A stretch of 64,000 bases of DNA from Planctomycetaceae bacterium. Lineage in GTDB: Bacteria > Planctomycetota > Planctomycetia > Pirellulales > Pirellulaceae. Below the pieces are notes generated by a model. It did no database searches, had not been told where the DNA came from, and worked only from the letters and a program-made list of their open reading frames with translations. The stretch is from positions 1 to 64,000 of the forward strand of contig SXOA01000062.1 of assembly GCA_005778405.1 (NCBI GenBank), given 5' to 3'. Position numbers and translations under genes: made by a program. Each line of letters opens with the position of its first letter. Positions within the stretch are counted from its first letter, which is position 1. This document shows, in pieces, positions 1 to 64,000 of the stretch.

Positions 1-1725
1 GATTTCGCCGCCGGGCACGCGCGGGACCACCGAGTATGAGCCGTCCCGTTGGATGTTGGCCAGGAAGCGGTCGTTGGTGTCCTGCAATGTTGCGTGATTG
101 AGGATGCTGTCATTCCAGAGGCTGGCGAGGATCGACGCGACCGCCGGCTTGCAAATTTCGCAGCCCAGCCCGTGCCCCTCGCCGGCGATGAGGTCGTCGA
201 AGGTCTTGATCTGCTTGATTTTGACGATGTGGAAGAGTTCCTGGCGAGTGAAGGGGAAGTGCTCACACAGGTTCCTGTTCACCGTCTTGCCGGCCGCTTC
301 AAGCTGGCGGTTCAGAATCGACGTCACCAGCGGCACGCACCCTCCGCAGCCGGTGCCGGCCTTCGTGCAGGATTTGACTTCTCCCAACGTCAGCAGGTTT
401 CTTTCCTGAATGGCCGTGCAAAGCTCTCCCTTGGAGACGTTGTTGCACGAGCAGATCTGACAATCGTCGTCCATTGCATCCGCGCCGCCAGCACCATCCT
501 TCTTGCCGACGATCAGCTCGCCGGGAGGCACTGTCAGGAGTTTGCCGCTTTTGGCGAGCGAGGCCAGCATAGTGTAATCGTCGGCGTCGCCGACGAGCAC
601 TCCGCCGACCAGCTTTTTGCCGTCAGGGCTAAAGAGGAGCTTTTTGTAGACGCCGCCGAAGGGATCGTCGTAAACCAGCGGGCGAGCCCGTTCCGCTGGC
701 GCTTCGTAGTCCCCAAAGCTGGCCACGTCCACTCCCATCAGCTTGAGTTTCGTGGAAAGGTCGGCTCCGGTGAATTGCTTCTGGCCGCCACAGAGATTGG
801 CGGCGGCGACGTCGGCCATTTCGTAACCGGGGGCGACCAGGCCATAGACCATGGCGCGATGCAGGGCGACTTCGCCAATCGCGTAAATCCTCGCATCGCT
901 CGTTTGCAGATGGTCATTGATGGCCACGCCTCCCCGCTCGCCAACTTTGATGCCGCACTTGCGGGCCAATTCATCGCGGGGGCGGATGCCGGCGGAAACA
1001 ACGATCATGCCGACATCGAGTTCGGAGCCGTCGGTAAAGACCATCTTTTCCACCTTCTTCTCCCCCAGAACCTCCTTGGTCGCCTTCTGCAAATGCACCT
1101 TCACGCCCAGTGACTGGATTTTCTGCACCAGCAGCCGCGAGCCGGGGTCGTCCACCTGCCGGGGCATGAGCCGCGGGGCGAACTCGATGACGTGCGTTTC
1201 CAGCCCCAAATCGAAAGTTGCTTTCGCCGCTTCCAGGCCGAGCAAACCGCCCCCAATGACCGCAGCGGTCTTTACCTCCTTGGCGTGAGCGATGATCCGC
1301 TCCAGATCGTCTATCGTGCGGTAAAGGAAGACCCCCGGTTTATCAATGCCAGGGACCGGCGGCACAAACGGAAACGAGCCAGTGGCCAGGACGACATAAT
1401 CGTACTTGATGACCAAGCCCTGGTCTGAAGTCACAATCCGGCGCTCCCGGTCAATTTCGCTGGCTCGGTCGCCGACATGCAGCTCGATTCCCTGGTCGCG
1501 ATACCAATCGAGATTGGCGAGCATCAGCTTCTGGGCGCTGCGGCTGGCGAAGAAGGACGTGAGGCCGACGCGGTCGTAGGCGGCTCGCGGTTCTTCGCAG
1601 AAGGTGACGATACGGAAGCGGCGGCCGGTGTCGTACTCGATCAGTTTCTCGCAGAAACGGTGCCCGACCATGCCGTGGCCGATGACGACGATGGTTTGTT
1701 TGTCGAATCCAGATTGGGCGATCAT
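1..1725 (-). CDS. nirB: NirB-type assimilatory nitrite reductase large subunit (3' end beyond window)
   Basis: Reduces nitrite to ammonium in the cytoplasm using NAD(P)H, FAD, a 4Fe-4S centre and siroheme. The track lacks this ORF because it runs off the left edge; I read it from the minus strand as MIAQSGFDKQTIVVIGHGMVG and onward, 575 residues in frame to base 1. Residues 10-30 form the first FAD dinucleotide-binding motif (VVIGHGMVG), a second Rossmann motif (AAVIGGGLLGLEAA) lies near 150, and the Cys-rich BFD-like 2Fe-2S module (CQICSCNN, then CTKAGTGCGGC) lies near 415-455. NirB is usually about 800 residues, so the sulfite/nitrite reductase domain is missing only because of the window edge. 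The ATG has a GGAG ribosome site about 10 bases upstream. It lies 34 bases after nasA and is the last gene of the operon visible here. Confidence 0.93.
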   Translation of the reverse strand, partial: MIAQSGFDKQTIVVIGHGMVGHRFCEKLIEYDTGRRFRIVTFCEEPRAAYDRVGLTSFFASRSAQKLMLANLDWYRDQGIELHVGDRASEIDRERRIVTSDQGLVIKYDYVVLATGSFPFVPPVPGIDKPGVFLYRTIDDLERIIAHAKEVKTAAVIGGGLLGLEAAKATFDLGLETHVIEFAPRLMPRQVDDPGSRLLVQKIQSLGVKVHLQKATKEVLGEKKVEKMVFTDGSELDVGMIVVSAGIRPRDELARKCGIKVGERGGVAINDHLQTSDARIYAIGEVALHRAMVYGLVAPGYEMADVAAANLCGGQKQFTGADLSTKLKLMGVDVASFGDYEAPAERARPLVYDDPFGGVYKKLLFSPDGKKLVGGVLVGDADDYTMLASLAKSGKLLTVPPGELIVGKKDGAGGADAMDDDCQICSCNNVSKGELCTAIQERNLLTLGEVKSCTKAGTGCGGCVPLVTSILNRQLEAAGKTVNRNLCEHFPFTRQELFHIVKIKQIKTFDDLIAGEGHGLGCEICKPAVASILASLWNDSILNHATLQDTNDRFLANIQRDGSYSVVPRVPGGEI

Positions 1726-1757
1726 GTGGTATTTCTCCGTCAGTCAAGTCTCAAAAC

Positions 1758-1791
1758 CCTCACCCCGGCCCTCTCCCAAAGGGAGAGGGGG
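1758..1791. repeat. Palindromic repeat supplying the nasA 3' end
   Basis: A perfect 9-bp stem (ccctctccc / gggagaggg) with loop aaa at 1769-1789, preceded by ctcaccccgg. The sequence type (CTCACCCC-GGCCCTCTCCC-AAA-GGGAGAGGG) is a widespread dispersed palindrome in bacterial genomes. Here it is inside the reading frame of nasA and contains its stop codon. It could also act as a processing or attenuation hairpin between nasA and nirB. Confidence 0.8.
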
Positions 1792-4021
1792 ATAAGTCGG
1801 CAACTTCGGCTCGCCGCACATTCACCGCGCAATTCTTATAGGAAGGCTGGCGGGAGTAAGGATCAAAATGAGCCAGTGTGAGCTGGTTGGTAGTTTCGTA
1901 ATGCATGGGAAGGAAGCACAGTCCGCGTTGCACGGTCGGCGTGACAAACGCCTTGGCGACAAGGCCCCCCCGTTGCGATTCGACGACGACCCGCTGGTTG
2001 GAGGTGATTCGCAGCTTGCGGGCGTCTTCGGGATTCAGCTCGACGTAAATTTCCGCCGGATAAAGCTGGCGGAGGACGGCTGATTTCTTGGTTCGCGTTT
2101 GCGTATGCCACTGCGAAGCGGTGCCGCGGCCCGTGAGCAGCAGGAAGGGATACTTTTCGCTAGGAGGCTCGGGCATCTCCGCCGGCATCTCGAACAGGAA
2201 TTTGGCTTTGCCGTCGTCGTGATAAAAACGCCCTTCGGCAAAGAGCCGCCGCTGCGTGCCTTCATCGCGCTCGCCCGACGAAGGATAAGGCCACTGCACT
2301 CCGCCGCGCTGGTCGATCATGCGGTAATCTTCGATGCCAGTGATGTCGCAGGGCTGGCCGCGCGAGAGCTCCTTGAGAATCTGGAACACCTGCTCGGGGC
2401 TGGTCCAGCGCGAGAACATTTCACCGCAGCCCCAAGCGTCGGCAATCAGGCGAAAGATGTGAAAATCGGCGAGCGCCTGACCAGGAGCAGGGACCACCTT
2501 CTTAATAACCCCAAACCGCCGCTCCGAGTTGATGAACGTTCCTTCCTTTTCCCCCCAAGACGCGGCAGGCAACACCAAGTGCGCGAGCTCGGCGGTTTCC
2601 GTGGAGTGGTACATGTCCTGGACCACCAAAAAGTCGAGCCGGCTGAGGATATCGCGGACAGCGTGCTGGTTGATCCAAGAATGGGCCGTGTTGGTGGCGA
2701 CGATCCAGAGCCCCTTGATCTGGTCTCTCAGAATCCCTTCGATGATCCGGTCGTAGCTCCAACTGGGCTGCGTGGGAATGCGTTCCTTGTCGACCCCCAG
2801 AATGCCAGCCACCTTCTCGCGATGCTGGGGATTCTCAAAGGCTCGCCCACCGAGCAAGTTGGTGGTGTTGCTGAACAGCCGCGAGCCCATCGCGTTGCAT
2901 TGTCCCGTGATGGAATTGGCCCCCGTTCCCGGCCGGCCGATGTTGCCCGTCATCAGTGCCAGGTTAATGATGGCCTGGGCAGTGCGGACCCCTTCGTAGC
3001 TCTGGTTGACTCCCATCGTCCACCAGAACGAGACCCGCTTCCCTTCATGGATCAGTCGGGCTGATTTTTCCAGGACGGCAGTTTCGAGTCCACTCACTTT
3101 GGAAACATACTCGGGCGTAAACTGCCTGACGTGCTCGGCGAAAGCTTCGAATCCCGTCGTGTGCGCGGCGAGAAACTCCCGATCGATCCATTCTTCGCGA
3201 ATGAGAATGTGAGCCAGGCCGTAGAGCAGCGCCAGGTCCGATTTCGGCTGGAGCGGCAGGTGGAGCGTGGCCGCCATCGCCGTTTCCGTCGTCCGCGGAT
3301 CGACCACGATGATCTGCGGCTCGTGGGGGTTGCGGCAGATTCTCTGCCACATGATCGGGTGCGCGATGCAAAGATTCGAGCCGACCAGAACGATCACGTC
3401 GGATTCTTCAAAGTCCTGATAGGTGTAAGGGGGAGCGTCGAAGCCAAAGGACTGCTTGTAGGCGACGACCGAGGTGGCCATGCATTGCCGCGTGTTGCCA
3501 TCGCCATGCAGCATCCCCATGCCGAACTTGGCGAGGCTGCCGAGGAAGGCCATTTCCTCGGTCGGAATCTGGCCCGTGCCGAGGAAGGCGATGGAATGGG
3601 GGCCGTGCTTGGCTTGAATCCCTTTCATCCGCTGGCAAAACGTCTGGAGCGCGGCGGCCCAGGGGACCGGACGCAGCGTTCCACCGGCATCGCGCAAAAG
3701 CGGGGTCGTTGCCCGATCGGGAGAATTCAATACGGTCAGCGCTTCCCAGCCCTTCGGGCAGGCCATGCCAAGGTTCACCGGATAATTCGTCGTCGGTGTC
3801 AAGTTGACCGCCTGCCCCTCTTTCAAATGGATGTTGAGTCCACAGCCGGTGGAACAAAAGCCGCAGACCATCGTAGTGGTGGCATCGGGCTGCTTGCCGG
3901 CGGGAACTTTCCCTAGTCCAAAACGGCCGGGAGTGAGCAAAAGGTCGCGAGTCAGCGGACCGGTCGGCTGCCAGAGCAGATCCGCGAGGACCGAGCGTAT
4001 TGTTTCGGCGGCAGCGGTCAT
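1760..4021 (-). CDS. nasA: NasA-type assimilatory nitrate reductase, molybdopterin catalytic subunit
   Basis: 753 residues. Reduces nitrate to nitrite at a Mo-bis-MGD centre. The N-terminal 4Fe-4S motif (CGFCSTGCG, closing Cys in MACPKGW) is at about residues 52-93. The Mo-ligand region [13 protein letters not shown] resembles NapA/NasA, in which this Cys binds molybdenum. The C-terminal molybdopterin dinucleotide-binding domain covers roughly 620-740. No Tat signal is visible, which fits a cytoplasmic assimilatory enzyme. Its ATG overlaps the stop of the upstream ferredoxin/anchor gene by 4 bases (ATGA), so the two are probably translationally coupled. The last residues ([10 protein letters not shown]) and the TGA are encoded by a palindromic repeat, so the natural C terminus has been replaced or extended. 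Periplasmic NapA is less likely without a signal peptide and next to nirB. Confidence 0.93.
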
Positions 4022-5736
4022 GCGGCGGGAGTTCCTGGCATCTTGGGGGCGATGACGGCGCTAAAGAACAAGTAGCGTTCCAGCACTTCGCCGAGAAAGC
4101 AAATCCCTAGGGCCAAGACCATCGCGACCGCGATGAACTGGGTTGAAAGAGTCTGCTGTGGATCGAGGAGTGGGGCGAGGAACAGGAAGCCGGGCAGGGC
4201 GATTCCACCAGCGACTCCACAGAGAAATCGCTGGCTCGTCCGGCGGGCAAGTTCACCCGTGGTTAGCATGGCCGTCCGTTTAAGCGGAGTCAGCCGGCGG
4301 CTGAGCAGGTGTGAGAATAGGGAGGCTTCAAACAGGAGTTTGACGACGGCCACCAGCGCCAAAATACCACAGAGGTTGCGGCCATAATCCGTCATGATTT
4401 GTGGCACACTCAACGACTCCGTGAAGGCCGCAGCCACAAACGCGATAAGGAGCGAGGTGGGAATTCCGAGCAGCGCGCCGGTCAGCAGAAAACGCAGCCC
4501 CGTTCGCGACCAGTGCCAGAGCGGCCGGCGGGTGCTGTCGTAGACCATCACGGAGCAAAAGACTCCCGTTAAGCCGGTCGCGACCACGCTCCAGCCCAGC
4601 AGGTCATTCGCTCCCCGGGAAATGTTGATGTTCCAAACCGAGAGCCACGGCAGCGCGGCATACAGCGAGGCCAGTGCCGCAAAGGCCCCGAAGCAGACAA
4701 TCTCGCGGCTGAGCCAGGAGGTCAGAAGGCCGATGACGGCTCGGAAGGCGAACAATGGCCGCCCCAGGTGGAACAGCGAAGCACCCATGCCGAGCATTCC
4801 GAGTGCGAAAGCGGCAATCAGATGCACGGCGCGAGTTTGCTCGATAGTTTCCTGTCCGTTGACCGCCAGAACGCGGCCCAACAATTGTTCCACGACGAAT
4901 GTACCGACGGACATCTGGGTGAGCACCAGCATCAGCACCAGCGGCCAGTGGGCATGTTGCGGCGAGGCCGCGTAGTAATCCGCCGGCAGCAAGTTTCGCG
5001 GGAGCGGGCGGCGGGTCTTGAACGTGGTCGTCGGCAGCGTGTAGCTCGGAGCGGCAGCGCCGGGTAGAAACTGATTGGCCTCGCTCTCTTCGATGATGGC
5101 CTGCTTGTTCACCAGCGTGATCCGAATCGCCCCATTCGGGCAAGACTGCACGCAAGCCGGAGCTTCGCCAACTGCTAGGCGATTCTGGCACATGTCGCAC
5201 TTGCGGACGATTCCTTTGGAGTGGCTGTATTTGGGAACGTCGTAGGGGCATTTCAAGATGCAATACTGGCAGCCGATGCATTGGTCATCGAGATGTTTGA
5301 CAATGCCGGTGGCCGGATCCTTGACATAGGCATTCACGGGGCAGCCATGCAAGCAGGCAGGTTCCAGGCAATGATGGCAGGCGCTCGTGACATGCTGAAT
5401 CACCGGCAATTCGGCCGAACCGCCGCTCAGCAGGCCGACGGAACGCCAAGTTTCGTCCTCTTCCAAGCCGTTAAGATTGTGGCAGGCAACCACGCAGGCT
5501 TTGCAGCCGGAGCAGGAATCGAGATCGACCTCGAAAGCGTACTGCTCCCCGTCCCGAGGAGCCGTGAGCGGAATGAGATTGCGATAATACTTTTCCTGGT
5601 CAGGGAGTGAGTCACATTCATGGTGCCGAGCGAACTGCTCTACCGCCGTCAGCTGCTGCTGATCGCGCAGGAGCTCATCGAGCAACTTCAGACCGGTGCG
5701 AGCAGGCGCACTTGGCTCCAAGAGTAAAGCGGACAT
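4018..5736 (-). CDS. Fused DmsB-like four-cluster ferredoxin and DmsC-like membrane anchor
   Basis: 572 residues from ATG 5736 (MSALLLEPS); the track start at 5799 adds 21 poorly characteristic residues. Residues about 75-225 carry four 4Fe-4S motifs: [35 protein letters not shown] and CDMCQN with CVQSC, 16 cysteines in all. From about residue 255 there are about eight hydrophobic segments resembling the DmsC quinol-oxidising anchor. In DmsABC-type enzymes these are separate subunits that pass electrons from menaquinol to the molybdenum subunit. It is first in the operon and overlaps nasA by 4 bases, so I infer that it delivers quinol or ferredoxin electrons to NasA. The four clusters and anchor look intact. 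Confidence 0.9.
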
Positions 5737-5833
5737 TAACGAAAAGCACTTCCTGCTCGGGGAAAGGTCCAAACAGCCGCATGGCCTATGCGGCGCCAAT
5801 CATCCGCCTGGAAGAAGCGCCGGGAATTGATTC

Positions 5834-5848
5834 GCAAGTCCTATGCCA
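5834..5848 (-). promoter_or_regulatory. Sigma-54 (-24/-12) promoter for the nitrate reductase operon
   Basis: Read on the minus strand: TGGCATAGGACTTGC, with GG and GC separated by exactly 10 bases, matching TGGCAC-N5-TTGC except for one base. Predicted transcription start is near 5822, 86 bases before the ATG at 5736. It is one of a divergent pair. Confidence 0.7.
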
Positions 5849-5891
5849 CCAGGGCACAAGTAACGAAGGGGAGGAATCGGCCCGCAAAGCT

Positions 5892-5904
5892 AGCCATGAT
5901 GGCT
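5892..5904. promoter_or_regulatory. Perfect short palindrome in the nitrate intergenic region
   Basis: AGCCAT-G-ATGGCT, a perfect 6-bp dyad with a one-base centre, between the minus-strand -24/-12 element and the NtrC-like site. It could be an accessory regulator site or chance; no family consensus is recognised. Confidence 0.3.
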
Positions 5905-5920
5905 GCGACCTTCTGGGGCC

Positions 5921-5937
5921 TGCACCATAATTGGGCA
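5921..5937. promoter_or_regulatory. NtrC-like enhancer shared by two divergent sigma-54 promoters
   Basis: TGCACC-ATAAT-TGGGCA matches the NtrC dyad TGCACC-N5-GGTGCA at 10 of 12 specified bases. Its centre (5929) is about 107 bases from each predicted transcription start (about 5822 and about 6036), the usual distance for an NtrC upstream activating site. Binding by NtrC or another enhancer-binding protein is inferred; no such regulator gene is in the window. Confidence 0.6.
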
Positions 5938-6008
5938 GTCATCGCCAACTCCGCAGGCATTGCGCTCTGCTTCCACTTACGACTATGGCCAGATTCTCGA
6001 AATCCTTG

Positions 6009-6025
6009 CCGGCACTTGATTTGCA
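6009..6025 (+). promoter_or_regulatory. Sigma-54 (-24/-12) promoter for the nitrate transporter
   Basis: ccGGCACTTGATTTGCA: GG (6011-6012) and GC (6023-6024) are separated by exactly 10 bases and the -12 box is TTGCA. Predicted start near 6036 gives a leader of about 66 bases before the GTG at 6102. Confidence 0.7.
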
Positions 6026-6101
6026 AACAAGTGCGCCACGAAGAATCCTCATGGCACCATCACAGGGCTCTTGTCACGCAAGCAGTTTCTGAGGCGGGAT
6101 T

Positions 6102-7496
6102 GTGCCGCACGTCGGACTCTTCACGCATCGTTTCGTGCATCCCGCCTCCCATCAGAAAGCTTCTGTGCTGTCGATCTCTCCCGCGCCTTCCCTCGCCAGC
6201 CCGCGCTGGCGCGTGCTCATTCTCTCGACCGTCGCTTTCACTTTGATGTTCAACGTCTGGCTGATGTTGGGCGTTCTCGGAATACCTATCCGAAAGGGAC
6301 TCGAACTCAGCGATTCGCAATTGGAGTGGCTGATTGCCGTTGCGATCCTTTCGGGCGCACTGTTGCGGCTGAACTTCGGCATTTGGACGGATCGGTTTGG
6401 CGGCCGAAACATGATGGTCTTCCTGTTGCTGTCCTCCGCGATACCGACCTATCTGTTCAGTCTGTCCGATTCGTACATGGAACTTTTCATGTGCGCGGCG
6501 CTCTTTGGCATGTCGGGCAACTCGTTTTCCGTCGGCATCGCCTGGAATTCAGCCTGGTTTCCGCCACAGACCAAAGGGACAGCTCTGGGGGTGTTCGGGG
6601 CCGGTAATGTCGGTGCCGCGGGGACCAAGCTGCTGGTGCTGTTCGTGCCCGCGATCCTGACTCTGGTTCCGGCCGCGGGCTTTCTGTGGGGCTGGATACC
6701 CGGCGGCTGGCGGTTCATTCCGTCGCTCTATGCGGTGCTGCTCGTGATGATGGCCGGAGTCATTCTGCTGGTCGCTCCCAAAAATGATCCTCGTCCGGCG
6801 CAAGGCCGTTCGATGCTCTCCTTGATGTCGCCGCTGCGGTACTTGAGAGTCTGGCGTTTCAGCCTGTACTATGTCGTCGTGTTCGGTGCCTATGTCGCCC
6901 TCTCGAGCTGGCTCCCGAAGTTCTACATTGATACCTACAAACTCTCACTGCACACCGCCGCGCTCTACACCGCATCGTTCATTTTCCCCGCGAGTCTTTT
7001 GCGGCCACTGGGAGGTTACCTGTCGGACAAATTCGGCCCGCGCGTCGTGACTTACTGGGTCTTTGCTGTCATGACCGTGGCGCTCGCCATCCTGGCGATT
7101 CCCAGCGGCGAATATCTGGGCGTCGCCTATTATCCCTCAGCCGGAGTGTTTGCCATGCTGATGTTTGTCGTCGGCTGCGGAATGGGGATTGGCAAGGCCT
7201 CGGTTTACAAGTACATCCCCAATTATTTTCCGCAGGATGTTGGCGCCGTGGGCGGCCTTGTGGGATTGCTTGGTGCCCTGGGGGGATTCTTTCTGCCACC
7301 ACTGTTCGGCGCTCTGGGCCGCTGGTCCGGCGTGCCCCAAATGGCTTTCGTCGCACTGCTGGCGCTCACTGCCGGTAGCCTGGCGTGGTTGCACGTGGCA
7401 GTTGTCCAGATGCGCGGCGCATCCCTCTCATCGGCAGCGAATCTCTTGCCACCTCCGGCTCTCTCTGGATCCCTGGAGGCGGAAAGTTCAACCTGA
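6102..7496 (+). CDS. narK: NarK-type nitrate/nitrite transporter (MFS)
   Basis: 464 residues, about 12 membrane segments. Imports nitrate and/or exchanges nitrite across the inner membrane. The nitrate signature is clear: GMSGNSFSVGIAWNSAWFPP followed by KGTALGVFGAGNVGAAGTK at about 130-170, with a second Gly-rich signature near 375-400 (GAVGGLVGLLGALGG). The arginines of GIWTDRFGGR and RPLGGYLSDKFGPR are typical of the family. Start GTG 6102 has GAGG seven bases upstream; an alternative GTG at 6165 has no ribosome site but would remove an unusual N-terminal extension. It is divergent from the nitrate reductase operon and shares its control region, which supports an assimilatory role. Confidence 0.92.
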   Translation: MPHVGLFTHRFVHPASHQKASVLSISPAPSLASPRWRVLILSTVAFTLMFNVWLMLGVLGIPIRKGLELSDSQLEWLIAVAILSGALLRLNFGIWTDRFGGRNMMVFLLLSSAIPTYLFSLSDSYMELFMCAALFGMSGNSFSVGIAWNSAWFPPQTKGTALGVFGAGNVGAAGTKLLVLFVPAILTLVPAAGFLWGWIPGGWRFIPSLYAVLLVMMAGVILLVAPKNDPRPAQGRSMLSLMSPLRYLRVWRFSLYYVVVFGAYVALSSWLPKFYIDTYKLSLHTAALYTASFIFPASLLRPLGGYLSDKFGPRVVTYWVFAVMTVALAILAIPSGEYLGVAYYPSAGVFAMLMFVVGCGMGIGKASVYKYIPNYFPQDVGAVGGLVGLLGALGGFFLPPLFGALGRWSGVPQMAFVALLALTAGSLAWLHVAVVQMRGASLSSAANLLPPPALSGSLEAESST

Positions 7497-7621
7497 TCTC
7501 AATCGGAGGTTCGATTAGCTCTTGTGAGAAAGAACTGGCCGCCAAAAACAGACTTGGGCGACGCTTTCCCAACCGCAAGAGATTGCTTAGAGCTTCGTCG
7601 TTTCTCGATACATAGTGTGCC

Positions 7622-8764
7622 TTACCCAAACCGAAGCGCAGGAACAATCTCTGCCCGAGCGGCTTGAAATGCTGGGACAATACCGGCAACAAGTCCCACC
7701 AGGAGCGCGACAGCGAGCCCCGTCAAACCGAGCGAAATCGAGGGCAAGAAGGTGATCAAGATCCCCTCGGTCCCCAGGGCAAAGTTGCTCGTGCTCAAAA
7801 TGATCAAGGCCGTTCCAATCCCAAGAGCGCCACCCGCAACGCTGACCAAGAGGCTCTCGGTGATCACAAAGGCAAAAATGTGCCATCCCGTGAAGCCCAT
7901 GGTTTGCAGGACGGCATGCTCCTTGATTCGGTCCTGCACGCCCATGACGGTCGTCGTGGCGACCAGACCGAGTACCAGGGCAACGCAGGCAAACCCCAAA
8001 TACTGCGTGAATCCGACCAACTCGACCAGGTCCCCGACCGCGCTGGCCTGAAATACTCCCTTGGTGCGGGTGTTGGTTGCTATGGGACCCGAGCGAAAAA
8101 GGTCGTCGATTGCCTGGCTGGTCGACTGCGGATCTGCGTTGTCTTCGAGTTTTACTTCCAGCTGAGTGACCGTTCCAACCGAGTTCAAGCCTTTGGTTCG
8201 CTGTAGGAAATCGAGGTGCGTGAAGATCATGTTCTCTGTGGATTGATCGGGCGAGCGAAAGATTCCGGTTACCGTGACGGTCAGCATTCCGATAGAGAAC
8301 TTTTGGCCGACTGCGAGTCGCCGCCGTTGGGCAACGGACTGGCCGACGATGGCCGCATCCTGCTGGCGCTCGAACGTGGACCAGTCTCCTTCCAGCAGAT
8401 CGAGCGAACGCACTTGCCGCAGCTTGTCCGCCGGCAACCCATTGAAAACCACCACGTCCAAACTGGCGCGGCAGTTATTCATGTAGACCTTGATCGGCAC
8501 AGCGCTCTTCACGCCGGGCAGTCGCTCAACACGACGTGCGTAATCTTCCGGCAGCTTACTGGTGCTCGGACAAAAGCGGTTGGCTTGGAAGGCAATCAGG
8601 GTGTGGTCATGCCGGCGGTCGTTAAGCAGCCGCGTCAGTCCCTCTTGGACCGCAGTGACAAACGAGAACACGAGGAGCGCCACCGCCGTGCCACTGACGG
8701 TGAGCAGCGTGCGCGTGCGATGCCGCCAGAGGGTCTTCAGGACATAGGGGAGAAAACGGAACAT
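7622..8764 (-). CDS. ABC transporter permease, FtsX/MacB family (distal copy)
   Basis: 380 residues. One N-terminal membrane segment (about 18-40), a periplasmic MacB-type core domain (about 45-240) and three C-terminal segments (about 255-280, 305-330, 345-368) ending in the typical PAFQAARAEIVPALRFG. Proteins of this kind use ATP-driven conformational change to move lipoproteins, peptides or small molecules across the envelope rather than forming a simple channel. It starts 9 bases after the ATPase stop and is last in a five- or six-gene operon that has a second permease at its other end, so a heterodimeric LolCE-like arrangement is plausible. Confidence 0.88.
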   Translation of the reverse strand: MFRFLPYVLKTLWRHRTRTLLTVSGTAVALLVFSFVTAVQEGLTRLLNDRRHDHTLIAFQANRFCPSTSKLPEDYARRVERLPGVKSAVPIKVYMNNCRASLDVVVFNGLPADKLRQVRSLDLLEGDWSTFERQQDAAIVGQSVAQRRRLAVGQKFSIGMLTVTVTGIFRSPDQSTENMIFTHLDFLQRTKGLNSVGTVTQLEVKLEDNADPQSTSQAIDDLFRSGPIATNTRTKGVFQASAVGDLVELVGFTQYLGFACVALVLGLVATTTVMGVQDRIKEHAVLQTMGFTGWHIFAFVITESLLVSVAGGALGIGTALIILSTSNFALGTEGILITFLPSISLGLTGLAVALLVGLVAGIVPAFQAARAEIVPALRFG

Positions 8765-8773
8765 GGCAGGGCC

Positions 8774-9478
8774 TCAGGGAGTAGTTGCCAGCGAATTTGT
8801 TGCGGCGAGTTCCAGCAGCTTTCCCCGGTCCAATCGCAGTTGCCGAGATGCGATGGCGGCTGCATCCGGATCATGCGTAACCATCAGCAGGGTCATCCCC
8901 AGCTCACGATTCAATCGCTGCAGCAGGACGAGGATCTGCTCGGAGGTTTCCGCATCCAGGTCGCCCGTGGGCTCGTCTGCCACCACCAACGTGGGACTGG
9001 CCACAATCGCCCGCGCTATGCCGACTCGCTGCTCCTGCCCGCCGGAAAGTTGGCGGGGGTAATGCTCCGCGCGATCGGTCAATCCCACCGCTTCCAGCGC
9101 GACGCTCACACGTCGCTGGCGTTCACTTCTGGAAAGGGGCAGGAGCAACAGCGGCATTTCAATATTCTCGTAGGCGGTGAGCACGGGAATGAGATTGTGG
9201 GTTTGAAAGATATAGCCGACGTTTTGGGCGCGCCAGCGGGCCAGCCGAGTCCGCGAAAGCTGAGTAATATCGACGCCATCCACCACGATGCTCCCGGCAG
9301 TTGGCCGGTCAATTCCGGCGATCAAATTGAGGAGCGTACTTTTTCCGGAGCCGCTCGCGCCCATCAGCGAAACGAAGTCACCTCGTTCAACCACCAGCGA
9401 TGCGCCTTCGAGGGGCGTAATCGTTTGGTCTCCCTTGATGAAGCGTTTCGTGACGGATTCCACATGCAGTAGAGCCAT
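8774..9478 (-). CDS. ABC transporter ATPase, LolD/MacB type
   Basis: 234 residues, the usual length of LolD-family ATPases. Walker A is GASGSGKST (about 40-48), the Q-loop is IFQTHNL, the signature is [15 protein letters not shown] (about 144-158) and Walker B is [12 protein letters not shown] (about 163-174), followed by the H-loop in VTHDPDAA. All motifs are intact. It powers the two FtsX-type permeases encoded at 7622-8764 and 11688-12863. It lies 15 bases downstream of the adaptor gene. Confidence 0.93.
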
Positions 9479-9493
9479 GGCTTCGCCTCTATA

Positions 9494-11116
9494 TCATTTG
9501 CCACCGTGAGGGGGAGTTATCGACGCTTCCATTCCGTGGGCTGCCGCTCTATTCTTGACAGCCTCTTTGCCAAGCGAAATGTCTTCCCGGACAATGCGAA
9601 TTCGCTCCCCTTCCTGGAGAGTCTCCCGACCGTTGACGATCAGCCGGTCGCCAATCGACAGCCCGCTCAACACTTCGACGAGCTCGCGGGAAATCGGCCG
9701 ACCGAGCTTTACCTTTTGCTGGCGTGCTATCCCATTGGCAAGATCGGCAACCCAGACGCTGGCTCCATCGCCGGTGCCCTCAATGAGCGACGAAGGCGCG
9801 GCAATCCTGAGGGCCGCAACACCTTCACCGCGGGGCTTCGCAGTCTCTGCCGGCGCGAGGAAAGTCACTTGGACCAACATGTCCGGCTTGATGACCGAGG
9901 GAGGCTTGTCAATGGCCACCTTGATCTGAAGTGTATTCTTCTGGATGTCGGCGATGGACGTGGCGGTGATCACTTTGCCCGCTATCGGTTCCTTCACCGC
10001 GGGTGTCTCAATCTGGACGGTCTGCCCGACGATCACCTGAGGCACGTCTTCCAAGCGCACATCGGCTCGCACTTGCAGGGATTCGGGGTCGTACATCGTG
10101 ACGACCGTGCTTGCGTCGGCCATTCCAGCCGGCGTCAACCCCATCAACTTAGCGCCTGGTCGGGAAGTCAGGGCCAGGATTTTGCCGTCCACTGGCGCAC
10201 GAATCACCGCGCGTTCTAAGCGTAATTTGGCAATATCCAGTGCTGCTTCGGCTTGCGCGACCTGCGCCTTGGCCCCGGCAACACTTGCCAAGGCTTCAGT
10301 CGCTGCGCGCTGTTCATCCACCTTGAGTTCCAATTGTCGCTGCAACACGTCGCGCCGTTTGATTAACGCGGTTTGCTCCCGCTTGAGAGCCTCCGTTTGG
10401 CGGCTGAATTCGTCGAGCTGCGCGACGGCAACTTTCAGGTCATTTTGGGCGCGCTGGACCGTGATGGCCGGCACGGCGTCCTTGGCGGCCGTTTTTGTCT
10501 CCACTTCCTGCTCGGCAAGTGCCTTACGTGATTTTCCGGCATCGATTTGTGCTGGCAGGCGGGCCAGGTCGGTTTCGACCTTGGAAAGCTGCGCTTCGGC
10601 ATCGGCCAACTCCGCCAGACGCCCAAGGGGATCGTGCAGAAGCTTCTGGGCGGCTGCCGAGGTCGCTTCTGCCGCGTCTAGCTGGGCCTGCCGCAACGCC
10701 AGGTCGGCGTCGGCCTGTCGAATCGCCAGTTTGGCGTCCTGATCGATCAAGTAGGCAACGGGTTCGCCCGCCGTGAGCGACTGCCCCTCAATAACCGTCA
10801 TTCGCGCCACAACTCCCTCCGTGAGCGCGCTGACGGTGATTGGGGTGGGACGAGGTTCGACCCATCCCGCCGCTTGGAAGAGCGGAGTATCCGCCGCTTG
10901 AGACACCGCGCGGGTCGCGATGACCGGTACCACGGTTACCGATGTAGTCGGTAACAGCCGATCACGCAGGGACCAGCCCAGAAGCGCGGCAACGCCGATC
11001 AAGAGCGTGGCCGGCACCACGTAACGCACGAACAGGTTGCGTGGCCGTTTGACACTCGCCGAAGCGCGCGGCGAACGGTCGACGGCCAGTTCTTGCAAAT
11101 TCACTTGTGCGGACAT
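9494..11116 (-). CDS. HlyD/MacA-type periplasmic adaptor protein
   Basis: 540 residues from ATG 11116; the track's extra four residues start at TTG. One membrane anchor at about 30-48 (VVPATLLIGVAALLGWSL), a split lipoyl/barrel-sandwich region (VVARMTVIEGQSLTAGEPV; later VIRAPVDGKILAL), and a long coiled-coil hairpin between them (about 130-270) rich in Ala, Glu, Gln and Lys. The C-terminal part has the beta-barrel and membrane-proximal domain (VNGRETLQEGERIRIV). It links the inner-membrane ABC complex to an outer-membrane TolC, here probably the divergent gene at 13653. Confidence 0.9.
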   Translation of the reverse strand: MSAQVNLQELAVDRSPRASASVKRPRNLFVRYVVPATLLIGVAALLGWSLRDRLLPTTSVTVVPVIATRAVSQAADTPLFQAAGWVEPRPTPITVSALTEGVVARMTVIEGQSLTAGEPVAYLIDQDAKLAIRQADADLALRQAQLDAAEATSAAAQKLLHDPLGRLAELADAEAQLSKVETDLARLPAQIDAGKSRKALAEQEVETKTAAKDAVPAITVQRAQNDLKVAVAQLDEFSRQTEALKREQTALIKRRDVLQRQLELKVDEQRAATEALASVAGAKAQVAQAEAALDIAKLRLERAVIRAPVDGKILALTSRPGAKLMGLTPAGMADASTVVTMYDPESLQVRADVRLEDVPQVIVGQTVQIETPAVKEPIAGKVITATSIADIQKNTLQIKVAIDKPPSVIKPDMLVQVTFLAPAETAKPRGEGVAALRIAAPSSLIEGTGDGASVWVADLANGIARQQKVKLGRPISRELVEVLSGLSIGDRLIVNGRETLQEGERIRIVREDISLGKEAVKNRAAAHGMEASITPPHGGK

Positions 11117-11124
11117 AGTAGTTC

Positions 11125-11652
11125 TCAACGTTTTACGTAAATGCCACGGGCGAGAACGGTCAGGTTGCCGGCTTCATCGCGCTTGGCCTTGCCACGGATG
11201 GTGACCCGCTGGAGCTCTTTCACCCCCAGCAACTGCCGGGCATCGGTGGAGACAGTTTGCCCTGCCTCGTCCACGAATTTGATGGTCGCCTTGGACTCCG
11301 TCAGGCGATCCGTATCGCAGCAGTAATCCCAGGGTGTTTTGCAACTGTCACCCTCCCGTTCGCTGCACGGCACCAACGACGAATCGACGATGAGAAAAGC
11401 GGCCCGGCCTTGGACCCACGGATCCACATCGCCTCCGATTCGGCCCGTAATCGTCACATCGTCGCCGTCCTGGGAATCCTTACGAGTTTCGATGACCGTC
11501 TTGGCGTCGGCCGGCTCTTCGGCGAGTACAAACCGCGCATCGGGGACCGTGGACGGCGTCAAGTTAGCGTCTGGCTTGGTCAAATCTCCAGACGAACCGC
11601 AACCCGACACAGCGGCGGCAACGACGATCCATGACAGTAGCAGATAACGCAT
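11125..11652 (-). CDS. Small OB-like lipoprotein of the export operon
   Basis: 175 residues from ATG 11652, which has AAAGGAG in the right place; the longer track ORF is in the wrong frame upstream. The signal peptide ends in a lipobox (AAAVSGC), so it is a lipoprotein. The mature part reads DDVTITGRIGGDVDPW and ends VTIRGKAKRDEAGNLTVLARGIYV, a pattern suggesting an OB-fold. In the middle are four cysteines (PCSEREGDSC, then DYCCDTD) that might bind metal or form disulfides. Encoded between the permease and adaptor genes, it probably belongs to the exporter. Its function is not known to me. Confidence 0.8.
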   Translation of the reverse strand: MRYLLLSWIVVAAAVSGCGSSGDLTKPDANLTPSTVPDARFVLAEEPADAKTVIETRKDSQDGDDVTITGRIGGDVDPWVQGRAAFLIVDSSLVPCSEREGDSCKTPWDYCCDTDRLTESKATIKFVDEAGQTVSTDARQLLGVKELQRVTIRGKAKRDEAGNLTVLARGIYVKR

Positions 11653-11687
11653 GAACGACTCCTTTAATAATGAGTAGGGGAACATTT

Positions 11688-12863
11688 TTAGATTGCTTTC
11701 AAGGCATCGACGACTGGCATTCGTAGCGCGCGCCACGCGGGAGGCAGCGACCCAACGACGCCGATCGTCACTCCCGTCATCAAACCAACGATCAGGGCGG
11801 TACTGTCCATCCGCAATGTGAATGCACCCATCGTGAACCGGACCGCAACGCCTTGCAGTAGAGCCAATCCAATCGCGGAGGCAACCAGCGACCCAGCCGC
11901 AGCCAGCAGCGTCCCTTCCTGAACGATGGAGAGGGCAATGGCCCGCCGCGAGAAGCCGAGCGTTTGCAGCATCGCCAGTTCTCGCACACGCCCGACCACG
12001 GCTCCGTACATGGTGTTCAGGCCGGCGAACACCCCGGCTCCCGCCACGAGTACCACGATCAGCCAGGCCACGGTCCTCACCGGACCATAGTGGCGCTGCA
12101 GGGAGGCATAATAGGCCGTCTCGGGGGTCGCTTGCCATTCCAAATCGAGCCGCTCTTTGCAAAATTCGGCCAGGTCGATCAGGCCGGCGGGTTCGGTGAC
12201 CGAGACGGCAACCAGACTGAGATCCTGCCGCTTCATGGCTTGCTGGAGATCCTCAAGAGGGCACCACAATTCGGATTCCAAGGCCGATCCGCCCGACGAG
12301 AATTCACCACACACGGTCCAGTCGCGGCTCTCAAAGCGGAGTTTCTTGCCGGCGGCGAGGTCGACGGGATCGCGGCCCATCTTGGCGGCAGCTAGCCTGC
12401 CGACCAGCACTTCTCCCGCGCGAGGCCAGTGGCCGGAGACCAACTGGAATTTTCGACGCACCAGCGGTGCGGACGGAGTAACACCGCGGGCCAGCCCCAT
12501 GGCAACTTCAGACTGACTTTCGGTATGGATCTCCGTCCCCAGATACAACTCTGGAGAAACGTACCGCTCACCGAATCGCGACTCGATGCGTGCCAGGCTG
12601 GCCGACAGCAGGGCCGGACTACGGCCGGGCATTGTCGAGTTTTCGATGTTCTCCGCAGCGCCCAGCGAATGCACGAGCGCAACGAGTGGATCGCCACTAA
12701 TGACTAGCGATGCTTCGAGTCCACGCACAAACGAAACAACCACAAGCACGAGCAGGACAACCGTCCCAAGGCCCAGCATGGTCAAAAAGCTCCGCCCTGG
12801 TCGTCGCAATAAATTGCGGACCCCATAATCCCAGGGTAGCGGGCGGAAGAGCATGGTCATCAT
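11688..12863 (-). CDS. ABC transporter permease, FtsX/MacB family (proximal copy)
   Basis: 391 residues. One N-terminal membrane segment (about 27-47), a periplasmic core domain to about 250, then three C-terminal segments and an end typical of the family (PPAWRALRMPVVDALKAI). It is only distantly similar to the 380-residue permease of the same operon, suggesting specialised partners like LolC and LolE. Three start codons are possible (12863, 12860, 12854), with no clear ribosome site for any. It is followed by the lipoprotein, adaptor, ATPase and second permease genes, all on the minus strand with gaps of 8-36 bases. Confidence 0.87.
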   Translation of the reverse strand: MMTMLFRPLPWDYGVRNLLRRPGRSFLTMLGLGTVVLLVLVVVSFVRGLEASLVISGDPLVALVHSLGAAENIENSTMPGRSPALLSASLARIESRFGERYVSPELYLGTEIHTESQSEVAMGLARGVTPSAPLVRRKFQLVSGHWPRAGEVLVGRLAAAKMGRDPVDLAAGKKLRFESRDWTVCGEFSSGGSALESELWCPLEDLQQAMKRQDLSLVAVSVTEPAGLIDLAEFCKERLDLEWQATPETAYYASLQRHYGPVRTVAWLIVVLVAGAGVFAGLNTMYGAVVGRVRELAMLQTLGFSRRAIALSIVQEGTLLAAAGSLVASAIGLALLQGVAVRFTMGAFTLRMDSTALIVGLMTGVTIGVVGSLPPAWRALRMPVVDALKAI

Positions 12864-12962
12864 CGCAAGACGCGGGCAGCCAGAAATGTTCGCGCGCTAG
12901 AACGCCGCAAACGTTGTGGGCGAAACTACGAGCCGCCAGAGTAGCGACTCGCCGAGAACGAC

Positions 12963-13448
12963 TTACAAGCGCAGAATCTGGGCGCGAGAAACGGGGCCGC
13001 CAGGTGGCAAGCGATCTCGATGAATGAAATGGCGCGAAGTTCGTACTAAAACCAAATCCAAGGAGGACGTGTCACCGGGAATCCAATTCACAACCGGTGG
13101 GGAGCCAACCAGAACGCCGCGAGCGGAATGGGAAAGCACCAGCTGTCGTACGAATTTTTGGCAATGGCACCGTTCGGAACCCGCTACCTGATCTCCGGGA
13201 TTTTGCGATGACTCAACCGGTTGAGGGGCGCAGCAGCAACAGTCGCTGGAAGTATGAAGGCCGGCAGCGTCACAGAGTGCAACGACGGGCTCATTTTGAG
13301 AACAGTTGATGCAGTTCTCGCCGCTGGGACAAATACACCCCACCCGTGGTAGACCGCTCACGACACCCACCAGGCCACACAGGACCAGTGCTAGCGGACG
13401 ACGAAAGTAACGGGCATATCTCACGGGCATTCCTCGCGACTGATTCAT
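12963..13448 (-). CDS. Secreted cysteine-rich small protein
   Basis: 161 residues. A basic N terminus and hydrophobic stretch (LALVLCGLVGVVSGLP) make a signal peptide; mature cysteines cluster as CICPSGENCINC and SSDCCCCAPQP, with a further CHC pair. Such clusters suggest metal binding or disulfide formation. It lies 99 bases upstream of the export operon on the same strand and is divergent from tolC, so it may be the first gene of that operon. The start is uncertain (ATG 13448 or 13430), because neither has a well-placed ribosome site. No family is recognised; the Cys content next to an exporter makes a metal-related role possible but unproven. Confidence 0.65.
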   Translation of the reverse strand: MNQSRGMPVRYARYFRRPLALVLCGLVGVVSGLPRVGCICPSGENCINCSQNEPVVALCDAAGLHTSSDCCCCAPQPVESSQNPGDQVAGSERCHCQKFVRQLVLSHSARGVLVGSPPVVNWIPGDTSSLDLVLVRTSRHFIHRDRLPPGGPVSRAQILRL

Positions 13449-13495
13449 TCTATCGTATGACGCAAGAGGGGAACAGCGAAAAAACCAGGTTGACG

Positions 13496-13510
13496 CTGCC
13501 CAACGGGCAG
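13496..13510. promoter_or_regulatory. Palindrome between the Cys-rich gene and tolC
   Basis: CTGCCC-AAC-GGGCAG, a perfect 6-bp dyad directly after a TTGACG hexamer in the 204-bp divergent gap. This is the kind of position a repressor or MerR-type operator would take, but no convincing -10 box follows at normal spacing. Confidence 0.3.
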
Positions 13511-13652
13511 TTGGAAGTCCTTACCCATTCATCCTTTGGGACAAACATCAGCCGGAGTGTCAAAATCTGCGGGTTAAGCGGAGCTTGGCGCGGATTCCGG
13601 TGGTTCCGAACTCAACGATTTTGACGGCCGATACCGATCGTGGAGGACTGTC

Positions 13653-15026
13653 GTGAGAACTTGGCCCCATCGAGCGCTCTCGCTCGCCATCGACCAGCTC
13701 ATTCCCAACATCTTGTTGCTGGGAGTGTCGATTGTTGCCGGCGCATCGGCCCATGCGCAAACGATAGTACCTCGGAAACCCAACGTGTTGCCTCAGAGCC
13801 ACGTAACGGAGACTGGGGCCCTTCATCCCGAGCTGCTGCCACCTCCTGTGGCTGTCGACGAGCCGGGTCATGACTCGCTTTCACTGCTGGACTTGCTGGC
13901 AATTGCGGAGCAATACAGTCCGGTTCTATCCCAGGCTGCCGCTGAGATAGAAATGGCACAAGGCCGTACTCGGCAGGAAGGACTGTACCCCAATCCTGTC
14001 GTTGAGGGTGGCGGAATGCAGCTCGGGGGGAGCGAGAGTCAGTACTATGCACAGCTCAGCCAGGAAATCGTGACTCACCACAAATTAAGACTTAGCCAGG
14101 CTGCCGCCGGGCAGCAGGTGACACAGGCCGAGTTGCGATTCGTTCGCGCCCGGTTCGAATTGCTGACCAAGGTCCGCAAGGGCTATGCCGCGGTCGTTGC
14201 CGCCGACAAGCGGACACTCGCCTTAACGAAACTCGTGGAACTGGCCAGGAAATCACAGCAGGCCGCCGACCGCCTGTTTAAGGCTGGCGAGGGTGCGCGA
14301 CCGGACGCAATTATGTTTGACATTGAACTCGAAAAAGCGGAGGTCGCCTTGGAGAACGCCGAAGTGACCGCCGTGGGAGCGCGGCGGCAACTATCGGCCA
14401 TCATGGGAGTTCGCGATTTGCAGCTTCATCGGTTGACGGGTGAGATCGCAACGTCGTTTCAGCGATTGGAGAACGAGATCGTCGTTGACGGTTACGTTCC
14501 GCAAAATGCCGACGTACGCCTTGCGGAAGTGGAAGTCGAGAGGACGCGCTTGGTGGCCCGCCGAGCAGAGGTCGAACCTCGTCCGAATGTGACCGTAACG
14601 GCCGGGTATATGCAGCAAGTCACGGGAGTTCAGGAGATGGCGATACTGAATTTCTCGATGCCAATACCTGCCTGGAATAGAAACCAGGGAAATATTCGAG
14701 CCGCTCGGGCGGATATTGGGCGGGCGATGGAGGGCGTCCGGCAGTCGCAAAATGACGTAGCCCGCCAAATGGCCGATGCGACTTCCCGGTTTCGTGTGGC
14801 CCAGCAACAAGTCGCTCGCTACGAAAAACGAATCATTCCCAAGGCACAGGACGGTGTGCGGCTCATTCAGCAGGGCTTTGACACGGGCCAATTCGACTTT
14901 CAGCGACTACTCCAGGCTCAGCGGTCGCTGGTCGAGTCCGACTTGGGATATGTCGGCGCCCTGACCGAACAGTGGAACGCAGCCGCGGAACTAGCTGGCC
15001 TGGCCCAGTTAGAGTTCTTTCCGTGA
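13653..15026 (+). CDS. TolC-family outer-membrane efflux protein (CusC/CzcC-like)
   Basis: 457 residues starting at GTG 13653, with GGAGG six bases upstream. The signal peptide ends near SAHAQ (about residue 36). Two repeated outer-membrane efflux halves follow: LLAIAEQYSPVLSQAAAEIE begins the first coiled-coil, and ARRAEVEPRPNVTVTAGYMQ begins the second. The C-terminal stretch GFDTGQFDFQRLLQAQRSL is typical of metal-efflux TolC homologues. As a trimer it forms the outer-membrane duct. It is transcribed away from the ABC/HlyD operon and is the obvious outer-membrane partner. Confidence 0.9.
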   Translation: MRTWPHRALSLAIDQLIPNILLLGVSIVAGASAHAQTIVPRKPNVLPQSHVTETGALHPELLPPPVAVDEPGHDSLSLLDLLAIAEQYSPVLSQAAAEIEMAQGRTRQEGLYPNPVVEGGGMQLGGSESQYYAQLSQEIVTHHKLRLSQAAAGQQVTQAELRFVRARFELLTKVRKGYAAVVAADKRTLALTKLVELARKSQQAADRLFKAGEGARPDAIMFDIELEKAEVALENAEVTAVGARRQLSAIMGVRDLQLHRLTGEIATSFQRLENEIVVDGYVPQNADVRLAEVEVERTRLVARRAEVEPRPNVTVTAGYMQQVTGVQEMAILNFSMPIPAWNRNQGNIRAARADIGRAMEGVRQSQNDVARQMADATSRFRVAQQQVARYEKRIIPKAQDGVRLIQQGFDTGQFDFQRLLQAQRSLVESDLGYVGALTEQWNAAAELAGLAQLEFFP

Positions 15027-15106
15027 GACCAGAGTTGCCTCCGCAAGGGACGCGTTCCATGGACTTGGAAATCGACATCTCTCGTCGCGTCGAATGACCG
15101 GGCGCT

Positions 15107-15829
15107 CTAACTGGGCAAGTCGATGTTGTGATAGATGTCCTGCACATCGTCGCATTCGTTCAGCATGCTGATGAGCTTTTGAAACATAAGCAAGTCTTCC
15201 GCACCAAGCGTTTTGCTGGTCTGTGGGAGGAAGCTGATTTCTTGGACCTCCAACTCGGTTCCTGGAAACGCTTGCAACAACGCAGTTTTGGCTTTGTAAA
15301 ACTCGCTGGGAGGGGCAAAGAGCGTCAGTTTGCCATCTTTGGATTCGATCTCATCGATATTGACATCGGCACCCAGTAATGAGTCTAGCACTTGCTCTTC
15401 ATTGTCTCCCTTGAAGGAAAGAATCGCGAGGTGGTCAAACCACAGGGCGACAGAACCGGTGGCTCCCAACTTGGAACCGCTCTTTGTGAAACAATTGCGG
15501 ATCTCTGAAATCGTGCGCGTGTTGTTGTCCGTTAAACAATCGACGATGACCAGGGAGCCCCCCGGACCAAAGCCTTCGTAGCGGGCGGACACGAAATCCT
15601 CGCCCCCTGCACCTCGGGCCTTCTCAATCGCCTTTTCAATGACGTGGGCGGGAACCTGGTCCCGTTTGGCTTTCTCCACCAGGCTTCGCAATGGCACATT
15701 GACATCGGGGTCCGCGACGCCACTCTTGGCAACAACGTACAATTGCTTGCCATACTTGGAGTACAGCTTCGATTTCTGATCGGCCGTCTTGAAGATCGAA
15801 TTCTTGCGATTTTCGAAGTTTCTTCCCAT
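15107..15829 (-). CDS. YebC/PmpR-family protein (YeeN-like)
   Basis: 240 residues from ATG 15829 (MGRNFENRKNSIFK); the track's extra 33 residues do not fit the family. YebC-family proteins have been described as transcription regulators and, more recently, as factors that help ribosomes at proline-rich stretches. The three-domain arrangement is visible: N-terminal helical part (KLYSKYGKQLYVVAKSG), the conserved AHVIEKAIEKARGAGGEDF, then YEGFGPGGSLVIVDCLTDN. The start MGRNFENRKN rather than MAGHSKWANI suggests the YeeN side of the family. It converges on tolC and is not in an operon. Confidence 0.9.
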   Translation of the reverse strand: MGRNFENRKNSIFKTADQKSKLYSKYGKQLYVVAKSGVADPDVNVPLRSLVEKAKRDQVPAHVIEKAIEKARGAGGEDFVSARYEGFGPGGSLVIVDCLTDNNTRTISEIRNCFTKSGSKLGATGSVALWFDHLAILSFKGDNEEQVLDSLLGADVNIDEIESKDGKLTLFAPPSEFYKAKTALLQAFPGTELEVQEISFLPQTSKTLGAEDLLMFQKLISMLNECDDVQDIYHNIDLPS

Positions 15830-16371
15830 AACAACTTGTCTTCGTCCTGTGGCTGAATACGCGGAATCCTTGGAACGGTAACACGTTTCAGGATACCTAT
15901 CCAGGTGGTGCAACGACACGTTTGGCAAGCTGGATCGTCACATCACCAAGAATTCCACCTTCTGGTCGATTCTAATCGCCGGGCACGGCGCGATGTCAAC
16001 CGACACGTGCCAATTGAGTTGCAGCCGCCCCTTTTTTGGAGCGATTGGTTCACCGCCAAGTGGGCGGCAACGACCATGTCGAAATCTTCCTCCAATCTCG
16101 CGGGACAAAGCCAGGGCGCCTGGGAACTCTCAGGCCGTGGCCGCCAAGCAGCATTTGCAAGTGACGGATGAGCACTTTCATCACTGCGCAAAATCCGGCG
16201 CACCTGAGGCGCAGAAACAAGCGCAGCCAGCCGTTAACGGGTACTGCACCGTGGGGGACAACTCACAAGTTGCCAGTCCCATGGTGTGCAAGAGTCCTGA
16301 AGAAATCAGGACTGTGCAGCACAATTCACCGCTTTCCACCGCGAACGATGCAATGGATAAAATCTGTACAG
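15830..16371. other. 542-bp gap with no convincing gene
   Basis: Upstream of the YebC-family gene and downstream of tRNA-Lys. Short ORFs exist on both strands (for example 86 residues at 15943-16203 minus), but their composition is unlike neighbouring proteins and none has a ribosome site. I see no RNA motif in it. Confidence 0.5.
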
Positions 16372-16444
<73 letters not shown>

Positions 16445-16488
16445 TCACAAAACGGGGGGCTGGCGATGGTGCCGCGCCGACGTGTCTC

Positions 16489-16516
16489 ACTTTATCGCAT
16501 CTGCGTCGGCTCGCAA
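16489..16516 (-). promoter_or_regulatory. Possible tRNA-Lys promoter
   Basis: Minus strand TTGCGA, 16-base spacer, TAAAGT, each matching 4 of 6 consensus bases, about 45 bases upstream of the tRNA 5' end. Weak match. Confidence 0.3.
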
Positions 16517-16567
16517 AGGCGGCGCAGCGGACTTGGAAGGGAAAGGGGCGAGCTTGTGTTTGGATCG

Positions 16568-18727
16568 CTAGGGCGAAATCTCGGTCTTGGGAAGTAATGA
16601 TTTCAGCCGCTCGCGACCTGCCGAGGACAGTTTGGCCTGGCCGAGGTGGAGTTTGTGGAGATTCGTCAGACCAGCCAGATGGGGAATCGAAAGGTCGGTG
16701 ACTTGATCGGAGTCGAGGTACAGTTCTTCCAAAGTGAAGTTTTTCGCCAGATACCGGATGCCGTCGTCATCAAAGATTCCCAGGGTCAGCATCAAGAAGC
16801 GGAGATTGGGCAGTTTAGCTATCTGTTCCAGGGTCTGATTGCTGGCCGCGCGGTCATAGACGTCAAGTTGATAAAGTTCCTGCAACTCCCCAAGAAATGG
16901 CAGGGCCGCCTGCGTGGTTCCGGGACCATGGATGTGCAGTTGCCGCAAATTTTTTAGGCCCGCAAGGTGTTTGAGACCTGGATCCGTGACATTCGTGTGC
17001 ACGATTTCCAGTCGCCGGAGGCTGGTGAGCTTGCCAATTTCGGCGAGTCCGGCATCGCTCGCGGGAGATGAGTGTAGGTTAATCGATTCGAGTTGTTTCA
17101 TTCCCTGCAAATGCGCGAAGCCCGAGCCCGTGATCTTGGACGAGCAGATAGTCATCCGCCGCATTTTGGTTAGACCGGCGAGGTGCTCAAAGCCGTCGTC
17201 ACTGACGGCGGTGAGACAGATGTTGAGCCGTTCCAGATTGACGAGATCCTTCAGATGAATGAGCCCCTTACTGGTGACCGCGGTGCCGGATACTTCCAGT
17301 CGCCGCAACTCGATCTGATCGGCAATCAGCTTGAGCCAGTCATCGGTCACGCGGTCGGAGAGCGGCTTAGGCGTCGGTTCTTTGTGGCCGTCCGTTCTTT
17401 CGTTGAGTTCGATTTCAATGATCCGGCTGAAGGAAGCGAGTCCCTCGTCTCCCACGATCTGGCGTAGCCAGTCGGGCGCGGTGACTTTGAGCGTAGCCCT
17501 TCCTCCCAGTCGTTTGATTTCGGCGAGAAGCCTATTGTCGCGAGCGTGCTTTGCTGCCGCGCGCTCCCAAGCGGGAAGGAGCTTTTGCACATCTTCGCGA
17601 AGCCGAAGGTCCGCAATGGAACCGGTCAGCAGAATCATGTTGATTCTGGCCTCAGCACTAATTCCGTCTAAGTCCAGCGGCGCTTCCTCGGCGATCTTCG
17701 CAATCGCGGTCAAAGCACCCGCATCGGGATGCGGCCGCAGCGGGAGGATGTTCAACATCCGCTGCGCTTGCATGGGCTTGCCGGGATGGCCTGCGAATCC
17801 TTTGACACCGACCTTGGCGTGAAAGACTCCGGGGGGTTCGCCGGTCGTGCAGAAGATTTCGTCGTGATTCGGGCCGCCGAAAGTGATATTGCTCACCACC
17901 TTGCTCGGCAGCGGCAGGTAGGCGAGCACTTTGGCCTCGGGGCTCAGTACGGTGATCCGGCCCTTGCCCGTTTCTGGCCGATGGAAATCAGCCACCCACA
18001 AATTGCCGGCGGCATCAAACGCACAGCCGTCTCCTCCCGAGCCGCCGAGATCGAAGAAGACCTCGGCCTTGCCCAGCAGATCGTTGTCGGCCGGGACGGC
18101 ATAGCGGAGGATTTTTTGGGACTGAGATTCAATTACGTAGAGTAACTTTCCGGCGGGATCGACATCCAGGCCATTGGGAAATGCCATCCCTGTCCCCACA
18201 CGATGCACACGGCCGTCTGGCCGCAAACGAAAGACACTTCCAATCGGGGTCTTTAGCGACGAGCCCTCGGGGTCGGTCCAATAGACGTTGCCGCGTGCGT
18301 CCATCGTCACATCATTCAAGCTCCGGAGAGCAGTTGTTTCAAACTGATCGGCGACGACGGCCAGTTTGCCTTCGGGCGACAAACTCAGGATCGCTTTGTC
18401 CTTGTTGTCGCAAATCAGGATTTGGCCGTCGCCACGGAGCAGCGTTCCGGCCGGATTGATTTCGAGGAACTTGTGAACCTTGCGATCGGAATCGACTCTC
18501 TGCAGCGCACCGCTGCAAAAGAAGACTTCGCCCCCTCGCCAGGTTGGCCCTTCGGAGTATCCAGGTGCCTCTGCATACTGCTCGAATTTGACTTTCGCCA
18601 GCCGTTCGGCCAACTCGCCCGATGGTTCGTCGGCAAAGCAAATGCTGACCGGCGTTATTACAAGGGCGAAGGCCCAGCCTATCAGACTGCAAAGTCGAAC
18701 AGCCAAATGCGGAATGAGTTTCGTCAT
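16568..18727 (-). CDS. Secreted SMP-30/gluconolactonase-like propeller fused to leucine-rich repeats
   Basis: 719 residues with a signal peptide (about 1-32). Residues about 50-290 form an SMP-30/LRE-type propeller; putative metal ligands are the Glu of YSEGPTW, Asn of LNDVTMDARGN, Asn of FPNGLDVDPAG and Asp of GDGCAFDAAGN. Enzymes of this family open lactones such as gluconolactone. A linker of about 130 residues follows, then about 10 repeats of 24-25 residues (GLIHLKDLVNLERLNICLT type) from about 450 to the C terminus. The SMP-30 part probably binds a sugar-derived substrate outside the cytoplasm and the repeats a protein or surface partner; both are inferences. Its start is divergent from the alpha-2-macroglobulin gene. 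Confidence 0.85.
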   Translation of the reverse strand: MTKLIPHLAVRLCSLIGWAFALVITPVSICFADEPSGELAERLAKVKFEQYAEAPGYSEGPTWRGGEVFFCSGALQRVDSDRKVHKFLEINPAGTLLRGDGQILICDNKDKAILSLSPEGKLAVVADQFETTALRSLNDVTMDARGNVYWTDPEGSSLKTPIGSVFRLRPDGRVHRVGTGMAFPNGLDVDPAGKLLYVIESQSQKILRYAVPADNDLLGKAEVFFDLGGSGGDGCAFDAAGNLWVADFHRPETGKGRITVLSPEAKVLAYLPLPSKVVSNITFGGPNHDEIFCTTGEPPGVFHAKVGVKGFAGHPGKPMQAQRMLNILPLRPHPDAGALTAIAKIAEEAPLDLDGISAEARINMILLTGSIADLRLREDVQKLLPAWERAAAKHARDNRLLAEIKRLGGRATLKVTAPDWLRQIVGDEGLASFSRIIEIELNERTDGHKEPTPKPLSDRVTDDWLKLIADQIELRRLEVSGTAVTSKGLIHLKDLVNLERLNICLTAVSDDGFEHLAGLTKMRRMTICSSKITGSGFAHLQGMKQLESINLHSSPASDAGLAEIGKLTSLRRLEIVHTNVTDPGLKHLAGLKNLRQLHIHGPGTTQAALPFLGELQELYQLDVYDRAASNQTLEQIAKLPNLRFLMLTLGIFDDDGIRYLAKNFTLEELYLDSDQVTDLSIPHLAGLTNLHKLHLGQAKLSSAGRERLKSLLPKTEISP

Positions 18728-18921
18728 AGGAAGTTTCGGGTCTGTTTCTTGTTCAATGGCATATGCCGCATCGTGTTTTACCCCGGCGAAAGGGGGCCTG
18801 CTACCGCCCGGCCTGGGCCCGGCAACTTTTCGGGAAACACTTGTCTGGGGAGAGCCGTCTATATTTTCAGACCCTTATTGCTGAGCCGCTCGGCTCCAAC
18901 CCGAATTGCCAGGAGTCCGCC

Positions 18922-21900
18922 ATGTTTCCAGAATCCGTCTCTCGCCGTTCGTTTGTTGCCGGAATGGTTTTTGTCGGAACAGGGGCAGTTTGCAAACTGG
19001 TTGCCGATCAAGATCCAGGCACCCAGGTGAAGCTGCCGGATTCGGCACAGCTTGGAGGGGCTCAGCGCTATCTGACCTATGTCAGCACCGACAAGCCTAT
19101 TTATCGCACGGGAGACAAGATCTATGTGCGGGGTGTGATCCTGCATCATGCCACCCGTCAGGCTCCGCCAAAGGAAGCAGGCCTGCAAGCTGTGATCGAG
19201 ATCATCGGCCCCAAGGGGGATACCGTCGCCTCTGGTGCGGTGATGGCGGAAGACGGAGTCATCGGTTTTAGCTGGCAGGTTCCCGACGATCAGGCGGGGG
19301 GCGAATACACGACCAAGGTGAGTTTTCCGTTCCACGGCCATACGCCGTCCGTGCGGAATTTCGACATCCGGGCTTATCGCGCCCCGCGACTGAAAACGCA
19401 GATCAAATTCCTTCGCGACGGTTACGGACCGGGCGAAGAAGTGGTTGCGGCATTGCACGTCGAGCGGGCCGAAGGGGGCGTTCCGGTCGGCGCTAAGGTG
19501 ACGGTGGTCGCTCGAGTCGATGACAAGGAAGCCTATCGGGGCGAAGCGGCCATGGGTGAAAATGGGGACTGCACGACCCGCTTTCGGTTGCCGGAGAATA
19601 TCGTTCGCGGCGAAGGAACGCTGGCGATGATCGTGGACGACAGCGGCGCGGTGGAGACGGCGACCAAGACCATTCCGATTCTCTTGCAAACGGTCGATCT
19701 GACGGTTTATCCCGAAGGGGGCGAGCTGGTGGCAGGGCTGGCGAGCCGCGTTTATGTCGAGGCTCAGACTCCCGCCAAGAAACCGGCGGACTTCACCGGG
19801 GTCATCGTGGATGAGAGCGGCAAAGAAGTTGCCCGCATCCGGAGCGAGCACGAAGGGCGAGGCCGCTGCGAGTTTATGCCCTCCAAGGATGGAAAGTACG
19901 TTCTGAGAATCACCGAGCCGGCGGGCATCAAGACGCAGTTCCCATTGCCAGCGGTGAAGGCGGCGGGGGCTGTCGTCCGCGCCACGAAAGATCTGTTCGA
20001 GAAGAACGAGCCAATCAGTGTGCAAATCGCTTCCACGACCAGCGAAGTCGTGGCCACCTTGAGCCGGCGGGAAAGCGTCCTTGCTCGCCAGGCCGTGATG
20101 GCCGGCGACAACGGCAAGACCGTCACGTTCGACGCTCCCGATTCGGCCGACGGCGTGCTCACCATCACCGTTTGGGATACTGCCGGCCAACCGCTCGCCG
20201 AGCGGCTGATCTTTCGCCAGCCGGCCAGGTCGGTGCGAGTGGTGCTGACGCCCGATGCAAAAACTTATTCCCCCGGCGGCAAGGCCAAGCTGAACATCAA
20301 GACGCTCGACGAAAAAGGTTCGCCGACAAGTGCCGTCGTCGGCCTGACCGTGACCGACGACAGCGTGCTGGAAATGGTCGACAAGCGGGAGCAATCCCCG
20401 CGTCTGCCGGTGATGGTTCTGCTGGAGAGCGAAGTTCGCGAGCTAGCGGATGCTCATGTCTATTTCGATGCCAAAAATGAAAAGTCGGCCCTCGCCGTGG
20501 ATCTTTTACTTGGAACGCAGGGCTGGCGGCGGTTCGCCCTCGTGCACTGGCAGAAATTCGTCGAGCAGCACCAGGACCAGGCCCGCCGGGCGCTCGCGCT
20601 GCTCTCCCCCGTAGCCGTTCGCGACTTCAGCAGGTTCAACAACAACGAGAAAGCGGACGGCAAGATTCGACTCTTCGCGGCAGCCGCCGAAGGAGCTCAG
20701 CCCAATGACGCCTTCAAGGGTGTCGCGGTGAGTTCCGTGCGCTCTGCTCCGCAAAAGAATCAGGAGGCCAAGGAAGAAGCCAAGGAAGCCAAGCAACTCG
20801 TGGAACAACTGGCTAAGAGCGCATCCGTAGCCGTCAAGGGTAAGCGTGAAGCAGAGCTTGACAAGAAGGACAGGCGTGCGGCTGGCGGCATCGCGGGTGC
20901 CGGCGGCTTTGGCGGCGGACGTTTCGCCGACGAGCTGCATATCGCCAACGACTTTGTCTTTGTCCGCATCTATGCTCACGAATTGCGGCCCGATCGCAAA
21001 CCGGGCGACCGCGTGGACTTCACCGAAACCCTGTTCTGGCACGCGGGTCTGAGGACCAATGAGAAGGGGGAAGCCAGCATTGAATTCGCCCTGAATGACT
21101 CGATCACGACTTTCCGCACCTTCGCCGACGCTTTCAGCACAACCGGCGGGCTCGGGAGCTCGACGACCGTCCTGGAATCGGCCAACCCGTTCTACCTGGA
21201 GCCGAAGTTGCCGCTGGAAGTGACGCAGGGGGACAAGCTGCTGGTTCCGGTGACTTGCGTCAACACCACGACGTCTTCGCTCGGCAGCGTAAATCTTTCG
21301 GTCGATTCGAAGCTCTCCAAGCAAGCACCCGAGGCAAAGTCCACGGTCAAACTCGCCGCCGGGGCTCGCGGCCGGACTCTCGTGGAAATGCAAGCCGGGC
21401 CACACAACGGGCCGATGCAAGTCGTCATGACTGCCCACGCCGGCGGATACAGCGACAAAGTGACGCGACAGGTCACCGTTCGCCCCGCAGGCTTTCCCAT
21501 GGAAGTGGCCGGCGGTGGACTGCTCGATAAAGGGGTCGCGGCGAAGCACGAAATCGTGATCCCCGCCGACATGGTCGAGGGGAGCTTCGAATCGAAGATC
21601 GAAGTCTATCCCACGCCACTGGCGGCGATGACCGAAGCGCTCGCCGCTCTCCTTCAAGAACCATGCGGCTGTTTCGAGCAGACCAGTTCGAGCGTCTATC
21701 CGCTCGTCATGGCTCAGCAGTATTTTCTGTCGCATCAGGACGTGCCGTCGTCCCTCATCGAAAAGAGTGCCGACATCCTCAGCCGCGGCTATGACCGGCT
21801 GCGGGGTTTCGAGTGCAAGAGCGGCGGCTTTGAATGGTTCGGAGCCGATCCAGGGCACGACGCGCTCACCGCGTATGGCCTGATGGAATTCACCGACATG

Positions 21901-23082
21901 AGCACGGTCCGTCCGGTCGATACGGCTCTCCTGGAGCGGACTCGTACCTGGCTCCTCGCCCAGCGCGACGGCAAAGGAACGTTCATCCGCAAGACGCACA
22001 CCTACCACACCTGGCTTGCCGAGCCGGAAGTCTCGACCGTTTACAACGTCTGGGCATTACTGAGCGCCGGCATCGACGCCGACCTCTCCACCGAGGTGAA
22101 ATGGATTCGCACCCAGGCGGAGAAGACTCTCAATACCTACGTAGCCGCGCTCGCGGCCAATGTCATGCTGCTCTCCGGCGACAAGGAGGGGACCGCGATC
22201 ATGCTCGACAAACTGGCCGGCAAGCAGAACGACGACGGCTCGCTGAAAGATGCCACCGTCTCCGTCGTCGGCAGCACGGGAGAGGCCCTGGCAATCGAAA
22301 CAACTGCGCTCGCGGTGCTCGCCTGGCTGAAAAATCCCAGCTTCGCGGCCAACGTCGAAAAGGGGATTCGCTATCTCGCCGAGCAGTGCAAGGCGGGCCA
22401 CTTTGGCTCGACGCAGTCGACGATCCTCGCCCTCAAGGCTATCGTCGCCTACGACCAATCCCGTGCGACTCCCAAGGCGGCTGGCAAGCTGCAGCTCGTG
22501 CTGGACGGCAATCCGCTGGGTGACGCGGTCCCGTTCGACGAGAAGACACAAGGGACCATCTCGCTGCCCAAGCTGCCGGTGCTGCCTGCCGGCAAGCACA
22601 GCATCGAAGTCAAAATGGAAGGGGGCTCGCAGATGCCGCACTCCGTGGCCGCCCGCTTCTCGCGCCTGAAGCCCAATTCGTCCGAGCAGTGCAAGCTCCA
22701 TCTGGAAGTCTCGCTGCGAGATTCCAAAATGTCCGAAGGGGCCGTGACGGAAGCCCGCGTCGTAGTGACGAATCGCTCCAACGAAATCGTGCCCACGCCG
22801 ACCGCCATTATCGGCCTCCCCGGCGGCCTCGAAGTCCGCCACGATCAGCTCAAGGAGCTGGTCAAAGCGGGAACCATCGCCGCCTACGAAGTCCTCGGCC
22901 GCGAAGTTGTCCTCTACTGGCGAGCTTTCCAAGCGGAAGCTCGCATCACGCTGCCGCTCAGCCTCGTCGCCGCCATCCCCGGCACCTACACCGGCCCTGC
23001 CAGCCGGGCGTATCTGTATTACACGGGCGAGGACAAGCAGTGGGTGGACGGGCTGAGGGTGGAGATCAAGCCGATCGCGTGA
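18922..23082 (+). CDS. Alpha-2-macroglobulin family protein with thioester motif
   Basis: 1386 residues from ATG 18922, with AGGAG six bases upstream; the track start is 53 codons too early. SRRSFVAGMVF is a Tat-like export signal. After the export signal are macroglobulin beta-domains (TDKPIYRTGDKIYVRGVI is the classic MG1 sequence), a charged Ala/Glu/Lys and Gly-rich insert (about 620-675), the A2M family domain (WHAGLRTNEKGEASIEFALND) and the thioester site PCGCFEQTSSSVYPL, preserving the CxEQ core. An alpha/alpha toroid and receptor-like C terminus follow. Bacterial members are thought to trap proteases in the periplasm. It is shorter than E. coli YfhM, and no penicillin-binding protein 1C gene is adjacent. 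Confidence 0.93.
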   Translation: MFPESVSRRSFVAGMVFVGTGAVCKLVADQDPGTQVKLPDSAQLGGAQRYLTYVSTDKPIYRTGDKIYVRGVILHHATRQAPPKEAGLQAVIEIIGPKGDTVASGAVMAEDGVIGFSWQVPDDQAGGEYTTKVSFPFHGHTPSVRNFDIRAYRAPRLKTQIKFLRDGYGPGEEVVAALHVERAEGGVPVGAKVTVVARVDDKEAYRGEAAMGENGDCTTRFRLPENIVRGEGTLAMIVDDSGAVETATKTIPILLQTVDLTVYPEGGELVAGLASRVYVEAQTPAKKPADFTGVIVDESGKEVARIRSEHEGRGRCEFMPSKDGKYVLRITEPAGIKTQFPLPAVKAAGAVVRATKDLFEKNEPISVQIASTTSEVVATLSRRESVLARQAVMAGDNGKTVTFDAPDSADGVLTITVWDTAGQPLAERLIFRQPARSVRVVLTPDAKTYSPGGKAKLNIKTLDEKGSPTSAVVGLTVTDDSVLEMVDKREQSPRLPVMVLLESEVRELADAHVYFDAKNEKSALAVDLLLGTQGWRRFALVHWQKFVEQHQDQARRALALLSPVAVRDFSRFNNNEKADGKIRLFAAAAEGAQPNDAFKGVAVSSVRSAPQKNQEAKEEAKEAKQLVEQLAKSASVAVKGKREAELDKKDRRAAGGIAGAGGFGGGRFADELHIANDFVFVRIYAHELRPDRKPGDRVDFTETLFWHAGLRTNEKGEASIEFALNDSITTFRTFADAFSTTGGLGSSTTVLESANPFYLEPKLPLEVTQGDKLLVPVTCVNTTTSSLGSVNLSVDSKLSKQAPEAKSTVKLAAGARGRTLVEMQAGPHNGPMQVVMTAHAGGYSDKVTRQVTVRPAGFPMEVAGGGLLDKGVAAKHEIVIPADMVEGSFESKIEVYPTPLAAMTEALAALLQEPCGCFEQTSSSVYPLVMAQQYFLSHQDVPSSLIEKSADILSRGYDRLRGFECKSGGFEWFGADPGHDALTAYGLMEFTDMSTVRPVDTALLERTRTWLLAQRDGKGTFIRKTHTYHTWLAEPEVSTVYNVWALLSAGIDADLSTEVKWIRTQAEKTLNTYVAALAANVMLLSGDKEGTAIMLDKLAGKQNDDGSLKDATVSVVGSTGEALAIETTALAVLAWLKNPSFAANVEKGIRYLAEQCKAGHFGSTQSTILALKAIVAYDQSRATPKAAGKLQLVLDGNPLGDAVPFDEKTQGTISLPKLPVLPAGKHSIEVKMEGGSQMPHSVAARFSRLKPNSSEQCKLHLEVSLRDSKMSEGAVTEARVVVTNRSNEIVPTPTAIIGLPGGLEVRHDQLKELVKAGTIAAYEVLGREVVLYWRAFQAEARITLPLSLVAAIPGTYTGPASRAYLYYTGEDKQWVDGLRVEIKPIA

Positions 23083-23102
23083 CACCCGGACGTCGAAAAT
23101 CC

Positions 23103-23132
23103 TTGACTCGCGAGAAAAACTCCCCGTATGAT
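23103..23132 (+). promoter_or_regulatory. Sigma-70-type promoter upstream of the small Tat-type hypothetical
   Basis: TTGACT, 18-base spacer, TATGAT; both hexamers match 5 of 6 consensus bases. It begins 20 bases after the alpha-2-macroglobulin stop. The leader of about 125 bases contains a possible hairpin (GGTCA..GCG / CGC..TGACC). Confidence 0.6.
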
Positions 23133-23264
23133 CGAAGAGTGTGGTCAGGCGCATCGCCTTCGGTCGCATGACCTTTGGTTGTCTTGAATGGGCGAGTGAA
23201 ACGATTGGCAATCATCAGTGATCTCGTCGTGGCACAAGATAATAACTAGTTCGGCGGCTACATC

Positions 23265-23840
23265 ATGAATCTAGATCGACGACAATTTACAGGCGCAATG
23301 ATAGCGACGCTCTTCCTGCGTAAAGGATGGGTTGACCAATCCGAGCTGCCTGTATGCCCCGATGATTTTTCGTGGACTCGATCCCCTGCGCTCGAGGCAT
23401 TCGTTCCTTGCCCACACGGTTGGCATTTTCATGAGGTCGACAACGACGGCAAAACTTCTAAATCCGCCTATTTTACGCGCGAGCCATACGCGAAAACGAA
23501 GCAATTCAACACGGGCTTTGTCGTGAATGTTGTGCGTGGCATGAATGGCGACATTTCGATGTGGTGTAACGCAATGGTGAATATCTGTCTGGAGGGAATC
23601 ACGCCGCTGGAACAGTTTGAAGATTCCAATGATGAATATTACACCTGCGGCGTCGAGAAAATTGATCCGCCGAAAGGTTATCGGCAAAAGGAGTCTCGTA
23701 TTCGGATTGTCGGAGTCGGCAATAAACAAACTAACACTTTGTATTTGGTGCAATTTGAAACGCCCGCAGATCAATGGGAATCTGACTGGCAAATCGGTCA
23801 TCAGATTTACGAAATGTTCAAGATAAACCATACCGTCTAG
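23265..23840 (+). CDS. Hypothetical protein with Tat-like N terminus
   Basis: 191 residues. LDRRQFTGAMIATLFL looks like a short Tat signal. The rest is a compact mixed sequence with several aromatic residues and four cysteines, without a motif I recognise. Base composition is noticeably lower in GC than its neighbours and codon choice is less biased, which may indicate transfer or a fast-evolving accessory gene. It has its own promoter match upstream and is followed by about 250 bases without a gene. Confidence 0.75.
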   Translation: MNLDRRQFTGAMIATLFLRKGWVDQSELPVCPDDFSWTRSPALEAFVPCPHGWHFHEVDNDGKTSKSAYFTREPYAKTKQFNTGFVVNVVRGMNGDISMWCNAMVNICLEGITPLEQFEDSNDEYYTCGVEKIDPPKGYRQKESRIRIVGVGNKQTNTLYLVQFETPADQWESDWQIGHQIYEMFKINHTV

Positions 23841-24093
23841 ACAGAATCGCCGGATAACAATCGCATGCACCGGAGCCGCCGATCCAGTCGGTTGTGACGC
23901 TCTGTGGCATATCTATCCATCCGCTGGGTGGACTGGCATAGCAGTTGGTCGTAGCGGTCGCGCCGAACCAGACGCTGCAGCTGACGGTGGGGCATGATTC
24001 GTTTATCCTAACCAAAGCTCGCCAGTGCCCCGCCGCTGCTGAGCGGCAGGGTTGGAACCTCTTCACTTGACGTCGCATTACCCGAGGTAAGTT

Positions 24094-25647
24094 ATGTCTT
24101 GTCGTATTTCCGCGCTGGTTCTGCTAGTGCTGGCGACCGTCTCTGGTGCGGAAGAGCCTGCGAAGCCGGCGACGGAACAAAAGCGTGAATTCCCGCCCGT
24201 TCCCTCCATCGCGGAACTGTGGCGAGAGCCGGCTATTACCGTCGGCTTGCAGAAGCAACTGCTGACGGACGACTATGTCATCTCGCATCGCCACAACATC
24301 CATCGCGATCTAAATCCGATGGCAAAGGCAAATGGTGGCAAGCCGGTGCTGGTGCGAGACAGGCCGTGGGAGCAGGCGAATTTATTCCAGGTGCAGTCAG
24401 TGCGGCGAGAAGCGAACAAGTTTGTGATGCACTACGGCTATGTGGGGCCGGTCGATTACTGCTGCCGGGCGGAGTCGGCCGACGGAATTCACTGGACGAA
24501 GCCGAACCTGGGGCTGCGGGAATATGAGGGGGCCAAGGAGACCAACCTGCTGGATTATCAGGGAGTCGTCGCGTTTTTCGATCCACACGAGACCGATCCC
24601 GCCCACAAGTTCAAGTCGCTGTTCCGCCCGCTGGAATCTGGCAAGCTGCCACATGCGGCCTGCCTGGCTCATTCCAGCGATGGGATTCACTGGCAGCCCT
24701 ACAACGACGGCAAGCCTGTCACCGGCCGAGCGGCGGATACGCTGAGTCAACTCGCCTGGGACGAGCGGGCCAAGCTATATCGGCTGTTCACGCGAACGGA
24801 TTTCGGCGGCGCTGGAGGCGAAACGGAAGTCCGCGGGGCTCGGGAGATGACCAATCCGGACGTGAAGGCGGACCCAACGAACTGGACGACGGTGCGAGAT
24901 TGGATTTTCGACCGTGAAGGACCGGCAGAAGTGAAGAGGCGGCAGATTCACACGGTCAACTTCTGGCAGCACGAGGGGATCGACTTCGGCCTGATGGTGG
25001 TGATGGAATGGCCCGCCTTCAACATTCCGCAGGTCGACGCCAGCCAGGACAAGCGGCGGCACGAACGGGACATCTGGAACGTCTACCTCGCCACCCGCCG
25101 CGGCGGCCACGAAGCGGACTGGGATCTCTCCTGGATCTATGCCGAGAAGCCGCTAATCGCTCGCGGGGGCGAGGGGGCGTTCGACAAGGACATCCTTCAC
25201 AATGCACCCAGCATCGTCACCCACGGCGACCAGCACTGGCTCTACTACACCGGCTGGCCCAACGGCCACATGCGGCATCCGTACCTGCCGGCGATTGGCC
25301 TGGCCACCGCGCCGCTTGACCGTTTTGTCTATATCGAGCCCTGGAAGAAGAAGGAGGCGGGCTGGATCATCACGAAGCCGTTCAAGCTCGAGGGAAGCCA
25401 ATTAGAACTCAATGCGGACGCGAGCGAGGGCTCAATTGCGGTCGAGATACTGAATGAAGATGGCGATCCGCTGCCTGGCTTCGCTCGCGCGGACTGCGAG
25501 CCGCTGGCCAAGGTCGACGGAATCCGGTTGCATTCGCGCTGGAAAGAGAAGGAAAGCATGAGGACTATCGTCGGCCAGACGGTGCGGCTGAAAATCCATT
25601 TGGATCGAACCGAACTGTTCGCGTTTCAAGTCAAAGAAGCCAAGTGA
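24094..25647 (+). CDS. Secreted glycosidase-like five-bladed propeller protein
   Basis: 517 residues with an N-terminal signal peptide (cleavage near SGAEE). Repeated D-G-I-H-W segments (ESADGIHWTKPNLG, HSSDGIHWQPYNDG) are the blade motifs seen in GH32/GH43/GH130-type propellers and related planctomycete proteins, with a terminal beta-sandwich-like segment (LNADASEGSIAVEILNEDG) as in GH32 enzymes. A role in polysaccharide breakdown is inferred; I cannot place the exact family or catalytic acids with confidence. It starts a three-gene plus-strand group with a membrane protein and a sialidase-like protein, the next gene starting 7 bases after its stop. Confidence 0.75.
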   Translation: MSCRISALVLLVLATVSGAEEPAKPATEQKREFPPVPSIAELWREPAITVGLQKQLLTDDYVISHRHNIHRDLNPMAKANGGKPVLVRDRPWEQANLFQVQSVRREANKFVMHYGYVGPVDYCCRAESADGIHWTKPNLGLREYEGAKETNLLDYQGVVAFFDPHETDPAHKFKSLFRPLESGKLPHAACLAHSSDGIHWQPYNDGKPVTGRAADTLSQLAWDERAKLYRLFTRTDFGGAGGETEVRGAREMTNPDVKADPTNWTTVRDWIFDREGPAEVKRRQIHTVNFWQHEGIDFGLMVVMEWPAFNIPQVDASQDKRRHERDIWNVYLATRRGGHEADWDLSWIYAEKPLIARGGEGAFDKDILHNAPSIVTHGDQHWLYYTGWPNGHMRHPYLPAIGLATAPLDRFVYIEPWKKKEAGWIITKPFKLEGSQLELNADASEGSIAVEILNEDGDPLPGFARADCEPLAKVDGIRLHSRWKEKESMRTIVGQTVRLKIHLDRTELFAFQVKEAK

Positions 25648-25654
25648 TCCTCCG

Positions 25655-26494
25655 GTGAGTGCAGCCAGTTCAAATCCGTTCGGCGATCTCCCCGATCCGC
25701 CACAGTCCTTGCCCACCGGGCCATGGGCCGGTGAGATCGTCAAAGCGGAGGACGTGGAATCCGGTCCGCCCGATCCGGGAGAGCGGATTTCGATTCTCTA
25801 CCTCATGATTTGGACCGCGGGGAGCGCGGTGATCCTGGCGTTTTACCGGCAGGCGATGAGCCAAACGACCGGCCAGGAAAGTAGCCCGCTGAATCCCTCT
25901 TGGCTACAGACCATTTCAGCCCTGCTGATGAGTCCGTTGCAAGGGGCCGGCGTCGCAGCCGTCGGCCTGATGGTCTGGCGGAAGTTCAGCGGCGGCCGGT
26001 CGTTCCCCAATCAGCCGGGGCACTGGCTGCTCGTGATCTCAGGAGTCACGTCGCTGCTCAGTTGGCCGGTCTACATCATTAGCCATCAACTGTTCCAACA
26101 CAGTTCCGCGAGCTACCTGATGTTCTACCGGCTGCCGCTGATGTTCGCGTTCTATGCCGTGGCGGCGTATGCGATGGCGAAGATGCCAGGCGAGAACCGC
26201 TGGCGAAAGATGTTCCTGGTGTGGATTCTCGCCAACATGGTTGCCCTGCTCGGCATGTGCTGTTTTTCCGGGAGCTTTATCCGGACGAGCTACTCTTCCC
26301 CGTTTCCCATGATAAGGCTGGCCGATTTGTCCATCGGTGTTCTGGTCCCCTTGGCGTTTCTGATCACCGGAATTCTCGACAAGGTCAGCGGCGCGAAGCG
26401 GGATCACCTTCACTGGGCGGGGGTCGCTTGCCGGGTTGCAATGATCGGGCAAGTGGGGATCGAAATCGTGCGGATGTTTTTGCCGGTGAGGTAG
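25655..26494 (+). CDS. Multi-pass membrane protein of unknown function
   Basis: 279 residues from GTG 25655, 7 bases after the glycosidase-like gene. The first 45 residues are soluble and Pro-rich; about seven hydrophobic segments follow (ISILYLMIWTAGSAVILAF first, GVACRVAMIGQVGIEIVRMF last). No transporter motif is recognised. Its place between two secreted carbohydrate-related genes suggests a helper role, but this is only context. The next ATG is inside the first membrane segment, so the GTG is the only reasonable start. Confidence 0.7.
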   Translation: MSAASSNPFGDLPDPPQSLPTGPWAGEIVKAEDVESGPPDPGERISILYLMIWTAGSAVILAFYRQAMSQTTGQESSPLNPSWLQTISALLMSPLQGAGVAAVGLMVWRKFSGGRSFPNQPGHWLLVISGVTSLLSWPVYIISHQLFQHSSASYLMFYRLPLMFAFYAVAAYAMAKMPGENRWRKMFLVWILANMVALLGMCCFSGSFIRTSYSSPFPMIRLADLSIGVLVPLAFLITGILDKVSGAKRDHLHWAGVACRVAMIGQVGIEIVRMFLPVR

Positions 26495-26499
26495 AGGCG

Positions 26500-27669
26500 A
26501 TGAAAGACAGTCTTCGATGTCGCGTGCTGCTGTTGATGGTGGCGGTACTTGGTGCCGCCGCGCCGAGCCTGTGCTCGGAAGAGTCGAAGCGGACGAGTGG
26601 TTTTCAGCACGTCAAGGTCTATCACGAGAAAGGCCGCTTCGGCGGCTGGCCGGCGAATCATGGAATCTGGTCGTGGGGGGACGAGATTCTGGTCGGATTC
26701 AGCGCGGGGTATCACAAGGACCGCGGACCGACGTACCACAACATCGACCATGACAAGCCGGAGGAGCATTTGCTGGCCCGCAGTCTCGACGGAGGCCAGA
26801 CCTGGTCGATTGAAAATCCGGCCCGGCAGCGAGTACTCATCGGCACCGCGGGATTGCGGCATGGAACATTGCCGACAGAGTTCACTGAGCCGGAGCCGGT
26901 CGATTGCCCCGGCGGGATCGACTTCACGCATCCCCATTTTGCCATGACCTGCCGGATGACGAGAACGAACACCGGTGAATCGCGCTTTTATTACTCCTAC
27001 GACCGGGGCCGCACTTGGAAAGGGCCGTTCAAGCTGCCGCTGCTTGGACAGCAGGGTATTGCCGCGCGGACGGACTATCTCGTGAACGGGAAGCAAGACT
27101 GTCTGTTGTTCCTGACCGCCTCCAAGAGCAACAACCGCGAAGGCAGGCCACTTTGCGGCCGAACCACGGACGGTGGCAAGACCTGGAAACTGGTGTCTCT
27201 CATCGGCCCCGAACCGAAGGGGTACTCCATCATGCCCTCGACCGTGCGGCTTTCCGCGACCGACCTGCTGACAACAGTCCGCTGCCTGGAGCAAGGCAAG
27301 CAGCTCAAGAGTTGGATCGAAGCTTGGGGCTCGGTGGATGACGGAGCGACCTGGAAGCACGTGAGCAAACCCGTGCCCGATACCGGCGCAGGAAATCCGC
27401 CGCACTTGCTGCGGCTGAAAGATGGGAGGCTCTGTTTGACCTACGGCTTTCGCACGAAGCCATTTGGCATCCTGTCCCGGCTGAGCTGCGATGGCGGCAA
27501 GACTTGGAGCGAGCCGATTGAGCTGCGTAATGACTGTGGCGGGCAGGATCTGGGATATTGCCGAAGCGTGCAACGGTCGGATGGCAAGGTTGTGACTGTC
27601 TACTACATGTGGGATGAGGAAACAGGACCGGAACGGTACATCGGGGCGACCATCTGGGAACCAAAGTAG
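26500..27669 (+). CDS. Secreted sialidase-like (BNR/Asp-box) protein
   Basis: 389 residues from ATG 26500; the track ORF opens 93 codons earlier inside the membrane-protein gene. Signal peptide ends near SLCSEE. Five Asp-box motifs are visible: SLDGGQTWS, SYDRGRTWKG, TTDGGKTWKL, SVDDGATWKH and SCDGGKTWSE, which mark a six-bladed sialidase-type propeller. Whether it is a true exo-sialidase is uncertain because I cannot confirm the arginine triad. It starts 5 bases after the preceding stop, so the three genes are probably co-transcribed. Its TAG stop is inside the outer arm of a palindrome. Confidence 0.85.
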   Translation: MKDSLRCRVLLLMVAVLGAAAPSLCSEESKRTSGFQHVKVYHEKGRFGGWPANHGIWSWGDEILVGFSAGYHKDRGPTYHNIDHDKPEEHLLARSLDGGQTWSIENPARQRVLIGTAGLRHGTLPTEFTEPEPVDCPGGIDFTHPHFAMTCRMTRTNTGESRFYYSYDRGRTWKGPFKLPLLGQQGIAARTDYLVNGKQDCLLFLTASKSNNREGRPLCGRTTDGGKTWKLVSLIGPEPKGYSIMPSTVRLSATDLLTTVRCLEQGKQLKSWIEAWGSVDDGATWKHVSKPVPDTGAGNPPHLLRLKDGRLCLTYGFRTKPFGILSRLSCDGGKTWSEPIELRNDCGGQDLGYCRSVQRSDGKVVTVYYMWDEETGPERYIGATIWEPK

Positions 27670-27723
27670 CCAGCACGCTCCGTGTGCTGGCGTGTCGCGC
27701 TCACGGAGTGAGCGGGCTACTTT
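27663..27723. repeat. Cruciform element carrying the stop codons of both convergent genes
   Basis: Outer arms aaagtagcc (27663-27671) and ggctacttt (27715-27723) pair perfectly over 9 bp. Inside are two hairpins: ccagcac/gtgctgg (27670-27690) and cgctcac-gga-gtgagcg (27698-27714). Each arm contains AAAGTAG, the Lys-stop end of the gene reading into it. It probably also acts as a bidirectional terminator. Confidence 0.8.
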
Positions 27724-28439
27724 AAGGGCTTCAGTTTGATGTTCTTGTACCAGCAGTCGCTGCCGTGGTCCTGGAGGCCGATGTAGCCGTGACGGGGATG
27801 GTCCTTGTAGGCGACGTCGAACTTGTGGGGAGTGCCGTCGGCCCGCTTGTTCTTTTCGGGCCACTGGTCGAGGTCCATGTGCGTCACCTTCTCGCCGTTG
27901 AGCTCGATGTCGATCAGATTTTTGTCGCAGGTGACGACGATGTGGTTCCACTGGCCGGCGGGCTTCATGGCGTTCTTCTTCGGCTGGACAAGGTCGTAGA
28001 GCGCGCCGGTGTCGTGAAATCCGGCGGCGGTGGTGTCATCCACGGCGACCTCGATGCCGTTGTAACCGATATCCCTTCCCTCTCGCGGTTTGAGCGGGAA
28101 GGTGCGGATGAAGATGCCGCTGTTGCATTTCTTGGCGATTTTGAAGTCCATTTCGAGGCGGAAGTTCTCCCAGTCCTTGCCGTGGACGAGCATGTAGTTG
28201 CAGGGGTGAGGGTTGAGCGCCCCTTCCTGCACGTTCTTTTCCGGCAGCGGCTCTTCCTTGATGCTCATCCAGCCGCTTGTCGATTTGCCGTCGAAGAGGA
28301 GCACCCAGCCGTCCTGCTTCTCTTGGTCGGTGAGCTGGTTGTCGGCGGCGAGAAGGGGAGCGGCGGCGAGTACAAGATATGTCAGCACGCCCACGCAAAG
28401 CCGTGAACGTGGCACCCAGGTAAGCAATAGGAGAATCAC
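27717..28439 (-). CDS. DUF1080 (3-keto-disaccharide hydrolase-like) secreted protein
   Basis: 240 residues. The start is GTG 28439, which overlaps the upstream TGA as GTGA; the longer track ORF lies in the upstream gene. Signal peptide VILLLLTWVPRSRLCVGVLTYLVLAAAPLLAA. The mature part has the typical opening GWVLLFDGKSTSGWMS, DFKIAKKCNSGIFIRTF and the closing GYIGLQDHGSDCWYKNIKL, a lectin-like jelly-roll. Members cleave or bind 3-keto sugars and often accompany Gfo/Idh/MocA oxidoreductases, as here, suggesting a shared oxidoreductive sugar pathway. Confidence 0.88.
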   Translation of the reverse strand: MILLLLTWVPRSRLCVGVLTYLVLAAAPLLAADNQLTDQEKQDGWVLLFDGKSTSGWMSIKEEPLPEKNVQEGALNPHPCNYMLVHGKDWENFRLEMDFKIAKKCNSGIFIRTFPLKPREGRDIGYNGIEVAVDDTTAAGFHDTGALYDLVQPKKNAMKPAGQWNHIVVTCDKNLIDIELNGEKVTHMDLDQWPEKNKRADGTPHKFDVAYKDHPRHGYIGLQDHGSDCWYKNIKLKPLK

Positions 28440-29797
28440 AGGCTGTACCCCTTTCGATATTCGATATGCGTGAATTGATTCAGCTCCAGGGCATTCTTGA
28501 TCTTCATGTTCTCGCTGTCCCATTCCAGCCGCGTGCCGGGAGCGCGGAGGGAGAGGACGCCGAGGAGCACGATTTCGGTCATGGGGCCGGAGTAGGAATA
28601 GCTCGCGACCGGCGTCTTGCCGCCGCGGCAGGCGTTGACCCATTCCTCGTAATGGCCGGGGGAACGCTCCATCGTTTTGGGAACTTTCATCGCGGCGTCG
28701 TGCAGTTCGCCCGGCAAGAGCTGCGGCATGCCGCCGTGACTGCCGTGGTACATTTTCCCTTTGCTGCCGATGTAGAGGACACCGTTGTCCGGCAACTTCT
28801 GGCCACGAAGCTCCGGCGGGGCAGGGGGCATGAGGCCGCCGTCGTACCAGGTCAGCCGGACCGGCGGCATGTTTCCGCGGGCGGGGAAGTCGTAGTAGAT
28901 GATGGCGGCAATCGGAAACATCTCATTGTTGATCTTGTCGCCGAGCAGCGTGCCATCGTGTGTGACGCGGGATTCCACAAACGTCGGCGCTCCAAGGTTC
29001 AACGCCCAGATTGGATGATCGACGATGTGGCAGCCCATGTCCCCCATCGCCCCGGTTCCAAAATCCCACCAGCCCCGCCAGGCGAACGGACAATAGGCCG
29101 GGTTGTAGGGCCGCTCCTTCACGGGGCCGAGCCAGAGGTCCCAGTCGAGCGTCTTGGGAATCGGCGGTGAATCGGCCGGGCGGCCGAGCCCTTGCTTCCA
29201 GAGCCGGCCGGCGCGATCCGACCAGCAGTGGACCTCGCGGACTTCGCCGATGACGCCGGCCTGAATCCACTCATTAGTCAGCCGCGAGCCTTCGCTGGCA
29301 TGACCTTGATTGCCCATCGAAGTCATTACCTTGGCCTTGGCTGCCGCCTTCGTGAGCTCGCGGGCTTCGACGATCGTGTGGGTCAGCGGCTTCTGGGTGT
29401 AAACGTGCTTGCCGGCTTTGATGGCGGCCATGGAGGCGACGGCGTGAATGTGGTCCGGTGTGCCGACCGTAACCGCGTCAATATTCTTGGCCTCCTTGTC
29501 GACCATTTCGCGAAAATCCTTGTACCGCTTCGCCTTGGGAAAGGCATTGAACAGCCCGGCTCCGCGCTGCTCATCCACATCGCAGAGGGCGACGACGTTG
29601 CAGCCGAGCTTGGCGACCGTCGAAATGTCTCCGCCTCCCATGCCGCCGGCACCAACGCCGCCGATGTTGACTCGTTCGCTTGGCGGCGTTTGGCCGGGAC
29701 CGCCAAGAACATGGCGAGGGACGATGGTGAAGGAAAACGCGCTCGAAGCAGCGGCTGCGGACGCGGCGAGAAACTTGCGGCGGGAGGTGCGTGGCAT
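28436..29797 (-). CDS. Tat-exported Gfo/Idh/MocA-family oxidoreductase
   Basis: 453 residues from ATG 29797 (MPRTSRRKFLAASAAAASS), a clear Tat signal; the track start adds 16 residues. Residues about 45-160 form the Rossmann domain (NIGGVGAGGMGGGD; VVALCDVD). The usual EKP motif is QKP here (YTQKPLTHTIVEARELTKAA). The C-terminal half has the substrate domain with MGCHIVDHPIWALN. Family members oxidise or reduce sugars with NAD(P); exported members are thought to keep a tightly bound cofactor. It overlaps the DUF1080 gene by 4 bases and is 81 bases downstream of the secreted unknown at 29879. Confidence 0.92.
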   Translation of the reverse strand: MPRTSRRKFLAASAAAASSAFSFTIVPRHVLGGPGQTPPSERVNIGGVGAGGMGGGDISTVAKLGCNVVALCDVDEQRGAGLFNAFPKAKRYKDFREMVDKEAKNIDAVTVGTPDHIHAVASMAAIKAGKHVYTQKPLTHTIVEARELTKAAAKAKVMTSMGNQGHASEGSRLTNEWIQAGVIGEVREVHCWSDRAGRLWKQGLGRPADSPPIPKTLDWDLWLGPVKERPYNPAYCPFAWRGWWDFGTGAMGDMGCHIVDHPIWALNLGAPTFVESRVTHDGTLLGDKINNEMFPIAAIIYYDFPARGNMPPVRLTWYDGGLMPPAPPELRGQKLPDNGVLYIGSKGKMYHGSHGGMPQLLPGELHDAAMKVPKTMERSPGHYEEWVNACRGGKTPVASYSYSGPMTEIVLLGVLSLRAPGTRLEWDSENMKIKNALELNQFTHIEYRKGYSL

Positions 29798-29878
29798 GGC
29801 CTGTTCCGGGAGAGGGGGAAAGGAGGCAATGCGGCGATTCTGCACTCCGCAGCGGGCGATTACAAGCAGCCTTGCGGG

Positions 29879-31267
29879 CTAAAGCTTGCTGGCCGGATTT
29901 TCCGCCTTCAGCTTTTCGGCGAGCTTGCGGATGTCTCCCAGCTTTTGCAGCATTTTCGAACGGGCAGAGCCTTCTAAGGCTTCGGCGGCTTGCTGCTGGT
30001 TGGCGAGTTCGGCCAGAAACGAGTCGATGCTCGGCAGCTTGCGCAACTGATCTTTAAGCTTGTCCGCCGAGGCGGTGTTGCTGGTTGCACCAGCGGCTTT
30101 GATGCGGCTGACTAGGACTTCGCGGCGGGCGACAATGTCGATCAGGTCGTCCTGGATGCGGCGGAGGGCGGATTCCACCACCAGCCGCGGGCGGTCGTCG
30201 GCGAGCGAGATGGTGATTTCTTCCGCCAGTCCGGGAACCAGCGGCAGCCTGGCCAAGACCTCTTCCCCGTGGCGAATGAGAATTGTGCGGACTGCGTTCA
30301 GACTTGGCGGCACGACGACGATCCCATCGGCTCCGCTCCGACCAAACGACGTAGTGGTGCCTGGCTTTCCAGCAGCTTCCGGCTCCTGCGCGGCGACCTC
30401 ATAACCTTCCAAAGGTGCAGCGCTTCCTTCCGCTAACAGCTTGACCTTGGTGGAATCCTGCGAAGGACTGACGCCCAAGGCGAGCCGCAAGCGAGTGGGA
30501 TGATACTCGGCAATCACAGAGCCGGTGAGCCCCGTCTCGATGGAGGCCGTGAATGAGGACGAGGAGATCTTGCTCTGCGTGGGTATCAAATAGGTCCAGT
30601 CAATTGTCTCCACGGGGCCGGCTACAATCGCCCCACGAGCATCGCTCTTCACGAGCACCGGGCGGAAGACGGTCCCCGAAGGGATGAGCGGCAGATCGGC
30701 CTCGCGCCGAGCAAGAGCCGCGGCGCGCAGCTTGAGCGTGACGGTTTTGGCGTCCACTTTTTCGATGCGGGCGTGGGGCGCGAACGCGGAGAGCAGGCAC
30801 CAGAGCGCCTCCTGTTTGACGCTGGCTCCTTGGCGCACATTCCGCGTGACCGTGGTGTTCCAAAGTCCGGTCACCAAATCCAACTCGCGGGCCCGCACCA
30901 GAAAGCCGTCTTGACCGGCCGCTACTCCCAGTAGGATGACTTTGTCCCCCTTCTTCGCGGTTGCCGGCAATTCATTGGCCGTGACGTCATTCAAGGAGTG
31001 CAGGATTGGGTGGCGCAGCTCGACAGGTGCCGCACTGGCTTGCAGACGCCACGCGCCGCCGACAACCGCGGGGACACGCGCGGCCAGGTCGACCGGAAGC
31101 TCATCCGCCAGCCGCGGCGGCAACGAGGCATTCGCTTCCACCGCGACTAGAAGCTGAATGCGGTAAGGCAGCAATTCCCAGGCCACTGGCGCGGTATCGT
31201 CCGCGGCTAACCCGCGCAGCGAAAGCACCGGCAGTATCAAGATCGCAATGGAAACGGTGCGTGTCAT
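29879..31267 (-). CDS. Secreted protein of unknown function with C-terminal coiled coil
   Basis: 462 residues from ATG 31267; the earlier track start would overlap the upstream gene by 41 bases. Signal peptide ends near RGLAAD. The first 300 residues are beta-rich, with a YRIQLLVAVEANASLPPRL opening. The final 100 residues are strongly helical with heptad character (LRRIQDDLIDIVARREVLVSRI). No domain is recognised. It starts 10 bases after the TPR/substrate-binding protein and is the last gene of the five-gene operon, so it probably acts in the same exported assembly. Confidence 0.72.
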   Translation of the reverse strand: MTRTVSIAILILPVLSLRGLAADDTAPVAWELLPYRIQLLVAVEANASLPPRLADELPVDLAARVPAVVGGAWRLQASAAPVELRHPILHSLNDVTANELPATAKKGDKVILLGVAAGQDGFLVRARELDLVTGLWNTTVTRNVRQGASVKQEALWCLLSAFAPHARIEKVDAKTVTLKLRAAALARREADLPLIPSGTVFRPVLVKSDARGAIVAGPVETIDWTYLIPTQSKISSSSFTASIETGLTGSVIAEYHPTRLRLALGVSPSQDSTKVKLLAEGSAAPLEGYEVAAQEPEAAGKPGTTTSFGRSGADGIVVVPPSLNAVRTILIRHGEEVLARLPLVPGLAEEITISLADDRPRLVVESALRRIQDDLIDIVARREVLVSRIKAAGATSNTASADKLKDQLRKLPSIDSFLAELANQQQAAEALEGSARSKMLQKLGDIRKLAEKLKAENPASKL

Positions 31268-31277
31268 TCGCGGAGGA

Positions 31278-33554
31278 TCATTCCAAAGGGACGCGGAGTT
31301 CGACTTGCCACTTTTCAATGTCTTGATAGAGCCCGATGGGGCGAGTCGGCACTCCTTTCACGGACTTGTGGTAGGCGAAGTGGTTGACGAGCTGCCAGAG
31401 CGGGACCACCGGCAACTCGGCAGCCGCGACCCGGTGGACTTCTTGCAAGCGAAGCGTGGCCTGCTTGACATCCTTCGCCTGCTCCAGCGACCGGAGAGCC
31501 AGCAACATGGCCGAACTGCACTCGCCCGACACTCCACCCGGCCCCAGCAGCCGCCAAACATCTACAACGGGCTCCTGCATCACGAGCTCTTCATAGAGCA
31601 GGTCATAGTCCTCTCCGGCCGCCAGGCCGGCGGGGATTTCCTTCAATGTGATTTGCAAACCGACGAGCTCCAATTGCCGCGAGATGGACTCGCAGGCGAT
31701 GCGGGCAATGGGCTCTGCGGGAAATGCTAATGTGAGCGACTTCGAAGGAACCGCGGCCGAGGAGGCTGCCTCCTGCATCGCCACGGCGACCAGGACCGAG
31801 GCAACGGCAGGATCGTAGGGGCGAATTTCCACCTGCGGGTCATAGCCGCTGGGGCGAGCATCGTCCGAGAACGGCAGCCTCGGCAGCGGCCCGCTGACGA
31901 CCTCGCAGCCGTCAATCGATTGTCCAGTCAGCAGTCCGCGGCGCAGAATGCTTTCCCGGTCGATGGCATACAAGATAGCCCGCCGCAATGTGCGATTCGC
32001 GAGTAGCAGCCGTCGCGGATTGGGAAGCAGTACACTTACCCGGGGCAAGGCGTACTGCTCCACGGTGAACTCGTCTCCGGAGGAAATGCGCCGCAAATCC
32101 CAAGGGCTGATCCGGTCCACCATGCTCACTTCGCCCCGACGGAGTGCCTGAATCGCGGCGGCTGCATCGGGATACGTCCGCTCGATAATCTCGCTCGGTT
32201 GAATTCCAGCCGCTCCGCCAAAATAGGCCGCTTGTCGCACAAAACTTACTTGCTGTGGAGCGGCATTCGCCAGCTTATACGGGCCATATCCGGGCAGGCA
32301 CCGCTGCAGCCAGGCTTCCCCCTTGAGCTGCGGATGGACGAACACAGCTCGAATCTCTCCTTCGGTGCCAACTTCAACGCCCGCCAGCACCTTGGCAAAC
32401 GATTCGTCGTATCCCGGCGTCTTTGGCGTTGCCGCCGACAGGAGCGTTCGGACCACATCCTGCGCCCGAAGAATTCTGGGCGGCTCTTGCCACTTCAGAC
32501 CATCCTTGAGCTTGAGGACGACCTGAGCATTTCCCTTCGGGCGGGAGAGCTCGCCAAAGGAGGAGGAAAAAGCTCCGTCGCTCTCTCCGCTGCCGGCCTC
32601 CGCCAGAGGTCGGCCCAGCAAACGTCCCGTGCGAACGCTGGCCCAGTCATCGCTCGGTTTGGCGGGAGCGGCGGCCAATGGCGAAATGACGCCGACCGAA
32701 AGCAGTGGATACTTCTGATGCAACTCCGCCGCCAGTTGCTTTCCCTCTTCAATTGCCGGCCAGGTTTCCAGCATCTTTCCAGCGGCTTCGTGTGCTTCGC
32801 GCAGCTTGCCCGCTGCCAGATCGGTCTTGGTTTGCATGAGTAAAGCGGTGGCTTTGTCCTTCAGCATCGTTTCAAACTCCGCCACCGATGTCGTCTTCGT
32901 TTCGGGATAGCGTTCCGCCAGGTTACTAAGCAATTTGCGGGCGGCGCGGAAGTTTCCCTCGGCGATGCGGCTCTTGGCGAGCTCGAGGCTGACACGCTCG
33001 TAGGCCTTGGAAAGTCCGGTCCGCTGCGGATTGCGACCGCTCAACTCCGCCAGCAAGGTCATCGCTTCGTCCTGGCGGCCGGCTGTGAAGCTCGCGCCAA
33101 TTTGCGTATACAGGCAGGATTCAATCGCGTCTTTCAATCCCACGACCGGCGGCGTTTTGGCTTCGAGAGAGCGAAAATAGGCATACGCCTCGTCGAACCG
33201 CCCTTCTTGCACGCGCTGCTGAGCCTCGGCCAAGACCAGCTCTTCGAACAGCCTGACCTTGACGACGGCTCCCCAGGCGACGGCAAAAGTCTGTCCGGCC
33301 TGTTCGACCAACTCGATTTCTAAATCCCCTTTGCGGTCTGCCGGCGCAGGGACTTTACGCCCCGGCAAATTGAGAGGCTTGACCTTGAGAACAGCGTTAT
33401 TGTTGTTTTCGTCCAGCGTGATTTCGTCGAACGGACTTTGCAGATAGAGCGGATCTGTGTCCTTGGCGGGCGCAATTCCGCACATCAGCCATGCCACGCC
33501 CAGAGTGGCAACGGCCATCTTGGTCCAATTCACAAGTCGTGGAGAGCGCGGCAT
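31278..33554 (-). CDS. TPR domain fused to SBP family 5 (oligopeptide-binding-like) protein
   Basis: 758 residues. Signal peptide near residues 1-30. Residues about 85-260 are TPR-like helices (RVQEGRFDEAYAYFRSLEAKTP). From about 290 there is a family 5 solute-binding domain: VLKLKDGLKWQ, DVVRTLLSA, LQRCLPGYGPYKLAN, then LRRAILYAIDRESILRRGL and a C-terminal lobe (LVGLQITLKEIPAG). Family 5 proteins normally deliver peptides to an ABC importer, but no permease or ATPase is in the operon. The domain appears abbreviated compared with typical members of 500-550 residues. Its ATG directly follows the TAA of the PQQ gene (TAAATG), which suggests tight co-expression. Confidence 0.85.
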   Translation of the reverse strand: MPRSPRLVNWTKMAVATLGVAWLMCGIAPAKDTDPLYLQSPFDEITLDENNNNAVLKVKPLNLPGRKVPAPADRKGDLEIELVEQAGQTFAVAWGAVVKVRLFEELVLAEAQQRVQEGRFDEAYAYFRSLEAKTPPVVGLKDAIESCLYTQIGASFTAGRQDEAMTLLAELSGRNPQRTGLSKAYERVSLELAKSRIAEGNFRAARKLLSNLAERYPETKTTSVAEFETMLKDKATALLMQTKTDLAAGKLREAHEAAGKMLETWPAIEEGKQLAAELHQKYPLLSVGVISPLAAAPAKPSDDWASVRTGRLLGRPLAEAGSGESDGAFSSSFGELSRPKGNAQVVLKLKDGLKWQEPPRILRAQDVVRTLLSAATPKTPGYDESFAKVLAGVEVGTEGEIRAVFVHPQLKGEAWLQRCLPGYGPYKLANAAPQQVSFVRQAAYFGGAAGIQPSEIIERTYPDAAAAIQALRRGEVSMVDRISPWDLRRISSGDEFTVEQYALPRVSVLLPNPRRLLLANRTLRRAILYAIDRESILRRGLLTGQSIDGCEVVSGPLPRLPFSDDARPSGYDPQVEIRPYDPAVASVLVAVAMQEAASSAAVPSKSLTLAFPAEPIARIACESISRQLELVGLQITLKEIPAGLAAGEDYDLLYEELVMQEPVVDVWRLLGPGGVSGECSSAMLLALRSLEQAKDVKQATLRLQEVHRVAAAELPVVPLWQLVNHFAYHKSVKGVPTRPIGLYQDIEKWQVELRVPLE

Positions 33555-36500
33555 TTACTTCTTCTCCGGAATGGCGACTTTGAGAATCCCGCCTGCTGCC
33601 GTCGGCACCAGCGCGGCAGTGCCCGCGATGATTGGGGAGCCGGCGAGCGGTTGCCCCAGATCCGCTCGCGCCACTTCCTTGCCACTGGCCGCGGCGACGC
33701 GGAGCAGCGTACCATTCCGCAGCGGCAACAACAGGTCTCCGTCAACAGCGAGCGGAGAACCAGCCAGGGGCCCATCCGCCAGAATGATTTTCCAAGCCTG
33801 CTTGCCGCCGGCATCCAGACAGACGAGCTCGCTCTTGTCCGTTTCCACCAGGATGTACTTGCCGACCGCGAATGGTCCGCTGACAACCGCGCGGCAAGCG
33901 AGTGTGCCCCCCTGTTTCGCTTTCAACTCCGGCAGCGACAGTACCTGAACGGCACCGGTCGCATCCACCACATAAGCCGACGAGTCGAACGCGGCAATAC
34001 GGGAAAGTGCCGGCATTTTTAGGCCAGCTTTCGCTACCAAGGCGAGGTGCGGCTGGGGAGCCTTTTCCAGCCGGAGTTGGTAAACCGAATTGCCGCCATC
34101 ACAGATGACGATGCTGTCTCCTTCGCTGCCAGTCGCTGCTGCCGAGCAGTTAGCAAGTGCGACTCCCGGCCGAATGCTGAGCTGAAACGGCTCCGCGAGA
34201 GGGGCCAAGGTCTTCTCATCCAAAAGTTCCACGGAGCCGGAGGTGGAAATGCTGAGCCTGCCTCCGGCCCAAGCTAAAGTCGGTGCAGCGAGTGACCCGT
34301 GGACCGCGGGAACCACTGCATCATCCACGGCGGGCACGAACTGGACTTTGTTCCCGTTCAGTTCCGCCGGAACAAACTTGACGACCGTTCCAGCCGCAAT
34401 GGTGGCCGTCACCGAGGATCCATCCGCACTTGCGCTCAGCGAAGTAAGTGGCTGAGCAAGATAAACCTCCCACAGAGTCGCGCCAGAGGCAGCCTTGAGT
34501 GCCGTTGCAATAACGCCAGCGTGATTTGTGCTGCGGCGAACACAGAATAGAGTATCCGCAATTCCCTGAGGAGGAGCTTCCAGCGTCTCTCCCGCAAAAC
34601 CGGCCCAAACTTCTTTGAGAGTGCCATCGGTGGGGAGGAAGTCGAATCTCCTGAGGCCGTCGTCCCCGATCCACAGCTTATCGGCATGCACGGCTCCAAA
34701 ACGGGCCAGCGGGAGTGTGCTGCTGGCTTCCGTCTCCCCCAGCTTTCTCAGCGGCTCGTCATCCCCAGGTTGGTAGCCGAAGGCCACTGAGTGTTGATCG
34801 GTCAGTATGAGCAGTCGTTCGCCCAAGATAATGGGCGGAGTGGAAACCGGGCCCGGTATTCCCACTTGTTTCGTGGAGCCAGCGGCCAGTCCCTTCTCAT
34901 CGAGCGCGATAACGTGGAGCAGCGCCGCCGCCGGCCGATTCTCGGCGACAATGACGTGACCCGAAAGAACGGTCGGAGGAGTCTCAACACTATCGGGCTC
35001 ATGCCCAAGGTAAACGGCGGCTTCGCATTTCAAATCCGGCGAGAGCACGTAGAGGAATGAGTGCTGAGCGACGACGAAAACCTTGCCGGACCCACCCGTC
35101 GGTCCGAGCCGCACACCTTGCGGCAACTGGGCCGCGGATTTGCCGTTGCCGCTTTGAGCGTCCAGCGCCACGATTTTTCCGTTTGTGGTCGCCACCACAA
35201 CCTGTCCTTCGATCACGAGGGGCTCACCGGCCAAGGGCTCCTTGAACGAATGCCGCCACTTCAGCGCGCCGCTACGAGGATTCACGCAAACCACTGTGTT
35301 GCTCATAAAGTCGGCAAACACCACGTAGCTGCCGACATCGGCCGCGAGAGGTGTCACCGAGTGGCCGCCAGCATTTGCGGCGGGGCGCGACCACAGCAAT
35401 TTTCCAGTGCCGCCGTCCAGGGCCCAAATGGAGCCGCCTGCCCGCGCGAAGAATGTTTGCTCGGGAGTCTCCGCAGCGGCAACGGGCTTGCCGCTGGCGA
35501 AAGCCAGGCTGCCTAAAACAAAAGTTTTCGCCTCCGCGGACTCCCCTTTGCTGGAATCGGCGGATGATTTGACTTGAGCTGCGACTGCTTTGCCAACTTG
35601 CTTGCCGAGCTCCTTGAGGCCGATATCCCCCGCGAGATCGGGATACGCGAGCAAGAGCTTCGTCCTCTCCGCCAGCGCTGCGTCGAGCTTTCCCCCTTCG
35701 GCACTCTTCCTGAAATCCGCCAAGGCCGTTTCGAGAGCCTTGCTACGGCCGAGTTCCCGCTCCAAAACTGCGAGCGAATCCTCCACGTCCGCCAACCGCT
35801 GCCACTGCCGCAAGGAGCCGGGGACAAATCGCCCGTCGTTCGCAAGCGTCAGGGCTTCCTGGGCCCGATTCAACTTCTCGGCGGATTCAGCCGCGGTCTT
35901 CCCTTGTTTGGCTTGTTCGGCGAGATTGGCTGCCATATCGGTCAGGAGCGGAGCGAGCTCCGCGTGAAGCTGCGACAGCTCCTTCTCGCCGCTGATTTCG
36001 CCCAGCGCTCCTTTTGCGGCTGGCAGCATCGCGGTGAAATTGTCTTTGGTTGGCGAAGCGGCCAGGATTTTCGCCATGCCCCGGTGCAAACGGGCAGTGT
36101 TCACGTTCGAGTTTGACGGAAAGCCCTCCAGAAAGAGAGAAAACTTAGTGATGGCGCCATCATAAGATTTGGCCTGATAATCTTGCTCCGCCAGCTGGAA
36201 TTCCTGGTCGCCGTTGCTCCGCGTGAAGACATAGCCCGCAGCTCCGCCGACGGCGAGCAGCAGGACAACGACAGCGGCAATGATCGGCAGTGCTTTGGAA
36301 CGCTTGCGAGGCACTGCTGCTTGTTGCGCGGCGGCGGACTTTTGCGCAGTCAAAGGCGCGGCTGCCAATGGTCCGGCAGCGGCGAGAGGATCGGCCAGGT
36401 TTACGGGCGAGTTAAGCGGAATGACGGGGGAGGACGCAAAAGGATCTGCGGTGGGAGCAGAGCCGAACAAGTCGTCCGTAGGTAGCGCGGTCAGGGGCGC

Positions 36501-37112
36501 GAGCCCTTCCACCAAAGGCGCAACTGGCGGAGTTGCGGCCTTGTTCTTCGCAACCGTGCTGGGAGTGGTGCTCACCGTCGGCTTGGCTTTCGCGGCTGCT
36601 GGTTTCGTCACTGGCGACGGCAGTTCTTCCAGCGGCATCAACCCGTCGATGCCAGCGGCGAGCAATTCTTTCGGCTTTGGCGGCAAAACCGGTTTGGCGG
36701 GTGCAGCCGGTTTGGTTGTGACGGCAGGGGCCGTCTTTGAACCGAGCTTCTGCTCGTCAGGTAGGAGCGCCAGGCCAAGATCGGCGGCTGCCCGGTCGAT
36801 TTCTGCTTGGGATTTGGTCGGGCCTTTCGCCACCGGTTTGGCTGGTTTCACCGGAGCTTCCCCAATTGGCTCCAGGCCGAGCACACCGCTATGCGACGCA
36901 CTTTTCTTGGAGGCCGGCAGCGCAGTTCCCGCCAGTCGTTCTCCTTGGGATTCGGTCAGGTGGCCATTGTCCACGAGCAGCCGGGCGAGGGTGCCGGGGG
37001 AAACAGGCTTGGTCGCCTTGGCCACCTGGCGGCGCAGGCTCTCCACAACCTCGGGCGGAGTGAGGTCGTTGCTCGCCAGGTGATCCAGGAATTCTTGTGC
37101 GGTCTTTGCCAT
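33555..37112 (-). CDS. Large PQQ-type beta-propeller protein with membrane anchor and Pro/Ala-rich N-terminal region
   Basis: 1185 residues. A small helical N-terminal domain (FLDHLASNDLTPPEVVESLRR) is followed by about 200 residues rich in Pro, Ala and Lys, one membrane segment (PIIAAVVVLLLAVGGAAGYVF, about 272-293), a TPR/coiled-coil zone (about 300-510), and PQQ-like blades to the C terminus (IWALDGGTGKLLWSRP, VVCVNPRSGALKWRH, LVCLDAGGKQAWKI). In layout it resembles BamB-like or Ser/Thr-kinase-associated sensors, with the propeller outside the cytoplasm. No PQQ cofactor role is implied by the repeats. It starts 14 bases after the upstream gene and ends adjacent to the next. Confidence 0.85.
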   Translation of the reverse strand: MAKTAQEFLDHLASNDLTPPEVVESLRRQVAKATKPVSPGTLARLLVDNGHLTESQGERLAGTALPASKKSASHSGVLGLEPIGEAPVKPAKPVAKGPTKSQAEIDRAAADLGLALLPDEQKLGSKTAPAVTTKPAAPAKPVLPPKPKELLAAGIDGLMPLEELPSPVTKPAAAKAKPTVSTTPSTVAKNKAATPPVAPLVEGLAPLTALPTDDLFGSAPTADPFASSPVIPLNSPVNLADPLAAAGPLAAAPLTAQKSAAAQQAAVPRKRSKALPIIAAVVVLLLAVGGAAGYVFTRSNGDQEFQLAEQDYQAKSYDGAITKFSLFLEGFPSNSNVNTARLHRGMAKILAASPTKDNFTAMLPAAKGALGEISGEKELSQLHAELAPLLTDMAANLAEQAKQGKTAAESAEKLNRAQEALTLANDGRFVPGSLRQWQRLADVEDSLAVLERELGRSKALETALADFRKSAEGGKLDAALAERTKLLLAYPDLAGDIGLKELGKQVGKAVAAQVKSSADSSKGESAEAKTFVLGSLAFASGKPVAAAETPEQTFFARAGGSIWALDGGTGKLLWSRPAANAGGHSVTPLAADVGSYVVFADFMSNTVVCVNPRSGALKWRHSFKEPLAGEPLVIEGQVVVATTNGKIVALDAQSGNGKSAAQLPQGVRLGPTGGSGKVFVVAQHSFLYVLSPDLKCEAAVYLGHEPDSVETPPTVLSGHVIVAENRPAAALLHVIALDEKGLAAGSTKQVGIPGPVSTPPIILGERLLILTDQHSVAFGYQPGDDEPLRKLGETEASSTLPLARFGAVHADKLWIGDDGLRRFDFLPTDGTLKEVWAGFAGETLEAPPQGIADTLFCVRRSTNHAGVIATALKAASGATLWEVYLAQPLTSLSASADGSSVTATIAAGTVVKFVPAELNGNKVQFVPAVDDAVVPAVHGSLAAPTLAWAGGRLSISTSGSVELLDEKTLAPLAEPFQLSIRPGVALANCSAAATGSEGDSIVICDGGNSVYQLRLEKAPQPHLALVAKAGLKMPALSRIAAFDSSAYVVDATGAVQVLSLPELKAKQGGTLACRAVVSGPFAVGKYILVETDKSELVCLDAGGKQAWKIILADGPLAGSPLAVDGDLLLPLRNGTLLRVAAASGKEVARADLGQPLAGSPIIAGTAALVPTAAGGILKVAIPEKK

Positions 37113-37126
37113 TCGCGCTCGTCAGA

Positions 37127-38068
37127 CTATTCGTCGGCTTTCTGTTCCACCACAAAGAATCGAAAGCCCTCGGGCTCCCTTGGCCGGACTCCGAATACGG
37201 TCTTGCGGATTCGCTTGAGTCCGGACTGTTTGGCCTGGTCATCCTCCAACTTGACCAGTTCATTCTCCAGTTCCTCAGGGCAGAAATGCACAATCACTTT
37301 GCCTGCCGACGGAATCTTCGCCCGCGCGAGGATTTCTTCATCCGCTTCCCGCATCGAGCCCCGCTGCCAAATGAGATACAACCGCTGTTCGCCGGCTCCG
37401 GACTGAGTCTTGGCAGTCGGATTGGGGGCGGAGAGATTGGAGAGATAAACGATGTCATTCGCCTGGCCGATGATGCCAAGTTCGATCTTGAAAAAGTCGA
37501 GCTGCCGCGTGTAGGAGTCGGAAGTGTTGCCGGCTCCAATCCGAATTTCCCACCGCTCGTGCCGCGGAATGCGGCTGATGGCATCGACGGATCTCTCCAG
37601 ATTTCCTGAGACAATCAATCGAGAAGGGGCCGTACCGTCCAATGAAGCGAGCAACAAATCTTGCGGAAGTCCGGCTGCGTGCGAAGAAATGGTATCGGTC
37701 TTTTTGGTGAGCGCATCAATCGTCTCAGCGGTTGGCGTCGCATTATTACCGATGGCCAGCGTAGTTTTGAACGCTGGCGGTGGGGGAGGGGGCTCCGGCG
37801 GAATCGGCTGGCCAGGGTCACTGACGACCACCACGGGTTTGCCCATACTGAGCCAAACACCAATGCCTATCGAAGGTGCCAAAACAAAGACACACAGAAG
37901 AAAAAAAACAAGGGGAAGTTTGCTGCGCTTTTTTGTGCTTGGGCCGGGGGACGCGCCGGAGGAATTCCCCGTGACCGCTTGCAGTTTCGCGCCCCCGGGC
38001 GCGGAACTTTTCACTTCCGCAGGCGCGCCGGGCAATTCCGGTAAGGGTAGTTCTTGGGAAGTCGTCAT
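37127..38068 (-). CDS. Single-pass membrane protein of unknown function
   Basis: 313 residues from ATG 38068; nine extra residues in the track are upstream. The N terminus is Pro/Ser/Lys-rich (about 1-50), followed by a membrane helix (LVFFLLCVFVLAPSIGIGVWL, about 52-73), a Pro-rich hinge (PIPPEPPPPPPAF) and an outer domain of about 210 residues (HERWEIRIGAGNTSDSYTRQLDFFKIELG). The layout recalls ExbD/TolR or pilus-assembly PilP-like proteins, but no motif supports either. It is the second gene of the operon, 38 bases after the toroid gene. Confidence 0.75.
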   Translation of the reverse strand: MTTSQELPLPELPGAPAEVKSSAPGGAKLQAVTGNSSGASPGPSTKKRSKLPLVFFLLCVFVLAPSIGIGVWLSMGKPVVVVSDPGQPIPPEPPPPPPAFKTTLAIGNNATPTAETIDALTKKTDTISSHAAGLPQDLLLASLDGTAPSRLIVSGNLERSVDAISRIPRHERWEIRIGAGNTSDSYTRQLDFFKIELGIIGQANDIVYLSNLSAPNPTAKTQSGAGEQRLYLIWQRGSMREADEEILARAKIPSAGKVIVHFCPEELENELVKLEDDQAKQSGLKRIRKTVFGVRPREPEGFRFFVVEQKADE

Positions 38069-38106
38069 CGCAAATTCGCAATTCGCTTGAAACAAAGCCC
38101 TGGATT

Positions 38107-39720
38107 CTATTCCAGTTCCGCATCCGGCCGGACGGTCAGATACCAGGTCCTCCAGCGATCCTTCGCCGCCGCGCGGGCCTTGTTGTCCGGCTTGTCGCCT
38201 AACAGATTCACGGCGCTGGTCTTCCAGCCCACGAATTGCAAGCCTTCATCCGCGGCCAAAACCACTTGCCAGTCGGGGTCGTCCAGCGCGGAAAGGAGAG
38301 CCGGACAACTGTCAATGTCCCGCAGTTGACTCAGGACTCGAACCGCGGTGATTCGAGCTTCAGGAACTCCCGTAGCGGCGAGCGTTCGCAGGCGATTGAG
38401 TTGTTCCTTCTTCTCCTCCGGTTTGGCCGCCTTGAGGCGATCCCGAAGCAGTTCCACGTCCGCTACAACCGCGGCAAACATCGCATGGTCCGGCTTGGTA
38501 AGAATCTCAATCAATTCACTAGTCGGATTCGCGAGCCGCTTGGGGGCAACCTGTCCGCCACGGACCCGGACCTCCTGCACTTCCGTGGGCAATCCACGGC
38601 CCACGAGCAAGGAACCATCGCCATAGCTCTTGGCTCGCTCAATGGCCTTTTTGGTCGAGCGGAGGAGAAACAACACCGAGAATGCGGTGTTCACGTCTTC
38701 CAAATTCTCCTGCGAATCCCAGCAGCCATTCGGCTTCTGAGTCTTCTTGAGAAACTCATAGCCGTCGTTGTACCAGGTCGGTTCCTTAACGGAGCGTCCT
38801 GCTGCGGCCTCCTGAAAGCTCTTGCCCCGTTCCAGAGCATAAAGGTAATAATGCGTGAAGCCGGCGGGATCGATCTTGTAGTTCTTGGCGAACCAGGATT
38901 TTCCCCGCTCCTGCGCGGCGCGAATCAGTTTGCCATCGATGTTCGTGACTGGACCCTTTTTGACCGCTGCTTTTTTGAGTGGCCGCAGGGCAGGGGGGAG
39001 GCCGCTATCGAGGTCGGAATGGAGTTCTCCCAGTCCAAGCAAATCTCCGGCCATGTAGGTGCAGCCGAGCCCCGCTATGGACATTCCCAAGGAGTTCTTG
39101 GGCGATTGATCCACTAGCGACGATTGTTTCGCCTCGCTGGCTTCTACTCCCTGATACCCCCAGTTTCCTTGGGGATCCTGCGTCCGCAGCAGCCAATCGG
39201 CAGCCCGCTCAACAGATTTTGTAGAAACCGGAATCCCCACCGCGTTCATTTCCCAGTAGCTCAGCATGCCATACTGGGTCATCGAGGTATCGCCAGTGTC
39301 TTTATCGGCGTATCCCCAGCCTCCATGCGATTTCTGTCGGTCCTCCAGTGAATCTCGCAGCTTGACAATCTCGGGCTGGTATTTGCTTGGGTTGAGGGAG
39401 CAAAGAAAAATGATGGCGATGCCCGTGCTGTAGATATCCGCCCCCACCTCCCCCTTGGTAGCCGCCTGGCAGGCATTCACCGCGGCGACGATCTTAGGAT
39501 GCTTCTCATCGGACCCGTCTTTAAGAAATGCTAGTGCAATCAGGCACTGCCCGCCGAGGCGTCCTTCCTTGGCGGTCTCCAGATATTTAAGCCCCTTCTT
39601 AATGACCGCCCTAACTTCTGGGCTTTCCGGCGCATGAGCCGCGGATGGCCGGGGCAATGACCCCAAGAGAATAGCGACGGCAGCAATTAACAATGAACCT
39701 GGGCGCAAAAGAGCATTCAT
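38107..39720 (-). CDS. Secreted prenyltransferase/squalene-cyclase-like toroid with HEAT-like C terminus
   Basis: 537 residues from ATG 39720, with GGAGG eight bases upstream. Signal peptide ends near PSAAHA. Residues about 40-330 are alpha/alpha-toroid repeats (YLETAKEGRLGGQCLIALAFL, HGGWGYADKDTGDTSMTQYG, QDPQGNWGYQG), typical of the squalene-cyclase fold, but the catalytic DXDD motif of real cyclases is not seen. The C-terminal 130 residues are HEAT-like (RITAVRVLSQLRDIDSCPALLSALDD). Exported members in planctomycetes are probably binding proteins rather than terpenoid enzymes. It is the first gene of the operon and follows a strong promoter match. Confidence 0.85.
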   Translation of the reverse strand: MNALLRPGSLLIAAVAILLGSLPRPSAAHAPESPEVRAVIKKGLKYLETAKEGRLGGQCLIALAFLKDGSDEKHPKIVAAVNACQAATKGEVGADIYSTGIAIIFLCSLNPSKYQPEIVKLRDSLEDRQKSHGGWGYADKDTGDTSMTQYGMLSYWEMNAVGIPVSTKSVERAADWLLRTQDPQGNWGYQGVEASEAKQSSLVDQSPKNSLGMSIAGLGCTYMAGDLLGLGELHSDLDSGLPPALRPLKKAAVKKGPVTNIDGKLIRAAQERGKSWFAKNYKIDPAGFTHYYLYALERGKSFQEAAAGRSVKEPTWYNDGYEFLKKTQKPNGCWDSQENLEDVNTAFSVLFLLRSTKKAIERAKSYGDGSLLVGRGLPTEVQEVRVRGGQVAPKRLANPTSELIEILTKPDHAMFAAVVADVELLRDRLKAAKPEEKKEQLNRLRTLAATGVPEARITAVRVLSQLRDIDSCPALLSALDDPDWQVVLAADEGLQFVGWKTSAVNLLGDKPDNKARAAAKDRWRTWYLTVRPDAELE

Positions 39721-39788
39721 CAAGTCATCCTCCACAAGCAGTCCGCCATCCCAGCAGATGGGAAAAACCGCTCGCAATTCTAACAGCG

Positions 39789-39817
39789 ATGCTAACTGTC
39801 TGGGCGTTCGATGTCAA
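39789..39817 (-). promoter_or_regulatory. Sigma-70-type promoter of the toroid/PQQ/SBP operon
   Basis: Minus strand TTGACA (6 of 6), 17-base spacer, TAGCAT (4 of 6). Predicted start near 39782, about 60 bases before the ATG at 39720. Confidence 0.6.
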
Positions 39818-39853
39818 CAAAAGTTCCGGTCAAGAGAAAGAGAGCGTGACCAC

Positions 39854-40273
39854 CTACAGAACGGTGTGTTTCAAACCTTGGTACTTCGAGAATCCCTTGT
39901 CCAAAGTAATAAGTTCAAATCCTGCGGCTTGAGCAAACGCTGCCAAATAAGCGTCGCTCCATACTTTGTTCGAGAACATTTTGGCCTGAGTGTGAGTTCG
40001 CCAAAAAGACTCCAGGTCCGGCGGTTCATCGGCATATTGAACTCGCGAATCAGAAAGAAAAAGGTCGTAAGCGCGCCAGGCGTCATTCATGGGCATGGCA
40101 TCGGCACCGAACGCCTTGGGGTTGGTCGCCAGCCGCAATAGACCCTGCTGAGTCAATCGACAGAAAAAGCAAGACGCGTCCGGTGCCTGATCAAACCACG
40201 ATTTCGCAGGCAAATGATGGACGTGCTTCTGGAAAGTCAGGGCCAACCAAAGATTAACATCAAGAAGAAACAT
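39854..40273 (-). CDS. vapC: VapC-type PIN-domain toxin
   Basis: 139 residues. PIN-fold ribonuclease of a type II toxin-antitoxin pair. The first acidic residue is in MFLLDVNLWLAL; CRLTQQGLLRLATNP is the conserved second segment of this subgroup; VWSDAYLAAFAQAAG and ELITLDKGF carry the last two acidic positions. Length is normal. It overlaps the antitoxin gene by 14 bases with the antitoxin first, as expected for a translationally coupled pair. Targets are probably tRNA or rRNA by analogy with other VapC proteins. Confidence 0.87.
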   Translation of the reverse strand: MFLLDVNLWLALTFQKHVHHLPAKSWFDQAPDASCFFCRLTQQGLLRLATNPKAFGADAMPMNDAWRAYDLFLSDSRVQYADEPPDLESFWRTHTQAKMFSNKVWSDAYLAAFAQAAGFELITLDKGFSKYQGLKHTVL

Positions 40274-40490
40274 CAGATTCTTCCGAGAGTTCAGCTACTC
40301 GCTCAGCGGTCATTGGAAGGGAGCCGGGACTCACAGACGAGACCAGCGGCAAAGAAATTCGATGTTTGGTCTTTCCAGCAGTTTTGCTCGGTGGCAGCGA
40401 ACAAGAAACGGTCACTCGCATTCCCTCGGGCAACGACTGTCCCTCCGGAAAGACTACGACACCGTTTTGAACCAATCCGTCAATGTCCAT
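40260..40490 (-). CDS. vapB: VapB-type antitoxin
   Basis: 76 residues. The N terminus (VQNGVVVFPEGQSLPEGMRVTV) resembles the beta-strand part of AbrB-like/DUF104-like antitoxins, and the acidic C terminus (LPMTAERVAELSEESDVSS) is probably the toxin-neutralising tail. It overlaps vapC by 14 bases. Identification rests mainly on position, size and this pattern. Confidence 0.75.
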   Translation of the reverse strand: MDIDGLVQNGVVVFPEGQSLPEGMRVTVSCSLPPSKTAGKTKHRISLPLVSSVSPGSLPMTAERVAELSEESDVSS

Positions 40491-40540
40491 AGATCAATTC
40501 TTCTCCGGAAAGGAAGGGAAAGCAAGTCCAAGTTTCCTCG

Positions 40541-40891
40541 TCATTCGGATGTGTTCTTCCCTCGCCTACCAACCTCTTGTCCCCGGTACACGACTGCCCA
40601 GTCTTTCAGGCATGCCAATTCTGGTCGCGCCAGCAGTAGCGAAACAACATCAAATACGCGAGAGTTCGAAAAATCCTTGTGCCCCCGGATCTCAATTTTT
40701 CCAGGAGCCAGCATCGCGGCAAGTGCGTTCCCTTGATAACCGTCTTCGTAAGAAATGCCGGGGGCCTTTTGGTCCCGGTGCTCTTGCGAAACGGGAAACA
40801 TGATCGCGCCGTTAGCATTGAAAACCATCTTGGCGGAGAAACCGCCTTCAGCCAACAGCGAGGTCAGATAGTCGGCTCCAATGATGAGCAT
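40541..40891 (-). CDS. Hypothetical protein
   Basis: 116 residues. Soluble, with a hydrophobic start (MLIIGADYLTSLLAEGGF) and mixed alpha/beta character; no signal peptide or known motif. It is 50 bases upstream of vapB on the same strand and could be co-transcribed with the toxin-antitoxin pair. A 23-base dispersed repeat lies just upstream of its start. Confidence 0.55.
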   Translation of the reverse strand: MLIIGADYLTSLLAEGGFSAKMVFNANGAIMFPVSQEHRDQKAPGISYEDGYQGNALAAMLAPGKIEIRGHKDFSNSRVFDVVSLLLARPELACLKDWAVVYRGQEVGRRGKNTSE

Positions 40892-40900
40892 GTGATTCTC

Positions 40901-40923
40901 TGGGCAGGCTGGAAGCCTATCCC
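40901..40923. repeat. Dispersed short repeat, copy 1
   Basis: TGGGCAGGCTGGAAGCCTATCCC, with the dyad AGGCT-gga-AGCCT. A near-identical copy is at 43744-43764, and both are intergenic. Confidence 0.65.
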
Positions 40924-40927
40924 TACG

Positions 40928-42070
40928 TTAGTACCCATACCTCTCAAAATACTCTCCCCACCGCTGTCGGATTTCGACCTTCATCTTTTCGTCCAACTCG
41001 TGGGAATTGGGCTGGTATTCCTTTTGTTTGCTGACGTAGTCCTCAAGTTGCGGGCGAAGGGATTCGAAATCGTCGAGGCCTAGTTCCTGATAAACGCGAC
41101 GAACTTCCGCGACAGGATCTTTCACGAGGTCTTCATACCGGAGGTCGCAGATGTTTATGGAGTCAATCGCCGGCCGCTGTTTTTCAAAGCCCCGATACAT
41201 GCGAGTGAGGCACTCGTAGACATATTCTTCCAGCCCCTTATGGCGGGGCATCTGCAGCCCCTGCACCTCGTCGAGCGATTTCCAGAGGCGAACGGTCGAG
41301 GGAAATAGGGCGTACGGATCACGGACGATGTGGATGAATTTCGCCCCAGGGAAGAGGCGGCTGAGGAAGGCGAGGCGGCCGGTGTGCGGCGGCGACTTGA
41401 GCAGGACTCGCTTGCCGGTAAGGAAGGTGATCGCTTTCACAAAATCGCGGAGCCCTGTTTCAAACTTCTTCAGGTCGGCTTCGTCGCACCCATCCATATC
41501 GAGGAATTCCAAGTGTGGCGGCGGGTCGTTGGGAAAGGCCATCCTTTCGTACGGCGTGGGAGCGGCGAGCGTAAGCAGGGCAAATTCGTCCTCTTGAGGT
41601 CGTGTCCAGCCGGCGGTGACGTTGTCGGTGGGCCGATATCGCGGTAGTAACCAGCCGCCGAACGTCCTCATCATCCATTCCGTGAGCAAGAAGTGTCGCG
41701 GGGCAAAGCACTGCCAGGTCGACGGAGTGGCGAAGCGGCTGTCGAGCTCCAACAGTTCATGCAGATAGGTGGTGCCGCTGCGCCAATGTCCCACGATGAA
41801 GACCGGCGGTTGCTCGATGACGATGGCGTCAATCTGCTTTCCATAGCGCAGGCGTTGGCAGACCGCGAGCAGCGAATTGAAAGGCGTGATGAGCGTGATC
41901 AGAAACGCCATCGGCCAGCGGAGCGGATGAATACGAAACCGATGCCGCACACAGAGCGCCATCCATTCGCCAAACCGCAAGCCGTGCCAAAAGCGCGGAC
42001 TCCAGAATGGATACGGATGGAATTTCTGCGCGGGCTTCTTCACCGGCGGCTTCGTCGAGGACTGCGTCAT
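40928..42070 (-). CDS. Sulfotransferase family protein
   Basis: 380 residues from ATG 42070; the track start four codons earlier is TTG. Transfers a sulfuryl group from PAPS to an acceptor. The 5'-phosphosulfate loop is GHWRSGTTYLHELLELDSRF (about 95-114) and the 3'-phosphate motif is IHIVRDPYALFPSTVRLWKS (about 235-255). The acceptor is unknown; bacterial members modify carbohydrates, lipids or small molecules. It stands alone, with 104 bases to the divergent hypothetical gene. Confidence 0.9.
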   Translation of the reverse strand: MTQSSTKPPVKKPAQKFHPYPFWSPRFWHGLRFGEWMALCVRHRFRIHPLRWPMAFLITLITPFNSLLAVCQRLRYGKQIDAIVIEQPPVFIVGHWRSGTTYLHELLELDSRFATPSTWQCFAPRHFLLTEWMMRTFGGWLLPRYRPTDNVTAGWTRPQEDEFALLTLAAPTPYERMAFPNDPPPHLEFLDMDGCDEADLKKFETGLRDFVKAITFLTGKRVLLKSPPHTGRLAFLSRLFPGAKFIHIVRDPYALFPSTVRLWKSLDEVQGLQMPRHKGLEEYVYECLTRMYRGFEKQRPAIDSINICDLRYEDLVKDPVAEVRRVYQELGLDDFESLRPQLEDYVSKQKEYQPNSHELDEKMKVEIRQRWGEYFERYGY

Positions 42071-42174
42071 GCGGGAGAGCAATTCCGAGGTGTGAAAGCA
42101 AGGTATTATAGTAGCGATGCCGGTTTCTCGTAACCGGCTTGAAAACCGTTTGCGATAGCCAAAGAAGCATTGTC

Positions 42175-42930
42175 ATGGGATATCTCATTGCTGGCCACAT
42201 TCTTTCCGCGGAGCCGGAGCAGGAGACTCTGAACGCGCTCCCCGATTCGGTCGGTTGGCGGCTCTTTCGCGATGCTGAGTTCGGCGTGCCTTGTCTGGAC
42301 ACATTTTCGAGCATTCGAAAAATCCATTTTCCATTTTCGTCAAGGCCTTCCAAACGAGACGTTCCTCCAGAATTTCCCGCCGACCTGAAAGTCATCTCAA
42401 CCGCCTGCCGGGCCTTTGCGTCGCTTGGCGGGGTGGATTCGCTCGATAAAGTGATGCTGACGCTTAATCTGAGAATCAGCAACCTCTTACATCAGCGGGT
42501 ATGCACCTTCTGCTCCGACGATGACGGCCTCGATTTCGCCTGTATCTCGACCAACGGCATTCTTGAGCGGCTAGTTTGCAGGTGTGAGGATTTGGAATTT
42601 GTCTACGCGAATGGAACGGGCACAATCCAGCCGCTCACAACGGAAATTGATGATGATGTGCCGTATCTGACCGACCTTGGGGAGCTCGCAGCGATAACAC
42701 CTGGCATCACGATCCTGAAACGAAACAAGGAAGATCCAACTCGGCTGCACAGTTTGGTTTCGACCGAGGTTATGGCTTTTATCGGCAAAGGTTGCTTGCC
42801 CTTAGGAATAGGAACATTTGACCTGCTTGCCGTTCCTCCAACCCTTATCGCCTCGAATTTGCCCCCTCCAGCACCAGTGAGGAGCCCAGAGTCTCTATCT
42901 TCCAAAGGACCCTGGTGGAAGCTCTGGTAA
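42175..42930 (+). CDS. Hypothetical protein
   Basis: 251 residues from ATG 42175 (the track's first 12 residues start at TTG). No signal peptide or membrane segment. The sequence is alpha/beta, with VCTFCSDDDGLDFACISTNGILERLVC in the middle and a Pro/Ser-rich end. The stop is 29 bases before comB. I recognise no family; it could be an immunity-like or SMI1-like small protein, but that is a guess from size and acidity only. Confidence 0.65.
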   Translation: MGYLIAGHILSAEPEQETLNALPDSVGWRLFRDAEFGVPCLDTFSSIRKIHFPFSSRPSKRDVPPEFPADLKVISTACRAFASLGGVDSLDKVMLTLNLRISNLLHQRVCTFCSDDDGLDFACISTNGILERLVCRCEDLEFVYANGTGTIQPLTTEIDDDVPYLTDLGELAAITPGITILKRNKEDPTRLHSLVSTEVMAFIGKGCLPLGIGTFDLLAVPPTLIASNLPPPAPVRSPESLSSKGPWWKLW

Positions 42931-42959
42931 GGGTTTTCACTTTCATCGTAAAGTCAATC

Positions 42960-43706
42960 ATGTCCCTGACCATCAACGTCCACCTGCTTCCAGCCCTCGT
43001 TGAGCCGCGGGATTTGGCCGATAAGACCGTCGTCGTGATCGATGTGCTGCGGGCTACGACGACCATCATTCACGCGCTGGCGGCTGGCGCGAACGAGGTG
43101 ATTCCGCTGCTCGAAGTCGACGAAGCCCGCGAACTGGCGACGAAGCTGTCCGGTCAGGCCGTTCTCGGCGGCGAACGGGGGGGCAAGCGAATTGACGCCT
43201 TCCACCTGGGGAATTCCCCTTTGGAGTACACGTCGGCCACGGTCGGCGGAAAAGCGCTCGTGTTCACAACCACCAACGGCACCCGCGCCATGCTCCGCTG
43301 CAGGCTGGCCCGCCGCATCCTCATCGCCGGTTTCGTTAACTACTCCGCCGTCTGCCGCGAATTGACCGACGAAGAGCAAATCGAGATCGTCTGCGCCGGT
43401 ACCGACGGTCACGTCACCCGCGAAGACACACTGCTGGCGGGAGCGATCGTGGAAGATTGCCGGCGTTCGAGAAAGGACGGGTTCATCTGCAACGATCAAG
43501 CCGAAATCGCCGCCGATGCGTGGCGGACCGCCGTCGGCACTCTCTCAGACCGCGATCCTCTCGCTGCCGCTCTCCGCGAAAGCCGCGGAGGAAGAAACCT
43601 CCTTGAGATCGGGCAGGAAAACGACATCGACATCGCTGCCCAGATTGACCTGTTCGACATCGTGCCGGAACTGGACGTTGCTGCGTGGCGAATTCGCCTG
43701 TCCTAG
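42960..43706 (+). CDS. comB: 2-phosphosulfolactate phosphatase (ComB)
   Basis: 248 residues from ATG 42960; the track start adds 15 residues overlapping the upstream gene. Hydrolyses 2-phospho-3-sulfolactate to sulfolactate and phosphate with Mg2+. Conserved family segments are VVIDVLRATTTIIHALAAGA (about 22-41), GERGGKRIDAFHLGNSPLEY (about 75-95) and VFTTTNGTRAML (about 105-116). In methanogens this is a step of coenzyme M synthesis; in bacteria the role is less clear. No ComA or ComC gene is nearby. Confidence 0.92.
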   Translation: MSLTINVHLLPALVEPRDLADKTVVVIDVLRATTTIIHALAAGANEVIPLLEVDEARELATKLSGQAVLGGERGGKRIDAFHLGNSPLEYTSATVGGKALVFTTTNGTRAMLRCRLARRILIAGFVNYSAVCRELTDEEQIEIVCAGTDGHVTREDTLLAGAIVEDCRRSRKDGFICNDQAEIAADAWRTAVGTLSDRDPLAAALRESRGGRNLLEIGQENDIDIAAQIDLFDIVPELDVAAWRIRLS

Positions 43707-43742
43707 ACCGCGAACGCGGAAGGCCGGTAAACTGTCAGTCTC

Positions 43743-43765
43743 AGGGCAGGCTGGAAGCCTACCCC
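43743..43765. repeat. Dispersed short repeat, copy 2
   Basis: GGGCAGGCTGGAAGCCTACCCC, nearly identical to the copy at 40901-40923. It lies in the 91-base gap between comB and the glycyl-tRNA synthetase gene. Confidence 0.65.
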
Positions 43766-43797
43766 ACTGACCTCTGCCCTCTAACCTCTGCCCTCCC

Positions 43798-45411
43798 ATG
43801 GAAATGGACAAACTGGTTTCGCTCTGCAAACGCCGCGGTGTCCTCTTTCAATCGAGCGAAATCTACGGCGGCCTGAATGGATTCTGGGATTACGGCCCCC
43901 TGGGAGTGGAACTCAAGCGGAACATCAAGGAGGCCTGGTGGCGGGACATGGTGACCGGCCACGACGACATCGAGGCCCCGCCGGGAGCCCCCGAAGCTTA
44001 CGAAATGTGCGGCCTGGACTGCACTATCATCATGCACCCGCAGGTCTGGAAGGTGAGCGGGCATTACGACCTGTTCGTCGACAAAATGGTCGATTGCACG
44101 GAGTCAAAGAAACGCTACCGCTACGACCAGGTCCCGGGCCGCTGGGTGGAAGCCAAGGGACAAAAGGTCTTTGTGACGACTCTGGCTGAGGCGAATCATG
44201 CACAAGAGATTGAAGCGAGGGCTTTGAAGTTCTTCAACCTCCGGGCCAAGGATGCCGCTGATCTGGCCTGGCAGGGTGGCCTCGTTTCACTCGCCAAAAT
44301 CGACCCGGCTGAATATGTGAAGGTGCTGGCCCCCGAGGCGAAGGCTTTGGGAACGCTTACCGCGCCGCGGGATTTCAACCTGATGTTCAAGACCATCGTC
44401 GGCGCTCTCGGCACGGAGGAAGACGCCGCGTTCCTTCGTCCGGAGACCGCGCAGGGCATCTTCGTCAACTTCAAAAATGTCCTCGACAGCAGCCGCGTGC
44501 GAGTTCCGTTTGGGATCGCTCAGATGGGCAAGAGCTTTCGCAACGAAATTACGCCCCGGAATTTCACGTTCCGCTCGCGAGAGTTTGAGCAGATGGAGAT
44601 TGAATTCTTCTGCCATCCGAATTCGTCGTTGCAGTGGTATCAATACTGGCGCGACCGGCGATTCCGCTGGTACACGGAGATGGGCCTGTCAGGAGAGCGA
44701 TTGCAATTGCGAGAGCATCATCAGGACGAGCTCAGCCACTACAGCCGCGGCACGGCGGATATTGAATATGCCTTCCCTTTCCTTCCTGCCGGCGAATTTG
44801 GCGAGCTGGAGGGCGTGGCTCATCGCGGCGACTTCGATCTTCGCAGTCACATGGAAGGAAAGCTCGATCCCAATTCCAAACCGGACCTCAAGGTGGAGCT
44901 TGGCGAGGACGGCAAGCCCAAGTGGAAAGGGAGCGGCAAGGATTTGACCTACCGGGACGACATCACGAACGAACGTTACACGCCGCACGTCATCGAGCCT
45001 TCCGCCGGTGCGGATCGAGCCACGCTGGCGTTCCTCTGCGAGGCTTACCACGAGGACCAGGCCCCGGACGACAAGGGGGAGATGCAGACCCGCGTGGTCA
45101 TGAAGCTCCATCCCCGCATCGCACCCATCAAAGCCGCCGTCTTTCCGCTGGTGAAAAAAGACGGCATGCCGGAAGTCGCCCAGAAAATTTACCGCGAGCT
45201 GAAAAAACGCTGGAACGTCTTCTACGACGAAAAGGGTGCCGTCGGCCGCCGCTACCGCCGCCAGGACGAAGCCGGAACGCCGTTTTGCATCACCGTGGAT
45301 GGCCAAAGCTTGCAGGATCAGACGGTGACGATTCGGGACCGGGACACGCTGAAGCAGTGGCGCGTGAAAGTGGAGGAGGTTTCGGCGGAACTGGCGGAGA
45401 GACTGAAGTAA
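43798..45411 (+). CDS. glyQS: Glycyl-tRNA synthetase, dimeric (eukaryote/archaeal-like) type
   Basis: 537 residues. Charges tRNA-Gly with glycine. The single-chain class II form is shown by the N-terminal FQSSEIYGGLNGFWDYGPLGVELK (motif 1 region), motif 2 (FGIAQMGKSFRNEITPRNFTFRSREFEQMEIEFF) and the zinc-like or insertion segment between; motif 3 residues follow in the last third, where the anticodon-binding domain (KAAVFPLVKKDGMPEVAQKIY) ends the protein. This is not the alpha2beta2 enzyme of most proteobacteria. It is an essential housekeeping gene and appears intact. Confidence 0.93.
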   Translation: MEMDKLVSLCKRRGVLFQSSEIYGGLNGFWDYGPLGVELKRNIKEAWWRDMVTGHDDIEAPPGAPEAYEMCGLDCTIIMHPQVWKVSGHYDLFVDKMVDCTESKKRYRYDQVPGRWVEAKGQKVFVTTLAEANHAQEIEARALKFFNLRAKDAADLAWQGGLVSLAKIDPAEYVKVLAPEAKALGTLTAPRDFNLMFKTIVGALGTEEDAAFLRPETAQGIFVNFKNVLDSSRVRVPFGIAQMGKSFRNEITPRNFTFRSREFEQMEIEFFCHPNSSLQWYQYWRDRRFRWYTEMGLSGERLQLREHHQDELSHYSRGTADIEYAFPFLPAGEFGELEGVAHRGDFDLRSHMEGKLDPNSKPDLKVELGEDGKPKWKGSGKDLTYRDDITNERYTPHVIEPSAGADRATLAFLCEAYHEDQAPDDKGEMQTRVVMKLHPRIAPIKAAVFPLVKKDGMPEVAQKIYRELKKRWNVFYDEKGAVGRRYRRQDEAGTPFCITVDGQSLQDQTVTIRDRDTLKQWRVKVEEVSAELAERLK

Positions 45412-45500
45412 ATGACGAAATTCGAATGACGAATGGCGAATGAAAGAGGCCGCAAAACTGGCAAGATTAGTTCGTCATTCGGAATTCGATTTTCGTCATT
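45411..45500. repeat. Intergenic inverted repeat of AATGACGAA units
   Basis: Left arm aatgacgaaattcgaatgacgaa (45411-45433) and right arm ttcgtcattcggaattcgattttcgtcatt (45471-45500) pair imperfectly after allowing a short bulge. The whole gap between glyQS and the TIM-barrel gene is made of this unit, which probably forms a terminator-like hairpin. Confidence 0.65.
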
Positions 45501-45510
45501 CCCCCTTCCT

Positions 45511-46329
45511 ATGATTCCCACCCTCAGCCAGGTCTGCTCCCTCACCTCCCGCTTTGACGCGGATATCGAGGACTACGCCGCCGGCAAATGCGAAAGCGTG
45601 GAAATCTGGCTGACGAAGCTGGAGGATTATCTCGAGCGGCACAGCGTGGCGGAGGTGAAGGACTGGCTGGCCAAGTTTGAAGTTTCCGCGCCGGTGGCCA
45701 GCTTTCAAGGAGGCATCCTATCCAGCCAGGGAGAGCGCCGGAAAGAAGCCTGGGACTTGTTCCGCCGCCGCTTGGAAATCTGTCAGGCAATTGGCACCCG
45801 AACCATCGTCATCGCCTGCGACGTTCCGCAGCCTTTGTCTCAGGAGACGATTGACCGAGTGCAAGTCTCACTCGTTCAAGCAGCCCAGGAATGCGGCAAA
45901 CGGGGGCTGCGAGCGGCTCTGGAATTTCAAACCACTAGCGCCTTTGGCAACAATCTGCAAACCGCTGCCGCCCTCGTCGCCGAAATGGGGAGCCCGCACC
46001 TCGGCCTCTGTCTGGACGCCTTCCACTTCTTCACCGGCCCCAGCAAGACCGAAGACCTCAGCTACCTGACGATTTCCAACCTCTTCCACGTTCAGCTCTG
46101 CGACCTGCTCGAAGCGCCCCGCGAACTCGCCAGCGACAGCCATCGCATCCTCCCCGGCGACGGCGACTTTCCACTTCAGCAGCTTATCGAACATCTTCGC
46201 AGCATTAACTACACCGGCTGCGTCTCGCTGGAACTACTCAATCCTCAGCTTTGGCAGGTTCCGCCGCGGCAAATGGGGGAAATCGGGATGACGGCGTTGC
46301 GGAAGGTGCTGGGACAGGCGGCGATGTGA
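45511..46329 (+). CDS. Xylose-isomerase-like TIM-barrel protein (sugar phosphate isomerase/epimerase family)
   Basis: 272 residues from ATG 45511; the track's first 26 residues come from the intergenic repeat. Probable divalent-metal ligands follow the family order: Glu in AALEFQTT, Asp in LGLCLDAFHFF, His/Gln in FHVQLCD and Glu in CVSLELLNP. These enzymes isomerise or epimerise sugars or cleave C-C bonds in cyclitol pathways; the substrate is unknown here. It is downstream of glyQS with a hairpin between. Confidence 0.85.
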   Translation: MIPTLSQVCSLTSRFDADIEDYAAGKCESVEIWLTKLEDYLERHSVAEVKDWLAKFEVSAPVASFQGGILSSQGERRKEAWDLFRRRLEICQAIGTRTIVIACDVPQPLSQETIDRVQVSLVQAAQECGKRGLRAALEFQTTSAFGNNLQTAAALVAEMGSPHLGLCLDAFHFFTGPSKTEDLSYLTISNLFHVQLCDLLEAPRELASDSHRILPGDGDFPLQQLIEHLRSINYTGCVSLELLNPQLWQVPPRQMGEIGMTALRKVLGQAAM

Positions 46330-46384
46330 GGCAATATTCGCGTTTCTTGTCTCGAAGGTCTACAATTGCAGCGGAGGCCGGAAA

Positions 46385-47344
46385 GTGAGTACGCCCGCTC
46401 TTGCAGTTCCCCCATCACCAGCCAGAGACCGACCGGTAGCGGTGGCCGCGCTGATTTTCGCCAACCTGGCGCTGATCATGATCTTGCACCCAGTTGTGGA
46501 ATCGCAGAGGTTTCTCCGATTCGGTTTGCCGATGGCGTGCTGCACGGGCTTGCTAGCAGGCCAAGCGATGTGGTTCGTGCTGTGGTTTACGTATTCTCGC
46601 TCCAACCTGCTGCATCGCGCGGCGATTACCGCAATTGTGGGCGCGGTATTTGGGATTGGGATTGTCGTGGGTCATTGGCTGGCGAAAATGCCGTCCACCC
46701 ATTGGCATCTCTTCTTCCAAGCAGACCTGAAACAACTGGAGAATATGAAGTATGCCACCATTAGCTTTTGGATGTTCGTCTGGCTGATCTATGTTCTGTT
46801 ACTTCCGGCAAAACGATTGCGCGGGATTAGCCTGGGGAATCCTTCCGCCAATTTTATGCCCCAGCCGCGACGGCATCAGGTCAGCATTTGGGATCTGATG
46901 CTCTGGACCTGCGTGGTGATTGTGCCGCTCGGTGTTGTACGGGTTTTTCTGGTCGAGTATCTGGCCGAGGTCTTCTATCAAGTGCTCATCGCGGCCGGTT
47001 TTGGCCTCGTCTTTGGGCTGCCAGTTTTTCGCACTGCGTTTGCGGAGCGACGCCACCTCGTCTGGGTATTGGTCTTGGCTGCGTATGTATCCGCCTTGAC
47101 TTTTGGAATCAAAGAGTTTGCCGAGTTGCAGAGGTGGTACTCTCGTGGGGGGCCTACTCAGTCGTTTTGGGAAATGCTTCTGCCTACCGGTTTTGCGTGT
47201 CTCACCATCTACGCCAACTGCTGGGCACTTCGCTGGTTGGGAATGCGGTGGCTGACGACGTCGAAGCAAGCGGAAGGACGCTCGCCGGGTGCCGATTCTC
47301 ACTTCACGGCGATTGCCACGCGGCCGTCGAATGCCGTACTGTAG
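46385..47344 (+). CDS. Multi-pass membrane protein of unknown function
   Basis: 319 residues from GTG 46385, with GGAGG eight bases upstream. About eight hydrophobic segments (AVAALIFANLALIMILHPVV first, FGLVFGLPVFRTAF and VWVLVLAAYVSALTFGI later). No transport motif is seen. It converges on the helicase gene, whose stop is 11 bases away, so the two transcripts may overlap at their 3' ends. Confidence 0.75.
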   Translation: MSTPALAVPPSPARDRPVAVAALIFANLALIMILHPVVESQRFLRFGLPMACCTGLLAGQAMWFVLWFTYSRSNLLHRAAITAIVGAVFGIGIVVGHWLAKMPSTHWHLFFQADLKQLENMKYATISFWMFVWLIYVLLLPAKRLRGISLGNPSANFMPQPRRHQVSIWDLMLWTCVVIVPLGVVRVFLVEYLAEVFYQVLIAAGFGLVFGLPVFRTAFAERRHLVWVLVLAAYVSALTFGIKEFAELQRWYSRGGPTQSFWEMLLPTGFACLTIYANCWALRWLGMRWLTTSKQAEGRSPGADSHFTAIATRPSNAVL

Positions 47345-47355
47345 GTTTTGGCACG

Positions 47356-50061
47356 TCACCCCCCCGCCGGCGCTCCCATCGCCAATAGCTTCGCCAGCGT
47401 ATGCGCCAGGTTATCCAGCGCCGATTTATCCGGCAACGTGATGGTCAGCCGCGGCTTGCCGTCGGTATCCTGGTCCACGCATTGTTCCAGCCGCGATTTG
47501 AGGCCAGAGACGAGTTCGGGGGCGGGCTCCGTTCCGCCATTGGCCGAACTTGCCGCGACCAGTTCGCCCAGGAACTGGAAGGCAGCGCCGAGCAATTCGC
47601 CCCCAGCGGCTGCGACCCGTTCGCGCTGAGCGGAGTTGAGTTTTTGCGACTCTTGCTCCACGGCCAGCTTCACGGACTCGTCGACCTGCGCTTCTTGCTT
47701 CGCGCCCAGCAGAATCTCCAGCCGCGATTTCAGTTCATCCATGCCGCTGGCGACATCGACTTCGTCCGTTTCCGAATCGACATCCAGGGCCGCCAGTGCC
47801 AGATCCTTCTTGGCCGACAGCGTTCCGAGTAGGTTTTCCTCCAGCGTCCTTTCGGTCACCAGCACGTAGACTTGAACGGGCTGGGTTTGTCCCATGCGGT
47901 GGGCGCGGCCGATCCGCTGCTCCAGAACGGCAGGATTCCAGGGCAAGTCCACATTGATGACGGTGTTGGCCGCTTGCAGGTTGAGCCCCTGCGAGCCGGC
48001 GTTGGACATGATGATGGCTTTGCACTCCGGGTTCGTCTGAAACTCATGCACAATCGCCTGCCGCTGTTTTTGTGGCACGCTGCCGTCGAGCCGCACAAAC
48101 GGCAGCTTCCGTTTCTTGAGCAGCGGCTGAATGAGGTCGAGCATGGTCGTCCATTCGGAAAACAGAACCACCTTCCGCCCTACTTCTTCAAACAGCCGGT
48201 CAAACAATTCGGCCAGGTAATCAAGCTTGGTCGAAAAACTGGGGTTCTGTTTGGTGCATAGGTAGGAGCTATCCGCCGCCATCCGGCACATGAGCAACGC
48301 TTGCCGCAGCCGCAGCAAGTCCATCTCGGAGATGAACGCTTTGCGGACGATGCCCGCTACAACCCGCATATTGGTGGTATGGAGCGCAAGCTGCTCATCC
48401 GTCGGCGGAATGCGGATGATTTCCACGGTACGGGGCGGCAATTCCAGTTTCACGCTGTCCCGCGTCCGGCGGAGCAGCAGCGACTTCAAATTCTCGCGCA
48501 GCGTCGCCAGATTCTTGTAACCCAGCACGTGCCCCTTCTCGTCAACAACCCTATGCTGGTTGAAAAAGCGAAAGCCCGGCCCGAGCCGGCGGTCGTCGAT
48601 GAACTGCACCACGCTGTAAAGGTCGTCCAGCCGGTTTTCCAGCGGTGTACCGGAAAGGACCAAAGCAAACGGCGACTTCAAGCACTTGATTACATTGCTC
48701 GTCTTGGTTTCCCAGTTTTTGATCCGCTGCCCTTCATCCAAAATGATCAGGTCCCACTTCGCCCGCTCAATGAACAGGATGTCTCGCAGCACTTGCTCGT
48801 AGTTGCAAACGGTGAAGAAGCAGTCGCTCTGGTACTGGTCGCCGCGAATCTTCGCGCCGCCGGAAACGAGCTGCACGTCCCGCCCGCAGAACTTGTGAAT
48901 TTCATTTCGCCATTGCGACTTGAGCGAGGCCGGGCAAACGATAAGAACCTTCTTGATGTTCGCTTCTCGCGCGAGCATCTCCGCCACGCCGACCGCCTGA
49001 ATCGTTTTGCCGAGTCCCATGTCGTCCGCCAGTATCGCCCGGCCCGCCCCGACGGCGAACGCGACGCCGTCCATCTGATAGGGCAAGAGCGGTACTTTGA
49101 GCAGCGTCTTGCGAAGCGGATGGTTGTGGGGGTTTAGCCGAATCTCGGCCACCTTGGCCTGAATCCGCTGCTGATAGAGCCGCTTCTGGATGAACTCCTC
49201 GGCATCGGGATAGATGATGACTTCGTATCCGACGGCTTCGAGTTTGCCGACCCTTTTGAGCAGTTCGGAGTGGTTTGCAATCGGCTTGTCGCGCCAGGAG
49301 CCGACGAGAGCCTCGGCATCCGCCTGAAGCTTCTCCGGCATTTCCAGCCTGAGTTCGATCTCGCTCCCGTATTTCAAATGGACGGCGAAATTCTTGGGCT
49401 TGAAGGCTTTCTTGCGAGCCTGGGGCGGGAACTTCCGCTTGACCTTCTCCAGCACGTGCAGAATGTGTTTGCACGTTCCCAGCGTGTTGGTGCGAAAGTC
49501 CGGACAACTGCAAAACGATTCGCCGGGCTCCGTCCCGCGCAATGCGACCCGATAGGACTTGCCGCTGAGCGTGTTGGTCAGCGTGTAATCGGTCCAAGGC
49601 TGCGCTGCATCGGCGGCCTGCAGCTTCATCTTCTCCACTTTGGCACGTTCCAAGCGGTCTTCGATCGCTCGCTGGATGAGTTCCTCTTCCCGCAAGCTTT
49701 CCACCCCCACCCGCTTCTTCTCCGGCGGAGCCGCCGCTAGACCGAGAGCCGTCTTCTCCTCCAGGATGAGCGAGAATGCCGCGCCGGCATGAATGCAGGC
49801 CCCGCTGCAATGGTCACAGTGCCAATGCAGCCGCTGTTTGGCCTCGGCCATTGACGTGATCGTGAGAATTGCCCCGCCCGACTTGAGCCGGAACAAATCG
49901 TCCCCCAGGTAGACATCTTCCTCAATCTTGATGTCCCACTTCCCGCCGTGCTGGATAAGCTTCCGTCCCTCCTCTCCCAGCAGCTTGCAGGCGTCTGTGA
50001 AGGTAAGCCTTGACAAGCGGTCTCGAAGTGTGAGTTGCTGTCCTTGCCTGGTCGTCGTCAT
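47356..50061 (-). CDS. SNF2-family helicase with SWIM zinc finger
   Basis: 901 residues from ATG 50061, with AAGGAAC as ribosome site; the track start adds 13 residues. N-terminal CDHCSGACIHAG and the SWIM motif CSCPDFRTNTLGTCKH (about 190-206) are zinc-binding and suggest DNA or protein contacts. The helicase core begins near 335: motif I DDMGLGKTIQA, motif II IILDEGQ (DEGQ in place of DEAH), motif III LSGTPLEN, motif V SNAGSQGLNLQAANTVINVDLPWNP and motif VI QRIGRAHRMGQ. SNF2 proteins move along double-stranded DNA. No methylase, nuclease or defence genes are adjacent, so a repair or transcription role is as likely as defence. Confidence 0.92.
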   Translation of the reverse strand: MTTTRQGQQLTLRDRLSRLTFTDACKLLGEEGRKLIQHGGKWDIKIEEDVYLGDDLFRLKSGGAILTITSMAEAKQRLHWHCDHCSGACIHAGAAFSLILEEKTALGLAAAPPEKKRVGVESLREEELIQRAIEDRLERAKVEKMKLQAADAAQPWTDYTLTNTLSGKSYRVALRGTEPGESFCSCPDFRTNTLGTCKHILHVLEKVKRKFPPQARKKAFKPKNFAVHLKYGSEIELRLEMPEKLQADAEALVGSWRDKPIANHSELLKRVGKLEAVGYEVIIYPDAEEFIQKRLYQQRIQAKVAEIRLNPHNHPLRKTLLKVPLLPYQMDGVAFAVGAGRAILADDMGLGKTIQAVGVAEMLAREANIKKVLIVCPASLKSQWRNEIHKFCGRDVQLVSGGAKIRGDQYQSDCFFTVCNYEQVLRDILFIERAKWDLIILDEGQRIKNWETKTSNVIKCLKSPFALVLSGTPLENRLDDLYSVVQFIDDRRLGPGFRFFNQHRVVDEKGHVLGYKNLATLRENLKSLLLRRTRDSVKLELPPRTVEIIRIPPTDEQLALHTTNMRVVAGIVRKAFISEMDLLRLRQALLMCRMAADSSYLCTKQNPSFSTKLDYLAELFDRLFEEVGRKVVLFSEWTTMLDLIQPLLKKRKLPFVRLDGSVPQKQRQAIVHEFQTNPECKAIIMSNAGSQGLNLQAANTVINVDLPWNPAVLEQRIGRAHRMGQTQPVQVYVLVTERTLEENLLGTLSAKKDLALAALDVDSETDEVDVASGMDELKSRLEILLGAKQEAQVDESVKLAVEQESQKLNSAQRERVAAAGGELLGAAFQFLGELVAASSANGGTEPAPELVSGLKSRLEQCVDQDTDGKPRLTITLPDKSALDNLAHTLAKLLAMGAPAGG

Positions 50062-50103
50062 GACGGAGTTCCTTGAAGTTGTTCCTGGAAGCGGTTGCAA
50101 AAA

Positions 50104-50112
50104 CAGTATAAC
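50104..50112 (-). promoter_or_regulatory. Extended -10 promoter of the helicase gene
   Basis: Minus strand TGTTATACT, an extended -10 box (TGn-TATACT, 5 of 6). It is about 45 bases upstream of the ATG at 50061, with no good -35 box. Confidence 0.45.
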
Positions 50113-50160
50113 AAGTCACTTTCGGGGAAAAAGCAGCGCCCCAGGATGTTCAGGGCGACG

Positions 50161-50190
50161 TTGACCCTTTTTGCCGCCCGTACGTAGAAT
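50161..50190 (+). promoter_or_regulatory. Sigma-70-type promoter of dsbD
   Basis: TTGACC, 18-base spacer, TAGAAT, each matching 5 of 6 consensus bases. Predicted start near 50197, about 36 bases before the ATG at 50233. Confidence 0.6.
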
Positions 50191-50232
50191 GAACCATAGT
50201 CTCCTGCTCCTTTGCCCCGCCCCGAGGCCGGA

Positions 50233-52635
50233 ATGATTTTCCTTCGCCGTTTGGTCTTGCTCGGTCTTTGCTCCCTCCTTGGCTTGGCCGCTGCGCCCAT
50301 TTCGTTTGCCCAGGAAACAGGGACCAAGCCACAACTCAAATCAGACTTCGGCGCTAAGCCGCAACTGTTCGATCTTCCGGGCCTCCCCAGCGCCAGCACC
50401 AGTGGAGATCTCGACCTCAAGGTGAGTTACAAGATCAAGCGCGGCAAGTCAGAAGGCGAATTGACCGTCCGGGCCGAAATCACTCCCGGCTGGCATACGT
50501 TTTCGCTGACGATGAACAAGGGGGCCACCGGCAAGCCCACGGTCCTCAAGGTAAATTCCGCGGACCTCATCTTTCCCGATGCCGCCAAGCCGGGCGAACT
50601 CAAGTTCGAGCCATTCCCTCCTCCGGTCAGTAAGAAGGATGAGTTCTCCGAGTTTCAAATCGAAGAGCACGAAGGCGAAGTAACTTGGACCGCCCCCATC
50701 CGGCTCAAGGCGGGAGTTGACCCGGCCAAAGCGAAAATCGAGGTGACTCATTCCGGTCAGATTTGCGACAAGTCTTGCATCAGTCTCGACCCGCGCTCAC
50801 TCTCCGCCACGTTTGGCGGCATCATCGAGCCGCCGACCGGCACGTTTCAGCCGCAGGTGAACGAACTCACTTGGAAGGCCCACCTGGAGCCGAAGATCGT
50901 GACGCCTGGTGGCAAGGCCCGGCTGGTGTTCGAGGTTACTCCCACGAATGGCTTTCATTTCTATCCTCTGGCCTACAAAGTTCCCGCCGACGGTCCATGG
51001 TCAACGCTCATCCTGGTCACCAACGCCGGCAACTGGCGAAAGCACGCCGTGAAACCTTCGGCCTCTCCGAAGACCGTTCGCGGAAAGAAAGGAAACGAGA
51101 CTTATTACGATGAGCCAGCGACGTTCACCGTGGACCTCGACGTTCCCAAGAATGCTTTGCCGGGAGAGGTTCTCGTCAGCGGGGTCTTGGGGTATCAGAC
51201 CTGCAACGAGAAGACCTGCCATCCTCCTGGTGCATCGAAGTTCACGGTGACCGCCATCGTCGGGCCGGCTGAGGAAGCGGGGCAGGTTCTGGTTGCCTTT
51301 GAAGAATTTCGCAGTGCCGGCGGCATTAAAGAACTTGCCAAAAATACTCCGCTCCCCTACGGCGTCGTTGACTACAAAGACCTGGCCCTCCAACTTGGCC
51401 TCGCCCTGCTCGGCGGCGTTCTGCTCAACTTCATGCCCTGCGTTCTTCCAGTGCTCGGTCTGAAAATCCTCAACTTCGCGCAGCAAGGGGGCAAGAGCCG
51501 CGCCCGAGTGCTGGGACTGAATGTGGTCTATACCGCGGGGCTGATCGCCGTCTTCCTGGTGCTGGCGACCCTCTCCGCCTTCCTCAACTTCGGCTGGGGG
51601 CAGCAGTTCACACAGATGTGGTTCAAGCTGACGCTACTGGTGATGACCTTCGCGTTCGCCCTCAGCTTTCTTGGCGTCTGGGAAATTCCCATTCCCGGTT
51701 TCGCGGGGACCGGCAAGGCCGAAGAGTTGCAGCGGCAGGAAGGATATGGTGGGGCGTTTTTCAAAGGGGTCTTCACGACCATTCTCGGCGTCTCGTGCAG
51801 CGGGCCGTTCCTTGGTGGAGTGTTCGGCTACACCCTGACGCAGACTCCGCTCATCACGTACCTCATTTTCATCTGCGTGGCTGTGGGCATGGCTTCGCCG
51901 TTTCTCATCATCGCCTTGCTGCCGCAAACTCAAAAGCTGCTTCCCAAACCGGGCGAGTGGATGAATACCTTCAAGCACCTGATGGGCTTCGTGATGCTCG
52001 GAGTTGTGGTCTACCTCTTCTCGACGCTCGGCAAGGACTTCTACATCGCTACGCTCGCCATGCTCACTGGCGTCGGCTTCGGCCTCTGGTGGATTGGCCG
52101 TGTGCCGGGATATGAAGCGACCAGCAAGCAGGCCTGGGCCTGGGGCGTCGGCGTCGCGGCGGCCGCCTTGATTGGCTTCGGTTCGTTCCAGTTCTTCGGG
52201 CCGGTCACGCGGCTCTATCCGTGGAGACATTTTTCCCAGGCGGAACTCACGGCTTTGCAGAAGCAGGACAAAACCGTGATGGTGGATTTCACCGCCAGTT
52301 GGTGCCTCAACTGCCAGCTCAACTTTCGTTATGCCATCAATTCCGCGGCTGTGAAAGAAGCCGTGGAAAAAAACGGCGTCGTCGCGGTGGAAGCCAACTG
52401 GACCGAGCCCAACGCCGAACTCGAAGCCAAGCTCAGCGAACTCAACAGCCAGAGCATCCCCATCCTGGCGATCTATCCCGCCGGCCGGCCGCAGGACGTC
52501 ATCATCCTGCGCGACATCGTCACCACGAAGCAAGTCGTCGAGGCCCTGGAAAAAGCCGGCCCCTCCAAGAGCATCCCAAAGGAAGCGGGAACCGCCACCG
52601 CCGAAGCCGGCCAGAAAGAGCCGCGCGCGGGATAG
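50233..52635 (+). CDS. dsbD: DsbD-type thiol:disulfide interchange protein
   Basis: 800 residues from ATG 50233; the track start (TTG) is seven codons earlier. Carries electrons from cytoplasmic thioredoxin to exported proteins. Signal peptide ends near ISFAQ. The N-terminal half has two beta-domains (GWHTFSLTMNKGATG; GFHFYPLAYKVPADG) with CDKSCISL and CNEKTCHPPG. The middle membrane domain has LLNFMPCVLPVLGLKIL and TILGVSCSGPFLGG, which carry the two membrane cysteines. The C-terminal thioredoxin domain has VDFTASWCLNCQ (CLNC). All redox cysteine positions expected for the family are present. It has its own promoter match and is divergent from the helicase gene. Confidence 0.93.
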   Translation: MIFLRRLVLLGLCSLLGLAAAPISFAQETGTKPQLKSDFGAKPQLFDLPGLPSASTSGDLDLKVSYKIKRGKSEGELTVRAEITPGWHTFSLTMNKGATGKPTVLKVNSADLIFPDAAKPGELKFEPFPPPVSKKDEFSEFQIEEHEGEVTWTAPIRLKAGVDPAKAKIEVTHSGQICDKSCISLDPRSLSATFGGIIEPPTGTFQPQVNELTWKAHLEPKIVTPGGKARLVFEVTPTNGFHFYPLAYKVPADGPWSTLILVTNAGNWRKHAVKPSASPKTVRGKKGNETYYDEPATFTVDLDVPKNALPGEVLVSGVLGYQTCNEKTCHPPGASKFTVTAIVGPAEEAGQVLVAFEEFRSAGGIKELAKNTPLPYGVVDYKDLALQLGLALLGGVLLNFMPCVLPVLGLKILNFAQQGGKSRARVLGLNVVYTAGLIAVFLVLATLSAFLNFGWGQQFTQMWFKLTLLVMTFAFALSFLGVWEIPIPGFAGTGKAEELQRQEGYGGAFFKGVFTTILGVSCSGPFLGGVFGYTLTQTPLITYLIFICVAVGMASPFLIIALLPQTQKLLPKPGEWMNTFKHLMGFVMLGVVVYLFSTLGKDFYIATLAMLTGVGFGLWWIGRVPGYEATSKQAWAWGVGVAAAALIGFGSFQFFGPVTRLYPWRHFSQAELTALQKQDKTVMVDFTASWCLNCQLNFRYAINSAAVKEAVEKNGVVAVEANWTEPNAELEAKLSELNSQSIPILAIYPAGRPQDVIILRDIVTTKQVVEALEKAGPSKSIPKEAGTATAEAGQKEPRAG

Positions 52636-52780
52636 CGGGGTGGCACTGGCAGTCGAGCCGACAAGCATGCCTCCATCGTGCCAGGACTCACCATCGGCTC
52701 GATAGCCAGTGCTGCGCCGGGGAGGACTGAACCACCGCGACCGACCCTTGGATAGGCTTCGTCACCATTCGGGCTTGCGC

Positions 52781-52918
52781 CGATGGAACGATGTTTGGAA
52801 ACCAAAACGAGCGCCCCAAAACTTTTGTCTCCCGATTTTGCAGGCCGCCAACGTCACCTTGGAAAATCGGGAGGGGGTGGGTGATCTCCGCTTCTGGTTT
52901 CCAAACGTGCTTCCGCTG
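52781..52918. repeat. MITE-like long imperfect palindrome
   Basis: Outer perfect arms tttggaaacca (52794-52804) and tggtttccaaa (52895-52905), and inner perfect arms ctcccgatttt (52829-52839) and aaaatcgggag (52863-52873), lie in register within a roughly 138-bp element. Bases flanking each arm are also partly complementary. No ORF is present. Confidence 0.6.
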
Positions 52919-52948
52919 GGACAAGCCCAGGCGGCGGGCGGTCCTTTA

Positions 52949-52970
52949 GTAGGATGGGACTCACGTCCCA
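52949..52970. repeat. GTAGGATGGGAC hairpin, copy 1
   Basis: gtaggatgggactcacgtccca, with the stem TGGGAC-tcac-GTCCCA. A closely related unit is at 53173-53193. Confidence 0.55.
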
Positions 52971-53164
52971 AAGTAGGCCGCGAGTCCTCTCGCGAGCCAT
53001 CCGAGTGCGACACGCAGTGGGGAAGATATACCACGCAGGAAATGTCCGAACCAGAGCGCCTTTTGCAATCCGTCTTCGCCGCTCCACGTCGTGCGGGTCA
53101 AAATGTCCACTCTCGGAGCGCGCCAGAGGACTGGCGGCCTACATTTCTTGCTTCCAGGTGGTGG

Positions 53165-53240
53165 TGCCTTTCGTAGGATGGGACTCCCGTCCCGTCTGTG
53201 ATTTTGGACGGGATATGAATCCCGCCCAAAGGCAGCCATC
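53165..53240. repeat. GTAGGATGGGAC element, copy 2, with flanking arms
   Basis: gtaggatgggactcccgtccc at 53173-53193, followed by cccgtc/gacggg and enclosed by TGCCTTT and AAAGGCA arms, so the whole stretch can fold. It resembles copy 1 at 52949. Confidence 0.5.
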
Positions 53241-53289
53241 CCTAACTCCGGCAGTACGCCTCGCAATCGGCGGCTCGTAACGCCAACGG

Positions 53290-53808
53290 CTAATCATCGT
53301 CATCGATGCTCAGCGGCGGATCCCACTTGGCGATAATGTTCCGCGGGCTCGGGTCCAGTTGAAAGATGCCGAGCGACTGGAGCCGAGAGAGAATCTTTCG
53401 GATCGTCGGCCAATGGGATTTCCAGGCCCGTTTTTGAGTTTCCAGCCACTCGGCCTCTTGTTCGTCGTCATACGGTCCGTTTTCGTGCAAATAGGCCTTT
53501 CCGAAGTCCAGGACGCAGGGGGGCTCGACAATCGACATTTCGATCACCATCAGTGAATCGCTAAACTCGCGCATCCAAGGGACCGTAAAACCGCATATAT
53601 CCGTAATGTTGTGCTCCTGGAGGACACGGTAGCAGTCCCGCTCGGTTTCATAACTCCGCTGGCGGTGAAATACCTTAACGGCAGTCTTCATGTCAGTTCG
53701 GAACACCCCGCCATCGGTTCCTTCCCCGAGCGCGGGGACTTGGATTGCCCGTTTTTGAGCCGTACAGTACTAATGCAGTCGTTCCTGAACACTTAACGGG
53801 TCACTCAT
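53290..53808 (-). pseudogene. Small protein-kinase-like gene interrupted by an in-frame amber codon
   Basis: The track shows 138 residues from GTG 53706. Reading further upstream in the same frame gives ALGEGTDGGVFRT just before TAVKVF, a Gly-rich loop followed by the catalytic-type Lys of a kinase fold. The frame then meets TAG (53770-53772) and beyond it continues in frame to ATG 53808 as MSDPLSVQERLH. Later segments fit a reduced kinase: Glu in the alpha-C region (YETERDCYR), VIEMSIVEPPCVLDFGKAYL and LGIFQLDPSPRNI, where a catalytic loop would be. No ATG, GTG or TTG lies between the TAG and the Gly loop. It may be a pseudogene, be read through, or restart at GTG without the loop. Confidence 0.6.
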
Positions 53809-54121
53809 GATGTTTTCCGAAACAGCAGGCCATTCGGCAACGGTGGAGATTCGCCTTCGGGCGCAGGGCATGGTTCTGCGTGTGGCGCAGGTGGGGGAGG
53901 AATCCCTAATCCTGCGTGACCCATGCGAGCTCCCTCCTTGCGACGGCCTGATTGAAATCGTGGTCGATGGCCATCTGGATTGCTACCCCATCTATCTGCA
54001 CGCGGGAATCACCCCCGGCTCCCAATTCATCGATTTTCGCAACGTCTCCGCCCCCAACAGCGACGAACGTCAAGCTTTACTCTTCGACGACGACAATGCA
54101 ATTCCGGGTTGCCCGTTTTAG
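53807..54121 (+). CDS. Hypothetical small protein
   Basis: 104 residues. Beta-rich and acidic (TVEIRLRAQGMVLRVAQVGEESLILRDPCELPPCDGLIEIVVDGH), without signal peptide or membrane segment; the fold could be PilZ- or barrel-like, but no motif proves it. Its ATG overlaps the start codon of the divergent kinase-like frame (CATG), leaving no room for promoters between them, and no ribosome site is visible. Its last residues and TAG are inside one of two imperfect direct repeats (53744-53775 and 54108-54138). Confidence 0.55.
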   Translation: MMFSETAGHSATVEIRLRAQGMVLRVAQVGEESLILRDPCELPPCDGLIEIVVDGHLDCYPIYLHAGITPGSQFIDFRNVSAPNSDERQALLFDDDNAIPGCPF

Positions 54122-54159
54122 AGCGGACGGTAGTGCCTGTCCAAGAATCGCCGACTGAT

Positions 54160-55359
54160 TTAGACGACTGTGTCCGGCCAGTGAAACATCATGTGTCCGT
54201 GATAGAACTTCATTCGCATCCACTCGAGATCTTCTTCCCAGTCCTCGATTGCCTTTTCAGAATGGTGTTCCTTCTTTTTTTGGTTCCGGCAGTTTGACGC
54301 GAGGAAATTTGCTATTTTCTTCAGTCGCGCAGGTGTTTTGGGGTCACCCCATTCCGCCATATATTGTGCATCTCCGACACTCGGCAATTCTCCTTCAAAG
54401 GCGACCCGTAGGATGGCATGTCGCTGGTTTTTTGGGAGGCCATTCTTTCCAACCCGATAACCGAGTACATGCAGTGGGCTTTCCTGTCGCCAATTCTCTC
54501 CCGGCATTGTTCGACTGGTCCGTTGGCTCCGATCATGGGGCACCCAAGTGTTGACCCAGCCAGGCCAACCTTGAGATACAAATTCCAGTCCCGGATGACC
54601 TGCGCGAAATGCGGCAAGAACTTCCGGTCCAGCTGCAAATGGATCGCGCCCGCAGCCCAATATCGCGGTGAACATCTCCTGGGAATAGATTCGTAGGTTT
54701 TGCCCACGATGATGATCGATTAAAGCGTCAATGTCAGACCGATTCCAGTTTTCTCGGCCAATGACAATATGGCCAAGTGGACCAACATTTTGTGCGGATG
54801 GATAGGCAATCGGGAAAATGAAACGGCCCAACAGGAAGGTGTCAAAGTCAAGCTTGTCGAACGGCCCGTTACCAACGCAAATGACGAAACGCGGAGCCGC
54901 TACCATAGGTCCATTGGCCTGGAAAAACCATGTTCTCAATTCGCGGCAATTGAACGGCGTGTGCGTTGGCGACGGAAGCGACTCAAATTGCAGCTCAGTG
55001 AATAGTTCAGGGTCTACCGCTTCCACACAACCAATGAGACTATCTGCATTGAAATCTGCATCAGATGCACCCATCGATCGAAGTATATCGTGCAAGCGTA
55101 CAAAATCGTTATCGTCGTCGATCGTCTCTGCAATGGCTTGGGCCTGAGTTCTTATGAACATCCGGTTGAGGGACGCCACAACCTGCGTTGATGGAGTCAT
55201 GTAGGTCTGCTCATCTGACCACGACCAGCAGTCGTTTGCAGAAGAGATTTGTGAATCGTAGGTCCAGCGATAGCGGCGACCATCATGTTCAATCACAATG
55301 TCGTCGATCACGATTCCCTCAGTCTGTGTATCAGATTGGTGTCTCGCGGATTGCCACAT
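54160..55359 (-). CDS. Hypothetical protein with GYRVGKNGL motif
   Basis: 399 residues from ATG 55359, with AAGGCGG upstream. The first 100 residues are acidic (DGRRYRWTYDSQISSANDCWSWSDEQTYM). The middle has an alpha/beta pattern (RFVICVGNGPFDKLDFDTFLLGRF). The C-terminal 130 residues contain LHVLGYRVGKNGLPKNQRHAIL, a segment also seen in other uncharacterised bacterial proteins, then a Lys/Trp-rich helical end. Codon use and composition are less GC-rich than the following GTPase gene. It is 43 bases downstream of the GTPase gene on the same strand. Confidence 0.65.
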   Translation of the reverse strand: MWQSARHQSDTQTEGIVIDDIVIEHDGRRYRWTYDSQISSANDCWSWSDEQTYMTPSTQVVASLNRMFIRTQAQAIAETIDDDNDFVRLHDILRSMGASDADFNADSLIGCVEAVDPELFTELQFESLPSPTHTPFNCRELRTWFFQANGPMVAAPRFVICVGNGPFDKLDFDTFLLGRFIFPIAYPSAQNVGPLGHIVIGRENWNRSDIDALIDHHRGQNLRIYSQEMFTAILGCGRDPFAAGPEVLAAFRAGHPGLEFVSQGWPGWVNTWVPHDRSQRTSRTMPGENWRQESPLHVLGYRVGKNGLPKNQRHAILRVAFEGELPSVGDAQYMAEWGDPKTPARLKKIANFLASNCRNQKKKEHHSEKAIEDWEEDLEWMRMKFYHGHMMFHWPDTVV

Positions 55360-55402
55360 TATAGCCGCCTTGTGTGGCGATTGTGCCCTCCTCCCGCCTC
55401 TC

Positions 55403-56404
55403 TCACTCCGCATGGATCTCCACCACGTCTTTGTCGTGGATCGCGTAGTCTCCTTTCATTTGGCTGCCGGGGGTGGTGATGGCGGAACCCCAGACGCGGG
55501 CGTATTTGAAGCTCGCCGCAAGGTCGCAGTGGATGAGCTCGGCGACGTCGAGAAGAGTGCCGCCGCGGCGGAGGGTGTAGGGCTTGTCGTAGTCGGCTTC
55601 TTTTTTGGTGGGAGATTTGGTGTAGACCCGGACGACGTCCAGGGCGGTGAACATGGCCTGGCGAAGCTCTTCCAGGCCGGCGCCGTACTCGGCGGAGATG
55701 CGGAGCTCTTTGAATTCCGTCGGGCAAAATTCTTTCAGCAGCTCGATGCGGCCGGCGGCTTCGGGGAGGTCGACTTTGTTGAGGACGAGGAAGGTTTGCG
55801 TGAACGAGAGGCCGATGTCCTCTTCGTCGAGGTACGACTCTTTCCCCAGCCGCGTTTTGCCCCCTTGGAGCTGGCCGAGGAGGGCCTGGAGATCGTCGAT
55901 CCCCTCGTCGGCCCCCAGGTCCACCAGCAACAGGGCCAGGTCGCTGCCGCGGATGAGGCCGAGGGTGCCGGGGTCGAAGACGTCGGCCGTGATGGGGGGA
56001 GTGTCGATGAGCTGCACCATCACGTCCTCCCAGGGCATCATCCCCGGCTGCGGCTCGCGAGTGGTGAAGGGGTAGGGGGCGACTTCCGGCGTGGCCCGGG
56101 TGACGCTTTTGAGGAGCTGGCTTTTGCCCGCGTTGGGGCCGCCGAGCAGGACCACGCGGCCCGCCCCCTGCCGCGGAATCTTGACGCCGCCGTACGACTT
56201 TTTGGCGGACTTCTTGGCGACCTCGACCTCCTGCTTCGCCTTGCTGATCTTGGCCTTCAGCTCCGCCTGCAGCTTGTCGGTCCCCTTGTGCTTGGGAATC
56301 TCCCGCAGCATCAGCTCCAGGCAGCGGAGCTCGTCCTCCGGCGTCTGCGCCCGGCGGTACTCCTGTTCGGCTTTGTGGTACTGAGGGGTGAGGTTGGCGG
56401 GCAC
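55403..56404 (-). CDS. DRG/Obg-like GTPase
   Basis: 333 residues. Residues 1-75 are a charged helical region. The G domain has G1 GGPNAGKSQLL (about 87-97), G3 DTPP (in MVQLIDTPPI), G4 NKVD and an RISAEYGAG G5-like segment. The C-terminal 70 residues (RRGGTLLDVAELIHCDLAASFKYARVWGS, then KGDYAIHDKDVVEIH) are a TGS domain, as in DRG proteins. DRG/Obg family members act on ribosomes or translation factors. G3 is DTPP rather than DxxG, which is seen in some members. Start ATG 56404 is the only sensible one. Confidence 0.9.
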   Translation of the reverse strand: MPANLTPQYHKAEQEYRRAQTPEDELRCLELMLREIPKHKGTDKLQAELKAKISKAKQEVEVAKKSAKKSYGGVKIPRQGAGRVVLLGGPNAGKSQLLKSVTRATPEVAPYPFTTREPQPGMMPWEDVMVQLIDTPPITADVFDPGTLGLIRGSDLALLLVDLGADEGIDDLQALLGQLQGGKTRLGKESYLDEEDIGLSFTQTFLVLNKVDLPEAAGRIELLKEFCPTEFKELRISAEYGAGLEELRQAMFTALDVVRVYTKSPTKKEADYDKPYTLRRGGTLLDVAELIHCDLAASFKYARVWGSAITTPGSQMKGDYAIHDKDVVEIHAE

Positions 56405-56462
56405 TTTGATTGCAGATTCAAGATTGCAGATTTCAGATTTATGACCGAAGCAGGAATAGAGG

Positions 56463-58583
56463 CTAATCCAAATTCGCCAGGATCGCCGCTTTGGTCTGGT
56501 AGGTATCGCAGTGGCGGCGGAATTCGGCGCGGTTCAGGATTTTGGTGACGTAGACCTCGGCGAAGACGGGGGTGGCGAGGTAGCGATGGGTGCCGTGGAA
56601 GTGGACTTCGGGGGCGTCGTCACCAGCGACGGGTTTGCCGTCGGGGCCGGTGATTTTGACGCCTGGTTCCTGCTCGTAGCCGAAGGTGCAATTGGCCTGT
56701 TCCCAGCCGAGCATCACCCAGACTTTGGTCTTCTGTCGCTCTTGATCGAAGAAGACGGGGACCATCATGCGGATGTCGGGGGCGAGATCGGGGTCAGACT
56801 GGAGAGAGGCGACCCAACGAAGAAAAGTTTTCGCCTGATCGTCGGCGGATTGGCCCGCACCGAGGTCTTTAGGCAAGTCTTCCTTCATCCCGATTTCACG
56901 ACAGGCGACGATGTAGGCACCGATGAAGAGCCTCTCCATTTGGTCGAGCTCATCAGAGAGATTTATTTCGACCGGACCAGTGGCGGTCAGGCGGTGCATC
57001 TCCTTGATGTTCTCCTTGCCGAAGGTCTCCTCCAACACCTCACGCACAAAGCGATAGGACTCCGCCCGGCGGAGATACATTGTCGGCAGCAGTTCGACGT
57101 GCGGATCGGGGGAGATGAAGACCTTCTCGCGTTCCTTCTTCGGCTCTCCCTCTGCTGCTTCCTCAGCGGATTTGGCTTCTGCCTGCCTGACGTGCGTTTC
57201 CCGCGTCAGGGCATAGGTTCCTTTGAACAGCTCTTCCAGGTGCTCGCGATAGGCGTCATTGGGCCTCAATTGATTCGCTTCCGGCGAGGTATCGAAACGG
57301 ACCAATGGTTCGAGCGACCAGAGTTGATGGTCATACCAGCCAGAGTCGGGTTGCGGTTGGAAGGAGAGATTGCCGCTTTTGAGGTGGGCGATAACTTTGG
57401 TCATCAGGTCGAAACCTTTGGGGATGGGCCTGTTGCCCAAGAGCTTCATGAGGAGGTCGCCCTCGTGGCTGCGGGAGGAAGGGAAAAAGCTGATGCCGGC
57501 AGCAGGGTCGAGCTTGGGCGGATTACCGGCGTCGATTTGAGTCAAGAGATCGCGGTATCCCGCTACCGTCAGTCTGTTCGTCAGCCGCTCGTTGACTCGC
57601 AAGACTTGCTCATAGCTTTTGCGGGCCTCGACATCGGCGGCCAGGGCCTTGGCGATGGCCGTGATGCACGGGGTGCAGTCTTGAGGGTCCAGCGAAGTTT
57701 GCAGCATCCTGTCCTGGCGAAAGATGCTCTTGAGCTCTTGGGACCACGGGTAGAAGGCAAGAGGTTTGCTGCGCGTGTCGTCGGCCAGAAAATCCTTAAT
57801 TTGTCCTTCGATTTCCGTGGTGATGGCCGCCGGCGGCGGAGCCTTGTTTCCGCCTAGCCTTGCCGCGGCAAAAAGCTGCGCCAGCGGAACGCCCCCTTCA
57901 CGGACGTCCACCGCCGCCGCCAGTCGCGGCAGCCAGTCCCTTTTCCCGGCGACCGTGCCGAGACCGTTTTGCATCGCGAGTTCGGTGGCAGCGTAGAGGC
58001 CGTCGTCAAACTGCTTTCCCTTTTGAATCAGCATGGCGGCGGAAGCAAAGCCATTTCCTTGGCGGGCGAGGAACTTATCTGGTGGATAGTCTTCCGCGAC
58101 GGACTTCAAGTGTTTCTTCTGCACCCAACCATTCACGGATTTGTCGCCTTCCACAATCTGGGTTAGAACCCATTCCCCTCGTTCCTTACTCGCGAACAGA
58201 ATTTGTCCCTTTTTCAGCCGAGCTAACACCTTGGAGTTTTCTTCCAAGGGCGCTCCATCGGCGATTACTTTCACCGTTTGCGGCACATCAATCTCTTCGG
58301 AACCCCACATGATCTTTTTCGGGGATTCGATGCTCAGGATCTGCTTCGACAAATCCAGTTCCACCGTATATCCACGCTCGGTCTTGATAACCGGACGAAC
58401 CGCAGGCGGGGCAATTCTCTCCAGAAACTCTTTCGGCGAGGGAAGAGCAAGAGTTTCCTTGACTGCCATCTCGTCCTCCGGCGGTTCATTCTGTTGCACC
58501 GGCACGGCGGGAGATCCGCCGCAGCCGGAAAAAACGGAGAGGAGTACAATCAAGGCAAACATCGCGCTAAGAATGGTGCGCAT
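56463..58583 (-). CDS. Large lipoprotein of unknown function with SH3-like segment
   Basis: 706 residues. Lipobox LLSVFSGC at residues 14-21. Residues about 85-160 resemble an SH3b domain (ADGAPLEENSKVLARLKKGQILFASKERGEWVLTQ, then VNGWVQKKHL). The rest is mostly helical with a charged Ala/Glu/Lys stretch (AEAKSAEEAAEGEPKKERE). No enzymatic motif was recognised. It follows a 58-base gap from the GTPase gene on the same strand, but separate functions are likely. Confidence 0.7.
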   Translation of the reverse strand: MRTILSAMFALIVLLSVFSGCGGSPAVPVQQNEPPEDEMAVKETLALPSPKEFLERIAPPAVRPVIKTERGYTVELDLSKQILSIESPKKIMWGSEEIDVPQTVKVIADGAPLEENSKVLARLKKGQILFASKERGEWVLTQIVEGDKSVNGWVQKKHLKSVAEDYPPDKFLARQGNGFASAAMLIQKGKQFDDGLYAATELAMQNGLGTVAGKRDWLPRLAAAVDVREGGVPLAQLFAAARLGGNKAPPPAAITTEIEGQIKDFLADDTRSKPLAFYPWSQELKSIFRQDRMLQTSLDPQDCTPCITAIAKALAADVEARKSYEQVLRVNERLTNRLTVAGYRDLLTQIDAGNPPKLDPAAGISFFPSSRSHEGDLLMKLLGNRPIPKGFDLMTKVIAHLKSGNLSFQPQPDSGWYDHQLWSLEPLVRFDTSPEANQLRPNDAYREHLEELFKGTYALTRETHVRQAEAKSAEEAAEGEPKKEREKVFISPDPHVELLPTMYLRRAESYRFVREVLEETFGKENIKEMHRLTATGPVEINLSDELDQMERLFIGAYIVACREIGMKEDLPKDLGAGQSADDQAKTFLRWVASLQSDPDLAPDIRMMVPVFFDQERQKTKVWVMLGWEQANCTFGYEQEPGVKITGPDGKPVAGDDAPEVHFHGTHRYLATPVFAEVYVTKILNRAEFRRHCDTYQTKAAILANLD

Positions 58584-58639
58584 TGCGGGCTTTCCAGAGA
58601 GTAAATCAACCAGCCGGAGTTAACAGGACAGAAACCGCA

Positions 58640-59287
58640 TTATAGCGGGCTAAGTCGAACTTCTGTTCCACCGGTTGCCGCGAGATAGCAGTACTCAAAC
58701 AGCAGATCCCATTCCGTCCGGGCGATGCGGCGGGCAAGGAGTTCGGTGGCCTCGTCGTTGGATTTTTGGCCGGCTAACGACTCGCAGAGATCGATGAAAC
58801 GGTAGGGATCCCAGGACGTTTGCTGTTGGAGGAATTGCATGTTCTGCGCAAGGTCTACTTTTGAATTAGCGACGATCTGACGCGCGGCCGCCGCCAACGG
58901 GACAAAGATCGGATGCTGTCCAACCCGGCGAAACCAGTACTTCGCGTTCCCATAATCCGGCTCGCGACGGTGCATGATGCCGTGCCAATAACTGCCGTCC
59001 GCCGTTTCATTTTCCTGGCTGATGGAGTGGGACTCGTCGAGGAAATCGTGCAGCAGCCAAAGGGCGCTCAAACAGCAGCGGGCAGCATTGAGGTCAACGA
59101 TCCTCTGACCAGCAAAAAGAGATTCTGGCCGCAAAGCGGCAAGTTTGGGGCGGAGAGCTTTGTTGGGAATGCCGGGACCGAGAGGATTGAGAATTCCCTC
59201 GGGCACCAATTCTCGCAGGATCTGAGGAAAGGAAGACACGGCTGTATTTATCTTCTTGCCACCCATTCTCTTGCCATTAAGCTCCAA
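58640..59287 (-). CDS. Conserved hypothetical protein
   Basis: 215 residues from ATG 59287, with GGAG five bases upstream. The central WLLHDFLDESHSISQENETADGSYWHGIMHRREPDYGNAKYWFRRVGQHP is unusually rich in His, Asp, Glu and Trp and looks like a conserved active or binding site. No signal peptide. I know this segment only as typical of uncharacterised proteins. The start is followed within 50 bases by the WD40 gene, whose stop is upstream on the same strand. Confidence 0.7.
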   Translation of the reverse strand: MELNGKRMGGKKINTAVSSFPQILRELVPEGILNPLGPGIPNKALRPKLAALRPESLFAGQRIVDLNAARCCLSALWLLHDFLDESHSISQENETADGSYWHGIMHRREPDYGNAKYWFRRVGQHPIFVPLAAAARQIVANSKVDLAQNMQFLQQQTSWDPYRFIDLCESLAGQKSNDEATELLARRIARTEWDLLFEYCYLAATGGTEVRLSPL

Positions 59288-59336
59288 ACGATGGTGGCAA
59301 GAAAATGGATGGCAAGAATATGAAGCAGAGGAGAGG

Positions 59337-60410
59337 CTACTTCTTCTCTTCCTTTTTCGGCTCCTCTTTCTTCGGCTCCTCCTTCTTCACTTCCGCCGTT
59401 GCCGGTGCCGCGGGAGCGGGGAAGACTTCCATCTTGGTCGCGACGTTCCAGATCTTGATCGAGTCGCTGTGGCTGCCGGTGGCGAGGAGGGTGCCGTCGG
59501 GGGAGAATGCGGCGGCCCAGACGGTGCTCTTGTAGGGGCCGAAGCTGTGGGCTTCTTTCTTTTCCGCCAGGTTCCAGAGCTTGACCGTGCGGTCATGGCT
59601 GCTGGTGGCGAGCCATGCGCCGTCGGGCGAGAAAGAGACGTTCGTGACCCAGTCCTTGTGACCTTCCATCGCGAACTGTTCCTTGCCGGCGGCGTCGAAG
59701 ACGCGGACTTTTCGGTCGGCTCCGCAGGTGGCAATTTTGCTGCCGTCTTTGGAGTAGGTGATCGCCCAAACTGCGTCGCCGTGACCTTCGAGCTTCCCTT
59801 TTTCCGCGCCGTCAGCGACGTTCCAGAGTTTGCCGAGCTTGTCGGTGGAACAAGTGGCCAGCGTGGTGCCGTCCGGAGAGAACGCCAGGTCATACACAGC
59901 CGCTTCGTGGGCCTTGATGGTTTTGAATTCCTTGGTCCCTTCGGTTTCCCAAATCACGACGTTGCCATCTTCGCCCGCGGTGGCAAAGTACTTGCCGTCG
60001 GCGGTGATGGCGACGCTGCGGCACCAGCTCTTGTGCTTGTCGAGGGTTGCCTTGGGTTTCTTCATCGCCACGTCCCAGACGACGACCTTGCCGTCATAGC
60101 CACTGGTGATCAGGGTCTTGGCGTCAGTGGAAATGGCGACGGACCAGACGTTGGTCGGATGGCCGCCATCGAGGCCGGCGACGAGCGCCCCCGTCTTCGG
60201 ATCCCAGAGCTTCACGTCGCCGGGGCGATATTGCAGGCTCTCGCCGCCGGCAGAGGCGAGCATAGCGCCGTCACTGGAAAACGCCAGCGAAGTGACCCAG
60301 CGGGTGTGCTTGGCAATCGCGGATACTTCCTGGGCGGGTGCAACGGAATACGCAAAGCAAGTCACCGCAGTAGCGACCAGCGAAGTCAGAGTACGAGAAA
60401 TCGACGGCAT
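59337..60410 (-). CDS. Secreted WD40-repeat protein
   Basis: 357 residues from ATG 60410 with GGAGGAAG just upstream; 13 extra residues in the track are not needed. Signal peptide ends near AYSVAPAQ. Seven WD40 blades are visible (TSLAFSSDGAMLASAG, WSVAISTDAKTLITSGYD, RSVAITADGKYFATAGED, YDLAFSPDGTTLATCSTD, WAITYSKDGSKIATCGAD, TNVSFSPDGAWLATSSHD, WAAAFSPDGTLLATGSHSD). The end is a Pro/Glu/Lys repeat (VKKEEPKKEEPKKEEKK), possibly cell-wall or surface binding. Probably a protein-interaction scaffold in the periplasm or on the surface. Confidence 0.88.
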   Translation of the reverse strand: MPSISRTLTSLVATAVTCFAYSVAPAQEVSAIAKHTRWVTSLAFSSDGAMLASAGGESLQYRPGDVKLWDPKTGALVAGLDGGHPTNVWSVAISTDAKTLITSGYDGKVVVWDVAMKKPKATLDKHKSWCRSVAITADGKYFATAGEDGNVVIWETEGTKEFKTIKAHEAAVYDLAFSPDGTTLATCSTDKLGKLWNVADGAEKGKLEGHGDAVWAITYSKDGSKIATCGADRKVRVFDAAGKEQFAMEGHKDWVTNVSFSPDGAWLATSSHDRTVKLWNLAEKKEAHSFGPYKSTVWAAAFSPDGTLLATGSHSDSIKIWNVATKMEVFPAPAAPATAEVKKEEPKKEEPKKEEKK

Positions 60411-60610
60411 ATCTTCCTCCGGCAATAAACAAAAAGGATGCAGAATCACGGCCCCAAATCAGTGCCTATCATGCGCCGCGCCTGAGCCGCCAGCAAGCAG
60501 TGACCTTTCGGGATGATCTGGCCATTTTCGCTTAAGGGAAAAATACTGCCGTAAAGTTCCTGATTTTGTTGCCTTGGTTGGCGACTCCCGATACACTGAA
60601 TTGCTGTCAC

Positions 60611-60682
60611 TAATGGCTGTATTTCCTCATTAGGCACTTGCAGCGGCTAGTTACGGGAAATTAAATCCCATTACAGCCGTTA
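60611..60682. promoter_or_regulatory. Separated inverted repeat upstream of the HTH gene
   Basis: taatggctgta (60611-60621) and ttacagccgtta (60671-60682) are inverted copies with about two mismatches, 50 bases apart, upstream of the ATG at 60704. They may bind the product of that gene or another regulator. The 293-bp gap (60411-60703) holds no gene. Confidence 0.45.
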
Positions 60683-60703
60683 CAAAGCCCAGGAGAAATC
60701 AAG

Positions 60704-61990
60704 ATGCGTTATTCCTTTCGCCTGGCCAAGCTGGTGGGTCACACCCCGGACCCCCGCAAACGTCCGGGAACCATTAAGCAAATCTGCGAGTTCAGCAACC
60801 TCGACCGTCATCAGGTCGCGGCTCTGCTCAAGAGCGAGGTCAAATACATTCCGCTCGAAGCCATCGGCAAACTCTGCGACTACCTGCTCGCCAAGCGACT
60901 GGCCAAGCCCAAGGATCTGCCGGGCATCCTGTTCGCTCTCGAACCGGAAAACTTTTGGGAGCTGATCGCCCGCCGGCAGTGGGTGGAGGTCTGCATGGGG
61001 GTGCGGAAGGATGGCCCGGACGACACGCTCGACGACGCCTGGATTGTCGGCTCCGACTCGGTCATGTTTGGCGAGCTCCTCAGCGGCATTACCGATTTTC
61101 GCCTCTGGGCTCCCAAGGCGGCTGCCGATGCGGCCATCACATTTCCCAACGAGCTACCGATCACCAACGGAATCGGCGACAGTGGTCCGGCCGTGGTGAT
61201 GCACCAAAACGGCAACGCGCCGGAAGACCCCGCCAAGCCGCTCCTGCCCGAAGTTCTGCGCCAGACGCTGGTCTGGAGCCCCGGCAAGAACAAACATGAA
61301 TACACCAGCCTGGCGACCAAAGTCCACGAGGCGTTCCTGAACCAGGAGGAAGACGACAAAGCCCTGGTCTGCATCGGCAGCGTCAAAAGCAATCCCGTCG
61401 TCGAACGGATCATCGCCAGCGTCTTCGGCTGCACCCCGTTCGAATCGCAGGACAAAATCGCCAGCTCGTCCAGCCGCAGCGTGCCGTTCTTTCTGCGTTA
61501 CCGCGACAAAGACCCGATCCACCTCACCTCTTGCTGCGGCGGATGGCAGATTGCCGAGGGGCACGTCGCCGACAAGCCGGGCATCTACTACGAAACCAAG
61601 AGCGGCAAATGGGAATGCTGCCCCTGCGACGACAAAAAACAGGACGCGGCCTTTGTCTTCTACGTCAACCGTCCGTCGCAGGGAATTTTGGAAATGGCCC
61701 TCGGCGGCTACTCCGGCCGCGCCAGCCGCTGGCTCGCCCAGCATCTGGACCGTTGCTCGGAGCAACTCTGGCCCCCGGTCTATAGCGGCCAGGGCCTGGA
61801 AATCGGCGCGTTCGTCATCCGTTTTCAGATCAAGGACAAAGCCCGCAAAGACAAAACCCTCTTAGGCCACGAGGACGCCCCCAAAATCGAAGTCATCCGC
61901 CTCGACGAAGAAGTCATCGCCCGGCGGATGCAAGCCGTGAGCGAAGCGATGGGAGAGGAAACCGGCGAGGAGCCGGAGGGGGAGGAATAA
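60704..61990 (+). CDS. HTH-domain protein of unknown function
   Basis: 428 residues, with AGGAG eight bases upstream of ATG 60704. Residues about 22-65 (TIKQICEFSNLDRHQVAALLKSEVKYIPLEAIGKLCDYLL) are an XRE-like helix-turn-helix. The next 330 residues have no recognised fold; ALVCIGSVKSNPVVERIIASVFG resembles a nucleotide- or ligand-binding loop, and a Cys-rich turn (TSCCGGWQ, then WECCPCDD) could hold a metal. The C terminus is acidic. It may be a one-component regulator that senses a ligand through the large C-terminal part. Confidence 0.75.
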   Translation: MRYSFRLAKLVGHTPDPRKRPGTIKQICEFSNLDRHQVAALLKSEVKYIPLEAIGKLCDYLLAKRLAKPKDLPGILFALEPENFWELIARRQWVEVCMGVRKDGPDDTLDDAWIVGSDSVMFGELLSGITDFRLWAPKAAADAAITFPNELPITNGIGDSGPAVVMHQNGNAPEDPAKPLLPEVLRQTLVWSPGKNKHEYTSLATKVHEAFLNQEEDDKALVCIGSVKSNPVVERIIASVFGCTPFESQDKIASSSSRSVPFFLRYRDKDPIHLTSCCGGWQIAEGHVADKPGIYYETKSGKWECCPCDDKKQDAAFVFYVNRPSQGILEMALGGYSGRASRWLAQHLDRCSEQLWPPVYSGQGLEIGAFVIRFQIKDKARKDKTLLGHEDAPKIEVIRLDEEVIARRMQAVSEAMGEETGEEPEGEE

Positions 61991-62101
61991 CTGAAGAAGA
62001 AGCGCTCCAGACTCCACTCTCTCCGGCGAGCGGCGAGCGTTAGCTGGCCGGCGAGTCTCAACGGATTACTTCCCGGCTCCCCTGGATAGGTAAAGGCAGA
62101 C
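61991..62101. other. 111-bp gap with a short GC-rich dyad
   Basis: Lies between the HTH gene and the duplicated tail. It contains ccggcgagcggcgagcgttagctggccgg, which can form a short stem from ccggc/gccgg. It may act as a terminator for the HTH gene. Confidence 0.35.
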
Positions 62102-62362
62102 CTACCGTTTCGTTGTGTCTCCCGACATCAGGAAGTCCACGGACGCTGGGTCGAGGGACATCGAAGCGGCCGGTGCCACGGGGGGCGTGGTGGTATTACG
62201 CTGAGTGAAGGCGTCCGCGTCGTCCCCGGCCCCGCGGCCGTTCCAGGCGACGGAGAGCTGACTCTGCCGTCCGTCGGTAGTGGTGTTTACGATCATCGTG
62301 TCGCTGAGCGACCCGTCGGCGTTCAGTCGGTGGACGCGCACGTCCTTGGTAAATACGTGCAA
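62102..62362 (-). pseudogene. Decayed tandem copy of the 3' end of the surface protein gene
   Basis: Encodes 86 residues (track start MHVFTKD) that match the last about 95 residues of the gene at 62392-64000: VRVHRLNADGSLSDTMIV against IRVRRLNADGSLSDTFIV, then WNGRGAGDDADAFTQR, and a shared ending DPASVDFLMSGDTTKR against DAALVDFLMSEDTSKK. An in-frame 27-base deletion removes ATGDGFIVS-type residues of the complete copy. It begins 29 bases after the complete gene's stop, so it is a duplicated tail without its own start or signal; expression is unlikely. Confidence 0.75.
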
Positions 62363-62391
62363 CAGTGGCCTTCGCTGAGGCTGCCGCTGGT

Positions 62392-64000
62392 TTACCGCTT
62401 CTTGCTCGTGTCCTCCGACATCAAGAAATCCACCAAGGCTGCGTCGAGGGACGACGCACCAGCCGGTGCGGCAGGGGGCGGTGTAGTCGTATAACGCTGA
62501 GTGAAGACGCCGGCGTCGTCCCCGGCCCCGCGGCCGTTCCAGGAGACGATAAAGCCGTCTCCGGTCGCCGCCACGGAAGGCTGAATCTGGCGTCCCTCGA
62601 TGGTGCTGTTCACGATGAACGTGTCGCTGAGCGACCCGTCCGCGTTCAGGCGGCGGACCCGTATGTCCGTAGTATTGAGCAGCAGGTCCGGGGGTGACTC
62701 AACATTGTACGGTTTCGCTTTCCAGGCAACTGTCACATTGCCGGCACTATCGATGGCCGTCCCCCGAGATGTCCCCGGATGTAGGTTGCCAGCTTCGCCG
62801 AAGACTACATTGCCTCCCAAAGGTTGGCCTGCGGCGTTATAGACCTGAGCCGTTCCGCCGCCGGCGCCGGTCCAGGTCACGACGAAGCGGCCACTGCTGT
62901 TCATGGCGACCGAAGTACCGTTGCCGCCGGCTGCGACCGTCATGAGATTCCCCACTTTGGCACCGGAAGCACTATATCGCTGGGCGAAGATGCCGTTATT
63001 GGTGGCGCTAAAATATCCCTGGAAAGACACGACAAAGTTTCCCGCCCCATCCATGGCGATTGCTTCCGAGCCGTTGCCTAGTATGGCCGCCGAGACAATC
63101 GTCCGACTGCCGACAGCCGCTCCCGAGCTATTAAATCGTTGGAACAGAGTGGCGTAGGAAACGCCCCCTGGCCCGCTGGCGGTGGCGATCCCCGTCATCA
63201 GCACCGCGAAATCGCCACTGGCATCCATGGCGATTCCGCTGGCATGGAGCGACTCTTTTTTATTGTTGGCACTGACTTGCACGACCCCAGTCACCGGATT
63301 TCCAGTGACCCCGTTGTAGGTCCGAACCTTGGGGGTCGTGGCACCGCCGTAGCCGTCCCAGGAAACGGCGAACCGGCTCCCGTCCCCCGACATGGCCACC
63401 ACGGGCATCTGGGGTATCCACGAGGCGGAAGTGCGTGTTGCCGTACCAACAAGGATGTCATTGGTCCGCGGCGTCCCATCGGCATTGAAGACCCGCACGA
63501 AGACCTTGTCCTGGAGATCGGCCTGAGGGGAAAGCCAGGCCACGACGTAATTGCCAGCGTTGTCTGCCGCGACGCTGTTGGCATCAATAAACTCGTCATG
63601 TTCGGTATTCGCTGCCGTTCCCTGCTCGCCCGCGACCGTCTGGTTGACCAGCGTTTCGCCGCCGACGGGATAGAAGCCGCCCGCATACGGCACAAACCGG
63701 AAGCCAAAATTCACCACCGCATCGACGGTCGCGCCGGGCGGGACCGCCACTTGCTGGTAGTAATTGTTTGTGTTCAGCCAGCGGCCCGTGCTGTCCCCGG
63801 CAGGAAAGATGGCGCTCCCATAGTGCCAAACGCCGGCGGGGACGGTGGGAAAACTGAATTGATAGCTCCCGTCGCCGCCGGTCACCACGGTATCTTCCCC
63901 CACGTCCAGCAGGGCATTGGCGTCCGTCTCGTGAAACACAGTAATGCCCGCCAGCGGCAATTCGCCCCCATCCTGGCTGCCGTTGCCGTTGGCGTCGTTG
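62392..64000 (-). CDS. Large surface protein with SdrD-like B-repeat and seven propeller-type repeats (5' end beyond window)
   Basis: The frame is open to base 64000, so the track start at 63960 is not the true start. The beginning in the window, NDANGNGSQDGGELPLAGITVF, then GDGSYQFSFPTVPAG, is an SdrD-B/Cna-B-type calcium-binding repeat found on cell-surface proteins. About seven repeats of 50-70 residues follow with the core G-x-F-V-V-x-W-x-G (NYVVAWLSP, RFAVSWDGYG, NFVVSFQGYF, RFVVTWTGAGGG, NVTVAWKAKP, GFIVSWNGRG). They probably form a beta-propeller. The C-terminal SSLDAALVDFLMSEDTSKKR may be a family-specific tail. Function unknown; extracellular adhesion is plausible. Confidence 0.8.
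   Translation of the reverse strand, partial: NDANGNGSQDGGELPLAGITVFHETDANALLDVGEDTVVTGGDGSYQFSFPTVPAGVWHYGSAIFPAGDSTGRWLNTNNYYQQVAVPPGATVDAVVNFGFRFVPYAGGFYPVGGETLVNQTVAGEQGTAANTEHDEFIDANSVAADNAGNYVVAWLSPQADLQDKVFVRVFNADGTPRTNDILVGTATRTSASWIPQMPVVAMSGDGSRFAVSWDGYGGATTPKVRTYNGVTGNPVTGVVQVSANNKKESLHASGIAMDASGDFAVLMTGIATASGPGGVSYATLFQRFNSSGAAVGSRTIVSAAILGNGSEAIAMDGAGNFVVSFQGYFSATNNGIFAQRYSASGAKVGNLMTVAAGGNGTSVAMNSSGRFVVTWTGAGGGTAQVYNAAGQPLGGNVVFGEAGNLHPGTSRGTAIDSAGNVTVAWKAKPYNVESPPDLLLNTTDIRVRRLNADGSLSDTFIVNSTIEGRQIQPSVAATGDGFIVSWNGRGAGDDAGVFTQRYTTTPPPAAPAGASSLDAALVDFLMSEDTSKKR

Follow-up and report, generated by a model that had tools for sequence, protein, structure and literature searches.

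A candidate shared two-site enhancer between divergent sigma-54 promoters of nitrate assimilation genes in planctomycetes

Introduction

The closest described arrangements of activator sites and sigma-54 promoters come from three systems. The NtrC sites of glnA are about 32 bp apart, and the paired NtrC sites of Klebsiella nifLA, which precede a sigma-54 promoter, are separated by about 21 bp. The nifJ-nifH pair has divergent sigma-54 promoters, and the sites between them may serve both. The planctomycete locus analyzed here has two outward-facing sigma-54 promoter elements with a pair of NtrC-like dyads, 22 bp apart, between them. Throughout the text, "the window" refers to the whole stretch of 64,000 nucleotides that was analyzed.

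According to the part of a 2025 sigma-54 survey that was consulted, planctomycetes are known to have sigma-54 itself, sigma-54 promoters and a large number of enhancer-binding proteins, and nitrogen-uptake genes are enriched as sigma-54 targets in Pseudomonadota (PMC12316311). The same part of the survey calls the conservation of NtrBC in Planctomycetota limited and describes no planctomycete nitrogen regulon with an enhancer motif (PMC12316311).

Results

Gene Setting

A gap of roughly 430 bp separates a minus-strand operon from a NarK-family gene (Table 1). The DmsBC-NasA-NirB set of the operon reads as assimilatory. Its NasA-like enzyme is encoded together with a fused 4Fe-4S/DmsC-like anchor and a NirB-like protein (window positions 1-5736, minus strand), and the fused anchor beside a NasA-like enzyme suggests a quinol-linked assimilatory nitrate reductase. 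The same set was found again in dozens of genomes of the order. A search for rpoN, which had been proposed in the initial annotation, found the gene in the genome (PF04552, E = 3.3e-62). An Rfam search of positions 5000-7000 returned no known leader RNA.

Table 1. Genes and predicted regulatory elements around the divergent intergenic region (window coordinates).
Feature	Position	Strand	Sequence or motif	Remarks
NirB-like nitrite reductase	1..1725	-		Cut off by contig end; putative name, from domain make-up
NasA-like molybdopterin nitrate reductase catalytic subunit	1760..4021	-		
Fused 4Fe-4S (DmsB-like) and DmsC-like membrane anchor protein	4018..5736	-		First gene of operon; probable start ATG at 5736
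Sigma-54 promoter element toward DmsBC-NasA-NirB operon	5834..5848	-	TGGCATAGGACTTGC, TGGCAT-N5-TTGC	13.9 bits
Enhancer dyad 1, NtrC-like, predicted	5921..5937	.	TGCACCATAATTGGGCA	2 mismatches to E. coli box
Enhancer dyad 2, predicted	5943..5959	.	CGCCAACTCCGCAGGCA	1 mismatch to TGC-N11-GCA
Sigma-54 promoter element toward NarK-family gene	6010..6024	+	CGGCACTTGATTTGC, CGGCAC-N5-TTGC	15.7 bits
NarK-family nitrate/nitrite transporter	6165..7496	+		Probable start GTG at 6165 (alignment with L123); ORF opens at 6102

Promoter Elements and Dyads in the Window

The initial annotation had described one sigma-54 promoter element on either side of the gap, facing outward to the nitrate reductase operon and to the NarK gene. 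Both elements are present at these positions and in this orientation, with exact GG-N10-GC spacing in each, and both fit the flanking YTGGCAY/TTGC consensus around this core. Scores were calculated with a matrix that was written from the known consensus and not trained. With +1 set 12 nt from the -12 C, the minus-strand start is predicted near 5822, about 86 nt ahead of the ATG, and the plus-strand start near 6036. The string YGGCAYN5TTGC occurs three times in the 64 kb versus 0.86 expected, and three occurrences were reached in 8 out of 100 shuffles. A perfect 7-bp inverted repeat (GCACTTG-N9-CAAGTGC, window positions 6012-6034) overlaps the NarK-side promoter; it was not found at this place in the closest relative, L123, and is perhaps due to chance.

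A single dyad, TGCACC-N5-TGGGCA, had initially been taken as the enhancer. This dyad (dyad 1) is indeed present, but a second one, located exactly 22 bp from it, had been overlooked, and the predicted enhancer is rather a tandem pair spanning 39 bp. When compared to the E. coli NtrC box, TGCACCAnnnTGGTGCA (PMC8743547), dyad 1 has mismatches at two of 14 positions and is the top match of the window. Its half-sites, TGCACC and TGCCCA, match at four or five of six positions, according to the pairing chosen for the ends. With these two mismatches, and with about 2.7 matches of up to three mismatches expected per window, dyad 1 is weak evidence in the window alone. The single-window evidence for the promoters and the dyad is thus modest, and whether they exceed chance is settled only by comparative data.

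Conservation of the Promoters in Relatives

Homologues of the DmsBC-like protein were sought first in 196 and later in 396 genomes of the order, as well as in a named genome collection. Set A comprises the DmsBC orthologues of about 52% identity and more, while set B comprises more diverged homologues. All null expectations are based on first-order Markov shuffles.

The closest relative, L123, is a Planctomycetaceae MAG with a 71% identical DmsBC-like (reductase) protein. Its NarK gene is orthologous and likewise divergent, and both sigma-54-like elements are present, with lower scores (about 11 bits) and a promoter-to-promoter distance of 362 bp versus 177 bp in the window. Conservation in close relatives had been suggested as a test of the two promoters; they are kept in L123 and, in addition, at about a dozen remoter loci. 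A sigma-54 site of at least 12 bits toward dmsBC was found in 18 out of 41 upstream regions of set A (0.66 in shuffles) and in two out of 32 of set B (A versus B, Fisher p = 0.0004). About half or more of the set A orthologues have no strong sigma-54 site toward dmsBC (e.g., L013, L017, L018, L020, L022, and L023), and these lineages probably control the operon in another way.

Divergent NarK-family genes, belonging to two different subfamilies, were found at 13 loci, which were picked by gene content and not by motif. Eleven of these have a site of at least 12 bits toward dmsBC, 11 have one toward NarK and 10 have both, while shuffling gave zero two-sided loci in 194 out of 200 rounds and never more than one; the loci are akin to one another, so these counts are not fully independent and the effective number is lower.

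A Conserved Tandem of Dyads

Dyads of the form TGC-N11-GCA show an enrichment in set A that is almost lacking in set B, and the pattern TGCNC-N7-GNGCA occurs eight times in set A versus 0.72 expected. A stricter count of the NtrC box (TGCACCN5GGTGCA, up to three mismatches) gave a mild excess in set A (21 against 14), and the looser dyad was adopted instead. Between the two promoters, where an NtrC-like element had been proposed, 11 out of 13 divergent loci have paired 17-bp TGC-N11-GCA dyads that are 21-22 bp apart, as counted with a pattern that was refined on these same loci. In the null for this spacing the mean was 0.14 and the maximum two in 500 rounds, and none of the other spacings from 17 to 44 bp was found in more than two of the 13 loci. 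At a distance of 21-22 bp, or two helical turns, both dyads face the same side of the DNA.

Strong conservation across the loci is limited to TGC-N11-GCA, with the dyads being poorly conserved inside. The intergenic regions otherwise cannot be aligned, except that L006, L008, and L015 share some short or weak matches. Because the tandem and the promoters are kept while the remaining intergenic sequence drifts, the pattern is, judged from sequence comparison, that of functional sites. The alternative that the promoter-like and dyad strings are chance matches, with the operons driven by other sigma factors, would agree with strings that are only mildly unusual within a single window, but it hardly accounts for promoters and a tandem spacing that are conserved across intergenic regions of this kind, and we consider it very improbable.

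The dyad had also been noted to lie at an equal distance of 107 nt from both predicted starts. This symmetry is correct for the window (dyad 1 centre at 5929) but is not conserved among the loci, where the distances from dyad centre to start lie between 85 and 280 bp except on one side of L021, where they are 433-455 bp. Given this range of 85 to 455 bp, a 107/107 spacing is ruled out as a rule. The varying distances to both starts, more than 430 bp in case of the NarK side of L021, could also mean that the tandem serves one side only, with the other promoter having its own unrecognised enhancer or regulator, and some loci without a divergent NarK gene do have a dmsBC-side promoter with a tandem. 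However, the tandem is found between the promoters at nearly all divergent loci, and there is no second tandem beyond either promoter within the region examined, which makes separate control of the two sides improbable, though less so than chance matches. One tandem acting on both promoters is the reading that we prefer.

The Same Element at amtB and P-II Genes

Upstream regions of P-II genes from 12 genomes contain the tandem in seven out of 30 cases (0.58 expected), mostly about 125-150 bp upstream of the sigma-54 site. The P-II gene of the window's own genome (G000) has one dyad only and a weaker promoter. A tandem scan of this genome, in which one mismatch was allowed and the backward pattern served as control, found 27 tandems with a spacing of 21 bp (control: 25) and 41 with a spacing of 22 bp (control: five). 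A sigma-54-like site at 40-300 bp from the tandem was found for three out of 47 sites examined: the window itself, amtB, with the sigma-54 site 138 bp on, and one site of unclear target. This number is near chance (2.2 expected), so that the weight of the scan rests on amtB being among the matches. The recurrence of the same layout at amtB and P-II genes suggests that the tandem is part of a nitrogen-status regulon.

The tandem at C10:19365 (L258/L287) of the scanned genome has a sigma-54 site of 17.3 bits, 103 bp away, toward a gene for a TPR-repeat protein; a ferredoxin-like gene is located on the other side and no nitrogen gene was recognised there. A triple dyad at surE (C106) was dropped as a regulon member, as it has neither a sigma-54 site nor a nitrogen gene. 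The palindrome TGCACACGGAGTGTGCA recurs widely in the genome (C12:44139, C15:60854, C25:21513, and C92:17794, with variants such as C46:121397) and may represent a repeat or terminator family.

Candidate Activators

Nine sigma-54 activators are encoded at full length in the genome, along with several partial ones. In ten genomes, the 16-18 kb surrounding the nitrate genes were searched for a sigma-54 activator gene, and none was found. The best NtrC match is the C45 protein, which fits the ntrC family better than any other, and no kinase was recognised beside its gene. Several candidates are left after comparison of family scores, distribution of DNA-binding domains, reciprocal best hits and solved NtrC/Fis domains, and it would be premature to describe the activator as an NtrC orthologue.

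Two other activator types should be mentioned. The first lacks a receiver and is encoded between argH-like and hemA-like genes. The second is encoded in three relatives (L242, L243, and L244) as a kinase and sigma-54 activator pair between pnp-like and mutL-like genes, with GAFTDA or GAYTDA replacing the usual GAFTGA loop; in the window's own genome, no kinase was recognised alongside this type. The names of these flanking genes were given by eye from sequence. Neither type was found linked to nitrogen genes.

A serious contender, with a somewhat less than even chance in our estimate, accepts the promoters and the shared enhancer as real but replaces an NtrC orthologue by another sigma-54 activator of the phylum that has taken over the role with a similar box. 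Such an activator could be of the receiver-less type or the pnp-kinase-regulator-mutL type, or it could respond to nitrate. The C45 protein scores below the family cut-off (430 versus 558.6 bits). A search for its DNA-binding domain gave no match in G331, G343, G029, and G010; at least two of these, G331 and G343, do carry the tandem and the promoters. Other activator types are also common to the genomes with this architecture. On the other hand, the box resembles the NtrC consensus, nitrate assimilation, amtB and P-II genes are NtrC targets, and a diverged NtrC orthologue could escape a 72-residue query.

Discussion

We consider it likely that both operons depend on a single two-site enhancer, to which an NtrC-like activator binds, and that they form part of a nitrogen regulon. 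The genome encodes rpoN, the promoters and the tandem with its spacing are conserved among the loci, and the same layout is found at amtB and P-II genes. We take DNA looping, activator binding and the response to nitrogen from established NtrC/sigma-54 biology; what the activator is, and that a single enhancer acts on both sides, is likewise inferred. When nitrogen runs short, an NtrC-like enhancer-binding protein would occupy both dyads cooperatively. The bound activator would then oligomerise, loop the DNA to either side and spend ATP to open both sigma-54 polymerase complexes, by which nitrate uptake (NarK) and nitrate/nitrite reduction (DmsBC-NasA-NirB) would be switched on together. Planctomycetes thus probably regulate their nitrogen genes as proteobacteria have long been known to do.

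A more far-reaching reading, which we put forward tentatively and hold to be rather less probable than its opposite, is that part of the order has a nitrogen regulon of the NtrC type whose sigma-54 activator is not orthologous to NtrC and recognises a fixed two-dyad enhancer (TGC-N11-GCA twice, 21-22 bp apart), and that on more than one occasion this shared enhancer came to lie between genes for nitrate reductase and for NarK proteins of different subfamilies.

Studholme and Dixon reportedly surveyed the sigma-54 regulon of Pirellula in 2004 and may have priority for parts of this finding. For planctomycetes, the proposed nitrogen regulon is a concrete one that can be tested: its promoters and enhancer have a defined signature, which can be scanned for across genomes, and the 39-bp tandem provides a handle on the activator. 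The phylum matters for nitrogen cycling, and NtrBC control in it is reported as limited, at least in the part of the survey cited above.

The architecture resembles the enterobacterial NtrC/sigma-54 system (glnA, glnK-amtB) in its sigma-54 promoters, in the paired 17-bp NtrC-like dyads about 100-200 bp upstream and in its nitrogen-assimilation targets, including amtB and P-II genes. It differs in its planctomycete host, in dyads that vary inside TGC-N11-GCA and in an activator that stands at the level of candidates. The pairs are also spaced differently from those of glnA, at 21-22 bp. In this respect they are similar to Klebsiella nifLA with its two sites at about 21 bp, although nifLA has one promoter and other target genes. 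The position of the sites between divergent promoters is shared with nifJ-nifH, where the sites are of the NifA type and the genes are those of nitrogen fixation.

What the first reader, a model, noticed from the sequence alone, without database searches (positions are those of the whole stretch)
53290..53808. Kinase-like gene with an in-frame amber codon before its Gly-rich loop
Upstream of the annotated GTG, the same frame encodes ALGEGTDGGVFRT directly before TAVKVF, a nucleotide-loop pattern. A TAG is at 53770, and beyond it the frame continues to an ATG with MSDPLSVQERLH. No normal start lies between TAG and the loop. Either a recent nonsense mutation, readthrough of TAG, or a sequencing error explains this; a start at the GTG would lose the loop.
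Basis: partly seen in the sequence, partly recalled or inferred. Interest (0 to 1): 0.65.

Follow-up and report, generated by a model that had tools for sequence, protein, structure and literature searches.

The report
Stop-broken kinase gene in planctomycete pair
A small kinase-like gene in a planctomycete bacterium carries a premature stop codon near its start, most likely an ordinary disabling mutation, but it belongs to a tightly arranged two-gene unit in which the kinase gene is repeatedly broken across the phylum while its partner stays intact, a pattern that looks like a toxin and its antidote.

Summary
On the minus strand, ATG 53808 opens MSDPLSVQERLH, then TAG (53772-53770), then a frame with a Gly-rich loop, VAVK-type lysine and catalytic-loop residues, ending in its own TAG (53292-53290). 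Relatives show that ATG 53808 is the true start and that the loop is conserved. The residue at the TAG is variable in the family.
Best explanation: a nonsense mutation that disables the gene. The family (PADLOC PDLC01137 'ST_Kinase'; unnamed in Pfam/NCBIfam) has 34 of 97 assessable loci broken by stops, frameshifts or deletions, including in single-contig genomes. One shows TGG>TAG between strains 97.8% identical. Readthrough is unlikely: RF1 is present, TAG ends 12 of 35 long ORFs in the window, and no tRNA(CUA) was found. One oddity remains: a tRNA-Ser-like gene with anticodon UUA at a contig end of this genome. A base error cannot be excluded.
What is unusual is the module. A divergent small partner (53807-54121, +) shares one CATG with the kinase start in 71 of 77 scorable loci. 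Intact kinases always have the partner; broken ones usually keep it. Intact kinases are under strong purifying selection. This resembles a toxin-antitoxin pair, but that is inference.

The parts
53290..53808 (-). Kinase-like gene read through its premature TAG (172 codons plus the terminal TAG)
   Evidence: homologues; PADLOC PDLC01137 E 6.8e-31 for the part after the TAG
53806..53809 (.). CATG shared by the start codons of the kinase gene (-) and the partner gene (+)
   Evidence: conserved in 71 of 77 scorable loci
53770..53772 (-). Premature in-frame TAG (codon 13), at a column that is variable in the family
53701..53730 (-). Gly-rich loop LGEGTDGGVF
   Evidence: G28 and G30 invariant in A2
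53674..53676 (-). Invariant lysine of the VAIK-type motif (K45)
53704..53706 (-). GTG from which the mechanical ORF list starts; lies inside the loop
53503..53508 (-). Invariant Asp-Phe (LDFGKA motif), placed before the catalytic loop
53338..53355 (-). Catalytic-loop motif D-x4-N (DPSPRN), invariant D152 and N157
   Evidence: aligns with the HRDLKPEN region of solved kinases
53290..53292 (-). Terminal stop codon of the same frame, also TAG
53807..54121 (+). Divergent partner gene (MMFSETAGHSATVEIRL..., 104 aa); weak PilZ-like beta-barrel fold prediction
   Evidence: found next to 92 of 100 distinct family loci; model and fold search

Best explanation
The window holds a genuine member of a planctomycete family of about 165-aa kinase-like proteins whose reading frame has been interrupted by a nonsense mutation at codon 13. 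A ribosome starting at ATG 53808 stops after 12 residues. The only usual start before the lysine motif, a GTG inside the loop (with one ATG just after it), would give a protein without its nucleotide loop, so a working kinase is most likely not made: a recent pseudogene, since everything after the TAG still looks intact. The gene forms a head-to-head pair with a small partner gene, both start codons lying in one CATG. Across the phylum the kinase is repeatedly inactivated while the partner is kept, which is what would be expected if the kinase is costly or harmful and the partner restrains it. Shown: frame, homology, start, TAG, recurrent lesions, partner retention, purifying selection on intact copies. 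Inferred: that the mutation is real in the organism, that no working kinase is made, and the toxin-antidote-like reading of the pair.
For: Homologues share the start and the N-terminus around the TAG column. The base before the ATG is fixed as C because the partner's ATG overlaps it, which independently fixes ATG 53808 as the start. 34 of 97 assessable distinct loci are broken (with L101 re-read as intact), against 2 of 88 assessable partner genes (Fisher p about 3e-9). Loci from single-contig genomes are also broken (L077, L084, L080, L087, L090). A direct example is L053 against L050/L057, TGG>TAG at 97.8% nucleotide identity. The stop-only cases use TAG, TAA and TGA at different positions, which fits mutation and not a fixed recoding site. 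Intact close pairs have kinase dN/dS mostly 0.05-0.15. RF1 is present; TAG ends 12 of 35 long ORFs in the window and this ORF itself.
Against: Nothing after the TAG has decayed: all 17 invariant residues of A2 are kept and codon usage still looks coding, so a sequencing error, very recent loss or some rescue remains possible. No second assembly of the same species was available. The same genome carries a tRNA-Ser-like gene with anticodon UUA and one other gene with a lone in-frame TAG.
Confidence: 0.76

Rival explanations
1. Sequencing or assembly base error: the organism has a sense codon here and the gene is intact.
For: The genome is a 203-contig assembly of 91.65% completeness and no second assembly of the species was found. 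The rest of the frame is undamaged.
Against: Only 1 of 151 domain matches of three large families in this assembly has an internal stop, whereas the family's own rate of broken genes is about 35%, so real decay is the more likely cause a priori.
Confidence: 0.12
2. TAG is read through at low or regulated level, for instance by the tRNA-Ser-like gene with anticodon UUA at G000:C45:55-143, giving a full-length kinase.
For: A UUA anticodon can read UAA and by wobble UAG. A normal tRNA-Ser(UGA) appears to exist separately at the end of contig C138, so the UUA copy could be a spare. A sulfatase in the same genome also has one in-frame TAG.
Against: 29 of 29 relatives' orthologous tRNAs scanned read UGA. 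The UUA copy lies at a contig start and its 5' acceptor strand GGCAGGG mismatches its 3' strand CCCATCC at two positions. RF1 is present. TAG and TAA are ordinary stops in the window. The kinase frame itself ends in TAG. In the family, lone stops use all three codons.
Confidence: 0.06
3. Translation starts downstream of the TAG at a rare start codon or by reinitiation, so that a nearly full kinase is still made.
For: Residues between the TAG and the loop are poorly conserved, so a start there would lose little of the core.
Against: There is no ATG, GTG or TTG between the TAG and the loop. In nearly all well-placed homologues the start is the upstream ATG, and in 71 of 77 it is the one shared with the partner in a CATG.
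Confidence: 0.05
4. On the role of the pair (compatible with the nonsense mutation): the kinase is not a toxin-like element; it is a dispensable regulator that is often lost, and the partner has an independent job.
For: The partner stays intact in 24 loci with a broken kinase and occurs without a detectable intact kinase in several genomes, for instance G053 and G082. Both genes are under purifying selection when present.
Against: None of the 63 intact kinase loci lacks the partner (62 with an intact partner, 1 at a contig edge), and the shared start codons suggest coupled function. Flanking genes differ from locus to locus, as in a mobile self-contained pair.
Confidence: 0.45

Closest known systems
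PADLOC PDLC01137 'ST_Kinase' (Ser/Thr kinase reported beside a putative adaptation module operon next to type I-C CRISPR systems in Rhodopirellula)
   Same: Same family by sequence: 21 of 21 intact relatives match (best E 6.2e-43, near full length), and the window fragment matches positions 21-160 of 162 (E 6.8e-31).
   Different: No CRISPR-type repeat array or cas gene was found around the window gene, flanking genes vary between loci, and the PADLOC description does not mention the divergent partner.
HipA-type kinase toxins with HipB antitoxins
   Same: A kinase-fold protein genetically tied to a small partner, with asymmetric loss; what it might work like.
   Different: No HipA family match in Pfam, NCBIfam or PADLOC; divergent genes instead of an operon; partner predicted as a beta-barrel, not a helix-turn-helix protein.
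Aminoglycoside phosphotransferase APH(2''), Bud32/PRPK and RIO kinases
   Same: Best fold matches in the PDB, Foldseek E 6e-5 to 1e-3, probability near 1.
   Different: Low TM-scores (about 0.33-0.47 by query). The chain ends just after the catalytic loop and the invariant Asp-Phe lies before it.
PilZ domains (for the partner)
   Same: Top fold matches are PilZ domains, probability about 1 but E only 0.035 or worse.
   Different: No Pfam match, no significant E-value, and no sign of the c-di-GMP-binding motifs in the alignment.

Membership tests
PADLOC PDLC01137 ST_Kinase | Sequence match over most of the profile | tested here: met
   window fragment, positions 21-160 of 162; 21 of 21 relatives
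PADLOC PDLC01137 ST_Kinase | Location beside a type I-C CRISPR adaptation operon (part of the PADLOC description, not of the sequence profile) | tested here: not met
   no cas or adaptation gene among ten neighbours plus the adjacent 417-aa ORF, no repeat array in the window; the helicase at 47356-50100 gives generic SNF2 matches
Protein kinase-like fold | Gly-rich loop, Lys, Glu and catalytic-loop D-x4-N | tested here: met
   invariant in the family and present in the window frame
Protein kinase-like fold | DFG motif after the catalytic loop | tested here: not met
   the protein ends just after the catalytic loop; the only invariant Asp-Phe precedes it. An active canonical protein kinase is therefore not claimed
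Toxin-antitoxin module | Two-gene unit; toxin gene not found intact without its partner | tested here: met
   none of 63 intact kinase loci lacks the partner
Toxin-antitoxin module | Toxicity of one product neutralised by the other | not testable with these tools
   needs expression in a laboratory strain
HipA family | HipA profile match | tested here: not met
   no HipA match in Pfam, NCBIfam or PADLOC
Stop-codon readthrough gene | Dedicated suppressor tRNA or recoding context conserved across the family | tested here: inconclusive
   stops differ in type and position between relatives; a UUA-anticodon tRNA copy exists at a contig end

The most novel reading that the evidence does not exclude
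A Planctomycetota-specific kinase/partner toxin-antidote or defence module of a new kind: a minimal kinase with its Asp-Phe motif moved before the catalytic loop, paired head to head with a PilZ-like partner through a single shared CATG start site that forces reciprocal expression, the kinase arm being repeatedly inactivated by mutation.
Probability: 0.3. Interest if true: 0.75.

Novelty: new variant of a known kind. Interest (0 to 1): 0.5.

Why it matters
The premature stop itself is ordinary. It leads to a family in which one gene of a pair is strongly conserved when intact yet broken in about a third of loci, while the partner is hardly ever broken. That combination is expected of toxins and costly defence genes and gives a directly testable pair. 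The nearly invariant sharing of one CATG by two divergent start codons is rarely described (a literature search found no case) and raises the question of how two genes can be initiated from the same four bases.

Tried and rejected
Kinase search of viral contigs: no relatives. Close relatives by single-protein scan of GTDB contigs: none; the alignment scan found 36 loci. A third conserved neighbour gene: none, flanking proteins hardly cluster, and defence genes appear near only some loci. The 417-aa ORF beside the partner is not conserved with the module. A general suppressor: no tRNA(CUA) among the tRNA genes examined. Promoter or Shine-Dalgarno motif flanking the CATG: only CATG is conserved, flanks carry little information, and no sigma-70 or terminator site at the window locus. 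Many interrupted genes in the window by codon usage: the pairs flagged look like adjacent or opposite-strand genes (not checked one by one). Literature: no paper found on this family or on shared divergent start codons.

Full report
Observation. On the minus strand the frame 53808-53290 reads MSDPLSVQERLH*YCTAQKRAIQVPALGEGTDGGVFRTDMKTAVKVF...LDPSPRNIIAKWDPPLSIDDDD*. The first stop is TAG at 53772-53770 and the last is TAG at 53292-53290. No ATG, GTG or TTG lies between the first TAG and the loop; the GTG at 53706 is inside the loop.

Family. A search with the part after the TAG found relatives in 25 of 99 related genomes at 28-44% identity. Reading these upstream shows a common N-terminus, M-x(5-8)-ERAxxYA...LGxGTDGxVW, which aligns with the window on both sides of the TAG. 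The TAG column holds G, K, R, E, D, A, Q, H, I or L in relatives, so it is a variable position. All 17 invariant columns of alignment A2 are kept in the window. Pfam and NCBIfam have no family for it; PADLOC has PDLC01137 'ST_Kinase', a Rhodopirellula kinase described beside type I-C CRISPR loci. All relatives whose record names a lineage are Planctomycetota, apart from one record titled only 'bacterium'; none was found in viral contigs. A model of an intact relative (mean pLDDT 95.6) matches APH(2''), PRPK, RIO and CK2 kinases. The chain ends just after the catalytic loop, and the only invariant Asp-Phe (LDFGKA) comes before it, so the canonical DFG position is missing. Whether it is an active kinase is unknown.

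Partner and shared start. A divergent small gene lies immediately upstream (window 53807-54121, +). A profile of it hits the flank of 92 of 100 distinct family loci in the same geometry. In 71 of the 77 loci where a kinase ATG could be placed and a partner was present, both start codons lie in one CATG and are in frame; nothing else around it is conserved. This fixes ATG 53808 as the real start. The predicted partner fold is a small beta-barrel (mean pLDDT 81) with weak PilZ matches (best E 0.035). Flanking genes differ between loci, so the pair appears to be self-contained.

Recurrent damage. An automatic tally of 100 distinct loci gave 35 broken by stops, frameshifts or loss of an end, 62 intact and 3 cut only by contig ends. 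Re-reading L101, whose stop lies before its start, gives 34 broken of 97. Lone internal stops include TAG, TAA and TGA at different positions. L053 differs from L050 and L057 by a TGG>TAG change at 97.8% identity. Broken copies also occur in single-contig genomes (L077, L080, L084, L087, L090), so assembly error is not the general cause. The partner is broken in 2 of 88 assessable loci. Of 63 intact kinase loci, 62 have an intact partner and 1 has the partner at a contig edge; of 34 broken ones, 24 keep an intact partner, 2 have a broken one, 7 lack it and 1 is at an edge. Two partner-only genomes (G063, G059) retain short kinase remnants. Pairwise dN/dS is mostly 0.05-0.15 for intact kinases and mostly 0.07-0.3 for partners. 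The tally is a count over available genomes, not of independent events; lesions were called by script, and the searches also pick up remnants.

Readthrough and error. G000 has RF1. TAG ends 12 of 35 long ORFs of the window. No tRNA(CUA) was found among the tRNA genes examined. One tRNA-Ser-like gene at G000:C45:55-143 has anticodon UUA, which could read UAA and UAG. In 29 of 29 relatives scanned the orthologue reads UGA, and in G000 contig C138 ends inside what looks like the normal UGA copy. The UUA copy has two acceptor mismatches and sits at a contig start, so it may be a decayed duplicate or a chimeric contig end. Among 31 sulfatase, 89 Pkinase and 31 SBP_bac_10 matches in G000 only one, a sulfatase with a lone TAG, has an internal stop. 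Base errors and general readthrough are therefore rare in this assembly, though neither is excluded at this site.

Interpretation. The TAG is most likely a genuine, recent nonsense mutation in a gene whose family is often inactivated. A protein from the GTG would lack the loop. Strong constraint when intact, frequent loss, an intact kinase never seen without its partner, and coupled start codons together resemble a toxin-antitoxin or costly defence pair. Toxicity was not and cannot be tested here, so membership in such a system is not claimed.

Noticed in passing
G000:C45:55-143 (locus L194): tRNA-Ser-like gene with anticodon UUA, potentially reading UAA/UAG, with a mismatched acceptor stem, at the start of a contig; 29 of 29 relatives scanned have UGA there.
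   Followed up: partly
G000:C143:128194-129426 (locus L254): Otherwise intact arylsulfatase gene with one in-frame TAG (...LDNTLF*YIVGDNGSSAEGG...), the only one of 151 domain matches checked with an internal stop.
   Followed up: partly
53503-53508 and the family (A1, A4): Invariant Asp-Phe (LDFGKA) lies before, not after, the catalytic loop: possibly a transposed DFG motif in a minimal kinase.
   Followed up: partly
53806-53809 and 71 loci of the family: Two divergent genes share one CATG as start codons, with no other conserved motif around it.
   Followed up: partly
G000:C143:3506-5211: Dense array of about 17 tRNA genes within 2 kb.
   Followed up: no
62180-62674: Direct repeats of 73 and 114 nt, spaced about 300 nt, 79-88% alike.
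   Followed up: no
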